DNA of 64,000 nucleotides from Bacteroidaceae bacterium (GTDB lineage Bacteria; Bacteroidota; Bacteroidia; Bacteroidales; Barnesiellaceae_A): the NCBI GenBank assembly GCA_017522135.1, contig JAFXAB010000050.1, positions 1 through 64,000 of the forward strand, in the 5' to 3' direction. A model generated the notes under the pieces. The model did no database searches and was not told the origin of the DNA. It saw only the letters and a program-made list of their open reading frames with translations. Below, piece by piece: positions 1-64,000 of the stretch. A program made the position numbers and the translations under genes. The number at the start of each line of letters is the position of its first letter. The first letter of the stretch is position 1.

Positions 1-150
1 GGTGTGGCCGACGATGCGGCAGTACAGATATTTACAGCAGGCGGAGCTTTGTTGCACAGTACAACAGTGGCAGAGGTGTCAAACATTACACTGCCAAGAG
101 GTGTCTACCTTGTGCAAGTATCGGGCGTAACCAAGAAGGTGGTGTTGTAG
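1..150 (+). CDS. C-terminal end of a secreted protein with a type IX sorting domain (partial)
   Basis: Only the last 49 codons are in the window, read in frame 1 to a TAG stop. The residues form the short beta-strand pattern of a Por/T9SS type A C-terminal sorting domain: an 'L..GVYLVQVSG' strand followed by a basic 'KKVVL' end. In the Bacteroidota such tails direct a protein already exported by Sec through the type IX system to the cell surface. Nothing can be said about the catalytic or binding part of the protein, which lies to the left of the window. It converges on pgeF with 13 bases between the stops and no visible terminator. Confidence 0.75.
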   Translation, partial: GVADDAAVQIFTAGGALLHSTTVAEVSNITLPRGVYLVQVSGVTKKVVL

Positions 151-163
151 GAGAGTGGAACAT

Positions 164-988
164 TTAAACACTATCATCTCTCATCATCACTCCTGTAAGG
201 AAACGACCGGTTTCGTTGCCGAGAGCACGAACAGAGTAGAAGTTGGCACTATTGTGATGGGTGCATATACCGCACACTTCTATATTCATTAGTTCCACGC
301 CACAACGCAATAGCATGTCGGCATTGGTGGCAGCGAGATCTATGTGCATTTTGTGGGTATTTCTGTTGCGAACAGTCACACTATCTACATCAACCCCGGC
401 TCGATACATGGCTTCGATTACTTCATCACCGACCTCGTATGCCTCCACACCTATGCACGGACCTATACCGGCATGTATTTCGTGTGGTTGGGTGGCATAA
501 AGTTGGCTCATCGTATGCACGGTGTGTTCTACTATATTTTGTGCTGTTCCGCGCCACCCGGCATGAATGGCAGCTATGGCACGATGCACGGGGTCGAAGA
601 GCACAATGGGTACACAATCGGCTGTAGTAACGGCAATAGCCACCTGAGGTACATTGGTAATAATGGCATCGACGCCATCGAGTGCCTCAAGTTGCTCTCT
701 ATGGGGTAGGGCGACAAAATTGCTATCTATGGCAAGTACTTTGCATCCATGCACCTGACGAGGGTAATATAGCCGAGTGCGGGCTATGCCAAGCGCACCG
801 CACAGCTGCAGCAAACGCGCCTCTACTTGTGCCGTGTCGTCGCCGCAATATAACCCCAGATTGAAATTTCCGCGAGGGTTGGCAGTGTGAGTAATATTGT
901 GGCGCGTTGTAACAAAAGTAGTCACCGACTCAAAAGCCGGTGACTCAAATTGGTATAGTGTTATGTTGTTTTTCTCACTTATACGCAT
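164..988 (-). CDS. pgeF: Peptidoglycan editing factor / polyphenol oxidase (YfiH family)
   Basis: A 274-residue YfiH/DUF152 protein. Conserved metal-site segments are visible: 'TTADCVPI', 'HAGWRGT' and 'GPCIGVEAYEVG'. The family was first described as laccase or purine nucleoside phosphorylase-like; E. coli PgeF removes L-Ser wrongly inserted in place of L-Ala in peptidoglycan precursors. The start is set at 988 because the upstream obgE stop and this ATG overlap as TAATG and a GAGGAG-type ribosome site lies about 8 bases upstream. An in-frame ATG at 994 would sit almost on that site. The overlap implies translational coupling with obgE, an arrangement common in Bacteroidales. Confidence 0.9.
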   Translation of the reverse strand: MRISEKNNITLYQFESPAFESVTTFVTTRHNITHTANPRGNFNLGLYCGDDTAQVEARLLQLCGALGIARTRLYYPRQVHGCKVLAIDSNFVALPHREQLEALDGVDAIITNVPQVAIAVTTADCVPIVLFDPVHRAIAAIHAGWRGTAQNIVEHTVHTMSQLYATQPHEIHAGIGPCIGVEAYEVGDEVIEAMYRAGVDVDSVTVRNRNTHKMHIDLAATNADMLLRCGVELMNIEVCGICTHHNSANFYSVRALGNETGRFLTGVMMRDDSV

Positions 989-2169
989 TACCATTCCTCC
1001 TCGCGATGATTGTCGTCGGTGTCTGTATCAAACTCTTCATCCCAATCTTCTTCATATAACTCATCGTCATCCTCTACACGATTGATAGCCTCCACACCAA
1101 GGTCATATTCGTCTTCCTCTTTGATGCGATGATGCTTGTCGAGGTCGCGGTGTGTAAAGGTGAGTACGCGATTGCTCTCGTCGTTGAGTGTGCGCCATAG
1201 AATGTCTTTGAGCTCGGTGAGTCCCATACCGGTGATAGATGAGATAAACACGGTCTCTATATCCTCCGGAAGTTCACGACGCATCTGTTCAATCAGTTCG
1301 TCGTCGAGCATATCACACTTGGTGATAGCAAGTACACGTTGCTTGTCGAGCAAATCGGGGTTAAACTCGGTCAACTCACGCAACAAGATGTTGTATTGTT
1401 CACGAATGTCATCGGCATCGGCAGGAATCATAAAGAGCAACAAAGCATTGCGCTCGACGTGACGGAGGAAACGAAGGCCCAATCCGCGACCTTCACTCGC
1501 ACCCTCGATAATACCGGGTATGTCGGCCATTACAAACGAGAGATTGTCACGATACGACACAATGCCGAGGTTGGGCTCGAGTGTTGTAAATGGATAATCG
1601 GCAATCTTGGGTTTGGCAGCCGATATAGAAGACAACAAGGTAGACTTTCCGGCATTGGGGAAGCCTACAAGACCCACATCGGCCAGCAACTTAAGTTCGA
1701 GTATAATATTACGCTCGATAGCAGGCTCTCCGGGTTGGGCATAGCGAGGTGTCTGGTTGGTTGCACTGCGGAAATTCCAGTTACCCAAGCCTCCTCGTCC
1801 ACCTTTCAGCAGAATAAGCTCTTGACCATCGGTGGTAACCTCGGTAAGAAATTCGCCGGTATCGGCGTCAAACACAGCAGTTCCGCATGGTACTTCTATT
1901 ACCTTGTCTTCGCCGTCCTTACCCGAACTGCGAGAAGGGCCGCCATGTCCACCATTGCCCGCCAAGATGTGACGTGAATAGCGCAAGTGGAGCAATGTCC
2001 ACAAGTTGCGGTTGGCTCGAAGGATGATATGACCACCACGACCACCATCGCCACCATCAGGGCCACCTTTAGGCACATACTTGGCACGATGCAAGTGCAT
2101 CGATCCGGCTCCACCTTTACCTGAACGACAAAATATCTTTACATAATCGACAAAATTGGATGCTGCCAT
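988..2169 (-). CDS. obgE: Obg family GTPase
   Basis: Essential ribosome-associated GTPase acting in late 50S assembly. The glycine-rich Obg fold fills the first 160 residues (runs such as '[12 protein letters not shown]'). The G domain follows, with the P-loop 'GFPNAGKS', the switch segment '[11 protein letters not shown]', 'DIPGIIEGA' and 'TKCD'. A strongly acidic tail rich in Asp and Glu ends the protein, as in Bacteroidota orthologues. An upstream in-frame start would add 12 residues, but the ATG at 2169 gives the family N-terminus '[13 protein letters not shown]' (393 residues). It is read divergently from the thiamine operon and precedes pgeF with a one-base stop/start overlap. Confidence 0.95.
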
Positions 2170-2202
2170 AAATTGAAATCTATTTTTTTTTAATTTTCGG
2201 TG

Positions 2203-2210
2203 CAAAGTTA
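2203..2210 (-). promoter_or_regulatory. -7 element of the obgE promoter
   Basis: The minus strand reads TAACTTTG, an exact fit to the Bacteroidota -7 consensus TAnnTTTG, 34 bases upstream of the obgE ATG. No clear -33 TTTG is seen. It lies 14 bases from the opposing -7 element of the thiamine operon, so the two promoters are back to back. Confidence 0.55.
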
Positions 2211-2223
2211 ATAAAATAATTCA

Positions 2224-2231
2224 TATATTTG
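2224..2231 (+). promoter_or_regulatory. -7 element of the thiamine operon promoter
   Basis: TATATTTG matches TAnnTTTG. The transcript would start around 2235-2238, just at the first paired base of the TPP aptamer, which supports the assignment. Confidence 0.6.
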
Positions 2232-2233
2232 CC

Positions 2234-2324
2234 ACCAACAACACACAAAGGGGTGCTGCTAACGAGCGGCTGAGATTATACCCTATGAACCTGATGCGGA
2301 TAATGCCGCCGTAGGAATTGGTAG
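2234..2324 (+). ncRNA. TPP riboswitch (THI element)
   Basis: The conserved parts of the thi-box aptamer appear in order: GGGGTGC (2250-2256), CTGAGAT (2270-2276), ACCC then TGAACCTGAT (2280-2295) and GGATAATGCC...GTAGGAA (2298-2317). P1 can be closed by ACCAA near 2235 and TTGGT near 2319. It precedes thiD and the whole thiamine biosynthesis operon. Binding of thiamine pyrophosphate is expected to shut the operon down. The terminator-like hairpin at 2368-2397 suggests that control acts on transcription. Confidence 0.95.
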
Positions 2325-2367
2325 TATTTGTTATATCATATTTTTCGGCTATATCTTATTTGGAGTT

Positions 2368-2397
2368 CTCGGGCATAATCGATGTTCGAGTTTTTTT
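2368..2397 (+). terminator. Intrinsic terminator in the riboswitch expression platform
   Basis: A 9-bp stem (2368-2376 with 2382-2390, including two G-T pairs) has a 5-base loop and is followed directly by seven T residues. It lies between the TPP aptamer and the thiD ATG at 2428. By position it is the expected off-state terminator of the riboswitch. Confidence 0.7.
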
Positions 2398-2427
2398 GTT
2401 GCATCCCTTTTGACAAAATGATGTAAC

Positions 2428-3258
2428 ATGAAACGTTATCCAACAACACTTATCATTGCCGGCTCGGATAGTTGCGGTGGTGCAGGAATACAAGCCGACA
2501 TCAAGACTTGCTCGGCTATAGGAGTATATGCAGCAACAGCTATTACAGCCGTCACTGCACAAAACACACAAGGTGTAAGAGATATACAAGCCATAGACCC
2601 TCTTGTCGTAAAACAACAGATAGAGGCCGTATTGGAAGACTTCACCGTAGATGCCATTAAAATAGGTATGCTCTGTAATGCGACAATTGCCAATGCTGTT
2701 GCCGATGTACTTGTTCATTGCAATCATATACCTATTATATTAGATCCTGTTATGATATCGACATCGGGAAGCATCTTGTTGAGTAATGATGCCGTTGACG
2801 TAATCGTAAACAGACTCTTTCCACTGGCCGAAATCATTACGCCCAATATCGACGAGGCTTGTTTCCTTGCGACAACAACAATCGATGATGCGTCGCAGAT
2901 TTTATTGGCTGCACACAAAATGCTCAACCTTGGCTGTAACAGCGTATTGATGAAAGGGGGACATTTACCCGGCTCTATGGCTACCGATTGGCTTGTAACA
3001 CCACATACTCACGAGAAATTTTCTTACCCTTTTATCAATACTCGCAATACTCATGGAACAGGTTGCACACTCTCTTCGGCTATTGCAGCATACCGAGCTT
3101 TAGGAATACCATTGGCCGAAGCAGTAAAAAGAGCTAAAGAATACCTGCACCAAGCCATAGTGCATGGTGCCGACATAGATGCCGGACACGGACATGGCTC
3201 ACTCAACCACACATACAATCCCACGCCACTTGTCGGCATAGAATATCAACCCATATAA
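2428..3258 (+). CDS. thiD: Hydroxymethylpyrimidine/phosphomethylpyrimidine kinase
   Basis: A 276-residue ribokinase-fold enzyme that phosphorylates HMP and then HMP-P to give HMP pyrophosphate for thiamine. Visible signatures are the N-terminal 'IAGSDSCGGAGIQADIKT', which forms the substrate pocket, 'DPVMIST' in the middle, and the C-terminal anion-hole motif 'NTHGTGCTLSSAIAA'. Length is normal for stand-alone ThiD. It is the first gene after the TPP riboswitch and is followed 13 bases later by thiS. Confidence 0.95.
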   Translation: MKRYPTTLIIAGSDSCGGAGIQADIKTCSAIGVYAATAITAVTAQNTQGVRDIQAIDPLVVKQQIEAVLEDFTVDAIKIGMLCNATIANAVADVLVHCNHIPIILDPVMISTSGSILLSNDAVDVIVNRLFPLAEIITPNIDEACFLATTTIDDASQILLAAHKMLNLGCNSVLMKGGHLPGSMATDWLVTPHTHEKFSYPFINTRNTHGTGCTLSSAIAAYRALGIPLAEAVKRAKEYLHQAIVHGADIDAGHGHGSLNHTYNPTPLVGIEYQPI

Positions 3259-3271
3259 ACACTTTAGTATT

Positions 3272-3472
3272 ATGAATATCACACTCAACAACAAAGAGAT
3301 AACATTATCGGAAGGTACTACATTGCAAGAATTGATATTGGAGCAAAATCTACCCACACAAAATATTGCAGTGGCTGTAAATAACACCTTAATTCTGCAC
3401 GACAAATGGTGCACAACATCACTAAGCGAAGGAGACAAAGTTGTGGCTATAGTGGCTGCTTATGGAGGATAA
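3272..3472 (+). CDS. thiS: Sulfur carrier protein ThiS
   Basis: A 66-residue ubiquitin-like protein ending in the required Gly-Gly ('AAYGG'). In this pathway the C-terminal glycine is adenylated by a ThiF-type enzyme, converted to a thiocarboxylate, and donates sulfur to ThiG for the thiazole ring. Its TAA stop overlaps the next ATG as TAATG, so the downstream gene is probably translationally coupled. Confidence 0.93.
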   Translation: MNITLNNKEITLSEGTTLQELILEQNLPTQNIAVAVNNTLILHDKWCTTSLSEGDKVVAIVAAYGG

Positions 3473-4080
3473 TGATGAAAAAGCTTATCGTCATATCACA
3501 CCCCGAAGTCTTGTACAATGAAGCCGAGTTACTTGTGACAACGCTCGATGCAGGAAGCGACTATGTGCATTTGCGCAAGCCTCATGCAAAAGACACAGAT
3601 ATTGCCAAACTGCTGCAAGAGATACCGCCCGAATATCTATCAAAAATAGTCTTGCACGATGCTCATCACCTTGCTCGTGAATATCGTGTAGCCGGCATAC
3701 ACCTCAATCGTCGACACCCTCATGCTGTGTTGTACCGACCAGGTATGGTGGGTATCTCATGCCACACCATTGAGGAGATAGAGCGATACAAAGGCACACA
3801 TGATTATCTATTTCTCAGTCCCATACACAACAGTATCTCGAAAGCAGGTTACAATACGCCATTCACCTCAGAGCAGCTTGCAATGGCCTATAAATCGGGA
3901 ATTATCGACAATCAAATTATTGCATTGGGAGGCATTACTCCCGACAATATCTCTACAACACTTGCTTACGGGTTTGGGGGGATAGCAATATTGGGCTGTA
4001 TATGGAACAATCCATCTGTTGAACATATCACCAAGACCATACACAATATAAAAGAACAATTATCATGCTACAGTTTATAA
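3472..4080 (+). CDS. ThiE/TenI-family protein, likely thiazole tautomerase TenI
   Basis: A 202-residue TIM-barrel protein of the thiamine phosphate synthase superfamily ('VHLRKPHAKD', 'GIHLNRRHP', 'SPIHNSISKAGY', 'IALGGITPDNI'). It is the first of two consecutive ThiE-like genes. The second (4065-4685) keeps the standard ThiE residues better, and this one lacks the usual 'DD...A...A.GvHLG' pattern. I infer TenI, which aromatises the thiazole tautomer made by ThiG; a second synthase cannot be excluded. The start at 3472 overlaps the thiS stop; an adjacent ATG at 3475 is equally possible. Confidence 0.75.
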   Translation: MMKKLIVISHPEVLYNEAELLVTTLDAGSDYVHLRKPHAKDTDIAKLLQEIPPEYLSKIVLHDAHHLAREYRVAGIHLNRRHPHAVLYRPGMVGISCHTIEEIERYKGTHDYLFLSPIHNSISKAGYNTPFTSEQLAMAYKSGIIDNQIIALGGITPDNISTTLAYGFGGIAILGCIWNNPSVEHITKTIHNIKEQLSCYSL

Positions 4081-4685
4081 CACACACAACAGAGCGATAT
4101 GGCTATGTAGAAGGTGCCATAGAAGCACTTAATGGCGGTTGTAAATGGATACAATTGCGCATGAAAGAGGCCGACAACGACGAGATATGTCATGCTATTG
4201 AAAGACTCAAACCGCTGTGTCAAGAGAAAGGTGCTATCTTGATACTCGACGATTATGTACAACTCGCCGCACAATATGACATAGACGGTGTACATCTGGG
4301 CAAGAACGATATGCCACCGGCAGAGGCTCGCTCCCTTATTGGCGAAAAATATATTATCGGCGGCACAGCCAATACATTCGACGATATCACAAACCTTGTT
4401 GCACAAGGGGTAGATTATATTGGTTTAGGACCATTCAAGCACACAGACACCAAGCAAAATCTCAGCCCCATCTTAGGTATAGAGGGATATAAAAACATAT
4501 TGTCGCAATGCCGGGCTACAGGCATCACCACGCCTATTGTGGCCATAGGAGGAATAGAGCCTGATGATATTGCAACATTGTTGCACATGGGAGTGTCGGG
4601 CATAGCCCTATCGGGAACGATACTTCGAGCAGATAATCCGGCCGAAACCACACGCAAAATCATAACAACAATTAATAACATATAG
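4065..4685 (+). CDS. thiE: Thiamine-phosphate synthase
   Basis: A 206-residue TIM barrel that joins HMP-PP and thiazole phosphate to form thiamine phosphate. It shows the family segments 'IQLRMKEAD', '[20 protein letters not shown]', 'IIGGTANT' (usually 'iIGvSahT'), '[13 protein letters not shown]' and 'PIVAIGGI', with the glycine-rich phosphate site near the C-terminus. It overlaps the preceding TenI-like gene by 16 bases and ends one base before thiG. Confidence 0.93.
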
Positions 4686-4686
4686 T

Positions 4687-7187
<2,501 letters not shown>

Positions 7188-7199
7188 ATGATATAATAT

Positions 7200-8309
7200 A
7201 TGTTTTCGGAAGAAATAGCCCAATATTCTTGGAACGAAACAACTCAACGTATTCTTTCCAAGACCGAAGCCGATGTTGTGAATGCACTATCCAAGTCACA
7301 ATGTGATATAGATGATTTTATGGCACTCATTTCGCCTGCCGCTGCACCATACTTGGAGCAGATGGCTCTGCTGAGTCGCAAATATACGCAAGAGCGATTT
7401 GGTAAAGTTATATCGATGTATATACCACTATACATAACCAACTCATGTACCAACCATTGTGTATATTGCGGATTTAATCACAACAACCCTATGCCTCGCA
7501 CTATTCTCAAGCCCGATGAGATTGAACAAGAGTGCCTTGCAATAAAGCGTCTTGCTCCATTTGAAAACCTGTTGATTGTTACCGGCGAAAATCCTCGCGA
7601 TGCCGGTGTCGACTATTTGGAAAAAGCCTTGCAAACTGCTCGTCCTCACTTCAACAATCTGTCGATAGAGGTAATGCCGCTGAAAAGTGAAGACTATTAT
7701 CGCCTTACCCGCTCGGGATTGAATGGTGTTGTATGTTTTCAAGAGACCTACAATCGCGACCGATATAAAGTATATCACCCTCGTGGCATGAAGTCGAATT
7801 ACGAATGGCGACTCAATGGATACGACCGTATGGGACAAGCCGGAGTACACAAAATAGGAATGGGAGTGCTTATAGGTCTTGAAGATTGGCGCACCGATGT
7901 CACCTTCATGGCTATGCACTTACTATATCTGCGCAAACATTATTGGCAGACACGCTACAGCGTCAATTTCCCACGTCTGCGACCAAGTGCCGGAGGCTTT
8001 CCACCCAATGTCGTGATGAGCGACCGAGAGTTGGCACAACTCACGTTTGCCTTTCGTATATTCGATCACGATATAGACATATCAGTATCGACACGCGAAG
8101 CTCCACATTTCCGAGACCATATTGCTACATTAGGAGCAACCTCGATGAGTGCCGGCAGCAAGACCGAGCCGGGTGGTTACCATACTTATCCGCAAGCATT
8201 AGAACAGTTCTCGGTAAGTGATGAACGCACTCCGGCCGAAGTTGCCGACGCTATAAGGCAAATAGGATATGAGGTCGTATGGAAAGATTGGGATAAAATA
8301 TTCGATTGA
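7200..8309 (+). CDS. thiH: 2-iminoacetate synthase (tyrosine lyase)
   Basis: A 369-residue radical-SAM protein with the cluster-binding motif C-x3-C-x2-C ('CTNHCVYCGF', near residue 80). It cleaves tyrosine to p-cresol and dehydroglycine, which ThiG consumes. The BATS-type C-terminal segment is present ('STREAPHFRDHI', 'GSKTEPGGY'). It ends one base before the thiF-like gene, so the two are probably co-translated. Confidence 0.95.
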   Translation: MFSEEIAQYSWNETTQRILSKTEADVVNALSKSQCDIDDFMALISPAAAPYLEQMALLSRKYTQERFGKVISMYIPLYITNSCTNHCVYCGFNHNNPMPRTILKPDEIEQECLAIKRLAPFENLLIVTGENPRDAGVDYLEKALQTARPHFNNLSIEVMPLKSEDYYRLTRSGLNGVVCFQETYNRDRYKVYHPRGMKSNYEWRLNGYDRMGQAGVHKIGMGVLIGLEDWRTDVTFMAMHLLYLRKHYWQTRYSVNFPRLRPSAGGFPPNVVMSDRELAQLTFAFRIFDHDIDISVSTREAPHFRDHIATLGATSMSAGSKTEPGGYHTYPQALEQFSVSDERTPAEVADAIRQIGYEVVWKDWDKIFD

Positions 8310-8310
8310 T

Positions 8311-9009
8311 ATGTACGAGCGATATTCACGACAAATCATGTTGCCCGAAATAGGCCTTGAGGGACAAATGAAAATATTCAATACAAGTGTACTTGTAGTA
8401 GGAGTAGGGGGCTTGGGTTCGCCCGTAGCCCTCTACCTTGCCGCTGCCGGAATAGGCCGGATAGGTATTGCAGATTATGACACCGTTTCTCTAAGCAACT
8501 TACAGAGGCAAATACTCTACAAAGAGTGCGAATTGGGGTTAAACAAAACCCGTTGTGCACATATTCGCATAAACAGCATAAACACACAAACTATTGTAGA
8601 GCAACACAATACACAATTAAAACCAGAAAACGCTTGCAATATTATCAATCGCTACGATCTGGTAGTAGATTGTAGTGATAATGCTACCACAAGATACCTT
8701 ATAGATGATGTTTGCAGCGAGTTGAACAAGCCTTTTGTATACGGAGCGATAAGCGAATACGATGGCCAGGTTTCGGTGTTTGACAGCAGGGAAAATTGGC
8801 GTTACAGCGACCTCTTTCCCAATCGTACCGAGGCGGTCAATCGCTCCCCAAAAGTGCGAGGTGTGATAGGTCCTTTACCCGGCATTATAGGGTCGATACA
8901 AGCTACCGAAGTAATCAAACTTATCACCCGATTGGGAGAACCTTTGATAGGCAAATTATTCACAATCGACATCCGCACAATGGAAAGCAACATACTAAAG
9001 TTAAGGTAG
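8311..9009 (+). CDS. thiF: ThiF/MoeB/HesA-family adenylyltransferase
   Basis: A 232-residue E1-like enzyme, expected to adenylate the ThiS C-terminus. The nucleotide-binding 'VVGVGGLGSPVALYLAAAGIG', 'DYDTVSLSNLQRQ' and 'DCSDNATTRYLIDD' are clear. The two CxxC pairs that hold zinc in E. coli ThiF and MoeB are absent. The region that normally carries the first reads 'YSDLFPNRTE', so the zinc site appears lost. An upstream in-frame start exists but overlaps thiH; the ATG at 8311 gives the canonical 'MYERYSRQIMLPEIG'. It is the last gene of the thiamine operon. Confidence 0.88.
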   Translation: MYERYSRQIMLPEIGLEGQMKIFNTSVLVVGVGGLGSPVALYLAAAGIGRIGIADYDTVSLSNLQRQILYKECELGLNKTRCAHIRINSINTQTIVEQHNTQLKPENACNIINRYDLVVDCSDNATTRYLIDDVCSELNKPFVYGAISEYDGQVSVFDSRENWRYSDLFPNRTEAVNRSPKVRGVIGPLPGIIGSIQATEVIKLITRLGEPLIGKLFTIDIRTMESNILKLR

Positions 9010-9110
9010 GGGCCATATAATCTATGTACAACAAGCTTTTTCATAACATTCTTGGATTGTATGCTTGTCATATAGAAACAAAATGAGTATTATTGCAAAA
9101 GGAAAAAACA

Positions 9111-9515
9111 ATGCATGTTATGAAACGCAGATATACACCCGAAATGATAACTCGGCTTGACGTGAATGAGATTTTTGTGTTTGGCAGCAACCTTGACGGA
9201 ATACATGCCGGGGGAGCAGCACGCATAGCACATCAACACTTTGGGGCTATATGGGGACAAGGTGAAGGATTGCAGGGCTCATCATATGCAATACCCACCA
9301 TGCAGGGTGGGGTAGAAACAATAGCACCCTATGTCGATAAATTTATTGCATTTGCCAAGGAAAACACGCATCTACAATTTCTTGTAACACGTATTGGGTG
9401 TGGCATTGCCGGTTTTACCGATAATGAAATAGCTCCACTTTTTGCAAAGGCATATAATCTTGACAATGTTACACTACCACAACAATTTGTGCAACACATC
9501 GAATCTATGGAGTAA
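9111..9515 (+). CDS. Macro-domain-like conserved protein of unknown role
   Basis: A 134-residue protein. The segment 'EIFVFGSNLDGIHAGGAARIA' and the later 'GLQGSSYAIPTMQGG' resemble the ADP-ribose-binding loops of macro domains. Similar Bacteroidota proteins are often labelled phage-type or hypothetical. The start at 9111 has a GGAAAA stretch about 8 bases upstream; an ATG at 9120 is an alternative. It is the only gene between the thiamine operon and the sigma-54 regulator and looks monocistronic, with a hairpin terminator at 9544. Function is unknown; ADP-ribose or nucleotide-derivative binding is an inference from the motif. Confidence 0.7.
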   Translation: MHVMKRRYTPEMITRLDVNEIFVFGSNLDGIHAGGAARIAHQHFGAIWGQGEGLQGSSYAIPTMQGGVETIAPYVDKFIAFAKENTHLQFLVTRIGCGIAGFTDNEIAPLFAKAYNLDNVTLPQQFVQHIESME

Positions 9516-9543
9516 GAAACCTTACGAAATGTGATACATTATT

Positions 9544-9582
9544 AAAAAAACAGTTAATCTGCGTGGATTATCTGTTTTTTTT
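9544..9582 (+). terminator. Intrinsic terminator after the macro-like gene
   Basis: An A-rich arm (9544-9559) pairs with 9566-9582, with AAAAAAACAG against CTGTTTTTTT and AATC against GATT, ending in a T run. The symmetrical A and T runs could let it act in both directions. It abuts the presumed start region of the next gene. Confidence 0.65.
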
Positions 9583-9583
9583 G

Positions 9584-9591
9584 TAATTTTG
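9584..9591 (+). promoter_or_regulatory. Candidate -7 element before the sigma-54 regulator
   Basis: TAATTTTG fits TAnnTTTG and lies only 9 bases before the ATG at 9601. If used, the mRNA would be nearly leaderless. No -33 TTTG is present, so this is a weak call. Confidence 0.3.
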
Positions 9592-9600
9592 TTTCTTATT

Positions 9601-10869
9601 ATGCAAACTACTACCGAAATACAACAAGTAAAACAACGATTTGGGATTATAGGAGATACTCCCGAATTGATACAAGCCATATCACGAGCCGTGCAAATTG
9701 CACCTATCGACGATGTGGACGTCCTCATTACAGGTGAGAGTGGTGCCGGTAAAGAGTTCTTTCCGCAGATTATTCACGCTTATAGTCTTCGCAAACACAA
9801 CAAATACATAGCTGTAAACTGTGGTGCAATACCCGAAGGTACAATAGACTCAGAGTTGTTTGGACACGAAAAGGGGGCTTTTACCGGAGCTGTTTCATCA
9901 CGAAAAGGTTACTTTGAGGAGGCCGATGGCGGTACTATCTTCCTTGATGAGGTGGGAGAGTTGCCATTGACAACCCAAGCCCGCTTGTTGCGCGTGTTGG
10001 AGAGTGGTGAGTTTATCAGAGTAGGCTCATCGACTGTATACAAGACCAACGCCCGTGTCGTTGCCGCAACCAACCTCGACATGCTCAAGGCTATATCCGA
10101 AGGTCGTTTCCGCGAAGATTTGTACTATCGTCTCAACACTGTACACATCGAAGTTCCTCCATTGAGAGAGCGACCCAACGATATTATACTCTTATTTCGG
10201 AAGTTTGCATCGGAGTTTGCAGAGAAATACCGCATGCCGGTCATTCGCCTCACCGACGATGCCCGCCATGTACTCACCTCTTATCGTTGGCCGGGCAACG
10301 TGCGGCAATTGAAAAACATAGCCCGACAAGTATCTATATACGAAACTTCGCGTGAGGTTAACGGCGAAATTCTCATCAAATATCTGCCTCAGTACACTGT
10401 AGGAAACTTGCCTGCTGTGCGGCAACATACGTCATCGAGCGAAAGTCAGAACAGCAACCAACTATTTGACAATGAGCGAAAAATGATATATGAGGCCATT
10501 ATCAAAATGCAAAAGGAAATAAAAGACCTTCGCGATATAGTAAACGGGCTTATTGCCGAGAAGGAAAATCATGTATTAGAACAAATGCCTCGCATGATAG
10601 CACATCCTACCGGCACAACGACTCACATTTCATACCCCCATGCACATCAGAGCATTATTGAAGATACTCCCTTATATAATGAAATAGAAGGGGAGGTTAT
10701 AATGGCAAACGACTATGATGAGCAACCCACATCACTCGAAGATACAGAACGCGAAACTATTCGTCGCGCTTTGATACGCAACAATGGCAAACGCAAAAAA
10801 ACAGCCCTGGAGTTGCAAATTTCCGAAAGAACACTCTATCGCAAAATAAAAGAATATAACCTCGAATAG
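9601..10869 (+). CDS. Sigma-54 interacting AAA+ transcription activator
   Basis: A 422-residue enhancer-binding protein without a receiver domain. The AAA+ module starts almost at the N-terminus: Walker A 'GESGAGKE' (residues 45-52), the sigma-54-contacting 'GAFTGA' (92-97), Walker B 'GGTIFLDEVGEL', and arginine-finger region 'FREDLYYRLN'. A Fis-type helix-turn-helix closes the protein ('RNNGKRKKTALELQISERTLYRK'). With no sensor domain it is probably controlled by abundance or a partner. The order regulator-lptE-TPR-secG is common in Bacteroidales, and lptE follows after 2 bases. The start at 9601 is the first ATG; a TTG in frame at 9589 is less likely. Confidence 0.9.
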   Translation: MQTTTEIQQVKQRFGIIGDTPELIQAISRAVQIAPIDDVDVLITGESGAGKEFFPQIIHAYSLRKHNKYIAVNCGAIPEGTIDSELFGHEKGAFTGAVSSRKGYFEEADGGTIFLDEVGELPLTTQARLLRVLESGEFIRVGSSTVYKTNARVVAATNLDMLKAISEGRFREDLYYRLNTVHIEVPPLRERPNDIILLFRKFASEFAEKYRMPVIRLTDDARHVLTSYRWPGNVRQLKNIARQVSIYETSREVNGEILIKYLPQYTVGNLPAVRQHTSSSESQNSNQLFDNERKMIYEAIIKMQKEIKDLRDIVNGLIAEKENHVLEQMPRMIAHPTGTTTHISYPHAHQSIIEDTPLYNEIEGEVIMANDYDEQPTSLEDTERETIRRALIRNNGKRKKTALELQISERTLYRKIKEYNLE

Positions 10870-10871
10870 CG

Positions 10872-11372
10872 ATGAAAAAACTATTGGCTCTGTTATTGAT
10901 TATGCTCTCATCTTGCACCATATCGTACAAGTTCAATGGTGCATCTATCAACTACAACTTGATAAAGACAATATCTATATCCGACTTCCCAATACGAGCG
11001 GCTCTGGTATATCCACCTTTGGAAGAGACTTTTACCAATATGCTCAAAGACTCATATACCCGCCAGACACAACTGCAAATGGTTGATGCCAACGGCGACC
11101 TGCAGATTGAGGGTGAAATAACAGGATACAATATCACACCACAGGCCGTAGGAACTGATGCCTATGCTACAATGACACGCCTCACCATTACGGTAAAAGT
11201 AACCTTTGTCAATACCAAAGAGTCGCAATACGACTTCGAAAATCGCACATTCTCGGCCTATCAGGACTTCAGTAGCGACCGCATGCTCACCGACGTTCAA
11301 GATGAGTTGATCACTATAATATGTGAAGAAATTGTAGACCTTATTTTCAATGCAACAGTAGCCAATTGGTAG
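10872..11372 (+). CDS. lptE: LptE-like LPS assembly lipoprotein
   Basis: A 166-residue protein with a short lipoprotein signal ('LLLIMLSSC', lipidated Cys about residue 15) followed by 'TISYKFNGASI'. It matches the small Bacteroidota LptE family, the partner that plugs the LptD barrel during lipopolysaccharide delivery to the outer leaflet. The body is an alternating alpha/beta sequence with no enzyme motif. It lies 2 bases after the sigma-54 regulator and 12 before the TPR-like gene. Confidence 0.85.
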   Translation: MKKLLALLLIMLSSCTISYKFNGASINYNLIKTISISDFPIRAALVYPPLEETFTNMLKDSYTRQTQLQMVDANGDLQIEGEITGYNITPQAVGTDAYATMTRLTITVKVTFVNTKESQYDFENRTFSAYQDFSSDRMLTDVQDELITIICEEIVDLIFNATVANW

Positions 11373-11384
11373 CAGAGTAGATAT

Positions 11385-12155
11385 ATGGGAACTCAATCAC
11401 TTACAGAAACACTGAACAACAATACTTGCATCGACAAATCGCAACTGCAAGAATGGCGCAAGCTATACCCATACTTTTCGTTACCACTTATGTTGTACAC
11501 TCGGCAGCATCACAACGAAGACAAAGAAATGCTCGCATTGAGTGCAATATATGCCGGAAACATCGACGAGTGGGCTACACAATTGGGTATCAGACCCGAT
11601 TACAGCCTATTATATCCGTCAAGCAACACCAACACAATAAACACCGATACAACTATCGACCTCTTTCTACAAACCTATGGTAAAGATAACGAATACGCAA
11701 CAGAACTATCATTACCTACACCTATCGAAATAAAGCAACACGACGAGACAACAGTTGAAGACAATGTGACACAAACACCATTACTCACCATACCGGCATA
11801 CGACTACATGAGCCAGCTCGAGTCTATGCCCGATGCAGAAAATGCCACATTGATGCAAGGCGATGATATGCTCGAAAAATTTCTACAAGCCGATGCTGCC
11901 GGTAAACAACTTTTCTCTCGTCCCGAATTTCATCCATCAAACGACAATACAACAATACATGGCGAAACAGAAACAAAAGAGAATAGCGACACACTCTTGA
12001 GCGAAAGTTTAGCCAAAATTTACATACAACAACGACGATATGCAAAGGCTTTGGAAATTATTCGCAAATTAAACTTGAATAATCCAGAAAAAAATATTTA
12101 CTTTGCAGACCAAATTAGATTTTTAGAAAAATTGATTATTAACGTCAAAAACTAA
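11385..12155 (+). CDS. TPR-like hypothetical protein
   Basis: A 256-residue protein with no signal peptide. The middle is low in recognisable motifs and rich in Thr and Asn. The last 60 residues form a helical pair resembling a tetratricopeptide repeat ('LAKIYIQQRRYAKALEIIRKLNLNNP'). It is a conserved companion of lptE and secG in Bacteroidales. I cannot assign a function; a scaffold role in envelope biogenesis would be a guess from context. Confidence 0.75.
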   Translation: MGTQSLTETLNNNTCIDKSQLQEWRKLYPYFSLPLMLYTRQHHNEDKEMLALSAIYAGNIDEWATQLGIRPDYSLLYPSSNTNTINTDTTIDLFLQTYGKDNEYATELSLPTPIEIKQHDETTVEDNVTQTPLLTIPAYDYMSQLESMPDAENATLMQGDDMLEKFLQADAAGKQLFSRPEFHPSNDNTTIHGETETKENSDTLLSESLAKIYIQQRRYAKALEIIRKLNLNNPEKNIYFADQIRFLEKLIINVKN

Positions 12156-12164
12156 TAGATAAAA

Positions 12165-12518
12165 ATGTCTACATTACTTACTATTTTAATTCTTATCGCA
12201 TCGGTATTGATGATAGGAATTGTGCTTATTCAAAAGTCTAAAGGTGGTGGCTTGGCCTCCAACTTTGCAAGTTCAAACCAAATCATGGGTGTACGCAAAA
12301 CAACTGACGTTGTTGAGAAAACAACTTGGACTCTTGCCGTCATCATCATGGTATTGTGCATTGCTACAGTTGCGTTCATGCCCAAGGCCTCTGTTCAATC
12401 TTCGGTTGTCGAAAATCAAACAAAAGAGATTCCCACTGCCAACTTCGAGACTGAGTCGCTCCCCGTTGAAGAGGTTCCTGCTACAGAAGCCCCCGCAACT
12501 GAGACTCCCGAAAATTAA
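12165..12518 (+). CDS. secG: Preprotein translocase subunit SecG
   Basis: A 117-residue membrane protein with two hydrophobic segments (about residues 3-22 and 53-72) joined by the conserved 'IQKSKGGGLASNFASSNQIMGVRKTTD' type of loop. SecG assists SecYE during protein export. The C-terminus carries an acidic Pro/Glu/Thr-rich tail beyond the second segment, as seen in many Bacteroidota SecG proteins. It is last in its operon and is followed by a terminator. Confidence 0.93.
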   Translation: MSTLLTILILIASVLMIGIVLIQKSKGGGLASNFASSNQIMGVRKTTDVVEKTTWTLAVIIMVLCIATVAFMPKASVQSSVVENQTKEIPTANFETESLPVEEVPATEAPATETPEN

Positions 12519-12542
12519 TAAGCATCTCAACATTTTACATAC

Positions 12543-12582
12543 AAGAAGAAGAGGTTTCATCACGAGACTTCTTCTTTTTTTT
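12543..12582 (+). terminator. Terminator after secG
   Basis: AAGAAGAAG (12543-12551) pairs with CTTCTTCTT (12568-12576), followed by a T run. It closes the regulator-lptE-secG operon. Confidence 0.75.
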
Positions 12583-12744
12583 CTTGCAATGTACTTACAA
12601 GAGATGTTATTGCGACGTCTTATAAAAATCAACAGCAGGTAGTGAGCCCCATTGGTGGTTGATAAAACAACAGCAACGCAAAGAGTATACCCAGCAGGCT
12701 TTTACAAGACGCATCCACAAGCAACTGAAGATAATGATAAAATA

Positions 12745-12768
12745 AAAGCCACCTCAAAAGGGTGGCTT
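12745..12768 (-). terminator. Terminator after the primary sigma factor gene
   Basis: AAAGCCACC and GGTGGCTTT form a 9-bp stem around a short loop. Read on the minus strand it is followed by a T-rich run. It lies 20 bases past the sigma factor stop. Confidence 0.75.
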
Positions 12769-12787
12769 TGTGCTTTCATCAGACTGT

Positions 12788-13648
12788 TTATCCTAAGTAT
12801 GATTTCAATAATTGGCTCTGAGCCTTTTGACGCAAGTGTCTGATAGCTTTTTCTTTAATCTGGCGTACACGCTCGCGGGTTAGGCCAAACTTGTCGCCAA
12901 TCTCTTCGAGTGTCATCTCTTGACAACCAATACCGAAGACCATTTTGATAATTTCACGCTCGCGAGGTTGCAACAACTGCAATGCACGTTCAATCTCTTT
13001 CGACAAAGACTCGTCGATCAAAGAACGGTCGGCAATAGGAGAGTCGTCGTTTACCAACACATCAAGAAGGCTGTTGTCTTCTCCTTCAACAAAAGGTGCA
13101 TCTACCGAGATGTGACGACCCGAGACTTTCAGAGTATCCGAAATTTTGTCTACAGGTATATCCAACTCCTCGGCGAGCTCTTCGGGCGAGGGCTTACGCT
13201 CATTCTCTTGCTCAAACTTCGAGAGGGCTTTGCCTATTTTATTGAGCGAACCCACTTGATTGAGTGGCAAGCGAACAATACGTGATTGCTCGGCCAATGC
13301 TTGAAGGATAGATTGACGTATCCACCATACGGCATAAGAGATAAACTTAAAACCGCGTGTTTCGTCAAATTTCTCCGCCGCTTTAATCAAGCCCAAGTTA
13401 CCCTCATTGATAAGGTCAGGAAGACTGAGACCCTGATTTTGATACTGCTTGGCTACAGAAACGACAAAACGAAGATTGGCGCGGGTCAGTTTCTCCAACG
13501 CTGCATGATCGCCTTGCTTGATACGTTGTGCGAGTTCCACCTCCTCTTCGACAGTAATGAGGTCTTCACGACCTATCTCTTGTAAATACTTGTCGAGAGA
13601 TGCACTCTCACGATTGGTGATTGATTTGGTAATTTTTAATTGTCTCAT
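12788..13648 (-). CDS. rpoD: RNA polymerase primary sigma factor
   Basis: A 286-residue sigma-70 that starts directly at region 1.2 ('[15 protein letters not shown]') and lacks region 1.1, the standard form of the Bacteroidota housekeeping sigma factor. Region 2 ('[37 protein letters not shown]', '[10 protein letters not shown]'), region 3 and region 4 ('[24 protein letters not shown]') are complete. This is the factor that reads the TTTG/TAnnTTTG promoters listed elsewhere in this annotation. The ATG at 13648 ('[10 protein letters not shown]') is chosen over an upstream in-frame start, because a -7 element lies at 13670-13677. Confidence 0.96.
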
Positions 13649-13669
13649 CTTACAATATGATGTGAACTG

Positions 13670-13677
13670 CAAAGTTA
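13670..13677 (-). promoter_or_regulatory. -7 element of the sigma factor gene
   Basis: The minus strand reads TAACTTTG, 21 bases before the ATG at 13648. No good -33 is seen. Confidence 0.5.
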
Positions 13678-13893
13678 CGACTTATTTGTTTATGTGAGAT
13701 ATAAAATATTGTTAAATTATAACAAGTTGTTGAACTTTTCTTTTATTCGCACCATAAACTATATTATTCAACGCACTATACTGCATTTTTATTGTGAACA
13801 AGCAACTAATATGGTAGGTTGATTTTATAAGTATGTTTGATTATATTTCATATCTGTTTAGCGTACAGTAATCCCTCCCAAAAGCAAAGCCAC

Positions 13894-13915
13894 AAGTGAT
13901 GCCCTGAGGCTATCA
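13894..13915 (-). terminator. Hairpin after the HtrA gene
   Basis: GTGATGCC and GGC(T)ATCAC form an 8-bp stem with one bulge just past the protease stop. The following minus-strand bases hold only short T runs, so termination strength is doubtful. Confidence 0.35.
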
Positions 13916-13938
13916 CCTGCGACTTATATGATTATTTA

Positions 13939-15393
13939 TCAGTCGGACAGATCCACTGCATAATACATAAGTTTTCCGTTGGGATATATACCGGTAATAA
14001 ACATCACCTTACGTTCACTATTAGAGCGTGTTATGCTATCGAATATCTTCTCTACATCCTTTACCGATGTGATGGTCGCATTATTTATATCGAGTATCAC
14101 AAAACCATCTCGTATACCTGCCGATTTGAATTTCCCATCTTTTACGGCCACAACCTCCACACCATTACGCACATTCAATTCACGTTTTTGCGTGTCGGTA
14201 AGTTCCTTAAATACTGCACCCATCGATGCAAAATCTACAGCCTTGGTTACCTCGGTATTTCCTTGGTTGTTTTTGAGTGTCATATCGACAATCATATCTT
14301 TACCGTTGCGTCTGAGGGTAACTTTTATTTTATCACCGGGGTTAAAGCGACCTATTTGTTCTTGCAACGACGAGCCATTTGTTATCTTTTTGCCATCAAT
14401 TGCAGTAATAACATCACCCACCTCAACACCGGCTTCAAAGGCGGCACTGCGATCTCGCACCTCGGCTACATATACACCCTCATGCACATCGAGTTTTTTC
14501 TCTTTGGCAAGCTCCGATGTTATCTCTTGGAACGACACACCCATTACAGCACGTTGCACTGTACCATATTGTCGCAAGTCAGCTATTACTTTACTTACAA
14601 TACTCGATGGTATAGCAAACGAATAACCTGCATAATTGCCTGTCTGTGAAAATATTGCTGTATTAATACCTACAAGTTCGCCGGCTGTGTTGACAAGTGC
14701 ACCACCACTGTTACCGGGATTTACGGCCGCATCGGTCTGTATAAAAGACTCTATACCGAGTTGTCCGCGATTCATACCACCACTTATACGGCGAGCTTTG
14801 GCACTGACAATGCCAGCTGTAACAGTAGATGTCAACCCAAATGGATTACCTACAGCAAGAACCCATTCGCCAATCTTAAGATTGTCGGAGTTGCCAAATT
14901 TCACCGTAGGCAGATTATCGGCCTCTATCTTTACCAACGCAAGGTCGGTGGTAGGGTCGGCACCTATTATCCGGCCATTGAAAGAACGATTGTCGTTGAG
15001 CGTAACCTCAAGTTTATCGGCACCTTCTATCACGTGATTATTTGTTACAATATAACCATCACTCGACACTATTACACCCGAGCCCAATCCGCTCTGAGGT
15101 CGTTGTTCGCGTTGTCCGTGTCCCGGGCCGAAGAAGAATTCAAATATCGGATCTTGATATCCTCTGCTCTTCACCTCGGTCGTAGTACGAATACTTACCA
15201 CTGCATTTACTGTGCTTTCGGCTGCTTGTGTAAAATCGAGGCCCGTAGAACGATAGGATGTTGGGATATACACCGTCTCATTGAGACTTTCCACCGAATT
15301 ACTATCTTCACTTTTGTACGTTGAGCCACAAGCTATTATACTTGTACACAATAATAGTATAGACGATACCATACTTACATTTCCAACTCTCAT
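13939..15393 (-). CDS. degQ: HtrA/Do-family serine protease, predicted lipoprotein
   Basis: A 484-residue periplasmic-type trypsin-fold protease with PDZ domains. The catalytic triad is His120 ('TNNHVIEG'), Asp150 ('TTDLALVK') and Ser229 ('NPGNSGGALV'). Two PDZ-like regions follow, at about 285-375 and 395-480. It should degrade or refold damaged envelope proteins. Its N-terminus reads 'LLLCTSIIAC', a lipobox with Cys22, so it is probably membrane-anchored rather than freely periplasmic. It is monocistronic, upstream of the sigma factor gene on the same strand. The symbol degQ versus degP/htrA cannot be settled from sequence. Confidence 0.92.
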   Translation of the reverse strand: MRVGNVSMVSSILLLCTSIIACGSTYKSEDSNSVESLNETVYIPTSYRSTGLDFTQAAESTVNAVVSIRTTTEVKSRGYQDPIFEFFFGPGHGQREQRPQSGLGSGVIVSSDGYIVTNNHVIEGADKLEVTLNDNRSFNGRIIGADPTTDLALVKIEADNLPTVKFGNSDNLKIGEWVLAVGNPFGLTSTVTAGIVSAKARRISGGMNRGQLGIESFIQTDAAVNPGNSGGALVNTAGELVGINTAIFSQTGNYAGYSFAIPSSIVSKVIADLRQYGTVQRAVMGVSFQEITSELAKEKKLDVHEGVYVAEVRDRSAAFEAGVEVGDVITAIDGKKITNGSSLQEQIGRFNPGDKIKVTLRRNGKDMIVDMTLKNNQGNTEVTKAVDFASMGAVFKELTDTQKRELNVRNGVEVVAVKDGKFKSAGIRDGFVILDINNATITSVKDVEKIFDSITRSNSERKVMFITGIYPNGKLMYYAVDLSD

Positions 15394-15699
15394 AATTATT
15401 TGTTTTAAATGTTAAAATATTTCGTTTTTAATAATTTCACGTGTTAAAATTAATACTTTACTCAACAAGTTGTATGCACATCGTGCATTATTTAAACACT
15501 TTTAAGAGACCAAGCACGAGATTAACTGAGCTTAACTGAAAACACCCTTTAAGCCTATACGCACAACTATACAATCGCGCATACACCATTACTATAATTA
15601 TAAAGGTAACAAGTGTGGTCATTTGTTCCATAGGGAAGTAAACAAAAAAAACATTTCAAGTAATTTGAGATAATACATCTCTAAAACGACAAAATTTAT
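15394..15699. other. Intergenic region between HtrA and RNase P RNA
   Basis: About 306 AT-rich bases without a gene. It holds an imperfect palindrome ATGCAC-at-cGTGCAT type site at 15474-15488 and two direct copies of TTAACTG (about 15523-15538). Either could be an operator for the protease gene. I find no TAnnTTTG element pointing toward the protease. Confidence 0.4.
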
Positions 15700-15707
15700 T
15701 ACCTTTG
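15700..15707 (+). promoter_or_regulatory. -7 element of the RNase P RNA gene
   Basis: TACCTTTG fits TAnnTTTG. Its end is about 6 bases before the first base of the P1 helix, which is the distance expected for a mature 5' end close to the transcription start. Confidence 0.65.
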
Positions 15708-15712
15708 CACAT

Positions 15713-16065
15713 TACAGTAGGTCGGTCTGTCGCGCAGACACGTGTCTGTGAGGAAAGTCCGGGCAACACAGAGCACCATACTTCTTAACGAGAAGCCATT
15801 CGTGAGGGTGGAGTAACGTAACAGAGAATAACCGCCATCGCAAGATGGTAAGGGTGAAAAGGTGGGGTAAGAGCCCACCGGGCGGTGTGGCAACACATCG
15901 TGCCGTACGTCTTATGGGTTGTAAGGTTATGTATACCGGCGCATTAGGGCTGCTCGTTCGATGCCGGGGGGTAAACCGCGAGGATCTTTGTGGTGACATA
16001 AAGACAAGATAAATGACAGACACCTCTTTCGAGAGGCACATAACCCGGCTTATAGACTTACTGTA
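15713..16065 (+). ncRNA. rnpB: RNase P RNA (class A)
   Basis: The catalytic RNA that trims tRNA 5' leaders. Conserved blocks are present in order: GAGGAAAGTCCGGGC (about 15750-15764), ACAGAGAATAACCGCC (about 15821), GGTAAGGGTGAAAAGGTG then GGTAAGAGCCCACCG (about 15847-15880), GATAAATGACAGAC (about 16009) and ACCCGGCTTA (about 16043). The ends ACAGTAGGTC and GACTTACTGT pair to form P1 with one G-T wobble, which sets the limits. A T run follows at 16066. It reads toward yihY and has its own promoter. Confidence 0.95.
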
Positions 16066-16091
16066 TTTTTTTAGGAACACATTATATAACT

Positions 16092-17438
16092 ATGAGCACA
16101 TCTAAATTTATCGACAATTGGAACAAAATAATTCTTGCCATACGCAAGAGTTGGGCTTTTGTCAGCGAAGATGTATGGAAGTGCCATAGCAACAACATTT
16201 TTATACACATCATCAAGACCATCAACCTCTCGGTGCGCTGTTTTCTCAACGAGATGTTACAACAAAGAGCTTCGGCTCTTACATATCGTACACTTCTGGC
16301 TATTGTACCCGCATTAGTAGTTCTCATTGCAGTAGGTAAGGGGTTTGGGTTCCACTCGATTATCGAAGAACAGTTGCACATAGCTTTTCCGGCACACAAC
16401 GATGCGCTCAAATATGCGTTTACCTTTGTAAACAGCTACATCGACCAGATGCACTCGGGTATTTTTGTCGGCATTGGTATCATATTGCTGTTGTGGACTT
16501 TGATAACATTGATGAGCGACATCGAAAACACATTCAACGACCTATGGAATGTACCCAACCGCAAGTTGACACGTCGCATTACCGACTACATGGCCATGTT
16601 TATTCTCATGCCCATATTACTGTTGCTCAGCAACGGTATGTCTATCTTTGCTACGACACTTCTCGATAAGATACCCTACATATCGTCGCTCGGACAACAC
16701 ATCATGCAGCTGTCATCCTATGTACTTTCATGGGGGTTCTTTACTCTTGCCTACAAACTTCTTCCCAATGCCAAGGTAAAGATAAAGCACGCACTTATAT
16801 CAGGCATCATCTGTGGTACGACATTCAACCTTTTCCAATGGATGTACCTCTCGGGACAAATATGGGTATCGAAGTACAATGCCATATACGGTAGCTTTGC
16901 ATTTCTTCCATTATTATTGTTATGGTTGCAATTGTCGTGGCTTATATGCCTCATAGGTGTTGTACTGTCATATTCGTCACAAAATGTATTCAACTTCGAC
17001 TACGAAAAAGACATCAAGAACATCTCGCGCAGCTATTACGAAAGAGTGCTCATCACCATCATGTCTATTATCATAACGCGTCGTCGCAATGGTCAAGAGG
17101 CTCTCACTTGCTCCGACTTGTCACACTACTACATGATACCTATACAACTGGTATCTCGTGCTATCAACGACCTGCTGCACATCGAATTGATAGCCCCGAC
17201 ACCTATCAAAAACGACTTTGCATATATTGCTACCATAGACAGCGACAAGCTCACCGTAGGCGAGTTGTTGCGACTCATAGACGACAAAGGGTCAAAAAAC
17301 TTTGTCGAGTCAATCAGCAACAGCACTATCGAAAACGATATATTACAACAAATCAATAACTATTGCTACGACAATGCCGATAAGACATTGGTCATTGATA
17401 TACCCACCCCTAAAGAGATTGAACAAACATCATATTAA
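16092..17438 (+). CDS. YihY/BrkB-family membrane protein
   Basis: A 448-residue inner-membrane protein with about six hydrophobic segments in residues 55-310 and the family motif '[27 protein letters not shown]'. The C-terminal 130 residues are soluble and look like a winged-helix domain ('[30 protein letters not shown]'), a common extension in Bacteroidota members. The family was once mislabelled RNase BN; its function is not established. ridA follows after 20 bases, so the two are likely co-transcribed. Confidence 0.85.
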
Positions 17439-17458
17439 CACATTTAATATTTATAATC

Positions 17459-17839
17459 ATGAAAAAAGTAATTGCAACTAAAAACGCTCCCGCAGCAATC
17501 GGCCCTTACAGCCAAGCCATCCAAACAGGCAACATGCTCTTTATCTCAGGTCAAATTCCCGTAAACCCTGCTACAGGTGAAGTTCCCGAAGGTATCGTTG
17601 CTCAAACAACTCAAGTGTTTGCCAATATCAAAGCCATCCTCACAGAGGCCGGTTATACTATGGAAAATGTTGTTAAAACAACCGTGTTGCTCTCTGACAT
17701 TGCCAACTTTGTTCCTATGAACGAGGTATATGCACAAGCATTTGAAGGCTGCGAGGCTTATCCCGCACGTGCCGCTTTCGCTGTTCGCGACCTTCCCAAA
17801 GGCGTAATGGTTGAGATAGAAGTTATCGCTGCAAAATAA
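17459..17839 (+). CDS. ridA: RidA family 2-iminobutanoate/2-iminopropanoate deaminase
   Basis: A 126-residue YjgF/YER057c/UK114 protein. It hydrolyses reactive enamines and imines released by PLP enzymes. The signature '[23 protein letters not shown]' contains the substrate-binding Arg and Glu near the C-terminus, and the N-terminus shows '[22 protein letters not shown]'. Length is exactly typical. Codons favour a small set, as in well-expressed genes. It converges on glgP across 408 non-coding bases. Confidence 0.95.
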
Positions 17840-17871
17840 TAAGTAGCAGAAGATTTCTATAACGTAAATTT

Positions 17872-17908
17872 GAGGCTGTGTCAAAATTCAGAATTTTGGC
17901 ACAGCCTC
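17872..17908 (+). terminator. Long hairpin downstream of ridA
   Basis: GAGGCTGTG (17872-17880) pairs with CACAGCCTC (17900-17908), and the inner CAAAATTC/GAATTTTG also pairs with one mismatch between the two blocks, giving an almost perfect 17-bp stem. Only two T residues follow, so it is either a weak terminator or the end of a repeat element (see 17872-18035). Confidence 0.5.
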
Positions 17909-18035
17909 TTAAGGTTTGTAAGAATTGACAAAACACAAGACGTTGAGATTTAGGACAGAAGGAGGGTACATGACTGAGCCCTAATATTGAAAACAACACA
18001 GCCACTTGTCAATTATGACACACCGCCTCTCGTAT
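17872..18035. repeat. Possible fossil of a small inverted-repeat element
   Basis: The left end reads GAGGCTGTGTCAAAATT. About 150 bases on, the minus strand reads AGAGGCGGTGTGTCATAATT, a related sequence in inverted orientation. The interior has no coding potential that I trust. GAGGCTGTGTCAAAA-like ends are typical of Bacteroidales insertion-sequence-derived repeats, so this may be a degraded MITE or transposon tail. No target-site duplication could be identified. Confidence 0.35.
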
Positions 18036-18190
18036 TGCGACCGTGCGAAGGTATAATAAAGAGGTATAGTGTGCCCTGAATGTAACAACACACACAGGTA
18101 TTGCCTCTTGGCTGAGTAGGGAAACTTATATCGGAGTTTTTAATCGGCCGGTAAAAGAGTTTATAAACTCACATAGAAAAGCAAAGAAAA
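18036..18190. other. Non-coding stretch between ridA and glgP
   Basis: This is the rest of a 408-base gap between convergent genes. It contains an AAGAGGTA / TATTGCCTCTT partial inverted repeat (about 18058-18110) and no credible ORF or RNA gene. Confidence 0.4.
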
Positions 18191-18226
18191 AAAATGCTGT
18201 GCCGGAATAACCAGACACAGCATTTT
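18191..18226 (-). terminator. Terminator after glgP
   Basis: AAAATGCTGTG (18191-18201) pairs with CACAGCATTTT (18216-18226). On the minus strand it is followed by a long T-rich run. It closes the glgA-glgP operon. Confidence 0.8.
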
Positions 18227-18247
18227 CTATGAATAATACCGATATTA

Positions 18248-20812
18248 TCAGAACCAACGCACGTATGCAAAGTCTTGACGGTGGGGAAGATCGGCATTCT
18301 TGGGATACATGCGGAAAGAGAAGCGGAATGCACCGGCCTTATCGATAGTATTGTTCATACGATAAGTAATGCGAGTGCCTTCAATCTTAGCAACCTCCAT
18401 CTCTTGAACGCTGTGGAGTTTCATCTCAGAACAACTCGTTGCGCTATCGGCAGGAATAGCAACAAGTTCTATACCAATGCAATTGCCCAAGCCTTTGTTG
18501 TCGATGGTAACTTCAATGGGGTAAGTTGCACCAACCTCGGGAGAATATTGCATGGTTTCGGGAACCTTCACCTCACACACTTCTATCTCATCCCATTTGG
18601 CAGCGACACCGGCTTTCCAAGCAGCAATCTCTTTGGCCTTGGCAAAATTATTGGCTTGCAATAGAGCTGAACGCTCACCCTCCTTACGGTAGAAACGGTC
18701 GATGTAGTCGTCGAGCTGACGTTTCATTGTATATACAGGAGCAATCTCGGCGATAGACTTCTTGATATATTGTATCCACTCGGGAGAGTAACCCTTGCTG
18801 TTCTTGGCAAAGTATAGAGGGACAATCTCGTTTTCGAGCATAGTATATATGGTAGCGGCATCGAGCTTGTCTTGTTGCGATTGGTCTTGATAAGTACGTT
18901 TGTCGGTCAACGCCCAACCTGCACCTTCGCGATAACCCTCATACCACCATCCGTCGAGAACCGAGAAGTTGAGTACACCATTCATCTCGGCTTTCTCGCC
19001 CGAAGTACCAGAAGCCTCCAAAGGACGGATAGGTATGTTCATCCAGATGTCTACACCCGAGATGAGGCGTTTAGAAATCTTCATATCGTAGTTCTCCAAG
19101 AAGATAATCTTACCCAAGAACTCGGGCATACGCGAAATTTCGACAATGCGCTTGATGAGGCCTTGACCTGCGCCATCGGCAGGGTGAGCCTTACCGGCAA
19201 AGATAAATTGCACGGGACGATCGGGATTGTTTACAATCTTAGAGAGACGTTCCAAGTCGGTAAACAAGAGATGAGCACGCTTGTATGTTGCAAAACGACG
19301 TGCAAAACCGATGAGCAATGCATTGGGGTTGATGCGGTCGAGGATAGAAACGATGCGTGAAGGGTCTCCTTGGTTCTTAAGCCATGTTTCGCGGAAGTCC
19401 TCTTTAACGAAGTTGATAAACTTGTTTTTCAAAGTTTGACGCATGTTCCATATCTCTTGGTCGTCAACCTCGTATATACGACTCCAGATGTCGCAGTTTG
19501 ATTGGTCTTCCATGTACTCTTTGCCGAGTTTTTCGTTGTAGAAAGCTTTCCACTCCGATGCAGCCCATGTAGGCATGTGTACACCGTTGGTTACATAACC
19601 CACGTGCAACTCGTCGGGAGCATAACCCTTCCAGATGGGTTGGAACATCTTTTGCGACACCTTACCGTGCAACCAGCTTACACCATTCACCTCTTGACAA
19701 GTGTTGCAAGCAAACACGCTCATAGAGAATTTCTCATTGGTGTCGGGGTTTTCGCGACCCATGTTTATAAACTCGTTCCATGTTATACCGAGCTTGGCGG
19801 GATATTCGCCCATATACTTGCCGAAAAGTGACTCATCGAAGTAGTCGTGACCGGCAGGAACAGGGGTGTGTACAGTGTAGAGAGAAGAAGCGCGCACAAC
19901 CTCAAGAGCCTCGGCAAAGGTAAGTCCCTTGCCTACATAATCTACAAGGCGTTGAACGTTCAACAAGGCTGCGTGACCTTCGTTACAATGGTATACTTGG
20001 CTTTCGATACCGAGCTTGTGCAACATCAATACACCACCGATACCCAACATATACTCTTGTTTCATACGATTTTCCCAATCGCCACCATAGAGTTGGTATG
20101 TAATAGGACGATCATATTCGCTATTGAGGTCGAGGTCGGTATCCATCAAGTAGAGAGCAATACGACCAATATTTACGCGCCATACGTGAGAGTAGATAGT
20201 GCGACCAGGGAAGGGTACTTCAAGTATCATAGGACGGCCATCGGCCTCACATACTTGCTCAAGCGGAAGTTGGTTGAACTTTTGAGCCTCATAGTTGGCA
20301 ATTTGTTGACCATCCATTGAGAGAGTTTGCGAAAAATAGCCATATCGATACAAGAAACCGACACCTGTCATGTTCACACGGCTATCGCTGGCCTCTTTCA
20401 TATAGTCACCGGCCAGTACACCCAAGCCACCAGAGTATATCTTGAGAGCCGCTGTAAGGCCATACTCCATAGAGAAATACGATACCGAAGGCACATCGGT
20501 GCGTTTCTCTACATTCATGTAGGCCTGAAATTCGTCATATACATCGGCTATACGGCGCATTAAATTCTTGTCGGCGAGTATCGACTCGATTTTCTCGTAG
20601 CTGAGGCTTTGCAACATCATTACAGGATTTTCGTTGGTCGCACGCCACAACTCGCTATCAATGTCCTTAAAGAGTCTCTTCGCCGAGGTATTCCATACCC
20701 ACCATAGATTGCGAGCTACAGTTTCGAGGTTGGCCAATTCGGCAGGAAGGCAGGCTTTTACGGTAACGTCACGCCATATAGGTGCGTTACAATTACTTGC
20801 TTTTACTGTCAT
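18248..20812 (-). CDS. glgP: Alpha-glucan (glycogen) phosphorylase
   Basis: An 854-residue GT35 phosphorylase that releases glucose 1-phosphate from glycogen. The N-terminal half has 'ARNLWWVWN' and '[32 protein letters not shown]', typical of the Bacteroidota/archaeal branch. The C-terminal half has '[12 protein letters not shown]' and '[27 protein letters not shown]', where the Lys after GTSG-E is the expected pyridoxal-phosphate site. A GTG start at 20860 overlapping glgA is possible, but the ATG at 20812 gives a normal N-terminus 25 bases after the glgA stop. Confidence 0.93.
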
Positions 20813-20837
20813 AGTTTTTACAATTTTATAATTTGTA

Positions 20838-22496
20838 TTATTGTTTTCTTTCTTGTGCACGTTGCAGTGCTATATCAAATGCTTGATGATAATATACGAT
20901 AAAGTTTTTCCACTCGGCTTCGGCGGCCAACTGCGATGCAGCCTTGTCTATTGCCGACTTCTCTTTGGCACTCATCTTGCTCAACGCCACAATAGTATCG
21001 GCAAGTTGTTGAGATACTGCAGTAAAGTTATCGTCATAGCGACGCAACACCTCTACACCGGTGGCTTTCAAGGTACTTGCATCATGACCTGTTACCCATT
21101 GACCAAAACCCGACAATTGTGTGGTAACGGTAGGAATACCGAAAGCAACACTTTCGAGCGGAGTGTATCCCCAAGGCTCGTAGTAGCTGGGGAATGCAGT
21201 TGCATCCATACCTACAAGAATGTCGTAGTAAGGCATGTTGAGCAATCCGTCACTACCTGTGAGGTATGAGGGTATAAATACTATTTTTACAAAACAATCG
21301 GGGTGATTGTTCAATCCGAGCCAATGTATTTGATTGACAATGTTGTCACTATCGTAGTTGTGTAAGTGGTGCGTGATGATAGGGTCGGATAGGGGAGTGT
21401 CGAAACCCTCACCTTGTGTCATGCGTTGCACCAAGTCGACACGAGGAGTGTCTACCCATCCGGGAGTGAGCACAAATGCAATAATCTCTCGATTGAGATC
21501 GCGATGCTGTGCCATGCGGGCTACCGAATCTACAAACAGGTCTATACCTTTGTTGCGATATTCATAACGGCCCGATGTAGCAACCAAAAAAGCATCCTCC
21601 GAAGGCTTGTGACAATTGAGGTTGTATACTACGTCAAGAAGTTTCTCGCGTGCTTGCTTGCGCTTGGCAGGCATATCCTTCTTTGTGGGTACAAAGTTGC
21701 GTTCAAAGCCATTAGGCGTCACAATATCGGGTTGTCTCTCAAGTAGTTGCGCACATTCGCGAGCAGTAATATCACTTACCGTTGTAAAACAGTCGGAGTG
21801 AATGGCGGCACGTTTCTCTACCGAATGTTTCGACACCATGTTGAGCTCTTGTGCCATTTGATCGCCATTATATCCGGCCAAATAGTTGTATAGAGGCTTG
21901 TTGTTTCCGGCTATAGAACGCCCTATCGAAGTAGCATGAGTTGTGAAAAGTGTGGCTATACCGGGTTGGAAGTGTTTGAGATAAAGCAATCCCATGGCAG
22001 TAGTCCACTCGTTGAAGTGTGCTACCACATTCTTTTCTTTACCGTCGATGTATAGGTAGTAGTTTTCTATAACAAGTGCCGATGCCCATGCAAAGGCCGA
22101 TGCCTCGTCATAGTCGCCGTATGCAGGCATAGAATCTACTCCATACAATTCCCACATTAATTTATACAACTCATTTTTATGGTCGTACAAGGGTGTAAAG
22201 TCTACAAGTATAACAATGGGAGTTCCTGGTATATCCCAGCGACCTGTTCTCACTTGAAGGCCATAGGGTAGTTGAGCTTGTTCGAGCCAACCTTTTGTTA
22301 CCTTCTTATCTTCAATAAAGTAGGGCGAAGGTTTCTCTTTCCACACATCGGGACCTATGAAAACCACTTTGTCTTTATAATCTTTTTGAAGCGTCTTGGC
22401 TTTGGTTGACAGCACTGTATAGATACCTCCAACCATGTTACATACTTCCCAACTTGCTTCAAATATATAATCGGGTCGTAATTGACTTTTAGACAT
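20838..22496 (-). CDS. Glycogen synthase, GT3-like
   Basis: A 552-residue glycosyltransferase resembling the eukaryotic-type (GT3) glycogen synthase rather than bacterial ADP-glucose GlgA. Its features are '[22 protein letters not shown]' at the N-terminus, '[15 protein letters not shown]', '[14 protein letters not shown]', '[11 protein letters not shown]' and the C-terminal acceptor loop '[22 protein letters not shown]'. It should extend glycogen from UDP- or ADP-glucose; the donor cannot be told from sequence. It is the first gene of a two-gene operon with glgP. No branching enzyme or glgC is in the window. Confidence 0.9.
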
Positions 22497-22532
22497 ATCG
22501 TTTTTAAAAATCTACATTGTATATTTAAACTG

Positions 22533-22540
22533 CAAATTTA
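22533..22540 (-). promoter_or_regulatory. -7 element of the glycogen synthase promoter
   Basis: The minus strand reads TAAATTTG, 36 bases before the ATG. The -33 position 20 bases further up reads TTTC, one off TTTG. Confidence 0.55.
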
Positions 22541-22653
22541 CTGATTTTTTCTCTCTTGAGGAAAATTTCTTGATTTGAAATTTATACTTATTCTTATGCA
22601 ATCGTTATCATTGTAGAAAGTATCGATGAATGATATGATAAGTAGACCTATAA

Positions 22654-22685
22654 TTTGGTTTTATCTGTAATGTTTACTATATTTG
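22654..22685 (+). promoter_or_regulatory. Promoter of the 22724 operon
   Basis: TTTG (22654-22657), 20-base spacer, TATATTTG (22678-22685). This is a full Bacteroidota promoter, with the start expected near 22692 and the first ATG at 22724. Confidence 0.75.
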
Positions 22686-22723
22686 CATAATATAGAAATC
22701 ACTAAATTCTAACACATAAGATT

Positions 22724-23008
22724 ATGGCAAATAAAAGAAATCTTAAGAAAGAAATCAATGCAATTGTTTCGACCCTCATAGGTGAGTATATCCTTACAAG
22801 AGAGTTTGTACCCGGAGTAAATGCAGAAAAAGCCAACAATATATTGGTTAAAATCAAAGAGTTGCGCGACGAATTCTTGGCTCGTGTTGGTGCAAATGGA
22901 GGCAAAGACCGCAAGCAAGTGAAAGCATACTACAAGCATTTGAAGAGCGACTTTAATGCCAAGGTAGATGAAATTTTGTCGGACTTTGAGGAGATAACAA
23001 AAGATTAA
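22724..23008 (+). CDS. Small conserved helical protein of unknown function
   Basis: A 94-residue, highly charged protein with no signal or membrane segment. It is predicted to be mostly helical, with Lys/Glu-rich stretches ('KKEINAIVSTLIGEYIL', 'DRKQVKAYYKHLKSDFNAKVDEIL'). Bacteroidota homologues exist as hypotheticals. It opens an operon with an acyltransferase (2 bases later), an amidase and a CvfB-like protein. No function can be assigned. Confidence 0.75.
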   Translation: MANKRNLKKEINAIVSTLIGEYILTREFVPGVNAEKANNILVKIKELRDEFLARVGANGGKDRKQVKAYYKHLKSDFNAKVDEILSDFEEITKD

Positions 23009-23010
23009 CA

Positions 23011-23571
23011 ATGGGACTGGGAGCTTATATAGCTGCAAAATTACTGAAGTTGGGTGGTTGGACTGTTAATGTCGGACTGCCCGACTTTGATAAATGTGTG
23101 ATATGTGTTGCACCGCATACAAGCAACTGGGATTTTATTATATGCGAACTTGCATATACATCATTGGGTCGTAAGGCCGGATTTATGATGAAGAAGGATT
23201 GGTTCTTCTTTCCGCTCGGTCATTTCTTCCGTGCCATAGGCGGTGTACCTGTCGATCGCAGTCGTCGCACCGACTTGGTTGAACAGATTGTCGAGCAATT
23301 TAACTCCCAAGAGAAGCTGTCGATAGCAATAACTCCCGAGGCTACTCGTAAAGCCAATCCCAATTGGAAAACCGGATTCTATCGTATAGCAATGGGCGCG
23401 GGCGTACCTATTGTGTTGGCGTATCTCGACTATGACAAGCGCGAAGTGGGTATAGAACGCACCTTCAATCCTACCGGCAATGTCGATGCCGATATGGAGG
23501 ATATAAAGCGATACTATATGCGATTCAATGGTAAGTATAAAGATAAATTTGTAACCGGACTCGAAAAATAA
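23011..23571 (+). CDS. PlsC-like acyltransferase
   Basis: A 186-residue lysophospholipid acyltransferase-superfamily protein. The catalytic H-x4-D motif is His36-Asp41 ('APHTSNWDF'), followed by 'GGVPVDRSRRTDLVEQI' and 'AITPEATRKANPNWKTGFYRIA', the acyl-acceptor binding blocks. It probably acylates a 1-acyl-glycerophosphate or a related lipid at the inner membrane. It is shorter than classical PlsC and lacks an obvious N-terminal membrane helix. Confidence 0.85.
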   Translation: MGLGAYIAAKLLKLGGWTVNVGLPDFDKCVICVAPHTSNWDFIICELAYTSLGRKAGFMMKKDWFFFPLGHFFRAIGGVPVDRSRRTDLVEQIVEQFNSQEKLSIAITPEATRKANPNWKTGFYRIAMGAGVPIVLAYLDYDKREVGIERTFNPTGNVDADMEDIKRYYMRFNGKYKDKFVTGLEK

Positions 23572-23578
23572 CAACTGT

Positions 23579-24358
23579 ATGGAAAAACTACGTATTGCCT
23601 TGTTGCAGAACGATATAATATGGGAGAATGTAGAAGCCAACTTGGCTTACTGCGAGAAGGCTATACAAAGTCTTGGTGCGGATGTACATGTGGCAGTATT
23701 ACCCGAGATGTTCACCACCGGATTTTCTATGTCGGCCGTACAATATGCCGAAGAGGGTGAGGGTAAGACACTTGTTGCCCTGAAAAAATGGGCTGCTCGT
23801 TACGATGTAGCCTTAGCCGGTAGTTATATCGCCCGTGAAGAGGGCAAATGCTACAACCGAGGTTTTTTTGTAAAACCTTGTGGTGAAGTAACTTTTTATG
23901 ACAAACGTCACCTTTTCCGTATGGGCGACGAGGGTAAGGTTTTTGCCGCAGGCAACCATCGCGTAGTCGTACATTACCGTGAGTGGCGCATAGCTCTCTT
24001 TATTTGTTACGACTTGCGCTTCCCGGTGTGGAGCCGCAATGTAGAGAATGAATATGATATAGCACTATATGTAGCCTCATGGCCTCAAGTGCGCTCTCAT
24101 GTATGGCGCAGCCTGCTTGTAGCACGTGCCATCGAAAACGCTTGCTATGTATGTGGCGTAAACAGAGTGGGTGAAGACGGCATGTCACTTGCATATATTG
24201 GCGATACTATGGCCATTGACTTCAAAGGCACAACAATAGACAAGGTGCCTGATGGTGAACAAGGTCATATAGTCGTAGAGTTGGACGGCGACAAGTTACA
24301 ATCTTTCCGCAAGAAATTTCCCACTTGGCGCGATGCTGATGTTTTCACGATACAATAA
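23579..24358 (+). CDS. Nitrilase-superfamily amidohydrolase (omega-amidase-like)
   Basis: A 259-residue carbon-nitrogen hydrolase. The catalytic Glu-Lys-Cys triad is Glu43 ('LPEMFTTGF'), Lys109 ('YDKRHLF') and Cys143 ('FICYDLRFPVWS'). The layout matches the YafV/Nit2 branch, which removes omega-amides such as alpha-ketoglutaramate or repairs deaminated glutathione. It lies 7 bases after the acyltransferase and 9 before the CvfB-like gene, in one operon. Confidence 0.9.
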   Translation: MEKLRIALLQNDIIWENVEANLAYCEKAIQSLGADVHVAVLPEMFTTGFSMSAVQYAEEGEGKTLVALKKWAARYDVALAGSYIAREEGKCYNRGFFVKPCGEVTFYDKRHLFRMGDEGKVFAAGNHRVVVHYREWRIALFICYDLRFPVWSRNVENEYDIALYVASWPQVRSHVWRSLLVARAIENACYVCGVNRVGEDGMSLAYIGDTMAIDFKGTTIDKVPDGEQGHIVVELDGDKLQSFRKKFPTWRDADVFTIQ

Positions 24359-24367
24359 TATACCGAT

Positions 24368-25213
24368 ATGATAAACGTAGGACAATACAATACGTTGCGA
24401 GTTGTCAAAGTGGTAGAGTTTGGTGTCTACCTCGATGGTGGAGAATTGGGCGAGATACTCTTACCGGCCAAATATGTGCCCGAAGGTACTGTGGAAGACA
24501 GTGAAGTAGAAGTGTTTGTGTACCACGACAGCGAAGATCGCCTCATTGCCACCACCGAAGAGCCATACATAATGGTAGGCGAGTTTGCTTTCCTTGAGAC
24601 GAAGATGGTGAACCGCATAGGCGCATTTCTTGATTGGGGTATCACTGCCAAAGACCTCCTTGTGCCCTTTGCCGAGCAGCGTGCTACGATGCGAGAAGGT
24701 GGTGTATACCTTGTATACGCTTTTCTGGATGATATGACAGGTCGTATCGTTGCATCGTCGAAAGTAGATAAATTCTTGGATAATACCCCTCCGCAGTATG
24801 AAGTCAATCAAGCTGTCGAATTGCTTGTCGTACAAGAAACAGAGTTGGGGTATAAAGTAATCGTTGAAAATCGCCATTGGGGCATGGTGTATAAGAATGA
24901 GGTATATACCACTATCGAACCCGGTGACTTTGTAACAGGATATATCAAGAAAGTGCGCGATGATGAGAAATTGGATGTATCATTGCAACCTACCGGTTAT
25001 CAACGTGCGGTAGGAGATGGTGCTATTGCCGAGCGTATCATGAAAGAGTTGCAACGTGCCGGTGGATTTTTGCCTTACGGCGATAAGACCGATGCCGATG
25101 TGATTGTGCGCACATTTGGTTGCAGCAAGAAAAACTTTAAGAAATCTATAGGCAGCCTTTACAAGGAACGTTGTATAGAAATAACCTCCGATGGTATAAA
25201 GTTGGTAAAATAA
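24368..25213 (+). CDS. CvfB-like S1-domain RNA-binding protein
   Basis: A 281-residue protein with tandem S1-type OB folds and a C-terminal winged helix. S1 signatures are 'VVEFGVYLDGGELGEILLPAKYVP' (about 20-40), 'MVNRIGAFLDWGITAKDLLVPFAEQ' (about 80-105) and 'GDFVTGYIKKVRDDEKLDVSLQP'. The last 60 residues ('FGCSKKNFKKSIGSLYKERCIEI') match the CvfB winged helix. CvfB affects virulence gene expression in staphylococci; the role here is unknown. It is last in its operon, with a terminator at 25238. Confidence 0.88.
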   Translation: MINVGQYNTLRVVKVVEFGVYLDGGELGEILLPAKYVPEGTVEDSEVEVFVYHDSEDRLIATTEEPYIMVGEFAFLETKMVNRIGAFLDWGITAKDLLVPFAEQRATMREGGVYLVYAFLDDMTGRIVASSKVDKFLDNTPPQYEVNQAVELLVVQETELGYKVIVENRHWGMVYKNEVYTTIEPGDFVTGYIKKVRDDEKLDVSLQPTGYQRAVGDGAIAERIMKELQRAGGFLPYGDKTDADVIVRTFGCSKKNFKKSIGSLYKERCIEITSDGIKLVK

Positions 25214-25237
25214 CAAACATAACACATTCCTATATCT

Positions 25238-25278
25238 AATACCGATTTTCGTCATGCGACAGTCGGTATTATTTTTTT
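25238..25278 (+). terminator. Terminator after the CvfB-like gene
   Basis: AATACCGA (25238-25245) pairs with TCGGTATT (25263-25270), followed by a run of seven T. Confidence 0.8.
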
Positions 25279-25364
25279 AAGCCAAACAATTCATTGTGAA
25301 ATGTTGTTTTAGTGAGTAGATAATATACTATAATCTCAGTCTATAACTCTAAAACAACGTTGAT

Positions 25365-26441
25365 ATGAAACGAACGCTACTTACGGCATCATTGCTCATT
25401 GTTACGTTGGTTGTATGTGCAGCCCCCAACAAAAACGAAGTGAAGAAACTCAAAGAGTTCTTGCAAAACACATCGGTACACGGAAAGAGTAATTATCAAC
25501 AATTGGGTGTGCCCCTTAATGAGCCGGCAATGTGGAGTGGAGTGACATGGAACAATGATGGACATGTTACGGCTATCGAATGGCGCGACAAGAAACTCTG
25601 TGGACAACTCGATGTATCGGGGTTTGTGGCTATAGAGTCTGTTGATGTTTCGCACAATGAGATAACGATGCTCAATGTGTCGGGTTGCGTTGCATTGCAG
25701 TCTCTCGATGTCAGCCATAATCATCTCTCGGAACTTGCCCTCAACAATTGTCCCAAGCTGATGGCTATCAATTGCTACCGCAACAGACTCACCGAAATGT
25801 CTGTTACAGGTACACCTATGCTCAAGATGCTCAATTGTACAGGAAATCTTTTTGTGACACTCGACGTGAGTGGTGCGCCTGTGCTGGAGACTCTCTATGC
25901 TCAGAATTGTCATCTTGAGCGACTTGACGTTGATAGTTGTGCCAACTTGCGCACACTGTATTGTGGATACAATCATCTCACATCCATCACCTTAGTGGGT
26001 ACAGACAACCTCAAGCACATCAATATTGATAATAACAATATCACAAAACTTTATATACAAGACCTTGCGTCTCTGGTCACCTTATCGTGCAGTGAAAACA
26101 ACATGACACAACTCGCATTGGTAAATTGTACAGCTCTGGCAGACTTGATATGCTCCTACAACGACCTTACTTCGATAGACCTGAAAGGAACGAATAAACT
26201 GTCGTTTGTCGATTGTTCGTATAATGACTTGACCACCCTCGACTTGAGCGACCAAATAATGCTTGAACGTGTTATATGCAACAACAACCAACTGATGACA
26301 CTCGATGTATCGCAGTGCCCCAATTTGATGTACATCGATTGTCGTTACAACCAGATAAACGACTTGCGGACAATGGGAGATACCAACTTGCGTATGGTGG
26401 CAAGTCAGTGGAATTTTGTAGCCGGAACGTATGCCTATTGA
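25365..26441 (+). CDS. Secreted leucine-rich-repeat protein
   Basis: A 358-residue protein with a Sec signal ('LLTASLLIVTLVVCAAP'). From about residue 85 it is built of 20-22-residue repeats of the form L.xLDVSx.x.L..L.C..N.L, for example 'LQSLDVSHNHLSELALNNC' and 'LMTLDVSQCPNLMYIDC'. This is the Cys/Asn-rich LRR class found in Bacteroidota surface proteins. The mature N-terminus before the repeats ('LKEFLQNT', 'MWSGVTWNNDG') may cap the solenoid. No type IX sorting domain, LPXTG or lipobox is visible, so how it is retained, if at all, is unclear. It is flanked by terminators, so it is monocistronic. Confidence 0.85.
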   Translation: MKRTLLTASLLIVTLVVCAAPNKNEVKKLKEFLQNTSVHGKSNYQQLGVPLNEPAMWSGVTWNNDGHVTAIEWRDKKLCGQLDVSGFVAIESVDVSHNEITMLNVSGCVALQSLDVSHNHLSELALNNCPKLMAINCYRNRLTEMSVTGTPMLKMLNCTGNLFVTLDVSGAPVLETLYAQNCHLERLDVDSCANLRTLYCGYNHLTSITLVGTDNLKHINIDNNNITKLYIQDLASLVTLSCSENNMTQLALVNCTALADLICSYNDLTSIDLKGTNKLSFVDCSYNDLTTLDLSDQIMLERVICNNNQLMTLDVSQCPNLMYIDCRYNQINDLRTMGDTNLRMVASQWNFVAGTYAY

Positions 26442-26499
26442 TTAATAATTATACATTGAAGCAATACATACACCCATAAAGTTTTCTCATCTAAGAGAG

Positions 26500-26539
26500 T
26501 CGGGCAAAAAACTTCTGCAACCGGATGTTTTTTGCCCGA
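26500..26539 (+). terminator. Terminator after the LRR gene
   Basis: TCGGGCAAAAAAC (26500-26512) pairs perfectly with GTTTTTTGCCCGA (26527-26539). The T-rich right arm can serve as the release tract. Confidence 0.75.
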
Positions 26540-26666
26540 TTCTGTGTATTTATCAGTAGACTGATATTGTTTGTTATAGATATTGCTTATATATAACTTG
26601 TAAATAAAAAGGTATGTTATTTTTGTAACCATTGAGATTTGATATAAGTCAAAAAAACACATACTA

Positions 26667-26698
26667 TTTGATTTATAACAAAACATTCTTTATATTTG
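26667..26698 (+). promoter_or_regulatory. Promoter of the subtilisin-like protease
   Basis: TTTG (26667-26670), 20-base spacer, TATATTTG (26691-26698), then the ATG at 26732. A textbook Bacteroidota promoter. Confidence 0.8.
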
Positions 26699-26731
26699 CA
26701 AAAATATATAGTAAAATGTCAATCTTCACGT

Positions 26732-28930
26732 ATGAAAAGAATATTATTGTCAATAGTGACCATATTTGCCGTCTATACAGTATCTATAGCACAAGTAGAT
26801 TATAGTAAACTCTCGTCACATCTGGCCGGTATGTTGCGCACTGAGTCGGGCGTGTTGTCCAAACGTCTCCCCGGCACTGCTACAGAGTCGAGCCTGCTTG
26901 TATTTGTTGCTCTTACCAATGGTGAGCAAGATGAGTCGGTGTTTGACGAGTATGCATGTAAAGTGGTGGATAGGATAGGTCGCGTATATATTGTAAATAT
27001 ACCCATGAGCAGTGTGCCACCGCTTACGTTAGATGCTCGTATTGAGCGAATTGAAGCCGAGCGAATGCCTCGTATAGCAATAGATGATACAAAGGAGTAT
27101 ATAAATGTCACCGATATATATAGCGGTGTAGGTCTGCCACAAGCATTCACCGGTAAAGGTGTTGTGTCGGGTATTTTTGATTGCTATTACGATTTTACCC
27201 ATCCGGCATTTTATGATGAAAATGGCAACTGTCGTATCAAGTATTACTATGACTTCTGTTGGCCCAATAGTGATGGTACAAAAGGACATGCAATAGAAAA
27301 TGCCCACGAGATAATGCAACATAAACATTCTAAGTATACCTACAATGTTACACATGGTACACATGTGGCAAGTACGATGGCAGGCTCGAGTGTTGATGGC
27401 AAGTATGGTGGTATAGCCTATGAAAGTGACATATATTTGGCCGATTTCAATTCCGACCGAGCCGATTTTGAAAACCCCAACGAGCATACATCAGCCACAG
27501 CCGTATTGGGCTTTAAGTATCTGTTTGACAAGGCAGCCGAGGAGCAAAAGCCTTGTGTAGTCAATTTCAGCAGTTGCGAGAGTATAACATTGTCTCGTCA
27601 ACGCATTCTTGAGAGTGAGGCTCTTGCCGAATTGGTAGGTCCGGGGCGCATTATAGTGGCTGCCTGTGGCAATATGGGGCATCAAGTGCCATACATGGAG
27701 AAACCAAGCGATATGCCACAAGCCGGAGTAGCTATTACCAATGGTATAGGTGGTGGAAATATTATCGATATGGATATTGTCACACCTGTCAATCAAACTG
27801 TTCGTTTCGATTTTTTAAGTATCAAGCTTATCGACCAATATATAGAGGGCACAATACTCTTCGACACCGATAGTATAAAAAAACTCGATAAAGATACATG
27901 TGTGCTCAATGTGACGGTGAGTGCCGGTGATATAGAACTGAAAGTATATAAAAGCGACTATGAAGATGCTCGCGGTGATGTTTTTCATATAAGTGGTACG
28001 TTTCCCAACTTGGCCTATTTGATGCTTTATGGTGCAACATGTTTGCTCACAGGTGATGGACCGGCATGGATGTATAGCGACTTGTTCTACTCACCTTTTG
28101 CCAATATCGCAGGTATTGCGGAGTATGAATGTGTGCAACCCGGATACTCGGTATCATGGCCGGCTACCTTGCCCTTCATTATTGCTGTAGGCGCTACAGG
28201 ATACAACTCTACTTTTATCAATATTGATGGTGATGAAAATACCGATGTCGATATGTTTAGACCCGATGCTCAAGGTCACATAGCAAAGTTTTCTTCGTTG
28301 GGCCCTACATTTGACGGAAAGATAAAGCCCGATGTTGTAGCACCCGGAATGAATATCATTGCTGCATATAATAGTTTTTCGACTACACAAGATGTCGATA
28401 GAAAATCGCTCACCGATAAAGTGAATTATAATGGAAAGGAGTATTACTACATGGCACAATCGGGAACATCTATGGCATCGCCTGTAGTAGCCGGAACTAT
28501 AGCATTGTGGTTGGAAGCCGATCCGACGCTTACACCTCAGGATATTATGGAAGTTATAGCATATTGTGCCAAGCATCCCGATGATACGATGGAATATCCC
28601 AACAACACGTATGGTTATGGTGAGATAGATGCATACAAGGGGTTGTTGTATGTGCTTAGTATGAAGGCAAATATCCCCGAATTGGATGAGCATCAACCTC
28701 GTAAGGCATACTTTAAGGTCGAAGGGAATAGAATAAATGTTTCATTTGCCCGAGATGTAGAGATAGACGACAGCCGAGTGTCGATATCGATATATGCAAT
28801 GAGTGGAGAGAAAGTACTTGACGTCAGAGGTACGACAGTAGATGTTTCGCGATTGTCTCGTGGTATATATGCAATACAACTCAATACCGGAGATAAGGCA
28901 ACTTCAGGCTCCACCCTGATAAGATTGTAG
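26732..28930 (+). CDS. Subtilisin-family (S8) protease with type IX sorting domain
   Basis: A 732-residue secreted serine protease. A Sec signal covers residues 1-20. The catalytic residues are Asp150 ('SGIFDCYYDFTHPAF'), His208 ('THGTHVAS') and Ser580 ('SGTSMASPVVAG'), with oxyanion Asn314 ('ACGNMG'). A large insert of about 160 residues separates the oxyanion region from the serine segment. The last 70 residues form a T9SS type A C-terminal domain ('VSIYAMSGEKVLDV', 'LSRGIYAIQLNTG'), so the enzyme should reach the cell surface. An in-frame TTG upstream is rejected because the ATG at 26732 starts the signal peptide. It is transcribed alone from its own promoter. Confidence 0.92.
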   Translation: MKRILLSIVTIFAVYTVSIAQVDYSKLSSHLAGMLRTESGVLSKRLPGTATESSLLVFVALTNGEQDESVFDEYACKVVDRIGRVYIVNIPMSSVPPLTLDARIERIEAERMPRIAIDDTKEYINVTDIYSGVGLPQAFTGKGVVSGIFDCYYDFTHPAFYDENGNCRIKYYYDFCWPNSDGTKGHAIENAHEIMQHKHSKYTYNVTHGTHVASTMAGSSVDGKYGGIAYESDIYLADFNSDRADFENPNEHTSATAVLGFKYLFDKAAEEQKPCVVNFSSCESITLSRQRILESEALAELVGPGRIIVAACGNMGHQVPYMEKPSDMPQAGVAITNGIGGGNIIDMDIVTPVNQTVRFDFLSIKLIDQYIEGTILFDTDSIKKLDKDTCVLNVTVSAGDIELKVYKSDYEDARGDVFHISGTFPNLAYLMLYGATCLLTGDGPAWMYSDLFYSPFANIAGIAEYECVQPGYSVSWPATLPFIIAVGATGYNSTFINIDGDENTDVDMFRPDAQGHIAKFSSLGPTFDGKIKPDVVAPGMNIIAAYNSFSTTQDVDRKSLTDKVNYNGKEYYYMAQSGTSMASPVVAGTIALWLEADPTLTPQDIMEVIAYCAKHPDDTMEYPNNTYGYGEIDAYKGLLYVLSMKANIPELDEHQPRKAYFKVEGNRINVSFARDVEIDDSRVSISIYAMSGEKVLDVRGTTVDVSRLSRGIYAIQLNTGDKATSGSTLIRL

Positions 28931-29027
28931 GTGTGGATAGTTGTATTGTCGATGAGTCAAATGAAACCTATAGCAAATTGGATTCTTGCATAATCTCTTG
29001 ATAGGTCACCCAAGAGTCTCACTATGC

Positions 29028-29735
29028 TTACCCGTTTTTGCTTATACGACGCAACTCTTCTTCTTTCAAAATCTTGATTTTACGACCATCTACCGTAATG
29101 AGTTGCTCCGACGCGAAACTTGTAAGAGTACGTATGGCATTGGACGTAGTCATGTTTGACAAGCTCGCCAAATCTTCGCGTGAGAGGTAGATATTGAGAG
29201 TAGTACTATTGGGCTCGTATCCATAGTTGTCATATAATACCATAAGCGACTCGGCAAGACGACCGCGAATGTGTTTTTGTGTGAGATTGACTGTACGAGT
29301 ATCCGATTGTCCGAGGTTGTTGGCCAATGTGCGAATAAAGAAAAATGCAAGGTTGTTGTTGCAACGCACATGCTCCTCAACCAAAGTCATGGGAAGAAAT
29401 CCTACTTGAGTACTCTCTATGGCGGCTCCTGAAGTTACATAGTTTTCGTTGGCAAAGTAAGCGCGATAGCCAAAGTATTGTCCGGGACGCATCAAACGAA
29501 TGATTTGGTTACGATCGCCATTACCTTTTTTATATACTTTCACCTTACCTTTTATCAGATACATCAGATGCGAAGGTGTATCTCCTTCGTTATATATTAT
29601 TTCGTTTTTCTTGAAGTTCTGAATCTTGAAGTTATCGGAAATGATACGTTTCTCCTCACCATCAAGGAGAGCCCAGAAATCCGACATTTCATTCTGTAAG
29701 ATAGATTGTAATGTACTCTTTTTTACCATCGCCAT
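29028..29735 (-). CDS. Crp/Fnr-family transcription regulator
   Basis: A 235-residue regulator. Residues 30-130 form a cyclic-nucleotide-binding fold ('NEIIYNEGDTPSHLMYLIKGKVKVYKK', 'RPGQYFGYRAYF'), and the C-terminal domain has a Crp-type winged helix ('YLSREDLASLSNMTTSNAIRTLTSF'). No cysteine cluster for an Fnr iron-sulfur centre is visible and the cAMP-contact residues are not conserved, so the ligand is unknown. Met3 at 29729 is an alternative start. It is monocistronic and converges on the protease gene. Confidence 0.88.
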   Translation of the reverse strand: MAMVKKSTLQSILQNEMSDFWALLDGEEKRIISDNFKIQNFKKNEIIYNEGDTPSHLMYLIKGKVKVYKKGNGDRNQIIRLMRPGQYFGYRAYFANENYVTSGAAIESTQVGFLPMTLVEEHVRCNNNLAFFFIRTLANNLGQSDTRTVNLTQKHIRGRLAESLMVLYDNYGYEPNSTTLNIYLSREDLASLSNMTTSNAIRTLTSFASEQLITVDGRKIKILKEEELRRISKNG

Positions 29736-29757
29736 GTGCTTATAATCATATCATTGG

Positions 29758-29765
29758 CAAAATTA
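29758..29765 (-). promoter_or_regulatory. -7 element of the Crp-type regulator
   Basis: The minus strand reads TAATTTTG, 22 bases before the ATG. A -33 TTTG is not obvious. Confidence 0.45.
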
Positions 29766-29873
29766 GTTAAAAATTTGATATAGAACATTAGAAAAATAGG
29801 GGTATAAATGTTATTTAACATGTTTTATTAGCATTTTTTATTGATTGTAACGTTTTTGCAACAATGTAACGTA

Positions 29874-29913
29874 ATAAAAAAGCCGACATGTAACAAGTTG
29901 ATACATATCGGCT
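29874..29913 (-). terminator. Terminator after trxB
   Basis: AGCCGACATGTA (29881-29892) pairs with TACATATCGGCT (29902-29913), with one mismatch. The minus strand continues into six T residues. It closes the ftsK-lolA-trxB transcript. Confidence 0.8.
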
Positions 29914-29949
29914 TATATATTAAGTCGGATTATACTGAAGTTATTTTTA

Positions 29950-30897
29950 TTACAGATTGTTCATCAGTATGTAATTCTTGGCGTCAATAGCAGCGCGACA
30001 ACCCGAAGCGGCAGCAGTGATAGCTTGACGATAGTGGGGGTCGGCAACATCACCGGCAGCATACAATCCGGGGATATTAGTCTCGGCCGAGTAGGGTTTG
30101 GTGATAATATAACCGTGCTCGTCGAGCTCTACTTGACCTTTCAACAAGTCTGAGTTGGGCTTGTGACCAATAGCAAGGAAGAAACCATCAATGGGGAGTT
30201 GTTCGCGAGTCTCTTTGTCTGTACCTTTGTGTTTGACAATGTATGCACCCTCAACACCATTCTCACCATACAGGCCTTCGGCTTGTGTCTCATAGAGGAT
30301 AGTGATATTCTCTGTGTTTCTTACGCGCTCTTGCATAATATTTGATGCACGCAATTCGTTACGACGAACCAATAGATATACGTGCTTGGCAAGGTGCGAG
30401 AGGTATACAGCCTCTTCACAAGCAGTATCGCCACCACCTACTACAGCTACGACTTTCTTGCGATAGAAAAATCCGTCGCATGTTGCACATGCCGATACAC
30501 CCATACCTGCATATTTTGTTTCGTCGGCAAGACCGAGATATTTGGCCGATGCACCTGTTGCAAATATAAGTGTATCTGTTTCTATAACCTTATTGCCGTC
30601 GATAGTAACACGTATGGGACGTGCCGATGCGTCGATGGCAGTAACCTCGCCATTGCGAATATCTGTACCAAAGCGTGCAGCTTGTTTGCGCAAGTCTTCC
30701 ATCATGGCAGTACCTGAGATACCTTCGGGGTATCCGGGGAAGTTTTCAATCTCGGTTGTAATAGTAAGTTGTCCACCGGGCACCATACCCTCATAGAGTA
30801 CGGGGGCGAGGTCGGCTCTTGATGCGTAGATTGCTGCTGTAAATCCGGCAGGACCTGAACCGATAATAAGACATTTTGTTCTCTCTGTTGTTTCCAT
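29950..30897 (-). CDS. trxB: Thioredoxin-disulfide reductase
   Basis: A 315-residue flavoprotein that reduces thioredoxin with NADPH. The FAD site is 'IIGSGPAGFTAAIYASRA', the redox-active disulfide is 'ACATCDGFF', the NADPH site is 'VVGGGDTACEEA', and the C-terminal FAD segment is 'GLYAAGDVADPHYRQAITAAASGC'. Length is standard. It lies 29 bases after lolA on the minus strand. Confidence 0.96.
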   Translation of the reverse strand: METTERTKCLIIGSGPAGFTAAIYASRADLAPVLYEGMVPGGQLTITTEIENFPGYPEGISGTAMMEDLRKQAARFGTDIRNGEVTAIDASARPIRVTIDGNKVIETDTLIFATGASAKYLGLADETKYAGMGVSACATCDGFFYRKKVVAVVGGGDTACEEAVYLSHLAKHVYLLVRRNELRASNIMQERVRNTENITILYETQAEGLYGENGVEGAYIVKHKGTDKETREQLPIDGFFLAIGHKPNSDLLKGQVELDEHGYIITKPYSAETNIPGLYAAGDVADPHYRQAITAAASGCRAAIDAKNYILMNNL

Positions 30898-30926
30898 AAT
30901 TTATTTATTATTAGTGGTTAATAAAA

Positions 30927-31553
30927 TTATCGTAAATCTATGACTATAGCTTGTGGATATTGTGCACTGTCAAACATAAATGTTGATGCCGGCAGTGATA
31001 CTTTGTCGTTGTAGTTGGTAACAGCTATAAGCATTTTTCTATTGTTGTTGTCGGTAATCTCAAACGATATAGGAGCCTTGCTTGCCGTGGCAACTGTGAG
31101 AACTACCTGCATAATGGGAGTATTGCGCTTGGTAGGTGTGAGGCGAAATTGTCGCTCACCCTTTTGCTCGCAGTTGAGTTCTTTGACGATAAACGACTGT
31201 TTGTAATCATCGAGCAACATATAAGGATTTACCTCGGCCAACTCTTGTTGTGTGGGTGTGGTAATATTTACTTCACCAATGCCGGGAGCATACGTCCACA
31301 TAGTCTTGCCATCATACCATGTAGTGAGGTCGTTGGTAGAGATATAAAATCTCTTGCCCTGCATTTTCAATGTACCTTTCATGTACAATCCGCTATTGGC
31401 TTCACCTTGCAAGGCGAAGTCGGCAGTAATACCTTTTGACTGTTGAAATTGCTCGATGATATTGTCCAAGTATACATCGGCCTCCTGTGCACGGGCACAA
31501 ACGCACGAGCCGGTAAGGATAAATAGGTACAGTATCGATAAAAATCTTCTCAT
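30927..31553 (-). CDS. LolA-like outer-membrane lipoprotein carrier
   Basis: A 208-residue periplasmic protein with an N-terminal signal ('FLSILYLFILTGSCVCARAQ') and the open-barrel LolA fold of alternating strands ('FALQGEANSGLYMKGTLKMQGKRFYI'). It is expected to ferry lipoproteins, including fimbrillin precursors, from the inner to the outer membrane. Its ATG overlaps the ftsK stop as TAATG. In Bacteroidales this ftsK-lolA pair is frequent. Substrate range is not evident from sequence. Confidence 0.85.
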   Translation of the reverse strand: MRRFLSILYLFILTGSCVCARAQEADVYLDNIIEQFQQSKGITADFALQGEANSGLYMKGTLKMQGKRFYISTNDLTTWYDGKTMWTYAPGIGEVNITTPTQQELAEVNPYMLLDDYKQSFIVKELNCEQKGERQFRLTPTKRNTPIMQVVLTVATASKAPISFEITDNNNRKMLIAVTNYNDKVSLPASTFMFDSAQYPQAIVIDLR

Positions 31554-34048
31554 TACTTCATCAATTCAAGTTTGTTTTCCAATTGCATCAGGTCTATTAC
31601 CAATACTTCTCGAGGTTTGCCCCCCATTGCGGGACCTACTATACCGGCGGCTTCGAGTTGATCCATAAGTCGACCTGCTCTGTTGTAGCCAATAGAGTAG
31701 CGACGTTGCAAGGAAGAGGTAGAGGCCTGTTGCGACGACACGATGATGCGTGCGGCTTCTTCAAATAGCGGATCACGGTCTTTGGCATCGAAACTCGATG
31801 CACCGTTATCTTCACTCTCTTCAGGTACATACTCGGGCAGCAAGAATGCATCGGGATAGCTTTGTTGCTCACTGATGTAGCGGCATAAGTCTTCTACCTC
31901 GGGGGTGTCGATAAATGCACATTGCACACGCACCATTTCACCACCTTGCGATATAAGCATATCACCTCGGCCTATCAATTGGTTGGCTCCGGGACAGTCG
32001 AGAATGGTACGAGAGTCTATCATTGACTGTACGCGGAAAGCAATACGAGCCGGGAAGTTGGCCTTAATGATACCGGTGATAACGTTGGTAGAAGGTCGTT
32101 GGGTGGCTATAATCATGTGTATACCTACGGCACGTGCCAACTGGGCAATGCGTATGATGGGGCTCTCGACTTCCTTGCCTGCTGTCATAATCAAATCACT
32201 AAACTCGTCTATAATGACAACTATATAGGGTAGGAAACGGTGTCCCTTCGAGGGTAACAGATGGCGTGACTTAAACTTGGTATTATACTCTTTGATGGTG
32301 CGCACTTTGGCCGACTTGAGCAAGTCGTATCGCATATCCATCTCACGTGTTACCGATTGCAGTGTTTGCACTACTTTGTTGGTGTCGGTTATGATAGGCT
32401 CTTCGGTATCGGGCAACTTGGCAAGGAAATGACGCTCGATGGCCGAATATATGCTGAACTCAACTTTCTTGGGGTCTACAAGCACAAATTTCAGCTCGGC
32501 AGGGTGCTTCTTATATAGCAACGACGATATAATAGCATTCAGTCCTACCGATTTACCTTGACCTGTAGCACCGGCTACCAGCACGTGAGGCATCTTGGTA
32601 AGGTCGGCAATATACACTTCGTTGGTAATGGTTTTGCCCAACGCAACGGGAAGCTCATACTTGCTCTCTTGAAATTTGCGTGAAGCAATAATAGAACGCA
32701 TAGAAACCACTTGAGCCTCGTTGTTGGGCACTTCAATTCCTATAGTACCCTTGCCTGGTATGGGGGCTATGATGCGAATACCCAATGCCGCCAAACTGAG
32801 AGCTATGTCATTCTCAAGATTCTTGATACGTGCAATGCGCACTCCGGGAGCGGGCACAATTTCATACAATGTGACAGTGGGGCCTACTGTTGCCTGTATA
32901 GAACTTATCTCGATGCCATAGGTCATGAGTGTGTCGGTAATGCGTTTCTTGTTGCTTTCCAGCTCGGTACGATCTACCGAGCCACTTGTATCGGGTAGGT
33001 CGGCCAGCAGGTCGAGTGTGGGTTTTTTGTAGCGAGGAAGGTCGAGTGTGGGGTCATAATCTTTCAACACCTCATCAAAAAGTTCTTCCTTGGCACCGGT
33101 TGACACAGTAAATGTAGGCTCGTTGTTGTTTGACAATACGATAGGCTCTTCATCGATTACAATAGGCTCTTCATCGATAATAACAGGCTCTATATCTTCT
33201 GTATCGGGCTCGATAAAATCGGGTATATCTGTTGCTGTTTCTTCAGTTTCATCGCTATGCTCATTACCCGTAATGAATATAAATGATTCACTATCTCCAT
33301 TTTCTTGGACATCTTCTGTTTCTGCGTCGTCATCATCCTCTTCATTATTCTCGTCTTCTTCTATAACAGGAACTTTATCTCGACGGGTAAAGGGGTTACG
33401 GAATGGATTGTTCTTGAATAGATCGCGTATAAAATAGATAGTACTACGGCTTATCATAATGAGGAATATGACGAGCAAAACGATGATAATGAGACCTGTT
33501 CCCCAAGAACCGATGTAATGAAAGAGGTAGTCGGTAATGATTTTGCCATGATTACCGCCCCATGAAATAAACGAGACTTGCTCGGTGAGTTGATATAAGA
33601 ACCCGAAAAAGAGAGATATGAGAAGAGTGCCTATAAAACACAAAACAGTGCTTTTCCAATATCCACCCTCAACGACACGCATCAGGTGCATGCCTGTCAC
33701 AATTATCCATATAGCCAAAACAAAAGCTCCAAAACCCATCCAATGATTGATGAGGAAATTGGCAATTATTGCACCATTTGCGCCACCCCAATTCTTTATT
33801 TCGGTTTCAATCTTTGCAAGTTCTCCACTCACGCCATCGACAATGCTTTGGTCGGAAGTACCGGTAAAGAGAAATGAGGTGAGAGATATAAGCAGGAAAA
33901 TACCGAATAGCGATAACGTAAAACCAATAATAAAGTGCAGTATCTCGTTCTTTATGAAACGAGTTATCGGTTCTAAGCGTTGAGCCAAGGTCTTTCCCTT
34001 GGGTGCATTACCTTTGTTTTTCTTTTTTGTTGTTTTATTTTGTGCCAT
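31553..34048 (-). CDS. ftsK: DNA translocase FtsK/SpoIIIE
   Basis: An 831-residue septal DNA pump for chromosome segregation. Four N-terminal membrane helices (about residues 38-205) are followed by an acidic linker (about 230-320, runs of Glu and Asp), the alpha-beta translocase motor with Walker A 'GATGQGKSVG' and Walker B 'VVIIDEFSDLI', and a C-terminal gamma winged helix ('STSSLQRRYSIGYNRAGRLMDQLEAAGI') that reads orientation sequences. The linker contains the repeated heptad 'IDEEPIV', encoded by a 21-bp tandem repeat. It overlaps lolA by one base and lies 14 bases after trkH. Confidence 0.95.
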   Translation of the reverse strand: MAQNKTTKKKNKGNAPKGKTLAQRLEPITRFIKNEILHFIIGFTLSLFGIFLLISLTSFLFTGTSDQSIVDGVSGELAKIETEIKNWGGANGAIIANFLINHWMGFGAFVLAIWIIVTGMHLMRVVEGGYWKSTVLCFIGTLLISLFFGFLYQLTEQVSFISWGGNHGKIITDYLFHYIGSWGTGLIIIVLLVIFLIMISRSTIYFIRDLFKNNPFRNPFTRRDKVPVIEEDENNEEDDDDAETEDVQENGDSESFIFITGNEHSDETEETATDIPDFIEPDTEDIEPVIIDEEPIVIDEEPIVLSNNNEPTFTVSTGAKEELFDEVLKDYDPTLDLPRYKKPTLDLLADLPDTSGSVDRTELESNKKRITDTLMTYGIEISSIQATVGPTVTLYEIVPAPGVRIARIKNLENDIALSLAALGIRIIAPIPGKGTIGIEVPNNEAQVVSMRSIIASRKFQESKYELPVALGKTITNEVYIADLTKMPHVLVAGATGQGKSVGLNAIISSLLYKKHPAELKFVLVDPKKVEFSIYSAIERHFLAKLPDTEEPIITDTNKVVQTLQSVTREMDMRYDLLKSAKVRTIKEYNTKFKSRHLLPSKGHRFLPYIVVIIDEFSDLIMTAGKEVESPIIRIAQLARAVGIHMIIATQRPSTNVITGIIKANFPARIAFRVQSMIDSRTILDCPGANQLIGRGDMLISQGGEMVRVQCAFIDTPEVEDLCRYISEQQSYPDAFLLPEYVPEESEDNGASSFDAKDRDPLFEEAARIIVSSQQASTSSLQRRYSIGYNRAGRLMDQLEAAGIVGPAMGGKPREVLVIDLMQLENKLELMK
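33141..33182 (-). repeat. 21-bp tandem repeat inside ftsK linker
   Basis: Two 21-base units (33141-33161 and 33162-33182), sharing ATAGGCTCTTCATCGAT and followed by a partial third, encode the repeated residues IDEEPIV in the acidic linker. Copy number could vary without breaking the frame. Confidence 0.8.
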
Positions 34049-34062
34049 GCGATTTTGTCAAA

Positions 34063-35517
34063 TTATGATTTTTTCCAGAAAAGAGGCATAAATATAATGA
34101 TTGCAGTAAACACCTCCAGACGTCCTATAATCATCAGAGCCATTAAAGTCCATTTTGCACCTAACGATATATCGGAGTAGAATCCACCGGCGTCCGAGCC
34201 GATGCCTATGCCCATGTTGCTCAATGCCGATAGTGAGCCATATACAGCTTCGCCCATATTGGCACCTTGCAGTGTTAATATAACGGCTCCCATAATCCAC
34301 ACTATTACATACATAATGGTGAATGCAAGTATCTTGGAAACTGTTTCGTGCGACAAAGCCTTGCCGTTGTACAATACCGGACGTATAACGTTGGGGTAGA
34401 GTACACGATTGAACTCGTTGCGGGCATTCTTGGTGAGGATTACCATGCGGTCAATCTTAGCACCACCGCTGGTCGAGCCTGCACATGCACCGAAGAACAT
34501 GAGCATGAGCATGATGAGCGAGTAGAATGGTCCCCAATCAAGCGTGTTGCAGGTAGAAAATCCGGTACTTGTTATAACGGAGCATACTTGGAAGAGCGCA
34601 TTACGAAAACTTTGTTCGATAGAGCCATAGGTGCCTTGGGTATAGAGTCCGATGGTAAATACTATTGTACACACTATTATCAGGTTGGTGTACCATTTTA
34701 CCTGTTCGGTGCGAAAGATAAATGTATGATCGCTCATTACTGTACGATAAATAATGGCAAAGTTGATACCACCTATAAATGTAAATATTGTTATGACATA
34801 GTCGATATAAGCCGAGTGAAAGTAACCGATGCTCTCATTGTGGGTGGAGAATCCTCCCGTGGCCATGGTCGATAGACTATGGCACACTGCATCGAAGAAT
34901 GTCATGGGGCCGGCATAAAGCAACATACACAATATGATGGTGAAAATGAAATAGCACAACCACAACTTCATGGCTGTTTGGTTGATGCGAGGACTCAGCT
35001 TGTATTGTCCTATACCCGATACCTCGGTGCTAAGCAATATCATGCCTCCGCGGTGGTTGAGCATGGGTAATACGGCAACGGTAAAAAGGATGATACCGAT
35101 ACCACCTATCCATTGCAGTATACTACGCCACAAGAGGATACCATGAGGTAGGTAATCGATGTTCTTAAATATACTTGCACCTGTGGTTGTGGCAGCCGAT
35201 ACTGTCTCGAAAATGGCGTCGGTGAACGAGTTGCATATGCTTAAGAATGGAAGCATGCCCATCAAGGCAAATACAATCCATACTACAGTGCCCAGTAGGA
35301 TGCCGTCACGACGACCCATCGGTTGACGGCAGTTGCGCAGACGATAGGCCAATGTGCCACCTATGGTGAGGGTCACGATAGAGGATATTAAGAATGCCCA
35401 ACGGTCGGGCTCTTGATAGAAGAATGATACAATGGTAGGAATGAACATAAACAGCGCCTCGAAACAAAGTAGTATTCCGAGCACACGCAATATTATGCCT
35501 ATATGTATCTTGTTCAT
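34063..35517 (-). CDS. trkH: TrkH-family potassium uptake channel subunit
   Basis: A 484-residue membrane protein with about ten hydrophobic segments and the repeated selectivity loops of TrkH ('AATTTGASIF', 'LSTMATGGFSTHN', 'CSVITSTGFSTCN', 'LSNMGIGIGSDA'). It moves potassium inward together with TrkA. The ATG at 35517 is preferred over an upstream TTG that overlaps trkA. It lies 13 bases after trkA, and both belong to a minus-strand operon continuing into ftsK. Confidence 0.93.
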   Translation of the reverse strand: MNKIHIGIILRVLGILLCFEALFMFIPTIVSFFYQEPDRWAFLISSIVTLTIGGTLAYRLRNCRQPMGRRDGILLGTVVWIVFALMGMLPFLSICNSFTDAIFETVSAATTTGASIFKNIDYLPHGILLWRSILQWIGGIGIILFTVAVLPMLNHRGGMILLSTEVSGIGQYKLSPRINQTAMKLWLCYFIFTIILCMLLYAGPMTFFDAVCHSLSTMATGGFSTHNESIGYFHSAYIDYVITIFTFIGGINFAIIYRTVMSDHTFIFRTEQVKWYTNLIIVCTIVFTIGLYTQGTYGSIEQSFRNALFQVCSVITSTGFSTCNTLDWGPFYSLIMLMLMFFGACAGSTSGGAKIDRMVILTKNARNEFNRVLYPNVIRPVLYNGKALSHETVSKILAFTIMYVIVWIMGAVILTLQGANMGEAVYGSLSALSNMGIGIGSDAGGFYSDISLGAKWTLMALMIIGRLEVFTAIIIFMPLFWKKS

Positions 35518-35530
35518 TCTATTATTGTTT

Positions 35531-36865
35531 TTATCCAAACCAACGGTCTAACTTGCTGAGAGCTGTATCGAGGCAGAATACCAATACATGGTCGTTCTCT
35601 TGAATGACGGTATTACCCGATACAATAGTACCTACACCATCGTGTATGACACCACCCAAGGTCATGTCGGACGGAAGATTTAATTCTTTAATCGGTCGGC
35701 GTGTGATTTTAGAACCGGGCTTGGCTATCAATTCAACCACCTCGGCATCAGCCAGGGCCAAACACTTGGCATTGCTTGAGTCGGCATCGAGCAGGAGCTG
35801 GAAGATGTGACTTGCGGCAATAAGTTTCTTGTTTATTACAGTACCGATGTTGAGGTTTTCGGCTACGGTTATGTATTGTATATCTTCAACCTCGGCAACC
35901 GTACGTGGTACACCCATTTGCTTGGCTGTAAGACAGGCCAGAATGTTGGTCTCGGAGCTGTCGCTCAGGGCTATAAACATGTCGGTGTCGGCAATACCAA
36001 CTTCCGACAACAACTCTTCGTCGCGTGCATCACCCTGAATTATAGTGGCGTTGCGCATTTTCTCGACGAGGCGATAGCTCTTTTCACGGTCTTTTTCGAT
36101 GAGCTTTATCTTTACATTATCACCTACGGTATCGGCTATGCGTATAGCTATGCGACTACCGCCCAAGATGATAATATTCTTTACGTTGACTTGTTCTTTG
36201 CCACATATCTCTCGTATGCCTTCGACATACTCGGGTGTTGTGGTAAAATATACTATGTCGCCTTGCAAAACCTCGTCGTTACCACGAGGTATAATGGTGT
36301 GGTTGTGACGTTTGATGGCGGCAATGTGGAATAGGTTGCTGTTGCTTGTCAACTCATATAACTTGCGGTTGAGTATGCTGGCGTTGTCGCGCAACTTGAC
36401 AGCGATAAGTATCAATGCACCATCGTGCAGTTCAAACCAACTGCGCGCCCATGTGTGTCGCATGGCAGCAAAAACTTCCTCACATGCCAATTTCTCGGGA
36501 TAGATGAGGTCGTCGACACCCATAGACTTGAAGTGCTTGCGACTCTCATTGCTGAGATACTCGAAGTTGTCGATGCGGGCCACTGTCTTTTTTGCACCCA
36601 ACGATGAAGCTATGGTACAAGCCACGATGTTGCGAGTTTCGTAAGGAGTTACAGCAAGAAACAAGTCGGCCTCGGCAACTCCGGCTCGCTTGAGTGTGTC
36701 GAATGATGTGGGATTGCCGGTTATGGCAATAAGGTTGTAGTTGTTCTCTACTTCCGAGAGAACATCATCGTTACTATCAACCAATACTACGTCCAGATTT
36801 TCGCGAGAGAGCAATTTGGCAAGGTGCAAGCCCACTTCTCCGGCTCCGGCAATTACTATTCTCAT
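35531..36865 (-). CDS. trkA: Trk potassium transport regulator TrkA
   Basis: A 444-residue cytoplasmic regulator with two RCK modules. Each has a Rossmann NAD-binding start ('IVIAGAGEVGLHLAKLL' at residue 2, 'IIILGGSRIAIRIADTV' near 230) followed by a TrkA-C domain. It gates TrkH in response to nucleotides. The second glycine motif is altered (GGSRIA instead of GGGxxG), so nucleotide binding by that half may differ. It sits 15 bases after dxs. Confidence 0.93.
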   Translation of the reverse strand: MRIVIAGAGEVGLHLAKLLSRENLDVVLVDSNDDVLSEVENNYNLIAITGNPTSFDTLKRAGVAEADLFLAVTPYETRNIVACTIASSLGAKKTVARIDNFEYLSNESRKHFKSMGVDDLIYPEKLACEEVFAAMRHTWARSWFELHDGALILIAVKLRDNASILNRKLYELTSNSNLFHIAAIKRHNHTIIPRGNDEVLQGDIVYFTTTPEYVEGIREICGKEQVNVKNIIILGGSRIAIRIADTVGDNVKIKLIEKDREKSYRLVEKMRNATIIQGDARDEELLSEVGIADTDMFIALSDSSETNILACLTAKQMGVPRTVAEVEDIQYITVAENLNIGTVINKKLIAASHIFQLLLDADSSNAKCLALADAEVVELIAKPGSKITRRPIKELNLPSDMTLGGVIHDGVGTIVSGNTVIQENDHVLVFCLDTALSKLDRWFG

Positions 36866-36880
36866 TTTACAATCCTTTCT

Positions 36881-38785
36881 TTACCACTTGGTTGTAAGCA
36901 ATGTTACAATACTATCAATATCCATGCCACATAGTTTGTGCAGCTCGGCTACTGTTCCTTGTGCAATGAACTTATCGGGTATACCCACACGCTTGATGCG
37001 GGGTGAGTAGCCATTGTCATTCATCCACTCCATTACGGTGCTACCCAATCCACCTACGATAGTGCCATTCTCGACTGTTACAATACGGCTGTACTTCGAT
37101 GCTACTTCGCGCAGGATGTCTTCGTCGATAGGCTTGAGGAATATCATATCGTAGTGTGCTACATCGATACCTTGTGCTTGCGCTTTCTCGATGGCATGCG
37201 CTACAGTAGTGCCTATGTTGCCAATGCTCAGTACAGCGATGTCACTATTACCATCGGTCAGTTTGCGACCCTTGCCCATAGGGATGAGTTGCATGGGGCA
37301 GCGCCAATCGACTATCTCACCACCACCGCGAGGGTAACGTATAGCGAGAGGGCCATGTTCAACGGCTTGTGCTGTGTAGAGCAAGTGGCGTAGTGTGTGC
37401 TCGTCCATAGGTGCTGCTACGGTCATATTGGGAATACTTCGCAAGAAACTCATGTCGAAACAGCCATGGTGCGTTACACCATCTTCTCCTACAATACCTG
37501 CACGGTCGATACAAAAAGTTACCGGCAGATTTTGTATGGCGACATCATGTATAACCTCGTCGTATGCTCGTTGCAAGAAACTCGAATAGATGCAACAGAA
37601 TGGCAACAAGCCATCTTTGGCAAGTCCTGCCGAGAAGGTAACTGCATGCTCTTCCGAGATACCTACATCAAACGAGCGTTTGGGAAAACGCTCCATCATA
37701 AAGTTCATAGAGCTACCCGAAGGCATGGCCGGTGTAATAGATACAATACGTTCATTTTGCTCGGCCAGCTCTACCAATGTGTGGCCAAAGACGTCTTGGA
37801 ATTTACAAGGTTGGTTGGGGGCTGTGCTCTTGACAATCTCACCGGTCTCTTTGTTGAACTTGCCGGGTGCATGCCATAGGGTAGGCGATAGCTCGGCCGG
37901 AGTAAACCCTTTGCCTTTCTTGGTACAAATGTGCAATATTTTGGGGCCTTTCATCTCCTTGATGGTATTCAAGATACGCACAAGGCTCTCTACATCATGA
38001 CCATCGGCAGGACCGAAGTAGCGTATGTTGAGTCCTTCAAAGATGTTTTGCTGTTTTGACAAGAACGACTTCAGGCTGTTGTTAAATCGTAGTATAGAGC
38101 CTTTGCTATTCTCTCCGATAAGGTGTATTTTTTTCAAGAACTGATATAGACCATTGCGCATTTTGTTGTAACGACGCGAGGTGGTAATGTTGACAAGATA
38201 ACTGTTCAATCCGCCCACGTTGTGGTCTATGGCCATATCATTATCATTGAGGATGATGAGCAAATCGTTGGGGTTGGTAGAGGCGTTGTTCAATCCTTCA
38301 AAGGCCAAACCTCCGGCAATAGAGGCATCGCCAATTACGGCAACAACTTTGCGTGTGGGCTTATCTTTCTGCAATTCGGTAGCAATAGCCATACCCAATG
38401 CTGCCGATATCGAGTTAGACGCATGCCCACCTATGAATGCATCATATTCACTCTCGGCAGGATTGGGAAATCCACTCAAGCCATTCAGTTTTCGATTGGT
38501 ATTGAAACGTTTGCGACGCCCTGTTAGTATCTTATGGCTATATGCTTGGTGACCTACATCCCATACTATGCGGTCGTATGGTGTGTTGAATACATAGTGT
38601 AGAGCTACAGTCAGTTCGACAGTACCCATATTGGAACCGAAGTGTCCCGGATTGCTCGAACATGCGTCAATGATAAAGTCTCGCAGTTCTTGACACACAT
38701 GCGGCAACTGACTTACGCTGAGCTTGCGCAAGTCGGCAGGGTTGTCTATGGCAGTAAGTATATTGTTCTTTTTGTTTTCGTTCAT
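36881..38785 (-). CDS. dxs: 1-deoxy-D-xylulose-5-phosphate synthase
   Basis: A 634-residue transketolase-like enzyme that makes DXP from pyruvate and glyceraldehyde 3-phosphate for isoprenoids. DXP is also the precursor of the thiazole made by ThiG and of pyridoxal in some bacteria. Motifs are '[17 protein letters not shown]', the TPP site '[17 protein letters not shown]' (usually GDG), and '[17 protein letters not shown]' in the pyrimidine domain. Length is normal. It is in the minus-strand operon ahead of trkA. Confidence 0.95.
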
Positions 38786-38806
38786 GGTTGTATGTTTTTG
38801 ACAACA

Positions 38807-38992
38807 CTATTTGTTATCCTTTTCTCTCTTTTTGCTTTTGTAAATCGGGACAAAAACAATAATACCCGATGCTATGATTGTGAATATCGTCATAAGGTTT
38901 ATTGGACTATATGCCAATACACAACCACATAAAATAACCCAAAGAGTTACCAAGCATATAATATTGAATGTCGTAAATTTTCTCTTTGCCAT
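38807..38992 (-). CDS. Small two-helix membrane protein
   Basis: A 61-residue protein with two hydrophobic stretches ('IICLVTLWVILCGCVLAY' and 'LMTIFTIIASGIIVFVPIY') and basic ends, so probably an inner-membrane hairpin. Its position 21 bases before dxs recurs in Bacteroidales. The ATG at 38992 ('MAKRKFT') is chosen over an upstream alternative start. No function can be given. Confidence 0.7.
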   Translation of the reverse strand: MAKRKFTTFNIICLVTLWVILCGCVLAYSPINLMTIFTIIASGIIVFVPIYKSKKREKDNK

Positions 38993-39053
38993 CTGATTTA
39001 CAATCAATTAACAAAATGTTTTTAATATTCTGCGCACATTATAATGCAATTTA

Positions 39054-39061
39054 CAAATGTA
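39054..39061 (-). promoter_or_regulatory. -7 element of the dxs-trk-ftsK operon
   Basis: The minus strand reads TACATTTG, 61 bases before the small membrane protein's ATG. It would drive that gene, dxs, trkA, trkH and possibly ftsK-lolA-trxB. Confidence 0.5.
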
Positions 39062-39144
39062 GCAAAAAAAAGTATTATCCCCAACTCTTTTCACATCTAA
39101 ATTGCGACACCCTATCGACTATTTTTGTCAAGAACGATATTGGA

Positions 39145-39182
39145 ATAAAAAAACCGTGCAGGAGATGACTCTGTGCACGGTT
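39145..39182 (-). terminator. Terminator after valS
   Basis: AACCGTGCA (39152-39160) pairs with TGCACGGTT (39174-39182). The minus strand runs on into seven T residues. Confidence 0.85.
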
Positions 39183-39207
39183 GATGTGTATAGCAATATG
39201 CAACTTA

Positions 39208-41835
39208 TTACTTACTCAATGCTGCAATGCGCTCTTCGATAGTTTTTATTTTGCTTTCTGCATCGGCTTTTTTCTTGCGCTCAAGCTCTACAACTTGTGC
39301 GGGTGCATTGTTTACAAAGCGTTCATTGCCAAGTTTTCCCATGACAGTGCGCAAGAAACCTTGCATATACTTGAGGTCTTCGTTGAGTTTGGCAAGCTCG
39401 GCCTCTACATCAATATTATTGCCAAGGGGAACGGCATACTCGGTAGTACCCACGAGGAAGGCTGCCGAGTTGGCGTCTTTCTCGGTTACGACAGCGATAT
39501 CGGATAGGTTGGTGAGCTTGACAATAACACAGTCGTTGGCGTTGTTGTGTGCGCCTACAATTTGCAAGGTGAGAGCCTCGCGGTTGGGGATATTCTTTTG
39601 CAAACGTACGGTGCGGATACCGGCAATGATTTGCTTGGTTGTCTCAAAATTGGCGATAAGTGCTTCGTCAACGGGTTTAGCCTCGGGCATGAGAGCGGTC
39701 ATGATGCTTTCACCCTCTTTGCGCTCGGCAAGGTGTTGCCACAACTCTTCGGTGATGAAGGGCATGAAGGGGTGTAACAAGCGCAACAAAGCATCGAAGT
39801 AGTTGAGTGTAGCGCGATAGGTCTCGGCGTCGATGGGGAGTTGATAACCGGGCTTGACAACCTCGAGATACCATGACGAGAACTCGTCCCAGAAGAGCTT
39901 GTAAACTGCCATGAGAGCCTCAGAAAGACGGAATTTCGAGAATAGGTCTTGTACCTCGATGAGAGTCTTTGACAGTTGTGCATCAAACCAACGGACGGCA
40001 GTAGCCGCTGTCTCGGGTTGTGCAAGGCTTTCGTCTACAGTCCAACCTTTTACAAGGCGGAATGCGTTCCATATCTTGTTGCAGAAGTTGCGGCCTTGTT
40101 CGCACAACGAATCGTCGTAAAGGATATCGTTACCGGCAGGAGCTGCAAGCATGAGACCCATGCGCACACCATCGGCACCAAATTGATCAATGAGACCTAA
40201 TGCATCGGGTGAATTGCCCAAAGATTTTGACATCTTGCGACCAATTTTGTCACGAACAATACCGGTAAAGTATACATTGCGGAAAGGAGGCAATTGGCAA
40301 TACTCATAACCGGCCATAATCATACGGGCAACCCAGAAGAAAATGATATCGGGACCTGTTACGAGGTCGGCAGTGGGATAGTAGTACTTAAACTCCTCGT
40401 TGCCGGGGTTATTGATACCGTCGAAGAGTGATACCGGCCACAACCATGATGAGAACCATGTATCGAGGCAGTCCTCGTCTTGTCGTAAGTCGGTTGCTTG
40501 CAAGTCGGCATTTCCGGTTTTTTGGCGAGCCAACTCCAGTGCCTCCTCGGGTGTTGTCGCTACAACGTAGCCACCCTCGGGCAAGAAGTAGGCAGGTATG
40601 CGATGTCCCCACCACAATTGACGCGAGATACACCAGTCTTTGATGTTCTCCATCCAGTGACGATAGGTATTCTTGAACTTGGCGGGATGGAACTTGATAT
40701 CGTCGTTCATGACAGCGTCGAGTGCGGGACGTGCCAAGTCACTCATTTTCAAGAACCATTGCATCGAGAGCTTGGGTTCGATAACAACGTTGGTACGCTC
40801 GCTGTAACCTACCTTGTTGTCATACTCCTCAACCTTCTCAAGCAAGCCAGCTGCATCGAGGTCTTTGACAATCTGGGTGCGTACATCAAAGCGATCCATG
40901 CCTATATACATGCCACCCTCTTCGCTGATAGTACCGTTGTCGTTGAAAATATCGATTGAGGGCAAGTTGTATTTCTCGCCCAACATATAGTCGTTGACAT
41001 CGTGTGCAGGAGTTACTTTCAAGCATCCTGTACCAAATTCCATCTCCACATACTCGTCCATAATGATGGGCACTGTACGACCCACCAATGGAACGATTAC
41101 ACGTTTACCCTTAAGCCAAGCATAACGCTCATCGTTGGGGTTTACACACACAGCTGTATCGCCCAAGATAGTTTCGGGTCGAGTTGTGGCTACTACAATA
41201 TAACGGTCTTCTCCCTCTACATAATAGCGCAAGTGATAGAGCTTGCTGTGCTCGTCTTTGTATATAACCTCTTCGTCAGACAAGGCTGTGAGGGCTTTAG
41301 GATCCCAATTGACCATGCGCACACCTCGATATATAAGACCTTTGTTATATAGATCTACAAATACACGCAATACACTCTCACTACGCGACTCGTCCATGGT
41401 AAAAGCCGTACGCGACCAGTCGCACGATGCTCCAAGTCGTTGCAATTGTTTGAGGATTATACCGCCATGCTCTTCCTTCCATTCCCAAGCGTGCTTGAGA
41501 AACTCTTCGCGAGTAAGGTCGTTTTTCTTTATGCCTTGTTGAGCAAGCTTAGCGACAACCTTGGCCTCGGTAGCGATAGATGCGTGGTCGGTACCGGGTA
41601 CCCAACAGGCATTTTTGCCTTCCATGCGTGCTCTACGCACAAGTATATCTTGAATGGTATTGTTGAGCATGTGACCCATGTGCAGTATACCTGTCACGTT
41701 GGGGGGAGGGATAACAATGGTATAGGGTTGGCGAGCATCGGGTTTCGACTCGAATAGTTTGTGCTCCAACCAATAGTTGTACCATTTCGATTCAACTTCG
41801 TCGGGCATGTATTTTGTAGCCAGTTCTTTCTCCAT
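39208..41835 (-). CDS. valS: Valine-tRNA ligase
   Basis: An 875-residue class I aminoacyl-tRNA synthetase. The HIGH-type motif is 'HMGHML' near residue 52, and the KMSKS loop is '[13 protein letters not shown]' near 535. An editing (CP1) domain with '[17 protein letters not shown]' clears mischarged threonine. The C-terminal coiled coil ('[15 protein letters not shown]', '[19 protein letters not shown]') is typical of ValRS. It has its own promoter and terminator. Confidence 0.97.
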
Positions 41836-41907
41836 AATTTTGAGATTTATATTTCGTATTATTTTTTCTTTTTTGATTTAGTTGATTTGGCCGGATATAA
41901 AACCGCG

Positions 41908-41939
41908 CAAATTTACAAAAAAAGGATTGAAATATCAAT
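41908..41939 (-). promoter_or_regulatory. Promoter of valS
   Basis: The minus strand reads ATTG (41939-41936), 20-base spacer, TAAATTTG (41915-41908), one base off the full consensus. The ATG is about 70 bases downstream. Confidence 0.6.
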
Positions 41940-42047
41940 TATTTTAGCCAACAATATAGCAGTTCTTCATCCTACAACATTATAATTGCTGTATTTTGCT
42001 GTATTTCGATGCATCCTCTTACAATTTCTTGCATCTTGTGAAGTGAT

Positions 42048-42090
42048 AAAAAAAATCTACCCCGAGTGTTATACTTATTTCTCGGGGTAG
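42048..42090 (-). terminator. Terminator of the pepD operon
   Basis: CTACCCCGAG (42057-42066) pairs perfectly with CTCGGGGTAG (42081-42090). On the minus strand eight T residues follow. Confidence 0.88.
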
Positions 42091-42113
42091 AATTATTGTA
42101 TTGTGCATAACCC

Positions 42114-42635
42114 TCAAATAGAGGTTGCTGCCGCATCAATTATGACTTGTTCGACGGGTTGTGTATCTTGTGTAACAACTTCATTCGACAAGATACTATC
42201 TACCACAAATACACTGTGTCCGCGCCAAGGCAACTTGCCATGATACTCTTTGTATTGTAGTTCTACCTTTTGTCCGCTCATGCGCATGAGTTTCTGTGCA
42301 AGTTCTTTATCTTCTATCGAGAAGGTAAAGTGGTTGGACTCGATTTGGCCTGCACCCGACGATACAACACCCTCCATGATGAGCTTGCCTTCGTAGGTCT
42401 TGAAAATATCGCCTTTGAGAACAACAAAATTCAAAGTACCACTTTTCACACCTTCACCAAATACCGAATAGTATTTCCAATAGAAATATCCGCCACCACA
42501 CAGTATGAGTAGAAGCAGTATGCTACAACCTATGTTTCTCATCCACTTCACAATGGGGTTGGTGCTTTTGGTAGTAGGTTTGCTATTGGGAGGTGTATTT
42601 GTATTTGTACCTGTATTTATATTATCGGTATTCAT
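42114..42635 (-). CDS. Single-span membrane protein of unknown function
   Basis: A 173-residue protein. A Thr/Asn/Pro-rich start of about 30 residues precedes one membrane helix ('CSILLLLILCGGGYFYW'), and an exported domain of about 110 residues follows ('SGTLNFVVLKGDIFKTYEGKLIMEG'). Similar proteins occur as hypotheticals in Bacteroidales. It starts 5 bases after pepD and shares its transcript and terminator. No known domain is recognised. Confidence 0.75.
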   Translation of the reverse strand: MNTDNINTGTNTNTPPNSKPTTKSTNPIVKWMRNIGCSILLLLILCGGGYFYWKYYSVFGEGVKSGTLNFVVLKGDIFKTYEGKLIMEGVVSSGAGQIESNHFTFSIEDKELAQKLMRMSGQKVELQYKEYHGKLPWRGHSVFVVDSILSNEVVTQDTQPVEQVIIDAAATSI

Positions 42636-42640
42636 ATCTA

Positions 42641-44110
42641 TTATTTATCAACAGGAATATTCTCAAGGGTTGCACAGAGTATCTTCCAGAAGTTCTCAAC
42701 CGATGCAATATTTACTTGTTCATCCGGAGAGTGGGGGAACTTGATGGTAGGACCAAACGAAATCATATCCAATCCGGGATAAGCAGCACCAATGATGCCG
42801 CACTCAAGACCTGCGTGCATCATCTTCACCTCGGCCTCAACGCCCAATACTTTGGGGTACAAAGGTCGCATTGTGTGAAGTATGGGCGATTGGAGATTGG
42901 GTTCCCAACCGGGATATGCGCCATCAAAGATAACTTTGGCACCGGCAAGGGCAAATGTGCTCTCGATCTCTGAAGCAAGTGTATATTTTTGAGTTTCGCT
43001 TGAACTGCGTGCCAATATCTTTACCTCGGCAACGCCATCATTTGCGGTAACGATTGAGAGGTTTGAAGAAGTCTCTACCACCTCCGGAGCGTCGGGTATC
43101 ATGCGGTATACACCATTGTGGCATGCTACCACTGCATTAATGAGGTCGTCTTGTGCAGGCTCGGGCATGAGCTTCTCAGGCATATCGGTCTCGGTTGCAT
43201 CAAAGATAATATTCTTCTCAATAAAGCCATATTCGTGTTGCAATGTATGCTTAAACTCTTCAACAAAAGCAAGGAATTTCTTGGCACGAACTGCAGGCAA
43301 TACGATTACAGCCTCGGCCTCGCGAGGAATGGCATTGCGCAAAGTACCACCCGAATAGGCAGCCAAGCGTGCACTGTGGCAACCAACTGCGATTTTCAAG
43401 AAGCGGAACATTGCCTTGTTGGCATTGAGGCGTTCAAGCTTGATATCAACACCCGAGTGACCACCCAACAAACCACCTATAGCAACTTTGTAGGCAACAT
43501 AGTCGTTGAGTTGTGTGCTCTCCTTTTCTTGATAGCGGAATGTTGCTTCTATATCCAATCCACCGGCACAGCTCATATACAATTCACCATCGGCTTCCGA
43601 GTCGGTATTCAATAATATCTTACCTTTCAATATGCCTTGTTCTATACCTTTTGCACCATACATGCCGGTCTCTTCGTCGCGAGTGATGAGAGCCTCAATA
43701 GGACCATGTGCAATATCTTTCGATTCGAGAACAGCCAATATTGCTGCAACACCTATACCGTTGTCTGCACCCAAGGTTGTGTCGGTAGCCTTTACCCACT
43801 CACCGTCGATACGAGGCAAGATAGGGTCGGTCTCAAAATTGTGATTAGTAGCTTTGTTGGCTTGAGGAACCATGTCGTAGTGGGCTTGAAGAATAACCGG
43901 TGTACGATTTTCCATGCCGGGTGTTGCAGGCTTGCGTATTATGTCATTGTCGGCCTTGTCGCGGTATGTTTCAAGTCCGAGTTCTTTACCTGCTTCCATC
44001 AAGTAATCGGCTATCATAGCGGTATGTCCCGAGGGATGGGGGATGCTACATATTTTTGCGAAGTATTTCCAAATCGCTTGAGGCTTGAGGTTGGTGATTT
44101 CTTGTGCCAT
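42641..44110 (-). CDS. pepD: Aminoacyl-histidine dipeptidase (M20)
   Basis: A 489-residue cytosolic zinc dipeptidase (carnosinase-like, M20C). Metal and catalytic residues are visible in 'LQAHYDMVP', 'TLGADNGIGVAA', 'ITRDEETGMYGA' and 'MMHAGLECGI', with the lid domain between. It cleaves dipeptides such as beta-Ala-His and prolyl or glycyl pairs. The ATG at 44110 is preferred to one two codons upstream. Confidence 0.94.
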   Translation of the reverse strand: MAQEITNLKPQAIWKYFAKICSIPHPSGHTAMIADYLMEAGKELGLETYRDKADNDIIRKPATPGMENRTPVILQAHYDMVPQANKATNHNFETDPILPRIDGEWVKATDTTLGADNGIGVAAILAVLESKDIAHGPIEALITRDEETGMYGAKGIEQGILKGKILLNTDSEADGELYMSCAGGLDIEATFRYQEKESTQLNDYVAYKVAIGGLLGGHSGVDIKLERLNANKAMFRFLKIAVGCHSARLAAYSGGTLRNAIPREAEAVIVLPAVRAKKFLAFVEEFKHTLQHEYGFIEKNIIFDATETDMPEKLMPEPAQDDLINAVVACHNGVYRMIPDAPEVVETSSNLSIVTANDGVAEVKILARSSSETQKYTLASEIESTFALAGAKVIFDGAYPGWEPNLQSPILHTMRPLYPKVLGVEAEVKMMHAGLECGIIGAAYPGLDMISFGPTIKFPHSPDEQVNIASVENFWKILCATLENIPVDK

Positions 44111-44147
44111 AATCATTGTCTCTTTAAAATTGTTTAGTATTTAGTTG

Positions 44148-45227
44148 TTAAGGTTGTTTATTTCGTTGTCGCTCACACAAGATAGCTATGGTGGTATATA
44201 TACCCAACAATATAGTCACTATCATCTGTGAGCCATGTGCTATCAATGCAAATGCTCCGGCTTGTTCCTGGGTAAAGCCATAAAACATCATGCCAAATAT
44301 TACAGCCGCATGCCATGGACCTATACCTCCCTGTACAGGAACTGTCATGCCTATGCTACCCAATACAAACAGCACCAATGCTTGTATGAGCGTCACGTGG
44401 CTCATCCAGTCGAATGCAAATATACAAATATATAATTGTAAAAAGTAGCATCCCCATATAATAATGGTATAAAGGAGGAATAAAAATTTTCCTCTCTTCA
44501 TGGATAACACCGAGTTGAACCCTTCGGCCATCTTGCGAAGAGTCTCTCGCATCTTATTCAATAACTTATTGTTACTCTTATACTTAAATATACACAAGAG
44601 CACACCTACAACAATTATTAAGGCTATATACAACCACGGTGTAGTGAGTAGATTATGTATATTTTGTTGCATATTGGGATTTTGTCTCAAAAATGTAGCG
44701 GCCACACCCATTTGCGATAAAAACACTGCGCCTACAATGGTAATGGCTGTGATACCATCGACCACTCGATCGCTCAACATCGAGCCAAACACGCGGGAGA
44801 AAGATGCTTTTTCGTGGTTGGCCATATAGGTGCAACGCCACAATTCGCCAAATCGTGGCAACACCAAGTTGAAGGCGTATGTACCGAATATGGCATTACA
44901 TAATGTACCAAAGGATGGCCTGATATCGAGCGTACGCAATTGCAGTTGCCAACGCAAAGCACGAGCTATATGGCTTACAACTCCCACAAGCATCGATATG
45001 ACTACCAGAAAATAATTCATATCCTCACTGAGAAGAGTCATAATTTCGCGCCAATCAAATTGTCGATACAACAACCAAAATATACCTATACCCAACATCA
45101 TAGGCAAAAGGTACTTGGTAATATGAGAGAGTATTTTCTTCAAAATTCGTAAAATCCAAAATTTAATTGTAAATTTGCGCAATGCAAAGATAATTCTTTT
45201 CTTGAAATTGTAAGCACTCTTGAGCAT
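44148..45227 (-). CDS. Flippase-like integral membrane protein (UPF0104/YbhN family)
   Basis: A protein of about 359 residues with eight hydrophobic segments. Family marks are 'ARALRWQLQLR', 'GTYAFNLVLPRFGELWRC' and 'VPVQGGIGPWHAAVIFGMMFY', matching the lysylphosphatidylglycerol synthase membrane domain and glycosyltransferase-associated flippases. No synthase domain is attached. The start is uncertain: the ATG at 45227 gives a very basic N-terminus overlapping the rsmA promoter, while a TTG at 45143 gives the length seen in relatives. It lies 31 bases before pepD on the same strand. Confidence 0.82.
   Translation of the reverse strand: MLKSAYNFKKRIIFALRKFTIKFWILRILKKILSHITKYLLPMMLGIGIFWLLYRQFDWREIMTLLSEDMNYFLVVISMLVGVVSHIARALRWQLQLRTLDIRPSFGTLCNAIFGTYAFNLVLPRFGELWRCTYMANHEKASFSRVFGSMLSDRVVDGITAITIVGAVFLSQMGVAATFLRQNPNMQQNIHNLLTTPWLYIALIIVVGVLLCIFKYKSNNKLLNKMRETLRKMAEGFNSVLSMKRGKFLFLLYTIIIWGCYFLQLYICIFAFDWMSHVTLIQALVLFVLGSIGMTVPVQGGIGPWHAAVIFGMMFYGFTQEQAGAFALIAHGSQMIVTILLGIYTTIAILCERQRNKQP
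45170..45177 (+). promoter_or_regulatory. -7 element of the rsmA promoter
   Basis: TAAATTTG fits TAnnTTTG, 84 bases before the rsmA ATG. The base block 20 upstream reads TTCG. It lies inside the flippase gene if that gene starts at 45227. Confidence 0.5.
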
Positions 45228-45260
45228 AGATTTTATAAATATCGTTAATACACAACATAG

Positions 45261-46067
45261 ATGTCGGTACAAAAAAAGTTACATACCGTAAAGCCAAAGA
45301 AGGCATTGGGGCAACATTTCTTGAAGGATGTAGGCATAGCACAGCGCATAGCAGCTACGCTCGATGAATACAAGTCGATGCCTGTATTGGAGATAGGACC
45401 CGGTATGGGCATGCTCACACGACCTCTGCTCGACAAAGGGCACAACCTCACGGTGGTAGAGCTGGATGTTGAGTCGGTGGCATACTTATCCATACATTTT
45501 CCCGAATTGAAAGGTCGTATTCTTGGAGAGGACTTCTTGAAGTGCGATTTATCGACTCTTTTTCCGGATAAATTCTGTGTAATAGGTAACTATCCATATA
45601 ACATCTCAAGTCAGATTTTCTTCAAAGTACTTGATTATAAGGACAACATACCTTGTTGTAGCGGTATGATACAAAAAGAGGTTGCCGAGCGATTGGCGTC
45701 GCCTCCCGGCAGCAAAGCCTATGGCATATTGAGCGTCTTGTTGCAGGCTTGGTATGACGTGGAGTACCTGTTTACAGTATCGGAGCATGTTTTTGACCCG
45801 CCACCAAAAGTTAAATCGGCAGTAATACGTATGACTCGCAACAATGTTACTTCACTCGGATGTGATGAGGTGTTGTTTAAGCGAGTGGTGAAGACAGCCT
45901 TCAATCAACGGCGCAAGACATTGCGCAACTCGTTGCGACCGTTGGTGGGTGAACATGCCGCTGAGATGACCGATGATGTATTCAATCGTCGTCCCGAGCA
46001 ATTGTCGGTAGCCGAATTTATAGAGCTTACCAAGCGCATAGATGAAATGCTGCAACCTAAAAAGTAG
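45261..46067 (+). CDS. rsmA: 16S rRNA dimethyladenosine transferase
   Basis: A 268-residue SAM-dependent enzyme (also called ksgA) that dimethylates A1518 and A1519 of 16S rRNA. Motifs are 'KALGQHFLKD', the SAM-site 'VLEIGPGMGMLT', 'GNYPYNISSQIFFK' and 'VFDPPPKVKSAVIR'. The C-terminal helical domain ends with 'FNQRRKTLRNSL'. It is divergent from the flippase gene and leads an operon with mgtE. Confidence 0.96.
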   Translation: MSVQKKLHTVKPKKALGQHFLKDVGIAQRIAATLDEYKSMPVLEIGPGMGMLTRPLLDKGHNLTVVELDVESVAYLSIHFPELKGRILGEDFLKCDLSTLFPDKFCVIGNYPYNISSQIFFKVLDYKDNIPCCSGMIQKEVAERLASPPGSKAYGILSVLLQAWYDVEYLFTVSEHVFDPPPKVKSAVIRMTRNNVTSLGCDEVLFKRVVKTAFNQRRKTLRNSLRPLVGEHAAEMTDDVFNRRPEQLSVAEFIELTKRIDEMLQPKK

Positions 46068-46106
46068 TGAGTATCAACAGCCTGCAAAGGCATAATAAAT
46101 AAGACA

Positions 46107-47453
46107 ATGGAGCAATTTTCACAAGAATTTTACGACGAATTTCGCTCGATTATAGAAAGTAAGGACAAGGATAAGGCATTGGAAATACTCAATGACCTTC
46201 ACCCTGCCGATATCGCTGCACTATATCAGGAACTTGATTTAGATGAAGCAGAGTTTGTCTATTTGTTGTTAGATGCCGATAAGGCCGCCGATGTGTTGCT
46301 TGAACTCGATGAAGAGGAGCGACGCAAGATGCTTGAGCATCTGCCGGTTGATGTGATTGCCAAGCAATTTATCGATCACATGGAAACCGACGATGCGGTA
46401 GATGTGATGCGCGACCTTGACGAGGATGTGCAAGAGGAAATTCTCTCGCATATCGACGACGTTGAGCAAGCCGGCGATATTGTCGACCTGTTGAAGTATG
46501 ACGAAGACACTGCCGGTGGTATCATGGGTACCGAGATGGTAATCGTCAACGAGAATTGGAGTATGGCCGAGTGCGTAAAAGAGATGCGTTTGCAGGCCGA
46601 AACAATGTCAGAGATATACTATGTATATGTAGTAGACGACGATGAACGTCTCAAAGGTATCTTCCCTCTGAAGAAGATGATTACCAATCCGAGTGTGTCG
46701 CGCATCAAGCAGGTTATGGAGCAGGCTCCCGTAGCGGTTAAGACCGATACCTCTATTGAAGAGGTGGCACAAGTTATCGAGAAGTATGATATTGTGGCTG
46801 TTCCGGTTATAGACAGCATAGGTCGCTTGGTGGGTCGTATTACTGTCGATGACGTAATGGACGAGGTACGCGAGCAATCGGAACGCGATTATCAATTGGC
46901 ATCGGGTATCTCGCAAGACATCGAGAGTACCGATACCGTATTTGACCAGACAAAGGCTCGCTTGCCATGGTTGTTGATAGGTATAGCCGGTGGTATTGCA
47001 AGTGCAACCATCTTGGGCGGATTTGAAGGCAGCTTGGGCCGCAATCCTGTGTTGGCTCTCTTTATTCCACTTATCGGTGGTACGGGTGGTAATGTGGGTA
47101 TCCAGTCGTCGGCCCTTGTTGTGCAAGGCCTTGCCAATGGCACTCTCGACATAAAGAATGCCATGCAACAGGTATTCAAGGAGAGTGGTGTCGCTTTTAT
47201 CAATTCTACCATTATATCGTTGCTTGTATTTGTCTACAATATATTTTTCTTGAACAGCATGGCCATTACATTGGCTGTATCACTATCTTTGTTTGCTGTG
47301 GTGATATTTGCTTCTATTTTTGGAACTATTGTTCCGCTGACATTAGAAAAATTCAAAGTAGATCCGGCTCTTGCAACAGGACCTTTTATCACCATTACAA
47401 GCGACATTATAGGTGTGCTCATTTATATGGGTATTTGTGAGATACTTTTGTAA
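46107..47453 (+). CDS. mgtE: MgtE magnesium transporter
   Basis: A 448-residue channel. The N-terminal helical domain ('LHPADIAALYQELDLDEAEFVYLLLD') and two CBS domains (about 130-255) sense magnesium, and five membrane helices follow from about residue 290. The pore motif 'GGTGGNVGIQSSALVVQGLANG' is intact. It imports Mg2+ when the cell is depleted. It lies 39 bases after rsmA and 14 before an acyltransferase gene. Confidence 0.95.
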   Translation: MEQFSQEFYDEFRSIIESKDKDKALEILNDLHPADIAALYQELDLDEAEFVYLLLDADKAADVLLELDEEERRKMLEHLPVDVIAKQFIDHMETDDAVDVMRDLDEDVQEEILSHIDDVEQAGDIVDLLKYDEDTAGGIMGTEMVIVNENWSMAECVKEMRLQAETMSEIYYVYVVDDDERLKGIFPLKKMITNPSVSRIKQVMEQAPVAVKTDTSIEEVAQVIEKYDIVAVPVIDSIGRLVGRITVDDVMDEVREQSERDYQLASGISQDIESTDTVFDQTKARLPWLLIGIAGGIASATILGGFEGSLGRNPVLALFIPLIGGTGGNVGIQSSALVVQGLANGTLDIKNAMQQVFKESGVAFINSTIISLLVFVYNIFFLNSMAITLAVSLSLFAVVIFASIFGTIVPLTLEKFKVDPALATGPFITITSDIIGVLIYMGICEILL

Positions 47454-47467
47454 TAATTTTTATCCCG

Positions 47468-48280
47468 ATGAAAAAAACTGTATTGGATGCACAAGACGTA
47501 AAGTCGCTGGCTCCTTGGTTAAAGAGCGAAAAATTTATCAATGCCATATTGCGTTGGCTCAATGTCGAGCGCGTCAATAAATTGCATTGCGATAATTGTC
47601 ACATGCAAGGTGCCGACTTTACCGATGGTATATTGCACGACCTAAACATAAAACTCGAAATTGAGGGCGAAGATGTGTTGAAAAATCTCCCGGAGGGCTC
47701 ATTCGTTACTCTATCCAACCACCCGTTTGGCGCACTTGACGGTGTCTCTATCATTTCATTATTTGCACGTTACAGGCCCGAATATAAAGTAATGGTAAAT
47801 AAAATATTGATGATGATAAGCGCATTGGCACCCAACTTTATATCGGTACAACCTCACTCCAATACCGAAGAGGCTCGAAAGGCCTCGATGAACGGTATCA
47901 GAGAGGCTATGCAACATGTGCGCAATGGCTATCCTATCGGATTTTTCCCGGCCGGAGCTGTATCAAATTTGAAGCGAGACCTTACCACCGAAGACCGTGA
48001 ATGGCAACCGAGTATCATAAAACTTGTCAAGCAGTTTAAGAAACCCGTTGTACCGGTTTATTTCTACGGACGCAATACTATTATGTTCTATTTCATGCGC
48101 GGTATAACATATATACTCAGTTCGTTGCGTCTGCCTACCGAGGTAATGAAAAGGTATGGAACAACACTGCGTGTAGCGGTTGGCCGACCTGTTATGCCCG
48201 AGGAGTATGCGCATATTGACGATATTGAAGAACTTGCTCGCTTCTTCAAAGCCAAAACTTATGAACTGAAAAAAAAGTAA
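47468..48280 (+). CDS. Lysophospholipid-type acyltransferase
   Basis: A 270-residue acyltransferase of the PlsC superfamily, of the branch with 'LSNHPFGALDGVSI' in place of the classical H-x4-D, plus 'GFFPAGAVSNLKRD' and 'VVPVYFYGRN'. Related Bacteroidota proteins acylate glycine or ornithine lipids and lyso-phospholipids; the substrate cannot be chosen here. An N-terminal Cys/His pair ('LHCDNCHMQG') is of unclear meaning. It ends the rsmA-mgtE operon before a very strong hairpin. Confidence 0.82.
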   Translation: MKKTVLDAQDVKSLAPWLKSEKFINAILRWLNVERVNKLHCDNCHMQGADFTDGILHDLNIKLEIEGEDVLKNLPEGSFVTLSNHPFGALDGVSIISLFARYRPEYKVMVNKILMMISALAPNFISVQPHSNTEEARKASMNGIREAMQHVRNGYPIGFFPAGAVSNLKRDLTTEDREWQPSIIKLVKQFKKPVVPVYFYGRNTIMFYFMRGITYILSSLRLPTEVMKRYGTTLRVAVGRPVMPEEYAHIDDIEELARFFKAKTYELKKK

Positions 48281-48293
48281 TATGATTGATAGA

Positions 48294-48334
48294 ACAACGC
48301 GAGGGGGCATCTATGAGATGCCCCCTCGCGTTGT
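48294..48334. terminator. Perfect 18-bp bidirectional terminator hairpin
   Basis: The arm at 48294-48311 is exactly complementary to 48317-48334, with a 5-base loop and a G/C-rich core (GAGGGGGCATC). It separates two convergent genes whose stops lie 14 and 24 bases away. Confidence 0.85.
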
Positions 48335-48357
48335 GTATATAGCAAGTATCAAAAATC

Positions 48358-48915
48358 TTATAACAGCGTGCCGACTATGGTTATAACCACTTGCACTGCA
48401 ACAAAATATACTATTGCTTTGCTACCTTTTACATTGCAACTTATAGAAAAGGCTTGATAGTTCCAGATGTAAAAGAGTACCAGCAATAGTGTCGACCATA
48501 TACCATACAACATCACTGCCATTAAGTCGCCGGTTGCAGCATCGGCACCTTGCAATAAATCTTCTACTACGCGCAGGCTACCATCCTTTACGACAGGAAA
48601 CAACAACGGAGCTATCATGGGTATTAACAAGAGTTGCGAGAAAGCTGTTGTGCCCAATATGTCGATGATGCGAATTTGTGATTTTGTGAGTAGCAATCCT
48701 CCTGCATACAATAACATAGCAGGTACTATCCACCATGCAAATTGCACCAATATTACTTGCCACAAGGCTACATCGGCCAATCCGAGATGTATATAACTAT
48801 CTTGTATCATATCGTTGCTGTACAGCAGTAGGGCCGATGATATGATAAATATGACACCCAATACGAGGGCTTTTGTTCCGGCAATGTAGCGGAAAGGGTT
48901 AAACACTCTGTTCAT
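48358..48915 (-). CDS. YIP1-family membrane protein
   Basis: A 185-residue protein with about five hydrophobic segments, starting 'NRVFNPFRYIAGTKALVLGVIFI', a common opening of Bacteroidota YIP1-like proteins. The role is unknown. Its start overlaps the end of the DUF2089 gene by 17 bases, so the pair is translationally linked. This suggests that the small zinc-ribbon protein regulates, or is controlled by, this membrane protein. Confidence 0.8.
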   Translation of the reverse strand: MNRVFNPFRYIAGTKALVLGVIFIISSALLLYSNDMIQDSYIHLGLADVALWQVILVQFAWWIVPAMLLYAGGLLLTKSQIRIIDILGTTAFSQLLLIPMIAPLLFPVVKDGSLRVVEDLLQGADAATGDLMAVMLYGIWSTLLLVLFYIWNYQAFSISCNVKGSKAIVYFVAVQVVITIVGTLL

Positions 48916-49192
48916 GATTCTCCAATTTAGTGAGTTTGTTAATAATATCGTCCAATAAGTTACGTACAGTGGGGTAGCTCAGCCCCATGTCATTGGCCAT
49001 CTGCTTCAATGAGCCACTGCACTTGATAAAGTTACTTATAAAAGTCTGTTCCTCGGCACTTAGTTGCATAATGGGTGGTATGTCATAGGCACCGGTTATG
49101 GTTGTGCCACACTCATTGCAGTGCAACGAGTGTACTTGTGTATATCCTCCACATGAAGGACATCTCGTCGGTAGTTTTTTCTTTATAGTCAT
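48899..49192 (-). CDS. DUF2089 zinc-ribbon/helix-turn-helix protein
   Basis: A 97-residue protein. A four-cysteine zinc ribbon (CxxC near residue 11, CxxC near 26: 'CPSCGG', 'CNECGT') is joined to a sigma-region-4-like helix-turn-helix ('GSLKQMANDMGLSYPTVRNLLDDI'). This matches DUF2089, thought to be transcription regulators. An upstream extension is possible, but the ATG at 49192 gives the family N-terminus. It is the first gene of a pair with the YIP1-like protein. Confidence 0.85.
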   Translation of the reverse strand: MTIKKKLPTRCPSCGGYTQVHSLHCNECGTTITGAYDIPPIMQLSAEEQTFISNFIKCSGSLKQMANDMGLSYPTVRNLLDDIINKLTKLENHEQSV

Positions 49193-49218
49193 ATCTGTTT
49201 TATTTAACAATACCACCA

Positions 49219-49226
49219 CAAAGTTA
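49219..49226 (-). promoter_or_regulatory. -7 element of the DUF2089 gene
   Basis: The minus strand reads TAACTTTG, 27 bases before the ATG at 49192. Confidence 0.5.
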
Positions 49227-49409
49227 ATACAAAAATTAATAAAATACAAGCAAAATTCAAATATTTTTATTGCACAATAAGAAAAACAAAACATTGCATT
49301 GAAATAAATGTAGGTAATGATAAAATTTAATTTGTTTTTTTATAGGTATCAATGCAATATTGTTTGTAAAATTTTTACTTAAAAGCATCTGTTTGTACCA
49401 CTTTTTTTG

Positions 49410-49417
49410 TAGATTTG
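49410..49417 (+). promoter_or_regulatory. -7 element of the DUF4301 gene
   Basis: TAGATTTG fits TAnnTTTG, 36 bases before the ATG at 49454. A TTTG occurs upstream at 49392 but with a short 14-base spacer. Confidence 0.5.
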
Positions 49418-49453
49418 AAGATAATTTTTTGCAATAACCAATTCAATAAAAAT

Positions 49454-50974
49454 ATGTATACATCTGACGATCGTAAAGTATTTGCCTCAAGAGGCATTTC
49501 GGAGGAAAAAATCAACGAGCAACTACGCTGTTTTGCAACAGGTTTCCCGTTTCTTAAGTTATCGGCTTCGGCCTCTATAGATAATGGTATATTGGCCGTG
49601 AATGAGTCGCAAGCCGATAAATATCTTGCAGAGTGGAACGAATATCTTGCCGGTAATCATCGCATTGTCAAGTTTGTTCCGGCCTCGGGTGCTGCCAGCC
49701 GTATGTTCAAGAATTTGTTTGAGTTCTTGGATGCCGATTATGATGCACCTACGACCGATTTTGAGAAGAAATTCTTTGACAACATCACTCGCTTTGCTTT
49801 TTACGATGCTCTCAACGATGCTTGTGTAGTGTTGTATGGCAATACGATTGACGACCTCACCGATAAGGGCAACTACAAAGAAGTTGTTGCAGCTCTTTTG
49901 GGTGAAGATGGACTCAATTACGGTGCATTACCCAAGGGCTTGTTGCAATTCCACACTTACGAAGATCAAGTGCGTACTGCGATGGAAGAACATCTTGCCG
50001 AAGGTGCACTTTATGCAGGCAATGCCGCTCACGATGTCGATGTACATTTTACTGTATCGCACGACCATTTGGCTCTGTTCCAAGACCTTGTAGAGCAAGT
50101 CCGTGGGGAGTATGAGCGTGAGTATAATGTGCGTTATCACATTTCTTTCTCAGAGCAAAAACCCTCGACCGATACTATTGCCGCCGATATGGACAACAAG
50201 CCATTCCGCGATAGCGACGGTTCTCTTTTATTCCGCCCCGGTGGTCACGGTGCACTTATTGAGAACCTCAATGATATAGATGCCGATGTTATCTTTGTGA
50301 AGAATATCGACAACGTCGTGCCCGACCGCTTGAAAGAAGAGACGGTAAGATACAAGAAGATAATAGGCGGAGTCCTTATTTCGCTCAAGAAGCAAATCGA
50401 TGCTTATATGGCACAGCTCAAGAGTGGTAAATATACAGCCAACGATTTGCAAGAGATGCTCACCTTCCTTGAGAAGTCGCTCTACACTCGCAATGAGTCG
50501 GTTGCTACACTCGACGAGGCACAATTGGTCGCCTATTTGCTTAAGAAATTCGATCGCCCCATACGTGTGTGTGGTATGGTGAAAAATGTAGGTGAGCCTG
50601 GCGGTGGCCCGTTCTTGGCTTACAATCAAGATGGTACGGTTTCGTTGCAAATTCTCGAAAGTTCGCAAATTGACATGAACAATGCCGAGGCCAAAGCTTT
50701 CTTTGAAAAAGGTACGCACTTCAATCCCGTCGACTTGGTATGTGCCGTGCGCAATGACCGAGGCGAGAAATACAACCTTACCGAGTATGTCGACAAGAAT
50801 ACGGGATTTATCTCATATAAGTCAAAGAGTGGCAAAGAGTTGAAAGCATTGGAATTGCCCGGCCTATGGAATGGCGCAATGAGCGACTGGAATACTCTCT
50901 TTGTGGAAGTTCCTATTGCTACATTCAACCCCGTAAAGACTGTCAACGACTTGTTGCGTGAACAACATCAGTAA
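49454..50974 (+). CDS. DUF4301 family protein
   Basis: A 506-residue cytoplasmic protein. The start 'SRGISEEKINEQLRCFATGFPFLKL' and the motif 'VPASGAASRMFKNLFEF' (residues 75-91) are the hallmarks of DUF4301, a family almost confined to Bacteroidota. The glycine-containing loop resembles those of sugar nucleotidyltransferases, and 'GGVLISLKKQID' and 'GMVKNVGEPGGGPF' are further conserved blocks. Function is unknown; a nucleotide-sugar role is only an inference. It is monocistronic, followed by a hairpin at 50996. Confidence 0.88.
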   Translation: MYTSDDRKVFASRGISEEKINEQLRCFATGFPFLKLSASASIDNGILAVNESQADKYLAEWNEYLAGNHRIVKFVPASGAASRMFKNLFEFLDADYDAPTTDFEKKFFDNITRFAFYDALNDACVVLYGNTIDDLTDKGNYKEVVAALLGEDGLNYGALPKGLLQFHTYEDQVRTAMEEHLAEGALYAGNAAHDVDVHFTVSHDHLALFQDLVEQVRGEYEREYNVRYHISFSEQKPSTDTIAADMDNKPFRDSDGSLLFRPGGHGALIENLNDIDADVIFVKNIDNVVPDRLKEETVRYKKIIGGVLISLKKQIDAYMAQLKSGKYTANDLQEMLTFLEKSLYTRNESVATLDEAQLVAYLLKKFDRPIRVCGMVKNVGEPGGGPFLAYNQDGTVSLQILESSQIDMNNAEAKAFFEKGTHFNPVDLVCAVRNDRGEKYNLTEYVDKNTGFISYKSKSGKELKALELPGLWNGAMSDWNTLFVEVPIATFNPVKTVNDLLREQHQ

Positions 50975-50995
50975 CATGTGCAACTACTGATATAG

Positions 50996-51047
50996 AAGGA
51001 ACTTTGGTCTCCGGTGTGATTATTTACACAGGCGATCGAAGTTCCTT
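50996..51047 (+). terminator. Hairpin after DUF4301
   Basis: AAGGAACTT (50996-51004) pairs with AAGTTCCTT (51039-51047), with a second inner helix GTGT/ACAC. The T tract that follows is weak. Confidence 0.45.
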
Positions 51048-51077
51048 GGTGTAATTTTCCTGCAAAAACCTGATTGA

Positions 51078-51854
51078 ATGAAAGTAGCAATAATAGGAGC
51101 CGGCAACATGGGTGGTGCTATAGCCCGAGGACTGTGTAAGGGTACAATCATAGCTCCCAAAGATATTGTATTGAGCAATCGCACAGTGGCAAAACTCGAC
51201 ATAATCAAGTCACAACATCCGGCCATCGGTATTACATGCAACAATCGTGAGGCCGCACGTGATGCCGATATGATAATCTTGGCAGTAAAACCTTGGCTTA
51301 TCAAAGAGGTGATAGATGAGGTAAGACCCTCATGTGAGCAAATTGTAGTATCGGTAGCGGCCGGTATCGACTGTGACTCGATCGATAAGATGTTGCCTCA
51401 ACAAGGAAATACCATATTTCGCCTTATCCCCAATACGGCCATATCTCTGCAAGAAAGTCTTACACTCATATCTTCGCACAATGCTACTGCCGAGCAAGAA
51501 CATTATATGCTCGATATGTTCAACGAAATGGGTGTGGCAATGCTCATTCCCGAGAAACAAATGTCGGCAGCTACGTCAATGACCTCGAGCGGTATAGCCT
51601 ATGCGCTCAAATATATACAAGCCGCCATGCAAGCCGGTGTAGAGATGGGCATATATCCGCACAATGCCATGAAGATGGTAGCACAGTCTGTAAAAGGCGC
51701 AGCCGAAATTATCTTGCAAAATGATACCCACCCATCGGTAGAGATCGATAAGGTGTGCACTCCCGGAGGATACACCATCAAAGGTATCAACACCCTTGAG
51801 TCGCATGGCTTTACCACAGCTGTTATTGAGGCTATAAAATCATCTTGCTCATAA
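51078..51854 (+). CDS. proC: Pyrroline-5-carboxylate reductase
   Basis: A 258-residue enzyme catalysing the last step of proline synthesis. The NAD(P) site is 'VAIIGAGNMGGAIARGL', followed by 'IILAVKPW' and 'RLIPNTAISLQES'. The C-terminal helical signature 'HPSVEIDKVCTPGGYTIKGI' is intact. Length is standard. A patatin-like gene follows after 4 bases. Confidence 0.95.
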   Translation: MKVAIIGAGNMGGAIARGLCKGTIIAPKDIVLSNRTVAKLDIIKSQHPAIGITCNNREAARDADMIILAVKPWLIKEVIDEVRPSCEQIVVSVAAGIDCDSIDKMLPQQGNTIFRLIPNTAISLQESLTLISSHNATAEQEHYMLDMFNEMGVAMLIPEKQMSAATSMTSSGIAYALKYIQAAMQAGVEMGIYPHNAMKMVAQSVKGAAEIILQNDTHPSVEIDKVCTPGGYTIKGINTLESHGFTTAVIEAIKSSCS

Positions 51855-51858
51855 CATT

Positions 51859-52716
51859 ATGAAACGAAAAACAATAGAGTTGACCGATGCCTCGGGCTTG
51901 ATACTCGAAGGTGGTGGCATGCGAGGTGTCTTTACCTGTGGTGTGCTCGATAACTTTATGGAGCGAGGTATACGCTTCCCATATACCGTGGGTGTAAGTG
52001 CAGGTGCTTGCAACGGACTATCGTATATGTCTGAGCAAAAGGGTAGGGCAAAGTATAGCAACATAGACCTGCTCGACAAGTACCATTACATAGGTATCAA
52101 GCAGCTTCTTCTCAAGGGTAATATCATGGACTTCGACCTACTGTTTCATACCTTCCCCGAGCAGATTATTCCTTACGACTACGCAAAGTATGCCCGTTGT
52201 AGCGAAGTATATGAAATGGTGACAACCGATTGTCGTACAGGCGAGGCTTGTTACTATAATGAAAAGAACAACCCCCGACGTATCATCGAGATTGTAAAAG
52301 CATCGAGCAGCCTGCCATTTGTGTGTCCTATATCGTATGTCGATGGGCATCCCATGCTCGATGGTGGTATTGCCGACTCGATACCCTTGCTACGTGCACG
52401 TGAATTGGGATATGACAACAACGTCGTTATCCTTACTCGCAACAAAGGCTATCGAAAGCCCTCCAAACCTACTACCGTTCCGTTTTTCTTTTATCGCAAA
52501 TACCCCCATTTGCGTCACGCCATAGCCGGCCGAAATACTCTGTATAACAGCCAGCTTGATATGGTGGAGCGACTTGAAGAGAGTGGCGAAATAACAGTAA
52601 TCCGCCCCGAAAAGCCTATTGTGGTAGACCGCATAGAGCGCGATACACGTAAGCTACTCGACCTGTACAACCAAGGTTACGAGATTGCATCGTCGATAGA
52701 TTTTACACACGCCTAA
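51859..52716 (+). CDS. Patatin-like phospholipase
   Basis: A 285-residue serine acyl hydrolase. The oxyanion loop is 'LEGGGMRGVFTCGVLD', the nucleophile Ser lies in 'GVSAGACNG' (about residue 50), and the dyad Asp is in 'LDGGIADSIPL'. The family is the YjjU/RssA-like branch without a signal peptide, so it is probably cytosolic or membrane-peripheral. It is co-transcribed with proC and with the Sel1/metallopeptidase gene 12 bases downstream. Confidence 0.9.
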   Translation: MKRKTIELTDASGLILEGGGMRGVFTCGVLDNFMERGIRFPYTVGVSAGACNGLSYMSEQKGRAKYSNIDLLDKYHYIGIKQLLLKGNIMDFDLLFHTFPEQIIPYDYAKYARCSEVYEMVTTDCRTGEACYYNEKNNPRRIIEIVKASSSLPFVCPISYVDGHPMLDGGIADSIPLLRARELGYDNNVVILTRNKGYRKPSKPTTVPFFFYRKYPHLRHAIAGRNTLYNSQLDMVERLEESGEITVIRPEKPIVVDRIERDTRKLLDLYNQGYEIASSIDFTHA

Positions 52717-52728
52717 AGTCAGATATCA

Positions 52729-53727
52729 GTGAACAGAGGACATCAATATGATATATCCTATTGGTTGCAAAAGGGAGAAGCGTTGTATCGCCAAGGGCGA
52801 TATAAGGAGGCTGTATCATATTTTCGTCAAGCAGCGAGTAGAGGGTATCCTACACATCAAGCCTGTGCTTATCTGGCCTACTGTCATTACAAAGGTCTTG
52901 GAGTCCCGGTCAATCATTATGCGGCATTTCGTTGGCACCAACACTTAATAGCAAAGAAAGATGGTATAGCGACTGCTCGACAAGTATATGGAAGTGACTT
53001 TGATAGGATATGTGCATTGCGCGTGGCTCGTCCGCAAGGCGATAGTAGCGAGTTTGACGATTATCTTATAGGGCGTGTAGTACTTCGTTCCGACACAAGA
53101 TATGAACGTGTTAGATTTTATGCCGACAAAGTAGTGGTCGAGTTAGCGGGTTTAGATTCTTGCTACGACAATTATTATGCTATAGGTATGATAACCAATG
53201 CGTATGAATTTCATAACCTACCATCGAACTTAGACGAGAGTTTTACACGCGATTATGAGTTTTACTCCTTGCGAATAAAGCCGGGTAATGTAGCGAAAGT
53301 TACACATGTAGCCAATGGCGATATTTACACCATTGTTGTACCTAAGGAAATGCGGTTTGACCAGATTGTTACACAAGTCGCTATCTTAATGGAGAGTCGC
53401 AAGGTGACAAAAAAGGTGGCACAAAAGTATCTGCCTCTCCGTACAGCAGAACTATCGAAACAAACAGGCTTGAAGTATACCAAATGTACGATAAAAAATA
53501 TAGACGATTACAGTGGATATCATCTGCGTTCGGGCGAAGTGATATTGTCGCCCTATGTAATAAAATGGTGCTCAAAGGAAATAGATGCACTCATTATTCA
53601 TGAATTGTGCCATTCGCTTGTTACGGGCCATGAACAAGACTTTTATGATACCCTGCTCAAGTATGGTGGTGAAGAGATATTCGAAATAGATAAAAGATTA
53701 CCTTGCTTAGATATTGGATTGATATAA
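52729..53727 (+). CDS. Sel1-repeat protein fused to a YgjP/DUF45-type zinc metallopeptidase domain
   Basis: A 332-residue protein with two parts. Residues 10-80 form two Sel1/TPR-like helical repeats ('EALYRQGRYKEAVSYFRQAASRGYP', 'GLGVPVNHYAAFRW'). Residues 180-332 match the YgjP/WLM metal hydrolase layout with 'HELCHSLVTGHEQDFYDTL', in which His291, His295 and His301 would bind zinc and Glu292 is catalytic. Stand-alone YgjP proteins lack the repeats. No signal peptide is present, so it should be cytosolic. Translation is assigned to a GTG at 52729; no good ribosome site is seen. Confidence 0.78.
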   Translation: MNRGHQYDISYWLQKGEALYRQGRYKEAVSYFRQAASRGYPTHQACAYLAYCHYKGLGVPVNHYAAFRWHQHLIAKKDGIATARQVYGSDFDRICALRVARPQGDSSEFDDYLIGRVVLRSDTRYERVRFYADKVVVELAGLDSCYDNYYAIGMITNAYEFHNLPSNLDESFTRDYEFYSLRIKPGNVAKVTHVANGDIYTIVVPKEMRFDQIVTQVAILMESRKVTKKVAQKYLPLRTAELSKQTGLKYTKCTIKNIDDYSGYHLRSGEVILSPYVIKWCSKEIDALIIHELCHSLVTGHEQDFYDTLLKYGGEEIFEIDKRLPCLDIGLI

Positions 53728-53744
53728 ATTAAAAATATAGTAAT

Positions 53745-54044
53745 ATGATAAAACACATTGTTATGTGGAAACTGAAGCCCGAGGCTGAAGGCCACACAGC
53801 TTGCGCAAATGCACAATGGATGAAAGAACACCTCGAATCGCTCATGGGCGTAGTCCCCGAGCTGTTATCGTGCGAGGTGGGCATAAATGTTGTTGATGGA
53901 AACTACGATGCCTGCCTTATTGCTACATTTGCATCGCTCGAAGACTTGGATGCATACAAAAAACACCCTGCCCACGTCGCTATCTCGACCTACTGCAAGA
54001 AAGTGCGTGAGAGCCGTGTGGCATGCGACTTTGTGATTGAATAA
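53745..54044 (+). CDS. Dabb family stress-responsive alpha/beta-barrel protein
   Basis: A 99-residue ferredoxin-like dimer-forming domain, with the opening 'MIKHIVMWKLKPEA' and the conserved 'HPAHVAISTYCKKV' near the end. Dabb proteins include stress-induced proteins of unknown activity and small cyclases. No catalytic residue can be named. It follows the metallopeptidase fusion after 17 bases and is 30 bases ahead of the large zincin lipoprotein. Confidence 0.9.
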   Translation: MIKHIVMWKLKPEAEGHTACANAQWMKEHLESLMGVVPELLSCEVGINVVDGNYDACLIATFASLEDLDAYKKHPAHVAISTYCKKVRESRVACDFVIE

Positions 54045-54074
54045 ATAACAATAATAAAAAAAACAAGAAAGAGT

Positions 54075-56099
54075 ATGAAACGATTTTTCAGCTACCTAAC
54101 ACTATTTACCATGATTGCAATGTGTGTAGGATGTTGCGCTACGACCGATGGCGACAACAACAACGTAGACGCGCTCGTTGCCGAGATGCAAAGTTTATAT
54201 CCCAATGCCAACTACGATACCATGAAGCGTGGTATTGAGCAGGCTGCAACTCTGTGGCAGGAGCAAGACGGCACAGCCGAAGAGTTTGCACAATTTGTCA
54301 AAGAAAACTATGTACCCGACTGTGAAGGTCGCAAAGTGTTGTTTGACAAGCTGTCGAAGGTGTACGAAGTGTTGCTGGGTGCACAAAACCAAGTGGCTGT
54401 AGAGCTGAACATACCCACCATGCTCACAGGCCCCGAGCTTATCGACCTCGACTATATCATGAGTGCCTTCAATCCCTTCTCGCACATGACTACCGACTTG
54501 TATGAGAATAAGGTGGCTTTTATTACCATCCTCAACTTCCCCAACTATACACTTGATGAGAAGAATGTATTGGGCAAGGAGTGGAGTCGCGAAGAGTGGG
54601 CATACGCTCGCATGGGCGATATGTTTACCTCTCGTGTACCTGCCGATATCAACAAGCAGATAGGTCAAGCCAATGCCGATGGCGAAAACTATATAGCCGG
54701 ATACAACATCATGATGGGACATCTGCTCAACGAAGAGGGTAAGCGTCTATTCCCCGACGATATGGTTTTGCTCTCACACTGGAACTTGCGCGATGAGATA
54801 AAGTCCAACTATGCCAATGTACCCAATGCTCACGAGAAACAAGAGATGATATACCAAGTAATGCAACGCATTGTCGATGGCTCTATACCTCAAGCCGTAG
54901 TCAACAATGCCGAGTACGATTGGGCTCCTTACAGCAACCGCACTTGGAAAGGTCAAGAGGAGGTAACACTTGCCGGTGAGGAGAATGGTCGCTACGACAT
55001 CATCTTGTCGCACTATGCAGCCATGAAAGCCGCCGATAAGTACGAGACTCAAGCCCCCACAGGCATTATACGCAACTTCGATATTGCCATGGAGATGACT
55101 TCTCAAGAGATTGAAGAGTTGTTTGTCAATCTTGTTTCGTCACCCCAAGTGAAGGCCGTAGGCAATCTTATCAAGGAACGATTAGGTCGCGATTTGCGCC
55201 CGTACGATATATGGTACGATGGCTTCAAGAGTCGCAGCACAATCTCCGAAGACCAACTCACAGCACTTACACGCAGCAAATATCCCACACCCGAGGCATT
55301 TGAGGCCGATATGCCTCGTATGCTCGTTGCATTTGGTTTTACACCTGCCGAAGCCAACTATCTGGCCGATAAAATTACCGTTCAAGGTGCTCGTGGCTCG
55401 GGTCACGCCTGGGGTGCTGTAGGTCGTTGGGAAAACTCATTGCTCCGCACCCGCATCGGAGGCGAGGGTATGGACTACAAAGGCTACAATATTGCCGTGC
55501 ATGAGTTTGGTCACAACGTAGAACAGACTATCGACCTCTATGATATCGACCACTACATGATGCGCGGTGTGCCCAATACCGGATTTACCGAGGCTTTGGC
55601 ATTTATCTTCCAAAAACGCGACCTGCAATTGCTCGGTTACAAACAACAAATAGACGACAATACAACACTCGACATCTTCTGGGGATTGTATGAGATAATG
55701 GGAGTATCGTTGGTAGACATGCGCATGTGGCAATGGCTCTACAAAAATCCCAATGCTACAGCCGCCGAGTTGCGCGAGACCACTCTTGCCATTGCTCGCG
55801 ATGTGTGGAACAGCTACTACGAACCTATATTGGGCGAAAAAGACTCTCCTATATTGGCTATATATTCGCACATGGTCAATTCGCCCATGTACTTGCCCAA
55901 TTATCCCTTGGGACACATTGTGGAGTTCCAACTCGAGGAGCACTTTGCGCAATTTACCAATCCTCGCGATTTTGCCACCGAGATTATGCGCATCTATCGT
56001 TTGGGCCGTCTCACACCCAACCATTGGATGCAACATGCCGTGGGTAGCAACTTGAGTACAACACCCATTCTTAATGCTATAGATGCTATCGTGAAGTAG
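54075..56099 (+). CDS. Large zincin metallopeptidase lipoprotein
   Basis: A 674-residue protein with a lipoprotein signal (lipobox ending at Cys20, 'MIAMCVGC'). The zinc site is 'HEFGHNVEQ' (His476, Glu477, His480), and a likely third ligand is Glu506 in 'TGFTEALAF', 26 residues later. This spacing is that of gluzincins such as the M3 oligopeptidases, but the rest is not a clear M3 match. It should act in the periplasm or at the outer membrane, on peptides. It is the last gene before a 728-base gap, with a terminator at 56126. Confidence 0.8.
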   Translation: MKRFFSYLTLFTMIAMCVGCCATTDGDNNNVDALVAEMQSLYPNANYDTMKRGIEQAATLWQEQDGTAEEFAQFVKENYVPDCEGRKVLFDKLSKVYEVLLGAQNQVAVELNIPTMLTGPELIDLDYIMSAFNPFSHMTTDLYENKVAFITILNFPNYTLDEKNVLGKEWSREEWAYARMGDMFTSRVPADINKQIGQANADGENYIAGYNIMMGHLLNEEGKRLFPDDMVLLSHWNLRDEIKSNYANVPNAHEKQEMIYQVMQRIVDGSIPQAVVNNAEYDWAPYSNRTWKGQEEVTLAGEENGRYDIILSHYAAMKAADKYETQAPTGIIRNFDIAMEMTSQEIEELFVNLVSSPQVKAVGNLIKERLGRDLRPYDIWYDGFKSRSTISEDQLTALTRSKYPTPEAFEADMPRMLVAFGFTPAEANYLADKITVQGARGSGHAWGAVGRWENSLLRTRIGGEGMDYKGYNIAVHEFGHNVEQTIDLYDIDHYMMRGVPNTGFTEALAFIFQKRDLQLLGYKQQIDDNTTLDIFWGLYEIMGVSLVDMRMWQWLYKNPNATAAELRETTLAIARDVWNSYYEPILGEKDSPILAIYSHMVNSPMYLPNYPLGHIVEFQLEEHFAQFTNPRDFATEIMRIYRLGRLTPNHWMQHAVGSNLSTTPILNAIDAIVK

Positions 56100-56125
56100 G
56101 GGGTATATATAATTATAATATGTAT

Positions 56126-56167
56126 AGAGGGTGTCTCTCATGTGAGTGGCATCCTCTTGCTTTTTTT
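56126..56167 (+). terminator. Terminator after the zincin lipoprotein
   Basis: AGAGGGTG (56126-56133) pairs with CATCCTCT (56150-56157), extended by CTCA/TGAG, and seven T residues follow from 56161. Confidence 0.7.
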
Positions 56168-56736
56168 ACGAGCCTCTTACATAGAGCCAACACATCGGTT
56201 TGAGACACTCTCCTTGGGGTGGTATCTCCGAGAAACAAACCACAGCACACTCCATGGTGCAATGCTTTCTCTTGTAGAGCCTTGCCCAACAACAACAATA
56301 GGGCTGCCGGCACATAATGCCGAATTTACACAATCTATATGATATATATTCTACAACTTGTTACTACCACACACTCTTTCAGTCATCAAAATAGTTAATA
56401 TCAGGGCATATAATTAAATCAATTTATCTTAATATTAACACATCATCCACCACCAGCACTCCAAGCACACTCTTTTGAATATGCAAAACACAACAATATT
56501 ATAGCAAACAACAACAAATCATAGAATATTGACAGAATAACACAGACATACCAATTCAACAATCATATTTTTTCCACCAATACATTCACAAATGCAATTA
56601 TTAACAAATGTAAATCAAACACACCTAAACAGCCATTTTGTTAATTAGTGTTAACCCCCCCTATTAATTAACATTTATTATATCAAATTGTGTTAAAAAT
56701 ACGACTTATAAATGAAATTTTATTCTTTAAATTTGA
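56168..56736. other. Gene-free leader region upstream of the pilus operon
   Basis: About 570 bases without a supported gene. 56170-56330 has balanced composition and a short ORF (56142-56342) that I do not trust. 56340-56736 is very AT-rich and poor in G on the plus strand. It contains a C7 tract (56655-56661) between GTTAATTA (56640-56647) and TAATTAAC (56665-56672). A spare -7-like TAAATTTG lies at 56728-56735. Confidence 0.5.
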
Positions 56737-56766
56737 TTTGTATAAACACATCAATACTTAACTTTG
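56737..56766 (+). promoter_or_regulatory. Promoter of the type V pilus operon
   Basis: TTTG (56737-56740), 18-base spacer, TAACTTTG (56759-56766). The first ATG is at 56828, leaving a leader of about 55 bases. Confidence 0.65.
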
Positions 56767-56827
56767 TAAAATTGCGAAGTACAAAAAACGCCTTATAGAA
56801 ACACCAAAGACAGAAAATAACAATTTG

Positions 56828-58105
56828 ATGAGAGTGCTTAGATACATAACGCTGATAACAACGTTGATTATTGCAATACCCGCAATAGCATCATTGCCAC
56901 AAAGCGTTCACAACACCGTTTCGGAAGATACGGCGACGACAGCACACCAAGTTGTTTCGGAAAAGTTTGCCATAGACTATCGCTTCGACCAGATTGTAAT
57001 CGACTCGATATACCTCGACAATAAAGAGGAGATAGACTACATCAAATATTACCTCAATCACACACCACGCATCGACAGTATCACCATCTACGCATGGGCA
57101 TCGCCCGAGGGTGCAACCGGCCACAACGAATGGTTGGCTCAGGAACGTGCCTTGGCTGCCAAGCAATTTTTGATAGAAAATTGCCCCGACACTGCCAAGC
57201 TCAATGCCGACAAGATAAAGATACAACCTTCGGCCGAGAACTGGCCGGGGCTGATACAACTCGTAGAGCAAAACTACCACCGCAAAAATCGCGATTTGGT
57301 ATTGCACATCTTACGCAACCCACGCCTGAGCAATGCCACACGCAAGTGGCGTCTGCAACACATCGACGACGGCACAACATGGCGTTACTTCCTGCGCCAC
57401 TACATGCCACACTTGCGCTATGCCACATGGAGTTGCACATGGATCAAGCTCGACGACCCCTTATTGCCTTCGCCTGCATTTGAGGTATCGGTGGTCGATG
57501 AGATGCCGGCTACCGACAAGTATACACCCGTAGAGATTGTCAAGCCTCAATTACGCACCATCATGGCAGCCAAAACCAATCTGCTATACGATGCGGTAAC
57601 AGCACTCAACTTTGCAATAGAGTTTCCAATAGCCGACCAATTCTCACTTCTTGCCGAGACACACTTCCCATGGTGGCTCAATCGCGACAACCGCAAGTGC
57701 TTGCAACTGCACACCTACGGGGGCGAGTTTCGCTGGTGGTTTTTGCCACAACCCACCAAGGCTACCCCCAAGCGACAAAAGCGTGATGTGCTCGTGGGCC
57801 ACTTCATCGGCTTGAACGGGTGGGGCGGTTATGGCGACATCCAGTGGGGTCGCGACTTCGGTTGCTACCAATTCGACTTCTGGAGCGTTGGCCTGTCGTA
57901 TGGCTATGCTATGCCCATAAGCCGCTATCTCAACCTCGAGTTCTCCATCTCGGGCGGATATGCCAACATTCCCTATCAGCACTACATTCCTACCGAAGAT
58001 TGGATGCACCTCATACGCGACGATAAGAAAGCCGGTACATTGCATTATCTCGGACTCACCAAGTTGCAGATAAGCCTTGTATTCCCCATAATGATTAAGT
58101 ATTGA
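56828..58105 (+). CDS. DUF3575 outer-membrane protein of a fimbrial operon
   Basis: A 425-residue exported protein (signal about residues 1-22, 'ITLITTLIIAIPAIA'). An OmpA-like peptidoglycan-binding segment follows ('ITIYAWASPEGATGHNEWLAQERALAAKQFL'). The C-terminal 180 residues are the DUF3575 beta-barrel ('TNLLYDAVTALNFAIEFPIADQFSLLAE', aromatic strand ends). DUF3575 genes commonly head Mfa/Fim pilus operons in Bacteroidales; the exact role is unknown. The ATG at 56828 is chosen over a TTG at 56825. The anchor gene follows after 6 bases. Confidence 0.85.
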   Translation: MRVLRYITLITTLIIAIPAIASLPQSVHNTVSEDTATTAHQVVSEKFAIDYRFDQIVIDSIYLDNKEEIDYIKYYLNHTPRIDSITIYAWASPEGATGHNEWLAQERALAAKQFLIENCPDTAKLNADKIKIQPSAENWPGLIQLVEQNYHRKNRDLVLHILRNPRLSNATRKWRLQHIDDGTTWRYFLRHYMPHLRYATWSCTWIKLDDPLLPSPAFEVSVVDEMPATDKYTPVEIVKPQLRTIMAAKTNLLYDAVTALNFAIEFPIADQFSLLAETHFPWWLNRDNRKCLQLHTYGGEFRWWFLPQPTKATPKRQKRDVLVGHFIGLNGWGGYGDIQWGRDFGCYQFDFWSVGLSYGYAMPISRYLNLEFSISGGYANIPYQHYIPTEDWMHLIRDDKKAGTLHYLGLTKLQISLVFPIMIKY

Positions 58106-58111
58106 TACAAC

Positions 58112-59179
58112 ATGAGACGCGCTATATACATATTATTTATGTTAGCTACACTATTGTGGTGTGGTTGCGAACGTCGTCCGCTTGAGGAGATGAGCAACAC
58201 GCACTACATGCGCGTCTATATCGACGAGGATATCCCCAACGTCACCACCGGACTATACAACGCCAACTACAAGCGTCCCCGATACACGCAGCCCGAGGTG
58301 TTGCGTGTTATACTCACCGATCTCACAACAGGAGAGGCTGTTGCCGAGCGTTTCTTGCGCCAACGTGGCGAGGACGAGCGTGGCACATACTACGAGGGAT
58401 GGGTAATTATAGACCCGGGTCGATATGGTGTCATAGCCTACAACTTCGACACCGAGACTACCATTGTCAACGACAGTTACCACTACCACGACGCCAAGGC
58501 CACAACCAACGAAATTGCCTATTATCTGCGCGACAAGATTATAAGCCGTGCCAACACCGATGTAGCCGCCAACGAACGCATCGTGTACGACCCCGACCAC
58601 CTATTTACTGCATCGTGTGGCGAGGTACATATACCCTTCGTCAACCACATCGACACCATTACCACGCTCGATGGCGACTATCTCACAGCACACACCCTTG
58701 TCAAGACCTACTATATGCAAGTGCGTGTACAGGGCATACAATATGCCACATCGTCGGTAGGATTGCTCACAGGCATGGCAGGCTCATCGTGGCTCAGCAC
58801 CCGTACCATGGATGCCGATGACAATGTCACCCTATACTTCGAGATGCAACCCGGCATATCTACCCCCACCGGCATAGTACGTGGCGAGAATGAAGATGTA
58901 ATGACCATATACACATCGTTCAACACCTTTGGCAAACTGCCCAATGAGCAGAACAAACTGGAGATTACGTTCGACTTCCTCACCACCTACGGTGTACCCT
59001 ATAGCGAGACTTTAGATATCACCGAGCTATTCCACACCCCCGAGGGTCGCGACAACCAATGGTTGATTATCGACCACGTCATCAGGATTCCCGACCCGCC
59101 ACCACCCACCGAAGGCGGAGGTGGTTTTGCTCCCTCGGTTGACGAATGGGAGGATGTGCACACCGACATTATTATATAA
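58112..59179 (+). CDS. DUF5119 / Mfa2-FimB-like anchor subunit
   Basis: A 355-residue lipoprotein (lipobox 'LLWCGC', Cys19). The fold pattern is that of the DUF5119/FimB-Mfa2 group: an N-terminal beta-domain ('MRVYIDEDIPN', 'GRYGVIAYNFDTE') and a second domain with 'YYMQVRVQGIQYATSSVGLLTGMAGS'. In type V pili this subunit anchors the fibre in the outer membrane and is not cut by the maturation protease. No Arg-type cleavage site follows the cysteine, consistent with that. It ends 60 bases before the major fimbrillin. Confidence 0.82.
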   Translation: MRRAIYILFMLATLLWCGCERRPLEEMSNTHYMRVYIDEDIPNVTTGLYNANYKRPRYTQPEVLRVILTDLTTGEAVAERFLRQRGEDERGTYYEGWVIIDPGRYGVIAYNFDTETTIVNDSYHYHDAKATTNEIAYYLRDKIISRANTDVAANERIVYDPDHLFTASCGEVHIPFVNHIDTITTLDGDYLTAHTLVKTYYMQVRVQGIQYATSSVGLLTGMAGSSWLSTRTMDADDNVTLYFEMQPGISTPTGIVRGENEDVMTIYTSFNTFGKLPNEQNKLEITFDFLTTYGVPYSETLDITELFHTPEGRDNQWLIIDHVIRIPDPPPPTEGGGGFAPSVDEWEDVHTDIII

Positions 59180-59239
59180 CGATAGACGAAAACAAGAAAA
59201 TAATTAAAATATAGTACTAACACTAAAATCTTTTTACGT

Positions 59240-60403
59240 ATGAAAAAGTTATTATTTTGGACAGCATTGGCAAGTGTAGCACTTACCGGCTGCGTAAAGA
59301 ACGACGTGGAGCCCAATCCAAGTTTGGGACAAGATGTTGAAATTACTTTCAACCAACCTGTTGTAGGTAAGATTACTAAAGCTCATATTGGAGAAATTAA
59401 GGATGCTCAATATCCTACAACAGAACAATTTATTGTTCATGCATGGGCTCACGAAGGTTATTTTAACCAGGCTGCTTCGCCTGTGGTTTATATCGATCAA
59501 CAAGGAACTACCCATTTTGATGGACAAGGCTTAACAGGTCCTGATGGAGATACCGGAACCTATGGTACTTGGCGTATAAACCCTACCTATTACTGGCCCA
59601 AAACACACTATCTTACATTCTCTGCTTTTTCACCCGCAAAATTAAAAGACAACCCAACATATGCAGATACAACTAAGATAGATTTGGTTAATGGTATTAC
59701 ATTGACCAATGTAAAAACGCCTACAGATATTGACGATCACTATGATTTGCTTTATAGCGACCGTGTATACAACCAAAGAGAGAGAGAATATACCCATGAT
59801 AACGACAATTATTATGGTGTAGACGTTCTTTTCAACCACGCATTGGCTTCAGTTAATGTACAAGCCCAATGGGCTAAAGATTATAATGAAGGTATTCTTA
59901 ATGGCGAAAACAAAATCGTCATTACAGATATTCATTTTGAAAACGTATGTTTCCAAGCTACATTTAACGAGAATGTAGGTGGTAATCGTGCATTGGTTAA
60001 CTCTGATAATAGAAACAATGCTACATGGAACAATCCCACCAATCCTCAAAGCATTTCTATTAAAGCTAATAATTCTAATAACCTCACATTAAATACAACA
60101 GCACAAACATTCGGTGTTCCCGCATTGTTTATTCCTCAAAATCTTACAGTGGGTGGTAATACAAAACTTGTTGTTGACTACACAATTACTAACACCGGTG
60201 GTGCCGAGTTAAATGAAACTATAACATTTGACTTGTCTGATATTGAGTTCACTGATGATGACGACGCTGATGGTGTTTGGGAAATTGGCAAACGCTACAC
60301 TTATACTTTGACATTCGGTCTTAATGAAATCCACTTGGCTCCCTATGTTGATTCTTGGGATCCTGTTGATACAGGTTTTAACGACGTAATTGGTTCAATC
60401 TAA
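59240..60403 (+). CDS. Major fimbrillin (type V pilus shaft subunit)
   Basis: A 387-residue fimbrillin-family lipoprotein (lipobox 'VALTGC', Cys18). It has the Mfa-like two-domain layout, with 'FLVHAW'-type opening strand ('FIVHAWAHEG'), 'PTYYWPKTHYLTFSAFSP' and 'VLFNHALASVNVQA', and a C-terminal strand 'RYTYTLTFGLNEIHLAPYVDSW' able to complete a neighbouring subunit. Codons mostly end in T or A, unlike the flanking genes, as expected of a very highly expressed shaft subunit. The site where others carry Arg (45-48) reads 'GKITKAH' with Lys44 and Lys47. A terminator-like hairpin follows. Confidence 0.85.
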   Translation: MKKLLFWTALASVALTGCVKNDVEPNPSLGQDVEITFNQPVVGKITKAHIGEIKDAQYPTTEQFIVHAWAHEGYFNQAASPVVYIDQQGTTHFDGQGLTGPDGDTGTYGTWRINPTYYWPKTHYLTFSAFSPAKLKDNPTYADTTKIDLVNGITLTNVKTPTDIDDHYDLLYSDRVYNQREREYTHDNDNYYGVDVLFNHALASVNVQAQWAKDYNEGILNGENKIVITDIHFENVCFQATFNENVGGNRALVNSDNRNNATWNNPTNPQSISIKANNSNNLTLNTTAQTFGVPALFIPQNLTVGGNTKLVVDYTITNTGGAELNETITFDLSDIEFTDDDDADGVWEIGKRYTYTLTFGLNEIHLAPYVDSWDPVDTGFNDVIGSI

Positions 60404-60413
60404 TCCTTATACA

Positions 60414-60459
60414 AGAGAGCGTGCCACGCCACGTGTGTGGCACACTCTCTACTTTTTTC
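60414..60459 (+). terminator. Hairpin between major fimbrillin and accessory pilus genes
   Basis: AGAGAGCGTGCCAC (60414-60427) pairs with GTGGCACACTCTCT (60437-60450), with one mismatch, followed by six T near 60453-60459. It could trim most transcripts after the shaft gene and leave a minority for the downstream subunits. Confidence 0.8.
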
Positions 60460-60486
60460 ACATAGAAACAGACAAAACAAAGAGTA

Positions 60487-61434
60487 ATGAAACGAAGCAT
60501 ATACATACTTGCAACGGTGTTGACTGTGGGTTGCGCCATAGACATGCCCGACGTGTATGACCCCGAGTTGCGCATATTGTTCCAGCCCGGTGTATATAGC
60601 CACATTGAGCAAGTAGAGAGCAATCGTTTCACACCCGACATGACCATGGGCGTGTGTGCATGGCTATTGGGCGAGGACGAGTCGTGGCAACAGAATGCCG
60701 GCAATGCAACGCCTTATCTGTCGCTATCGGAGGCTTACAGCCAAGATGTTACCGTGCAGAAGGGCGACTCGAACATCACACACACCGATACGTATTGGAT
60801 GGTAAGCGACTCGACACTGTGGCCTGCTACTACCGAAACTCTCACATTCCTTGCTTATGCCCCATACGAGGCTCACTGCGGTTGCGATGCAGTGAAAGGG
60901 GTGACGTACACAACAAACACACTCGACTCGCAAGTCGACTTGTTATATACGACACCACACACCGAGAGATACAAGAGTAGCAATGGTGGTATCGTGCAGT
61001 TGCTGTTCGACCATGCACTGTGCTGTGTCAATTTCCGCGTAAAAAATCGTGTCACCACCGACGAGAAGATAACCCTCAAACGCATCACCATCGACAAAGT
61101 GCATTACAAAGGGTCGTTTGCCTCGATGTGCACACCGCAATGGCAACTCGACGAGGCTACTACCTCGCTATGTTTCTACGAGGGTGCACACACCACCCAA
61201 GGTTTGCCCGAAGAGGTGGGAGAGAGCTTGTTGCTGCTACCGCAACAACTCGACACACAGATGACCGTAGAGTGGGAGTATACCACTGCTGCCGGCACAT
61301 CGATAGAACAACGCTTGCAAACAATTCCTCTCAACATGGTATTAAATGCCGGTTGGGGGTATACATACACACTCTCTATAGGCATAGACGATGTCAAGTT
61401 CCTGAAAGAGATAGTTGAGCACCGTTTTAAATAG
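60487..61434 (+). CDS. Accessory fimbrillin-like lipoprotein 1
   Basis: A 315-residue lipoprotein (lipobox 'LTVGC', Cys16) of the Mfa-like fimbrillin family, with 'STLWPATTETLTFLAYAP', 'VQLLFDHALCCVNFRV' and a C-terminal 'WGYTYTLSIGIDDVKF' strand. Arg47 ('ESNRFTP') sits where the pilus maturation protease would cut. By position after the shaft gene it is probably a tip or minor subunit. It is 7 bases ahead of the next gene. Confidence 0.8.
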   Translation: MKRSIYILATVLTVGCAIDMPDVYDPELRILFQPGVYSHIEQVESNRFTPDMTMGVCAWLLGEDESWQQNAGNATPYLSLSEAYSQDVTVQKGDSNITHTDTYWMVSDSTLWPATTETLTFLAYAPYEAHCGCDAVKGVTYTTNTLDSQVDLLYTTPHTERYKSSNGGIVQLLFDHALCCVNFRVKNRVTTDEKITLKRITIDKVHYKGSFASMCTPQWQLDEATTSLCFYEGAHTTQGLPEEVGESLLLLPQQLDTQMTVEWEYTTAAGTSIEQRLQTIPLNMVLNAGWGYTYTLSIGIDDVKFLKEIVEHRFK

Positions 61435-61441
61435 TGATAAG

Positions 61442-62506
61442 ATGAAAAAAAACCACACATATATATGCCTCGCAATCATCATGGCAACACTCAATGCCTG
61501 CAAGAGCGATGAGCCACCGGTGATAGTCGAGAGTCAAAATCCTATCATGCTCGGAGTAGGGCATAAGCCCACACGCGCCACTATAATTGAGCACGACAGC
61601 ATGCTCATCAAGCACGACATGGGTGGTGGCAACTACACATTGGACAGCTATGTAACAGGCACAACCACACAATACCACAAGGACAATTGGGTATATTACT
61701 TCCCCGACGGCGAGCGTTGGTGGTTTCGCACAGGCAATACCATGTACAATACCTATTGGCCCAAAGCCAATAATCTCGATTTCTTGGCCTACATGCCACA
61801 CAAAGAACGACTTGCCCAAAGCACATTTGAGCCGGAGCCATACCAGCCGACCATAGGGGCATCGTTTTCTTGTACTCTGCCATTGGTATACAACGGTACA
61901 ACACCACCCGCCGGTGTAGTGACACAAGACAACGTGCAGGAGTTTGTCTATGCCTATACCTGCAACAAAGGCTACGACGACCAAGTGGCCGCCGGTGGTG
62001 CAATACCACTGCAATTTGTACACCCTACGGCTGCCATATACCTCAAGTTGGCACAATCGTACCGCATGACATTGAGCTCTATAAGTTTGGAAAACATCTA
62101 CAACCAAGGCACTTATAGTTGCACCAACGACACAGGCGACCCGGCATTTGAGTATGGCACATGGAGCCACCATGGCGACAAGACAGGCAATGACCTTGTG
62201 CTCAACTTCAACAAGAAAGTGCCCGAGGATATCAACTACAACACCGTGTTTGCAGGGCCTATATTGGTATTGCCCCAAGCGCTCGACAACGTCATCCTCG
62301 ACATCAAGGCGCAACGTACCGACGGTACGACGTATAACAAGGCGCTCAACTTCAACACCGTCGATGCGGCCTATCGCAAGTGGGAGTGCGGCAAGAAATA
62401 TACCTATACACTCCAGCTCGACGATAACAATGAAGAGATACTCTTCAAGATAGAGGTAGAGCCATGGACCGATGTAGAACACGAACACATTGTAGACGTA
62501 GAATAA
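61442..62506 (+). CDS. Accessory fimbrillin-like lipoprotein 2
   Basis: A 354-residue lipoprotein (Cys20, 'ATLNAC'). Fimbrillin marks are 'GVGHKPTRATII' around Arg45, 'TYWPKANNLDFLAYMP', 'IPLQFVHPTAAIYLKL' and 'KYTYTLQLDDNNEEILFKIEVEPW'. The 'PTRAT' motif is the usual cleavage environment of Bacteroidales fimbrillins. The ATG at 61442 starts the signal peptide; an upstream in-frame start overlaps the previous gene. It is followed one base later by the next subunit gene. Confidence 0.8.
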   Translation: MKKNHTYICLAIIMATLNACKSDEPPVIVESQNPIMLGVGHKPTRATIIEHDSMLIKHDMGGGNYTLDSYVTGTTTQYHKDNWVYYFPDGERWWFRTGNTMYNTYWPKANNLDFLAYMPHKERLAQSTFEPEPYQPTIGASFSCTLPLVYNGTTPPAGVVTQDNVQEFVYAYTCNKGYDDQVAAGGAIPLQFVHPTAAIYLKLAQSYRMTLSSISLENIYNQGTYSCTNDTGDPAFEYGTWSHHGDKTGNDLVLNFNKKVPEDINYNTVFAGPILVLPQALDNVILDIKAQRTDGTTYNKALNFNTVDAAYRKWECGKKYTYTLQLDDNNEEILFKIEVEPWTDVEHEHIVDVE

Positions 62507-62507
62507 G

Positions 62508-63560
62508 ATGAAAGAGAGAAGATATTATATAATATTATGTATATTGGCTCTTTTCCTCACCGCGTGTGAGAAAGACAATTTGTTGCAAAACGATAGCGAC
62601 ACAGGCAAGTTTTACCTGCAAGCGACCATCGAGAACAGGGTTGTAACACGCAGTCCTTATACCTTGACAGCACCTACAGTCGATTACCCATTGCATGCTA
62701 CAGTATATGCCTCTACCCACAACAATGCCTATCCCAACAGTGGCGATAATGGTCAGGGAGGAAGCGAGACGGTGGCCATACACACTACAGCCAACTTCCA
62801 GAACAGTGGGCCGCAACTGCTCAACGGGGCTATTTATCCCAAGAAGAGCAACGGCGACCCGTACGATGTAAATTTTGTAGCTTTCTATCCGCAAACACCA
62901 TGGACAGCACAAGCCGACGGCACAAAGACTGAGTTTACATTCGACGGCAGTCAAGACGTAATGTTTGCCCCCCAAATTGTGGGTAGATATGGTGCAGGAT
63001 ACCCTACCATCAGCTTCAAACACCTGCTCACATGGTTGCGCATAAGCATCATGGCCGAGAACGAAGATGTGAGCATCGCTTGGGGTAAGATAAAAAGCAT
63101 CAAGATAAAGAGCAAAAACCACGTAACGGTAGACTTGTCGCACACCGACAGCAATGTAGCCAACTTGGTGACATACGACAACGATACCCCCTTGCCATTC
63201 TATGCCACAGGCAGTAATAACACGATATTTCCCAATGCCTCGGGCTACACATTGCCCTACGACAAGTTTCACGAAGTAGCCTATGTATTGTGTGCACCGG
63301 TTGTAGCTCCCGTAGTAGAGGTTATAGACGGCGTAGATACCGAGGTAGGAGAGTACTTGCTATATATAGAGTCTGAGAAACGCAACGCATTGGTACCCAT
63401 ATATCTATATAAAGACGCAACGACACGATTTGACAAATCGACAAGAGCACACCGTTTTGACATCAAGTTACTCTTCCACATGGGTAGCAGCGTGAGCGCG
63501 TCGGGTGCTGTTGTAGACTGGTTTACAGGCGGTATAGGATATGGCGGCCTTGACGAATAA
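62508..63560 (+). CDS. Accessory fimbrillin-like lipoprotein 3
   Basis: A 350-residue lipoprotein (Cys20, 'LFLTAC'). It has 'IENRVVTRSPYTLT' (Arg44, Arg48) at the maturation position, 'NFVAFYPQTPW', 'ISFKHLLTWLRISI' and a C-terminal strand ('RAHRFDIKLLFHM'). The final 20 residues ('AVVDWFTGGIGYGGLDE') resemble the end of Mfa-type tip or shaft proteins. It starts one base after the preceding stop, so the two are coupled. Confidence 0.78.
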   Translation: MKERRYYIILCILALFLTACEKDNLLQNDSDTGKFYLQATIENRVVTRSPYTLTAPTVDYPLHATVYASTHNNAYPNSGDNGQGGSETVAIHTTANFQNSGPQLLNGAIYPKKSNGDPYDVNFVAFYPQTPWTAQADGTKTEFTFDGSQDVMFAPQIVGRYGAGYPTISFKHLLTWLRISIMAENEDVSIAWGKIKSIKIKSKNHVTVDLSHTDSNVANLVTYDNDTPLPFYATGSNNTIFPNASGYTLPYDKFHEVAYVLCAPVVAPVVEVIDGVDTEVGEYLLYIESEKRNALVPIYLYKDATTRFDKSTRAHRFDIKLLFHMGSSVSASGAVVDWFTGGIGYGGLDE

Positions 63561-63576
63561 TATAAAGGAGGTAAAG

Positions 63577-64000
63577 ATGAAGTACAGATATATATTAGGC
63601 ACTATACTGCTGACAGTGATACTATCGGCATGCGAGAAGCCTCATCAGCCAGGCGATAACAACATACGACTCAATGCCCGGGTGTCAAATCCCATCGAAG
63701 TCATTGTGCGTGCGCAAGTGGATGAATATCGAGGCATATATCCCAGTATCGACAATCCGCTGTATGCCGATGTATGGTTCTCGCTCGAGCCCGGAGTATT
63801 TCCGCACAACCCACAGCCCGATACTAACATTCCTTGTCACTCGCACATCAAGTATGAAGGCGAGATAACCGACCCTATATCATCCGACGCGTCGGGCGCC
63901 GACATTCAACCGGCTTATCCCACCGACGACAGCCCCGTGTATTGCGTAGGATTTTATCCGGCAACTACCCCCAACAGTAGCACCGAACAGTCGTGGACAT
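63577..64000 (+). CDS. Accessory fimbrillin-like lipoprotein 4 (partial)
   Basis: 141 residues are seen before the window ends. A lipobox ('ILSAC', Cys19) follows a short signal, then 'IRLNARVSNPIEVIVRAQVD' and later 'YCVGFYPATTPNSSTEQSW', an early fimbrillin strand pattern. A strong ribosome site AAAGGAGG lies 6-7 bases before the ATG, unusual for this phylum. It continues the pilus operon beyond the window. Confidence 0.75.
   Translation, partial: MKYRYILGTILLTVILSACEKPHQPGDNNIRLNARVSNPIEVIVRAQVDEYRGIYPSIDNPLYADVWFSLEPGVFPHNPQPDTNIPCHSHIKYEGEITDPISSDASGADIQPAYPTDDSPVYCVGFYPATTPNSSTEQSWT

Follow-up and report, generated by a model that had tools for sequence, protein, structure and literature searches.

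Lysine at the predicted maturation site of a Bacteroidales type V pilus shaft protein is an ordinary variant of a conserved basic site

The FimA and Mfa1 fimbriae of P. gingivalis are organised into shaft, anchor and tip, and the N-terminal extension of their subunits is removed by the gingipains RgpA/B, which cut at Arg. Type V pilins of Bacteroides and Parabacteroides are made as lipoprotein precursors with a basic residue 24–35 positions after the lipid-bearing Cys, in the loop between strands beta1 and beta2. This residue is Lys43 in BdiFim1A (3liu), Lys47 in 4jg5, Lys50 in 3r4r, Lys54 in BovFim2C (3up6) and Arg55 in BovFim3A (4jrf), so that several of these pilins, one of them a shaft protein, have a Lys site (PMC4789730 Table 2; PMC5789003). 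Kloppsteck et al. gave Lys50, Lys47, Lys43 and Lys54 as putative sites of pilins from gut Bacteroidales and showed that Mfa4 carrying R53K is still processed, to an unchanged size (PMC4789730); Hall et al. noted that BdiFim1A and BdiFim1C have Lys in the very same position (PMC5789003). Among possible maturases, the C11 protease PmC11 takes either Lys or Arg as its P1 residue (PMC4850288) and fragipain cleaves Arg-Ala bonds (PMC8406203); according to a 2025 review, surface clostripain is the maturase of type V pilins (PMC12632263).

The window, a 64,000-nt stretch of DNA, comes from an assembly of 2.1 Mb that is 88 % complete and has a Bacteroidales-type gene content. It carries an operon in which a DUF3575/OmpA gene is followed by a DUF5119 anchor, a first fimbrillin and further subunits (Table 1), with a 1141-aa tip candidate containing TRA located after acc4 and outside the window. 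Anchor, shaft and tip genes lie in one operon, and a signal-peptidase-II lipobox marks the subunits as lipoproteins. The two-domain fimbrillin fold was detected by both PF13149 and Foldseek. The fold search with the model predicted for the shaft (mean pLDDT 74, pTM 0.78) returned Bacteroides fimbrillins, its matches including 4k4k, 4qb7 and the FimA prepilin 6jzk with E values from 1e-13 to 1e-7 and TM-scores of only about 0.4–0.65. A PDB sequence search with the shaft protein as single query gave no matches, a scan of the same protein against the genome contigs found no relatives, and the PF06321 (FimA) profile gave a single weak match, to another gene on contig C7. The locus is an ordinary type V (Mfa/Fim-type) pilus operon. 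It shares its shaft, anchor and tip organisation with the P. gingivalis fimbriae and its precursor type with the Bacteroides and Parabacteroides pilins, but differs from the latter in low sequence identity and in an anchor of the DUF5119 rather than the Mfa2/FimB type.

Table 1. Pilus operon genes and selected residues in the window
Feature	Position	Strand	Basis and remarks
DUF3575/OmpA-like protein, operon head	56825..58105	+	Pfam PF12099, 2.1e-26
DUF5119 lipoprotein, presumed pilus anchor	58112..59179	+	PF17145, 1.2e-19; precedes first fimbrillin in surveyed operons
First fimbrillin, presumed shaft subunit, 387 aa	59240..60403	+	PF13149 Mfa_like_1, 1.3e-14; fold search finds type V pilins including FimA prepilin
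Lipid-acceptor Cys18 of shaft precursor	59291..59293	+	Lipobox LTGC
Lys47 codon, predicted P1 of maturation cut (IT-K-AH)	59378..59380	+	Motif score 15.4; paralogue alignment; beta1-beta2 loop of model
Accessory fimbrillin 1 (acc1)	60487..61434	+	PF13149, 2.9e-19; R47 (60625-60627) non-consensus candidate site
Accessory fimbrillin 2 (acc2)	61442..62506	+	PF13149, 5.1e-16; R45 (61574-61576) fits site motif, score 14.2
Accessory subunit 3 (acc3)	62508..63560	+	Weak FimD N-terminal match; R48 (62649-62651) fits site motif, score 11.1
Accessory fimbrillin 4 (acc4), continues past window end	63577..63999	+	Candidate site R45 (63709-63711)

The sequence-only reading had drawn attention to the motif GKITKAH in the shaft, with Lys44 and Lys47 and without Arg, and to Arg at residues 45–48 of the accessory subunits. 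Both descriptions were borne out by the translations. Past its lipobox Cys the shaft precursor has K20, K44, K47 and K54, and its first Arg is R112. The accessories contain R47 in ESNRFTP (acc1), R45 in KPTRAT (acc2), R48 in ENRVVTRSP (acc3) and R45 in IVRAQ (acc4), with a second Arg (R44) in acc3 and a Lys (K42) in acc2 three residues N-terminal of its Arg.

The maturation site was surveyed in about 60 DUF5119 operons (loci L033-L091), sampled throughout the order with each species represented by one genome; subunits were defined as lipoproteins called downstream of the DUF5119 anchor. Lys and Arg were merged to one letter when the motif was fitted, so that neither was favoured. A conserved processing motif, [I/L]xF…T-[K/R]-[A/S/G], was recovered; it follows the lipid Cys by a median of 27 residues and consists of a strand-like [I/L]xF stretch, Thr (64 %), Lys or Arg, and then Ala, Ser or Gly. 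A match to [TS][KR][ASGT] at 20–40 residues past the lipid Cys was present in 109 of 165 subunits, as against 15.2 +/- 3.6 after shuffling; the conserved basic site is well beyond chance. Within the window operon, Lys47 of the shaft, R45 of acc2, R48 of acc3 and R45 of acc4 matched the motif, as did the Arg of the tip candidate. The NRFTP stretch of acc1, previously taken as an equivalent Arg site, does contain R47 but does not match the motif. The usual basic position is now non-basic in acc1, relatives have Arg there, and R47 lies 5–6 residues deeper in the loop, which makes this a doubtful accessory site as judged from the sequence. The structure model of acc1 was too poor for use (pLDDT 64). 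With R47 as its sole candidate, acc1 may be cut inefficiently or remain lipid-anchored.

In the shaft model Lys47 falls in a flexible, low-confidence loop between strand 1 (precursor residues 34–38) and strand 2 (65–71), as in solved prepilins. It aligns exactly with the Arg of TRA in a paralogue from the same genome, with T46 and A48 invariant. Motif and model together support Lys47 as occupying the expected position of the maturation cut, and the shaft is probably trimmed after Lys and the tip pieces after Arg. A cut after Lys44 or Lys54 instead is improbable. Both residues are near the loop, and the position within it is flexible in the family, Lys54 of BovFim2C also being in the loop (PMC5789003), but only Lys47 is preceded by Thr, followed by Ala and aligned with the paralogue Arg, and Lys44 aligns with non-basic residues.

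The Lys of the shaft is not a special feature. The survey of homologues showed both residues in shafts and accessories alike, with a Lys:Arg ratio of 19:34 in first subunits (Lys in 19 of 53) and 28:59 in later ones (28 of 87; Fisher P=0.71), and a general rule of Lys for the shaft and Arg for the tip was rejected. The shaft orthologue in G004, the only close orthologue found, has kept Lys rather than Arg together with the whole N-terminal segment through TKA, the proteins being only 57 % identical. A sister shaft locus in the same genome reads MTRANVYGEIG and its 67 % identical relative in G005, of the same genus, reads VTKANVYGEIG, which indicates that the two residues replace each other freely here. 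Set against background composition, Arg is favoured, Lys making up 32–36 % of sites against a background of 62–79 %, and Lys may therefore be the less preferred residue. Since Lys appears in the published lists of pilin sites (PMC4789730, PMC5789003), Lys47 is an ordinary instance of known variation. The same follows for a Lys shaft with Arg tips, given that both residues are common at the site and that one known kind of protease accepts either.

The shaft gene has a GC3 of 0.29 compared with 0.53–0.62 in its operon neighbours. Its identity to the G004 orthologue is about 98 % at the 5' end and again immediately beyond the 3' end, but mostly 43–77 % in the core, a pattern that a mosaic or diversifying surface antigen would be expected to show.

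The earlier reading had further proposed that a Lys-specific protease matures the shaft, or that the shaft is matured separately from its tips. A dedicated Lys-specific protease for the shaft with a separate Arg-specific one for the accessories, on the pattern of P. gingivalis Kgp and Rgp, would fit the 10 of 33 operons in which a Lys shaft has all-Arg partners. It would also fit an excess of Lys on first subunits within operons with several called sites (18 vs 12.4 expected, P=0.004). However, first-subunit genes were more AT-rich at third positions in 33 of 43 operons and their proteins were richer in Lys, and with this Lys difference weighted for, the excess dropped to z=1.8, so that composition largely explains what remains of the rule within operons. 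Relatives of Rgp or Kgp were not detected in the genome, although at 88 % completeness of the assembly a protease could be missing, and Kgp is dispensable for Mfa1 in P. gingivalis itself (PMC5954841). Two dedicated proteases are thus very improbable. The Lys-specific enzyme is unsupported, with no Kgp or Rgp relative found and a C11 family that takes both Arg and Lys (PMC4850288), and separate maturation of the shaft is likewise unsupported since the residues are interchangeable and the genome's own second shaft has Arg.

The only gingipain-family (C25) proteins detected in the genome were two PorU sortases, encoded close together at L026:4220-12529, the second adjoining PorV; the presence of C25 was uninformative for the maturase, the family occurring in 354 of 393 genomes, as expected for PorU. 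Just upstream of the operon, a 674-aa lipoprotein (54075-56099) carries HEFGHN, which resembles a zinc-peptidase motif, and matches no Pfam family above cut-off; it was rejected as maturase because none of the other pilus loci retrieved has a relative of it. A single clostripain-family (C11) lipoprotein is encoded outside the pilus operon at L028:2458-3621, with counterparts of 72 % identity in G004 and 63 % in G005. It matched a C11 zymogen at E=3e-48 and chains of the 4yec and 3uws C11 entries at 1e-33. Like PmC11 and fragipain, it is a lipoprotein with the family's catalytic motifs, namely a DAC catalytic/S1 motif and a His-containing motif, and its lipobox, whose Cys is closely followed by a KDE motif, suggests a surface location. 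Its presumed specificity is taken from these relatives, and this single surface lipoprotein is the enzyme that most likely cuts the pilin precursors after both Lys and Arg.

The distribution of C11 was strongly associated with that of pilins among the 393 genomes. C11 was present in 37 of 44 DUF5119 genomes compared with 54 of 349 others, and in 55 of 67 Mfa_like_1 genomes compared with 36 of 326 others, both counts ignoring phylogeny. Three genomes (G016, G095 and G113) had Lys and Arg sites and C11 without a C25 match. Some pilin-free genomes also had C11 (21 compact cases), and C11 was undetected in seven DUF5119 genomes, which means that another maturase must exist somewhere. These seven genomes would also suit an alternative in which another trypsin-like protease or a host gut protease makes the cut and the link with C11 is merely phylogenetic. 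Host trypsin would cleave after Lys and Arg alike. Host proteases can moreover activate a B. fragilis surface precursor that is normally cut by fragipain (PMC8406203). This alternative is nevertheless unlikely, as a C11 gene lies just downstream of four of 74 DUF5119 anchors (G255, G343, G393 and G212) where about 0.13 would be expected, and clostripain has been named in print as the pilin maturase (PMC12632263). In these four genomes the C11 gene is directly downstream of the anchor or the pilus operon (loci L051, L057, L085 and L088).

The residue before the cut was compared between genomes with and without C11, with P2 masked during site calling. Thr or Ser occupied P2 at 125 of 157 sites in C11 genomes and at 4 of 20 sites in pilin genomes without detected C11, where P2 was mostly Leu or Met (L036, L054, L074, L076, L092-L098); the 20 sites come from 8 genomes of a few families, and lineage may explain the difference instead of the protease. 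A cruder count at genome level gave P=0.017. It is possible, and put forward tentatively, that T-[K/R]-A/S/G is the C11 cleavage signature and that Bacteroidales without C11 use a different protease reading Leu or Met before the basic residue. The shift is suggestive and is treated as a lead only.

Taken as a whole, a type V pilus operon in which one basic-residue protease, most likely C11, serves both a Lys shaft and Arg accessories is the reading that we regard as probable. Each pilin would be exported as a surface lipoprotein precursor in which, before processing, beta-strand 1 fills the groove of the pilin's own N-domain. Cleavage in the loop between strands 1 and 2, C-terminal to a single basic residue that we infer to be Lys47 in the shaft and Arg in most accessories, would release this strand, detach the pilin from its lipid and leave the groove open to a donor strand from the following subunit. 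The same enzyme, most likely the surface C11 lipoprotein of the genome, would cut shaft and accessories. The tempting hypothesis of a second protease for the shaft then becomes unneeded. The survey describes the site of pilin maturation order-wide, as T-[K/R]-A/S/G with about one third Lys, and provides independent genomic support for clostripain as the maturase where gingipains are absent. Lineages that lack C11 have lost the Thr signature, a hint of a second maturase.
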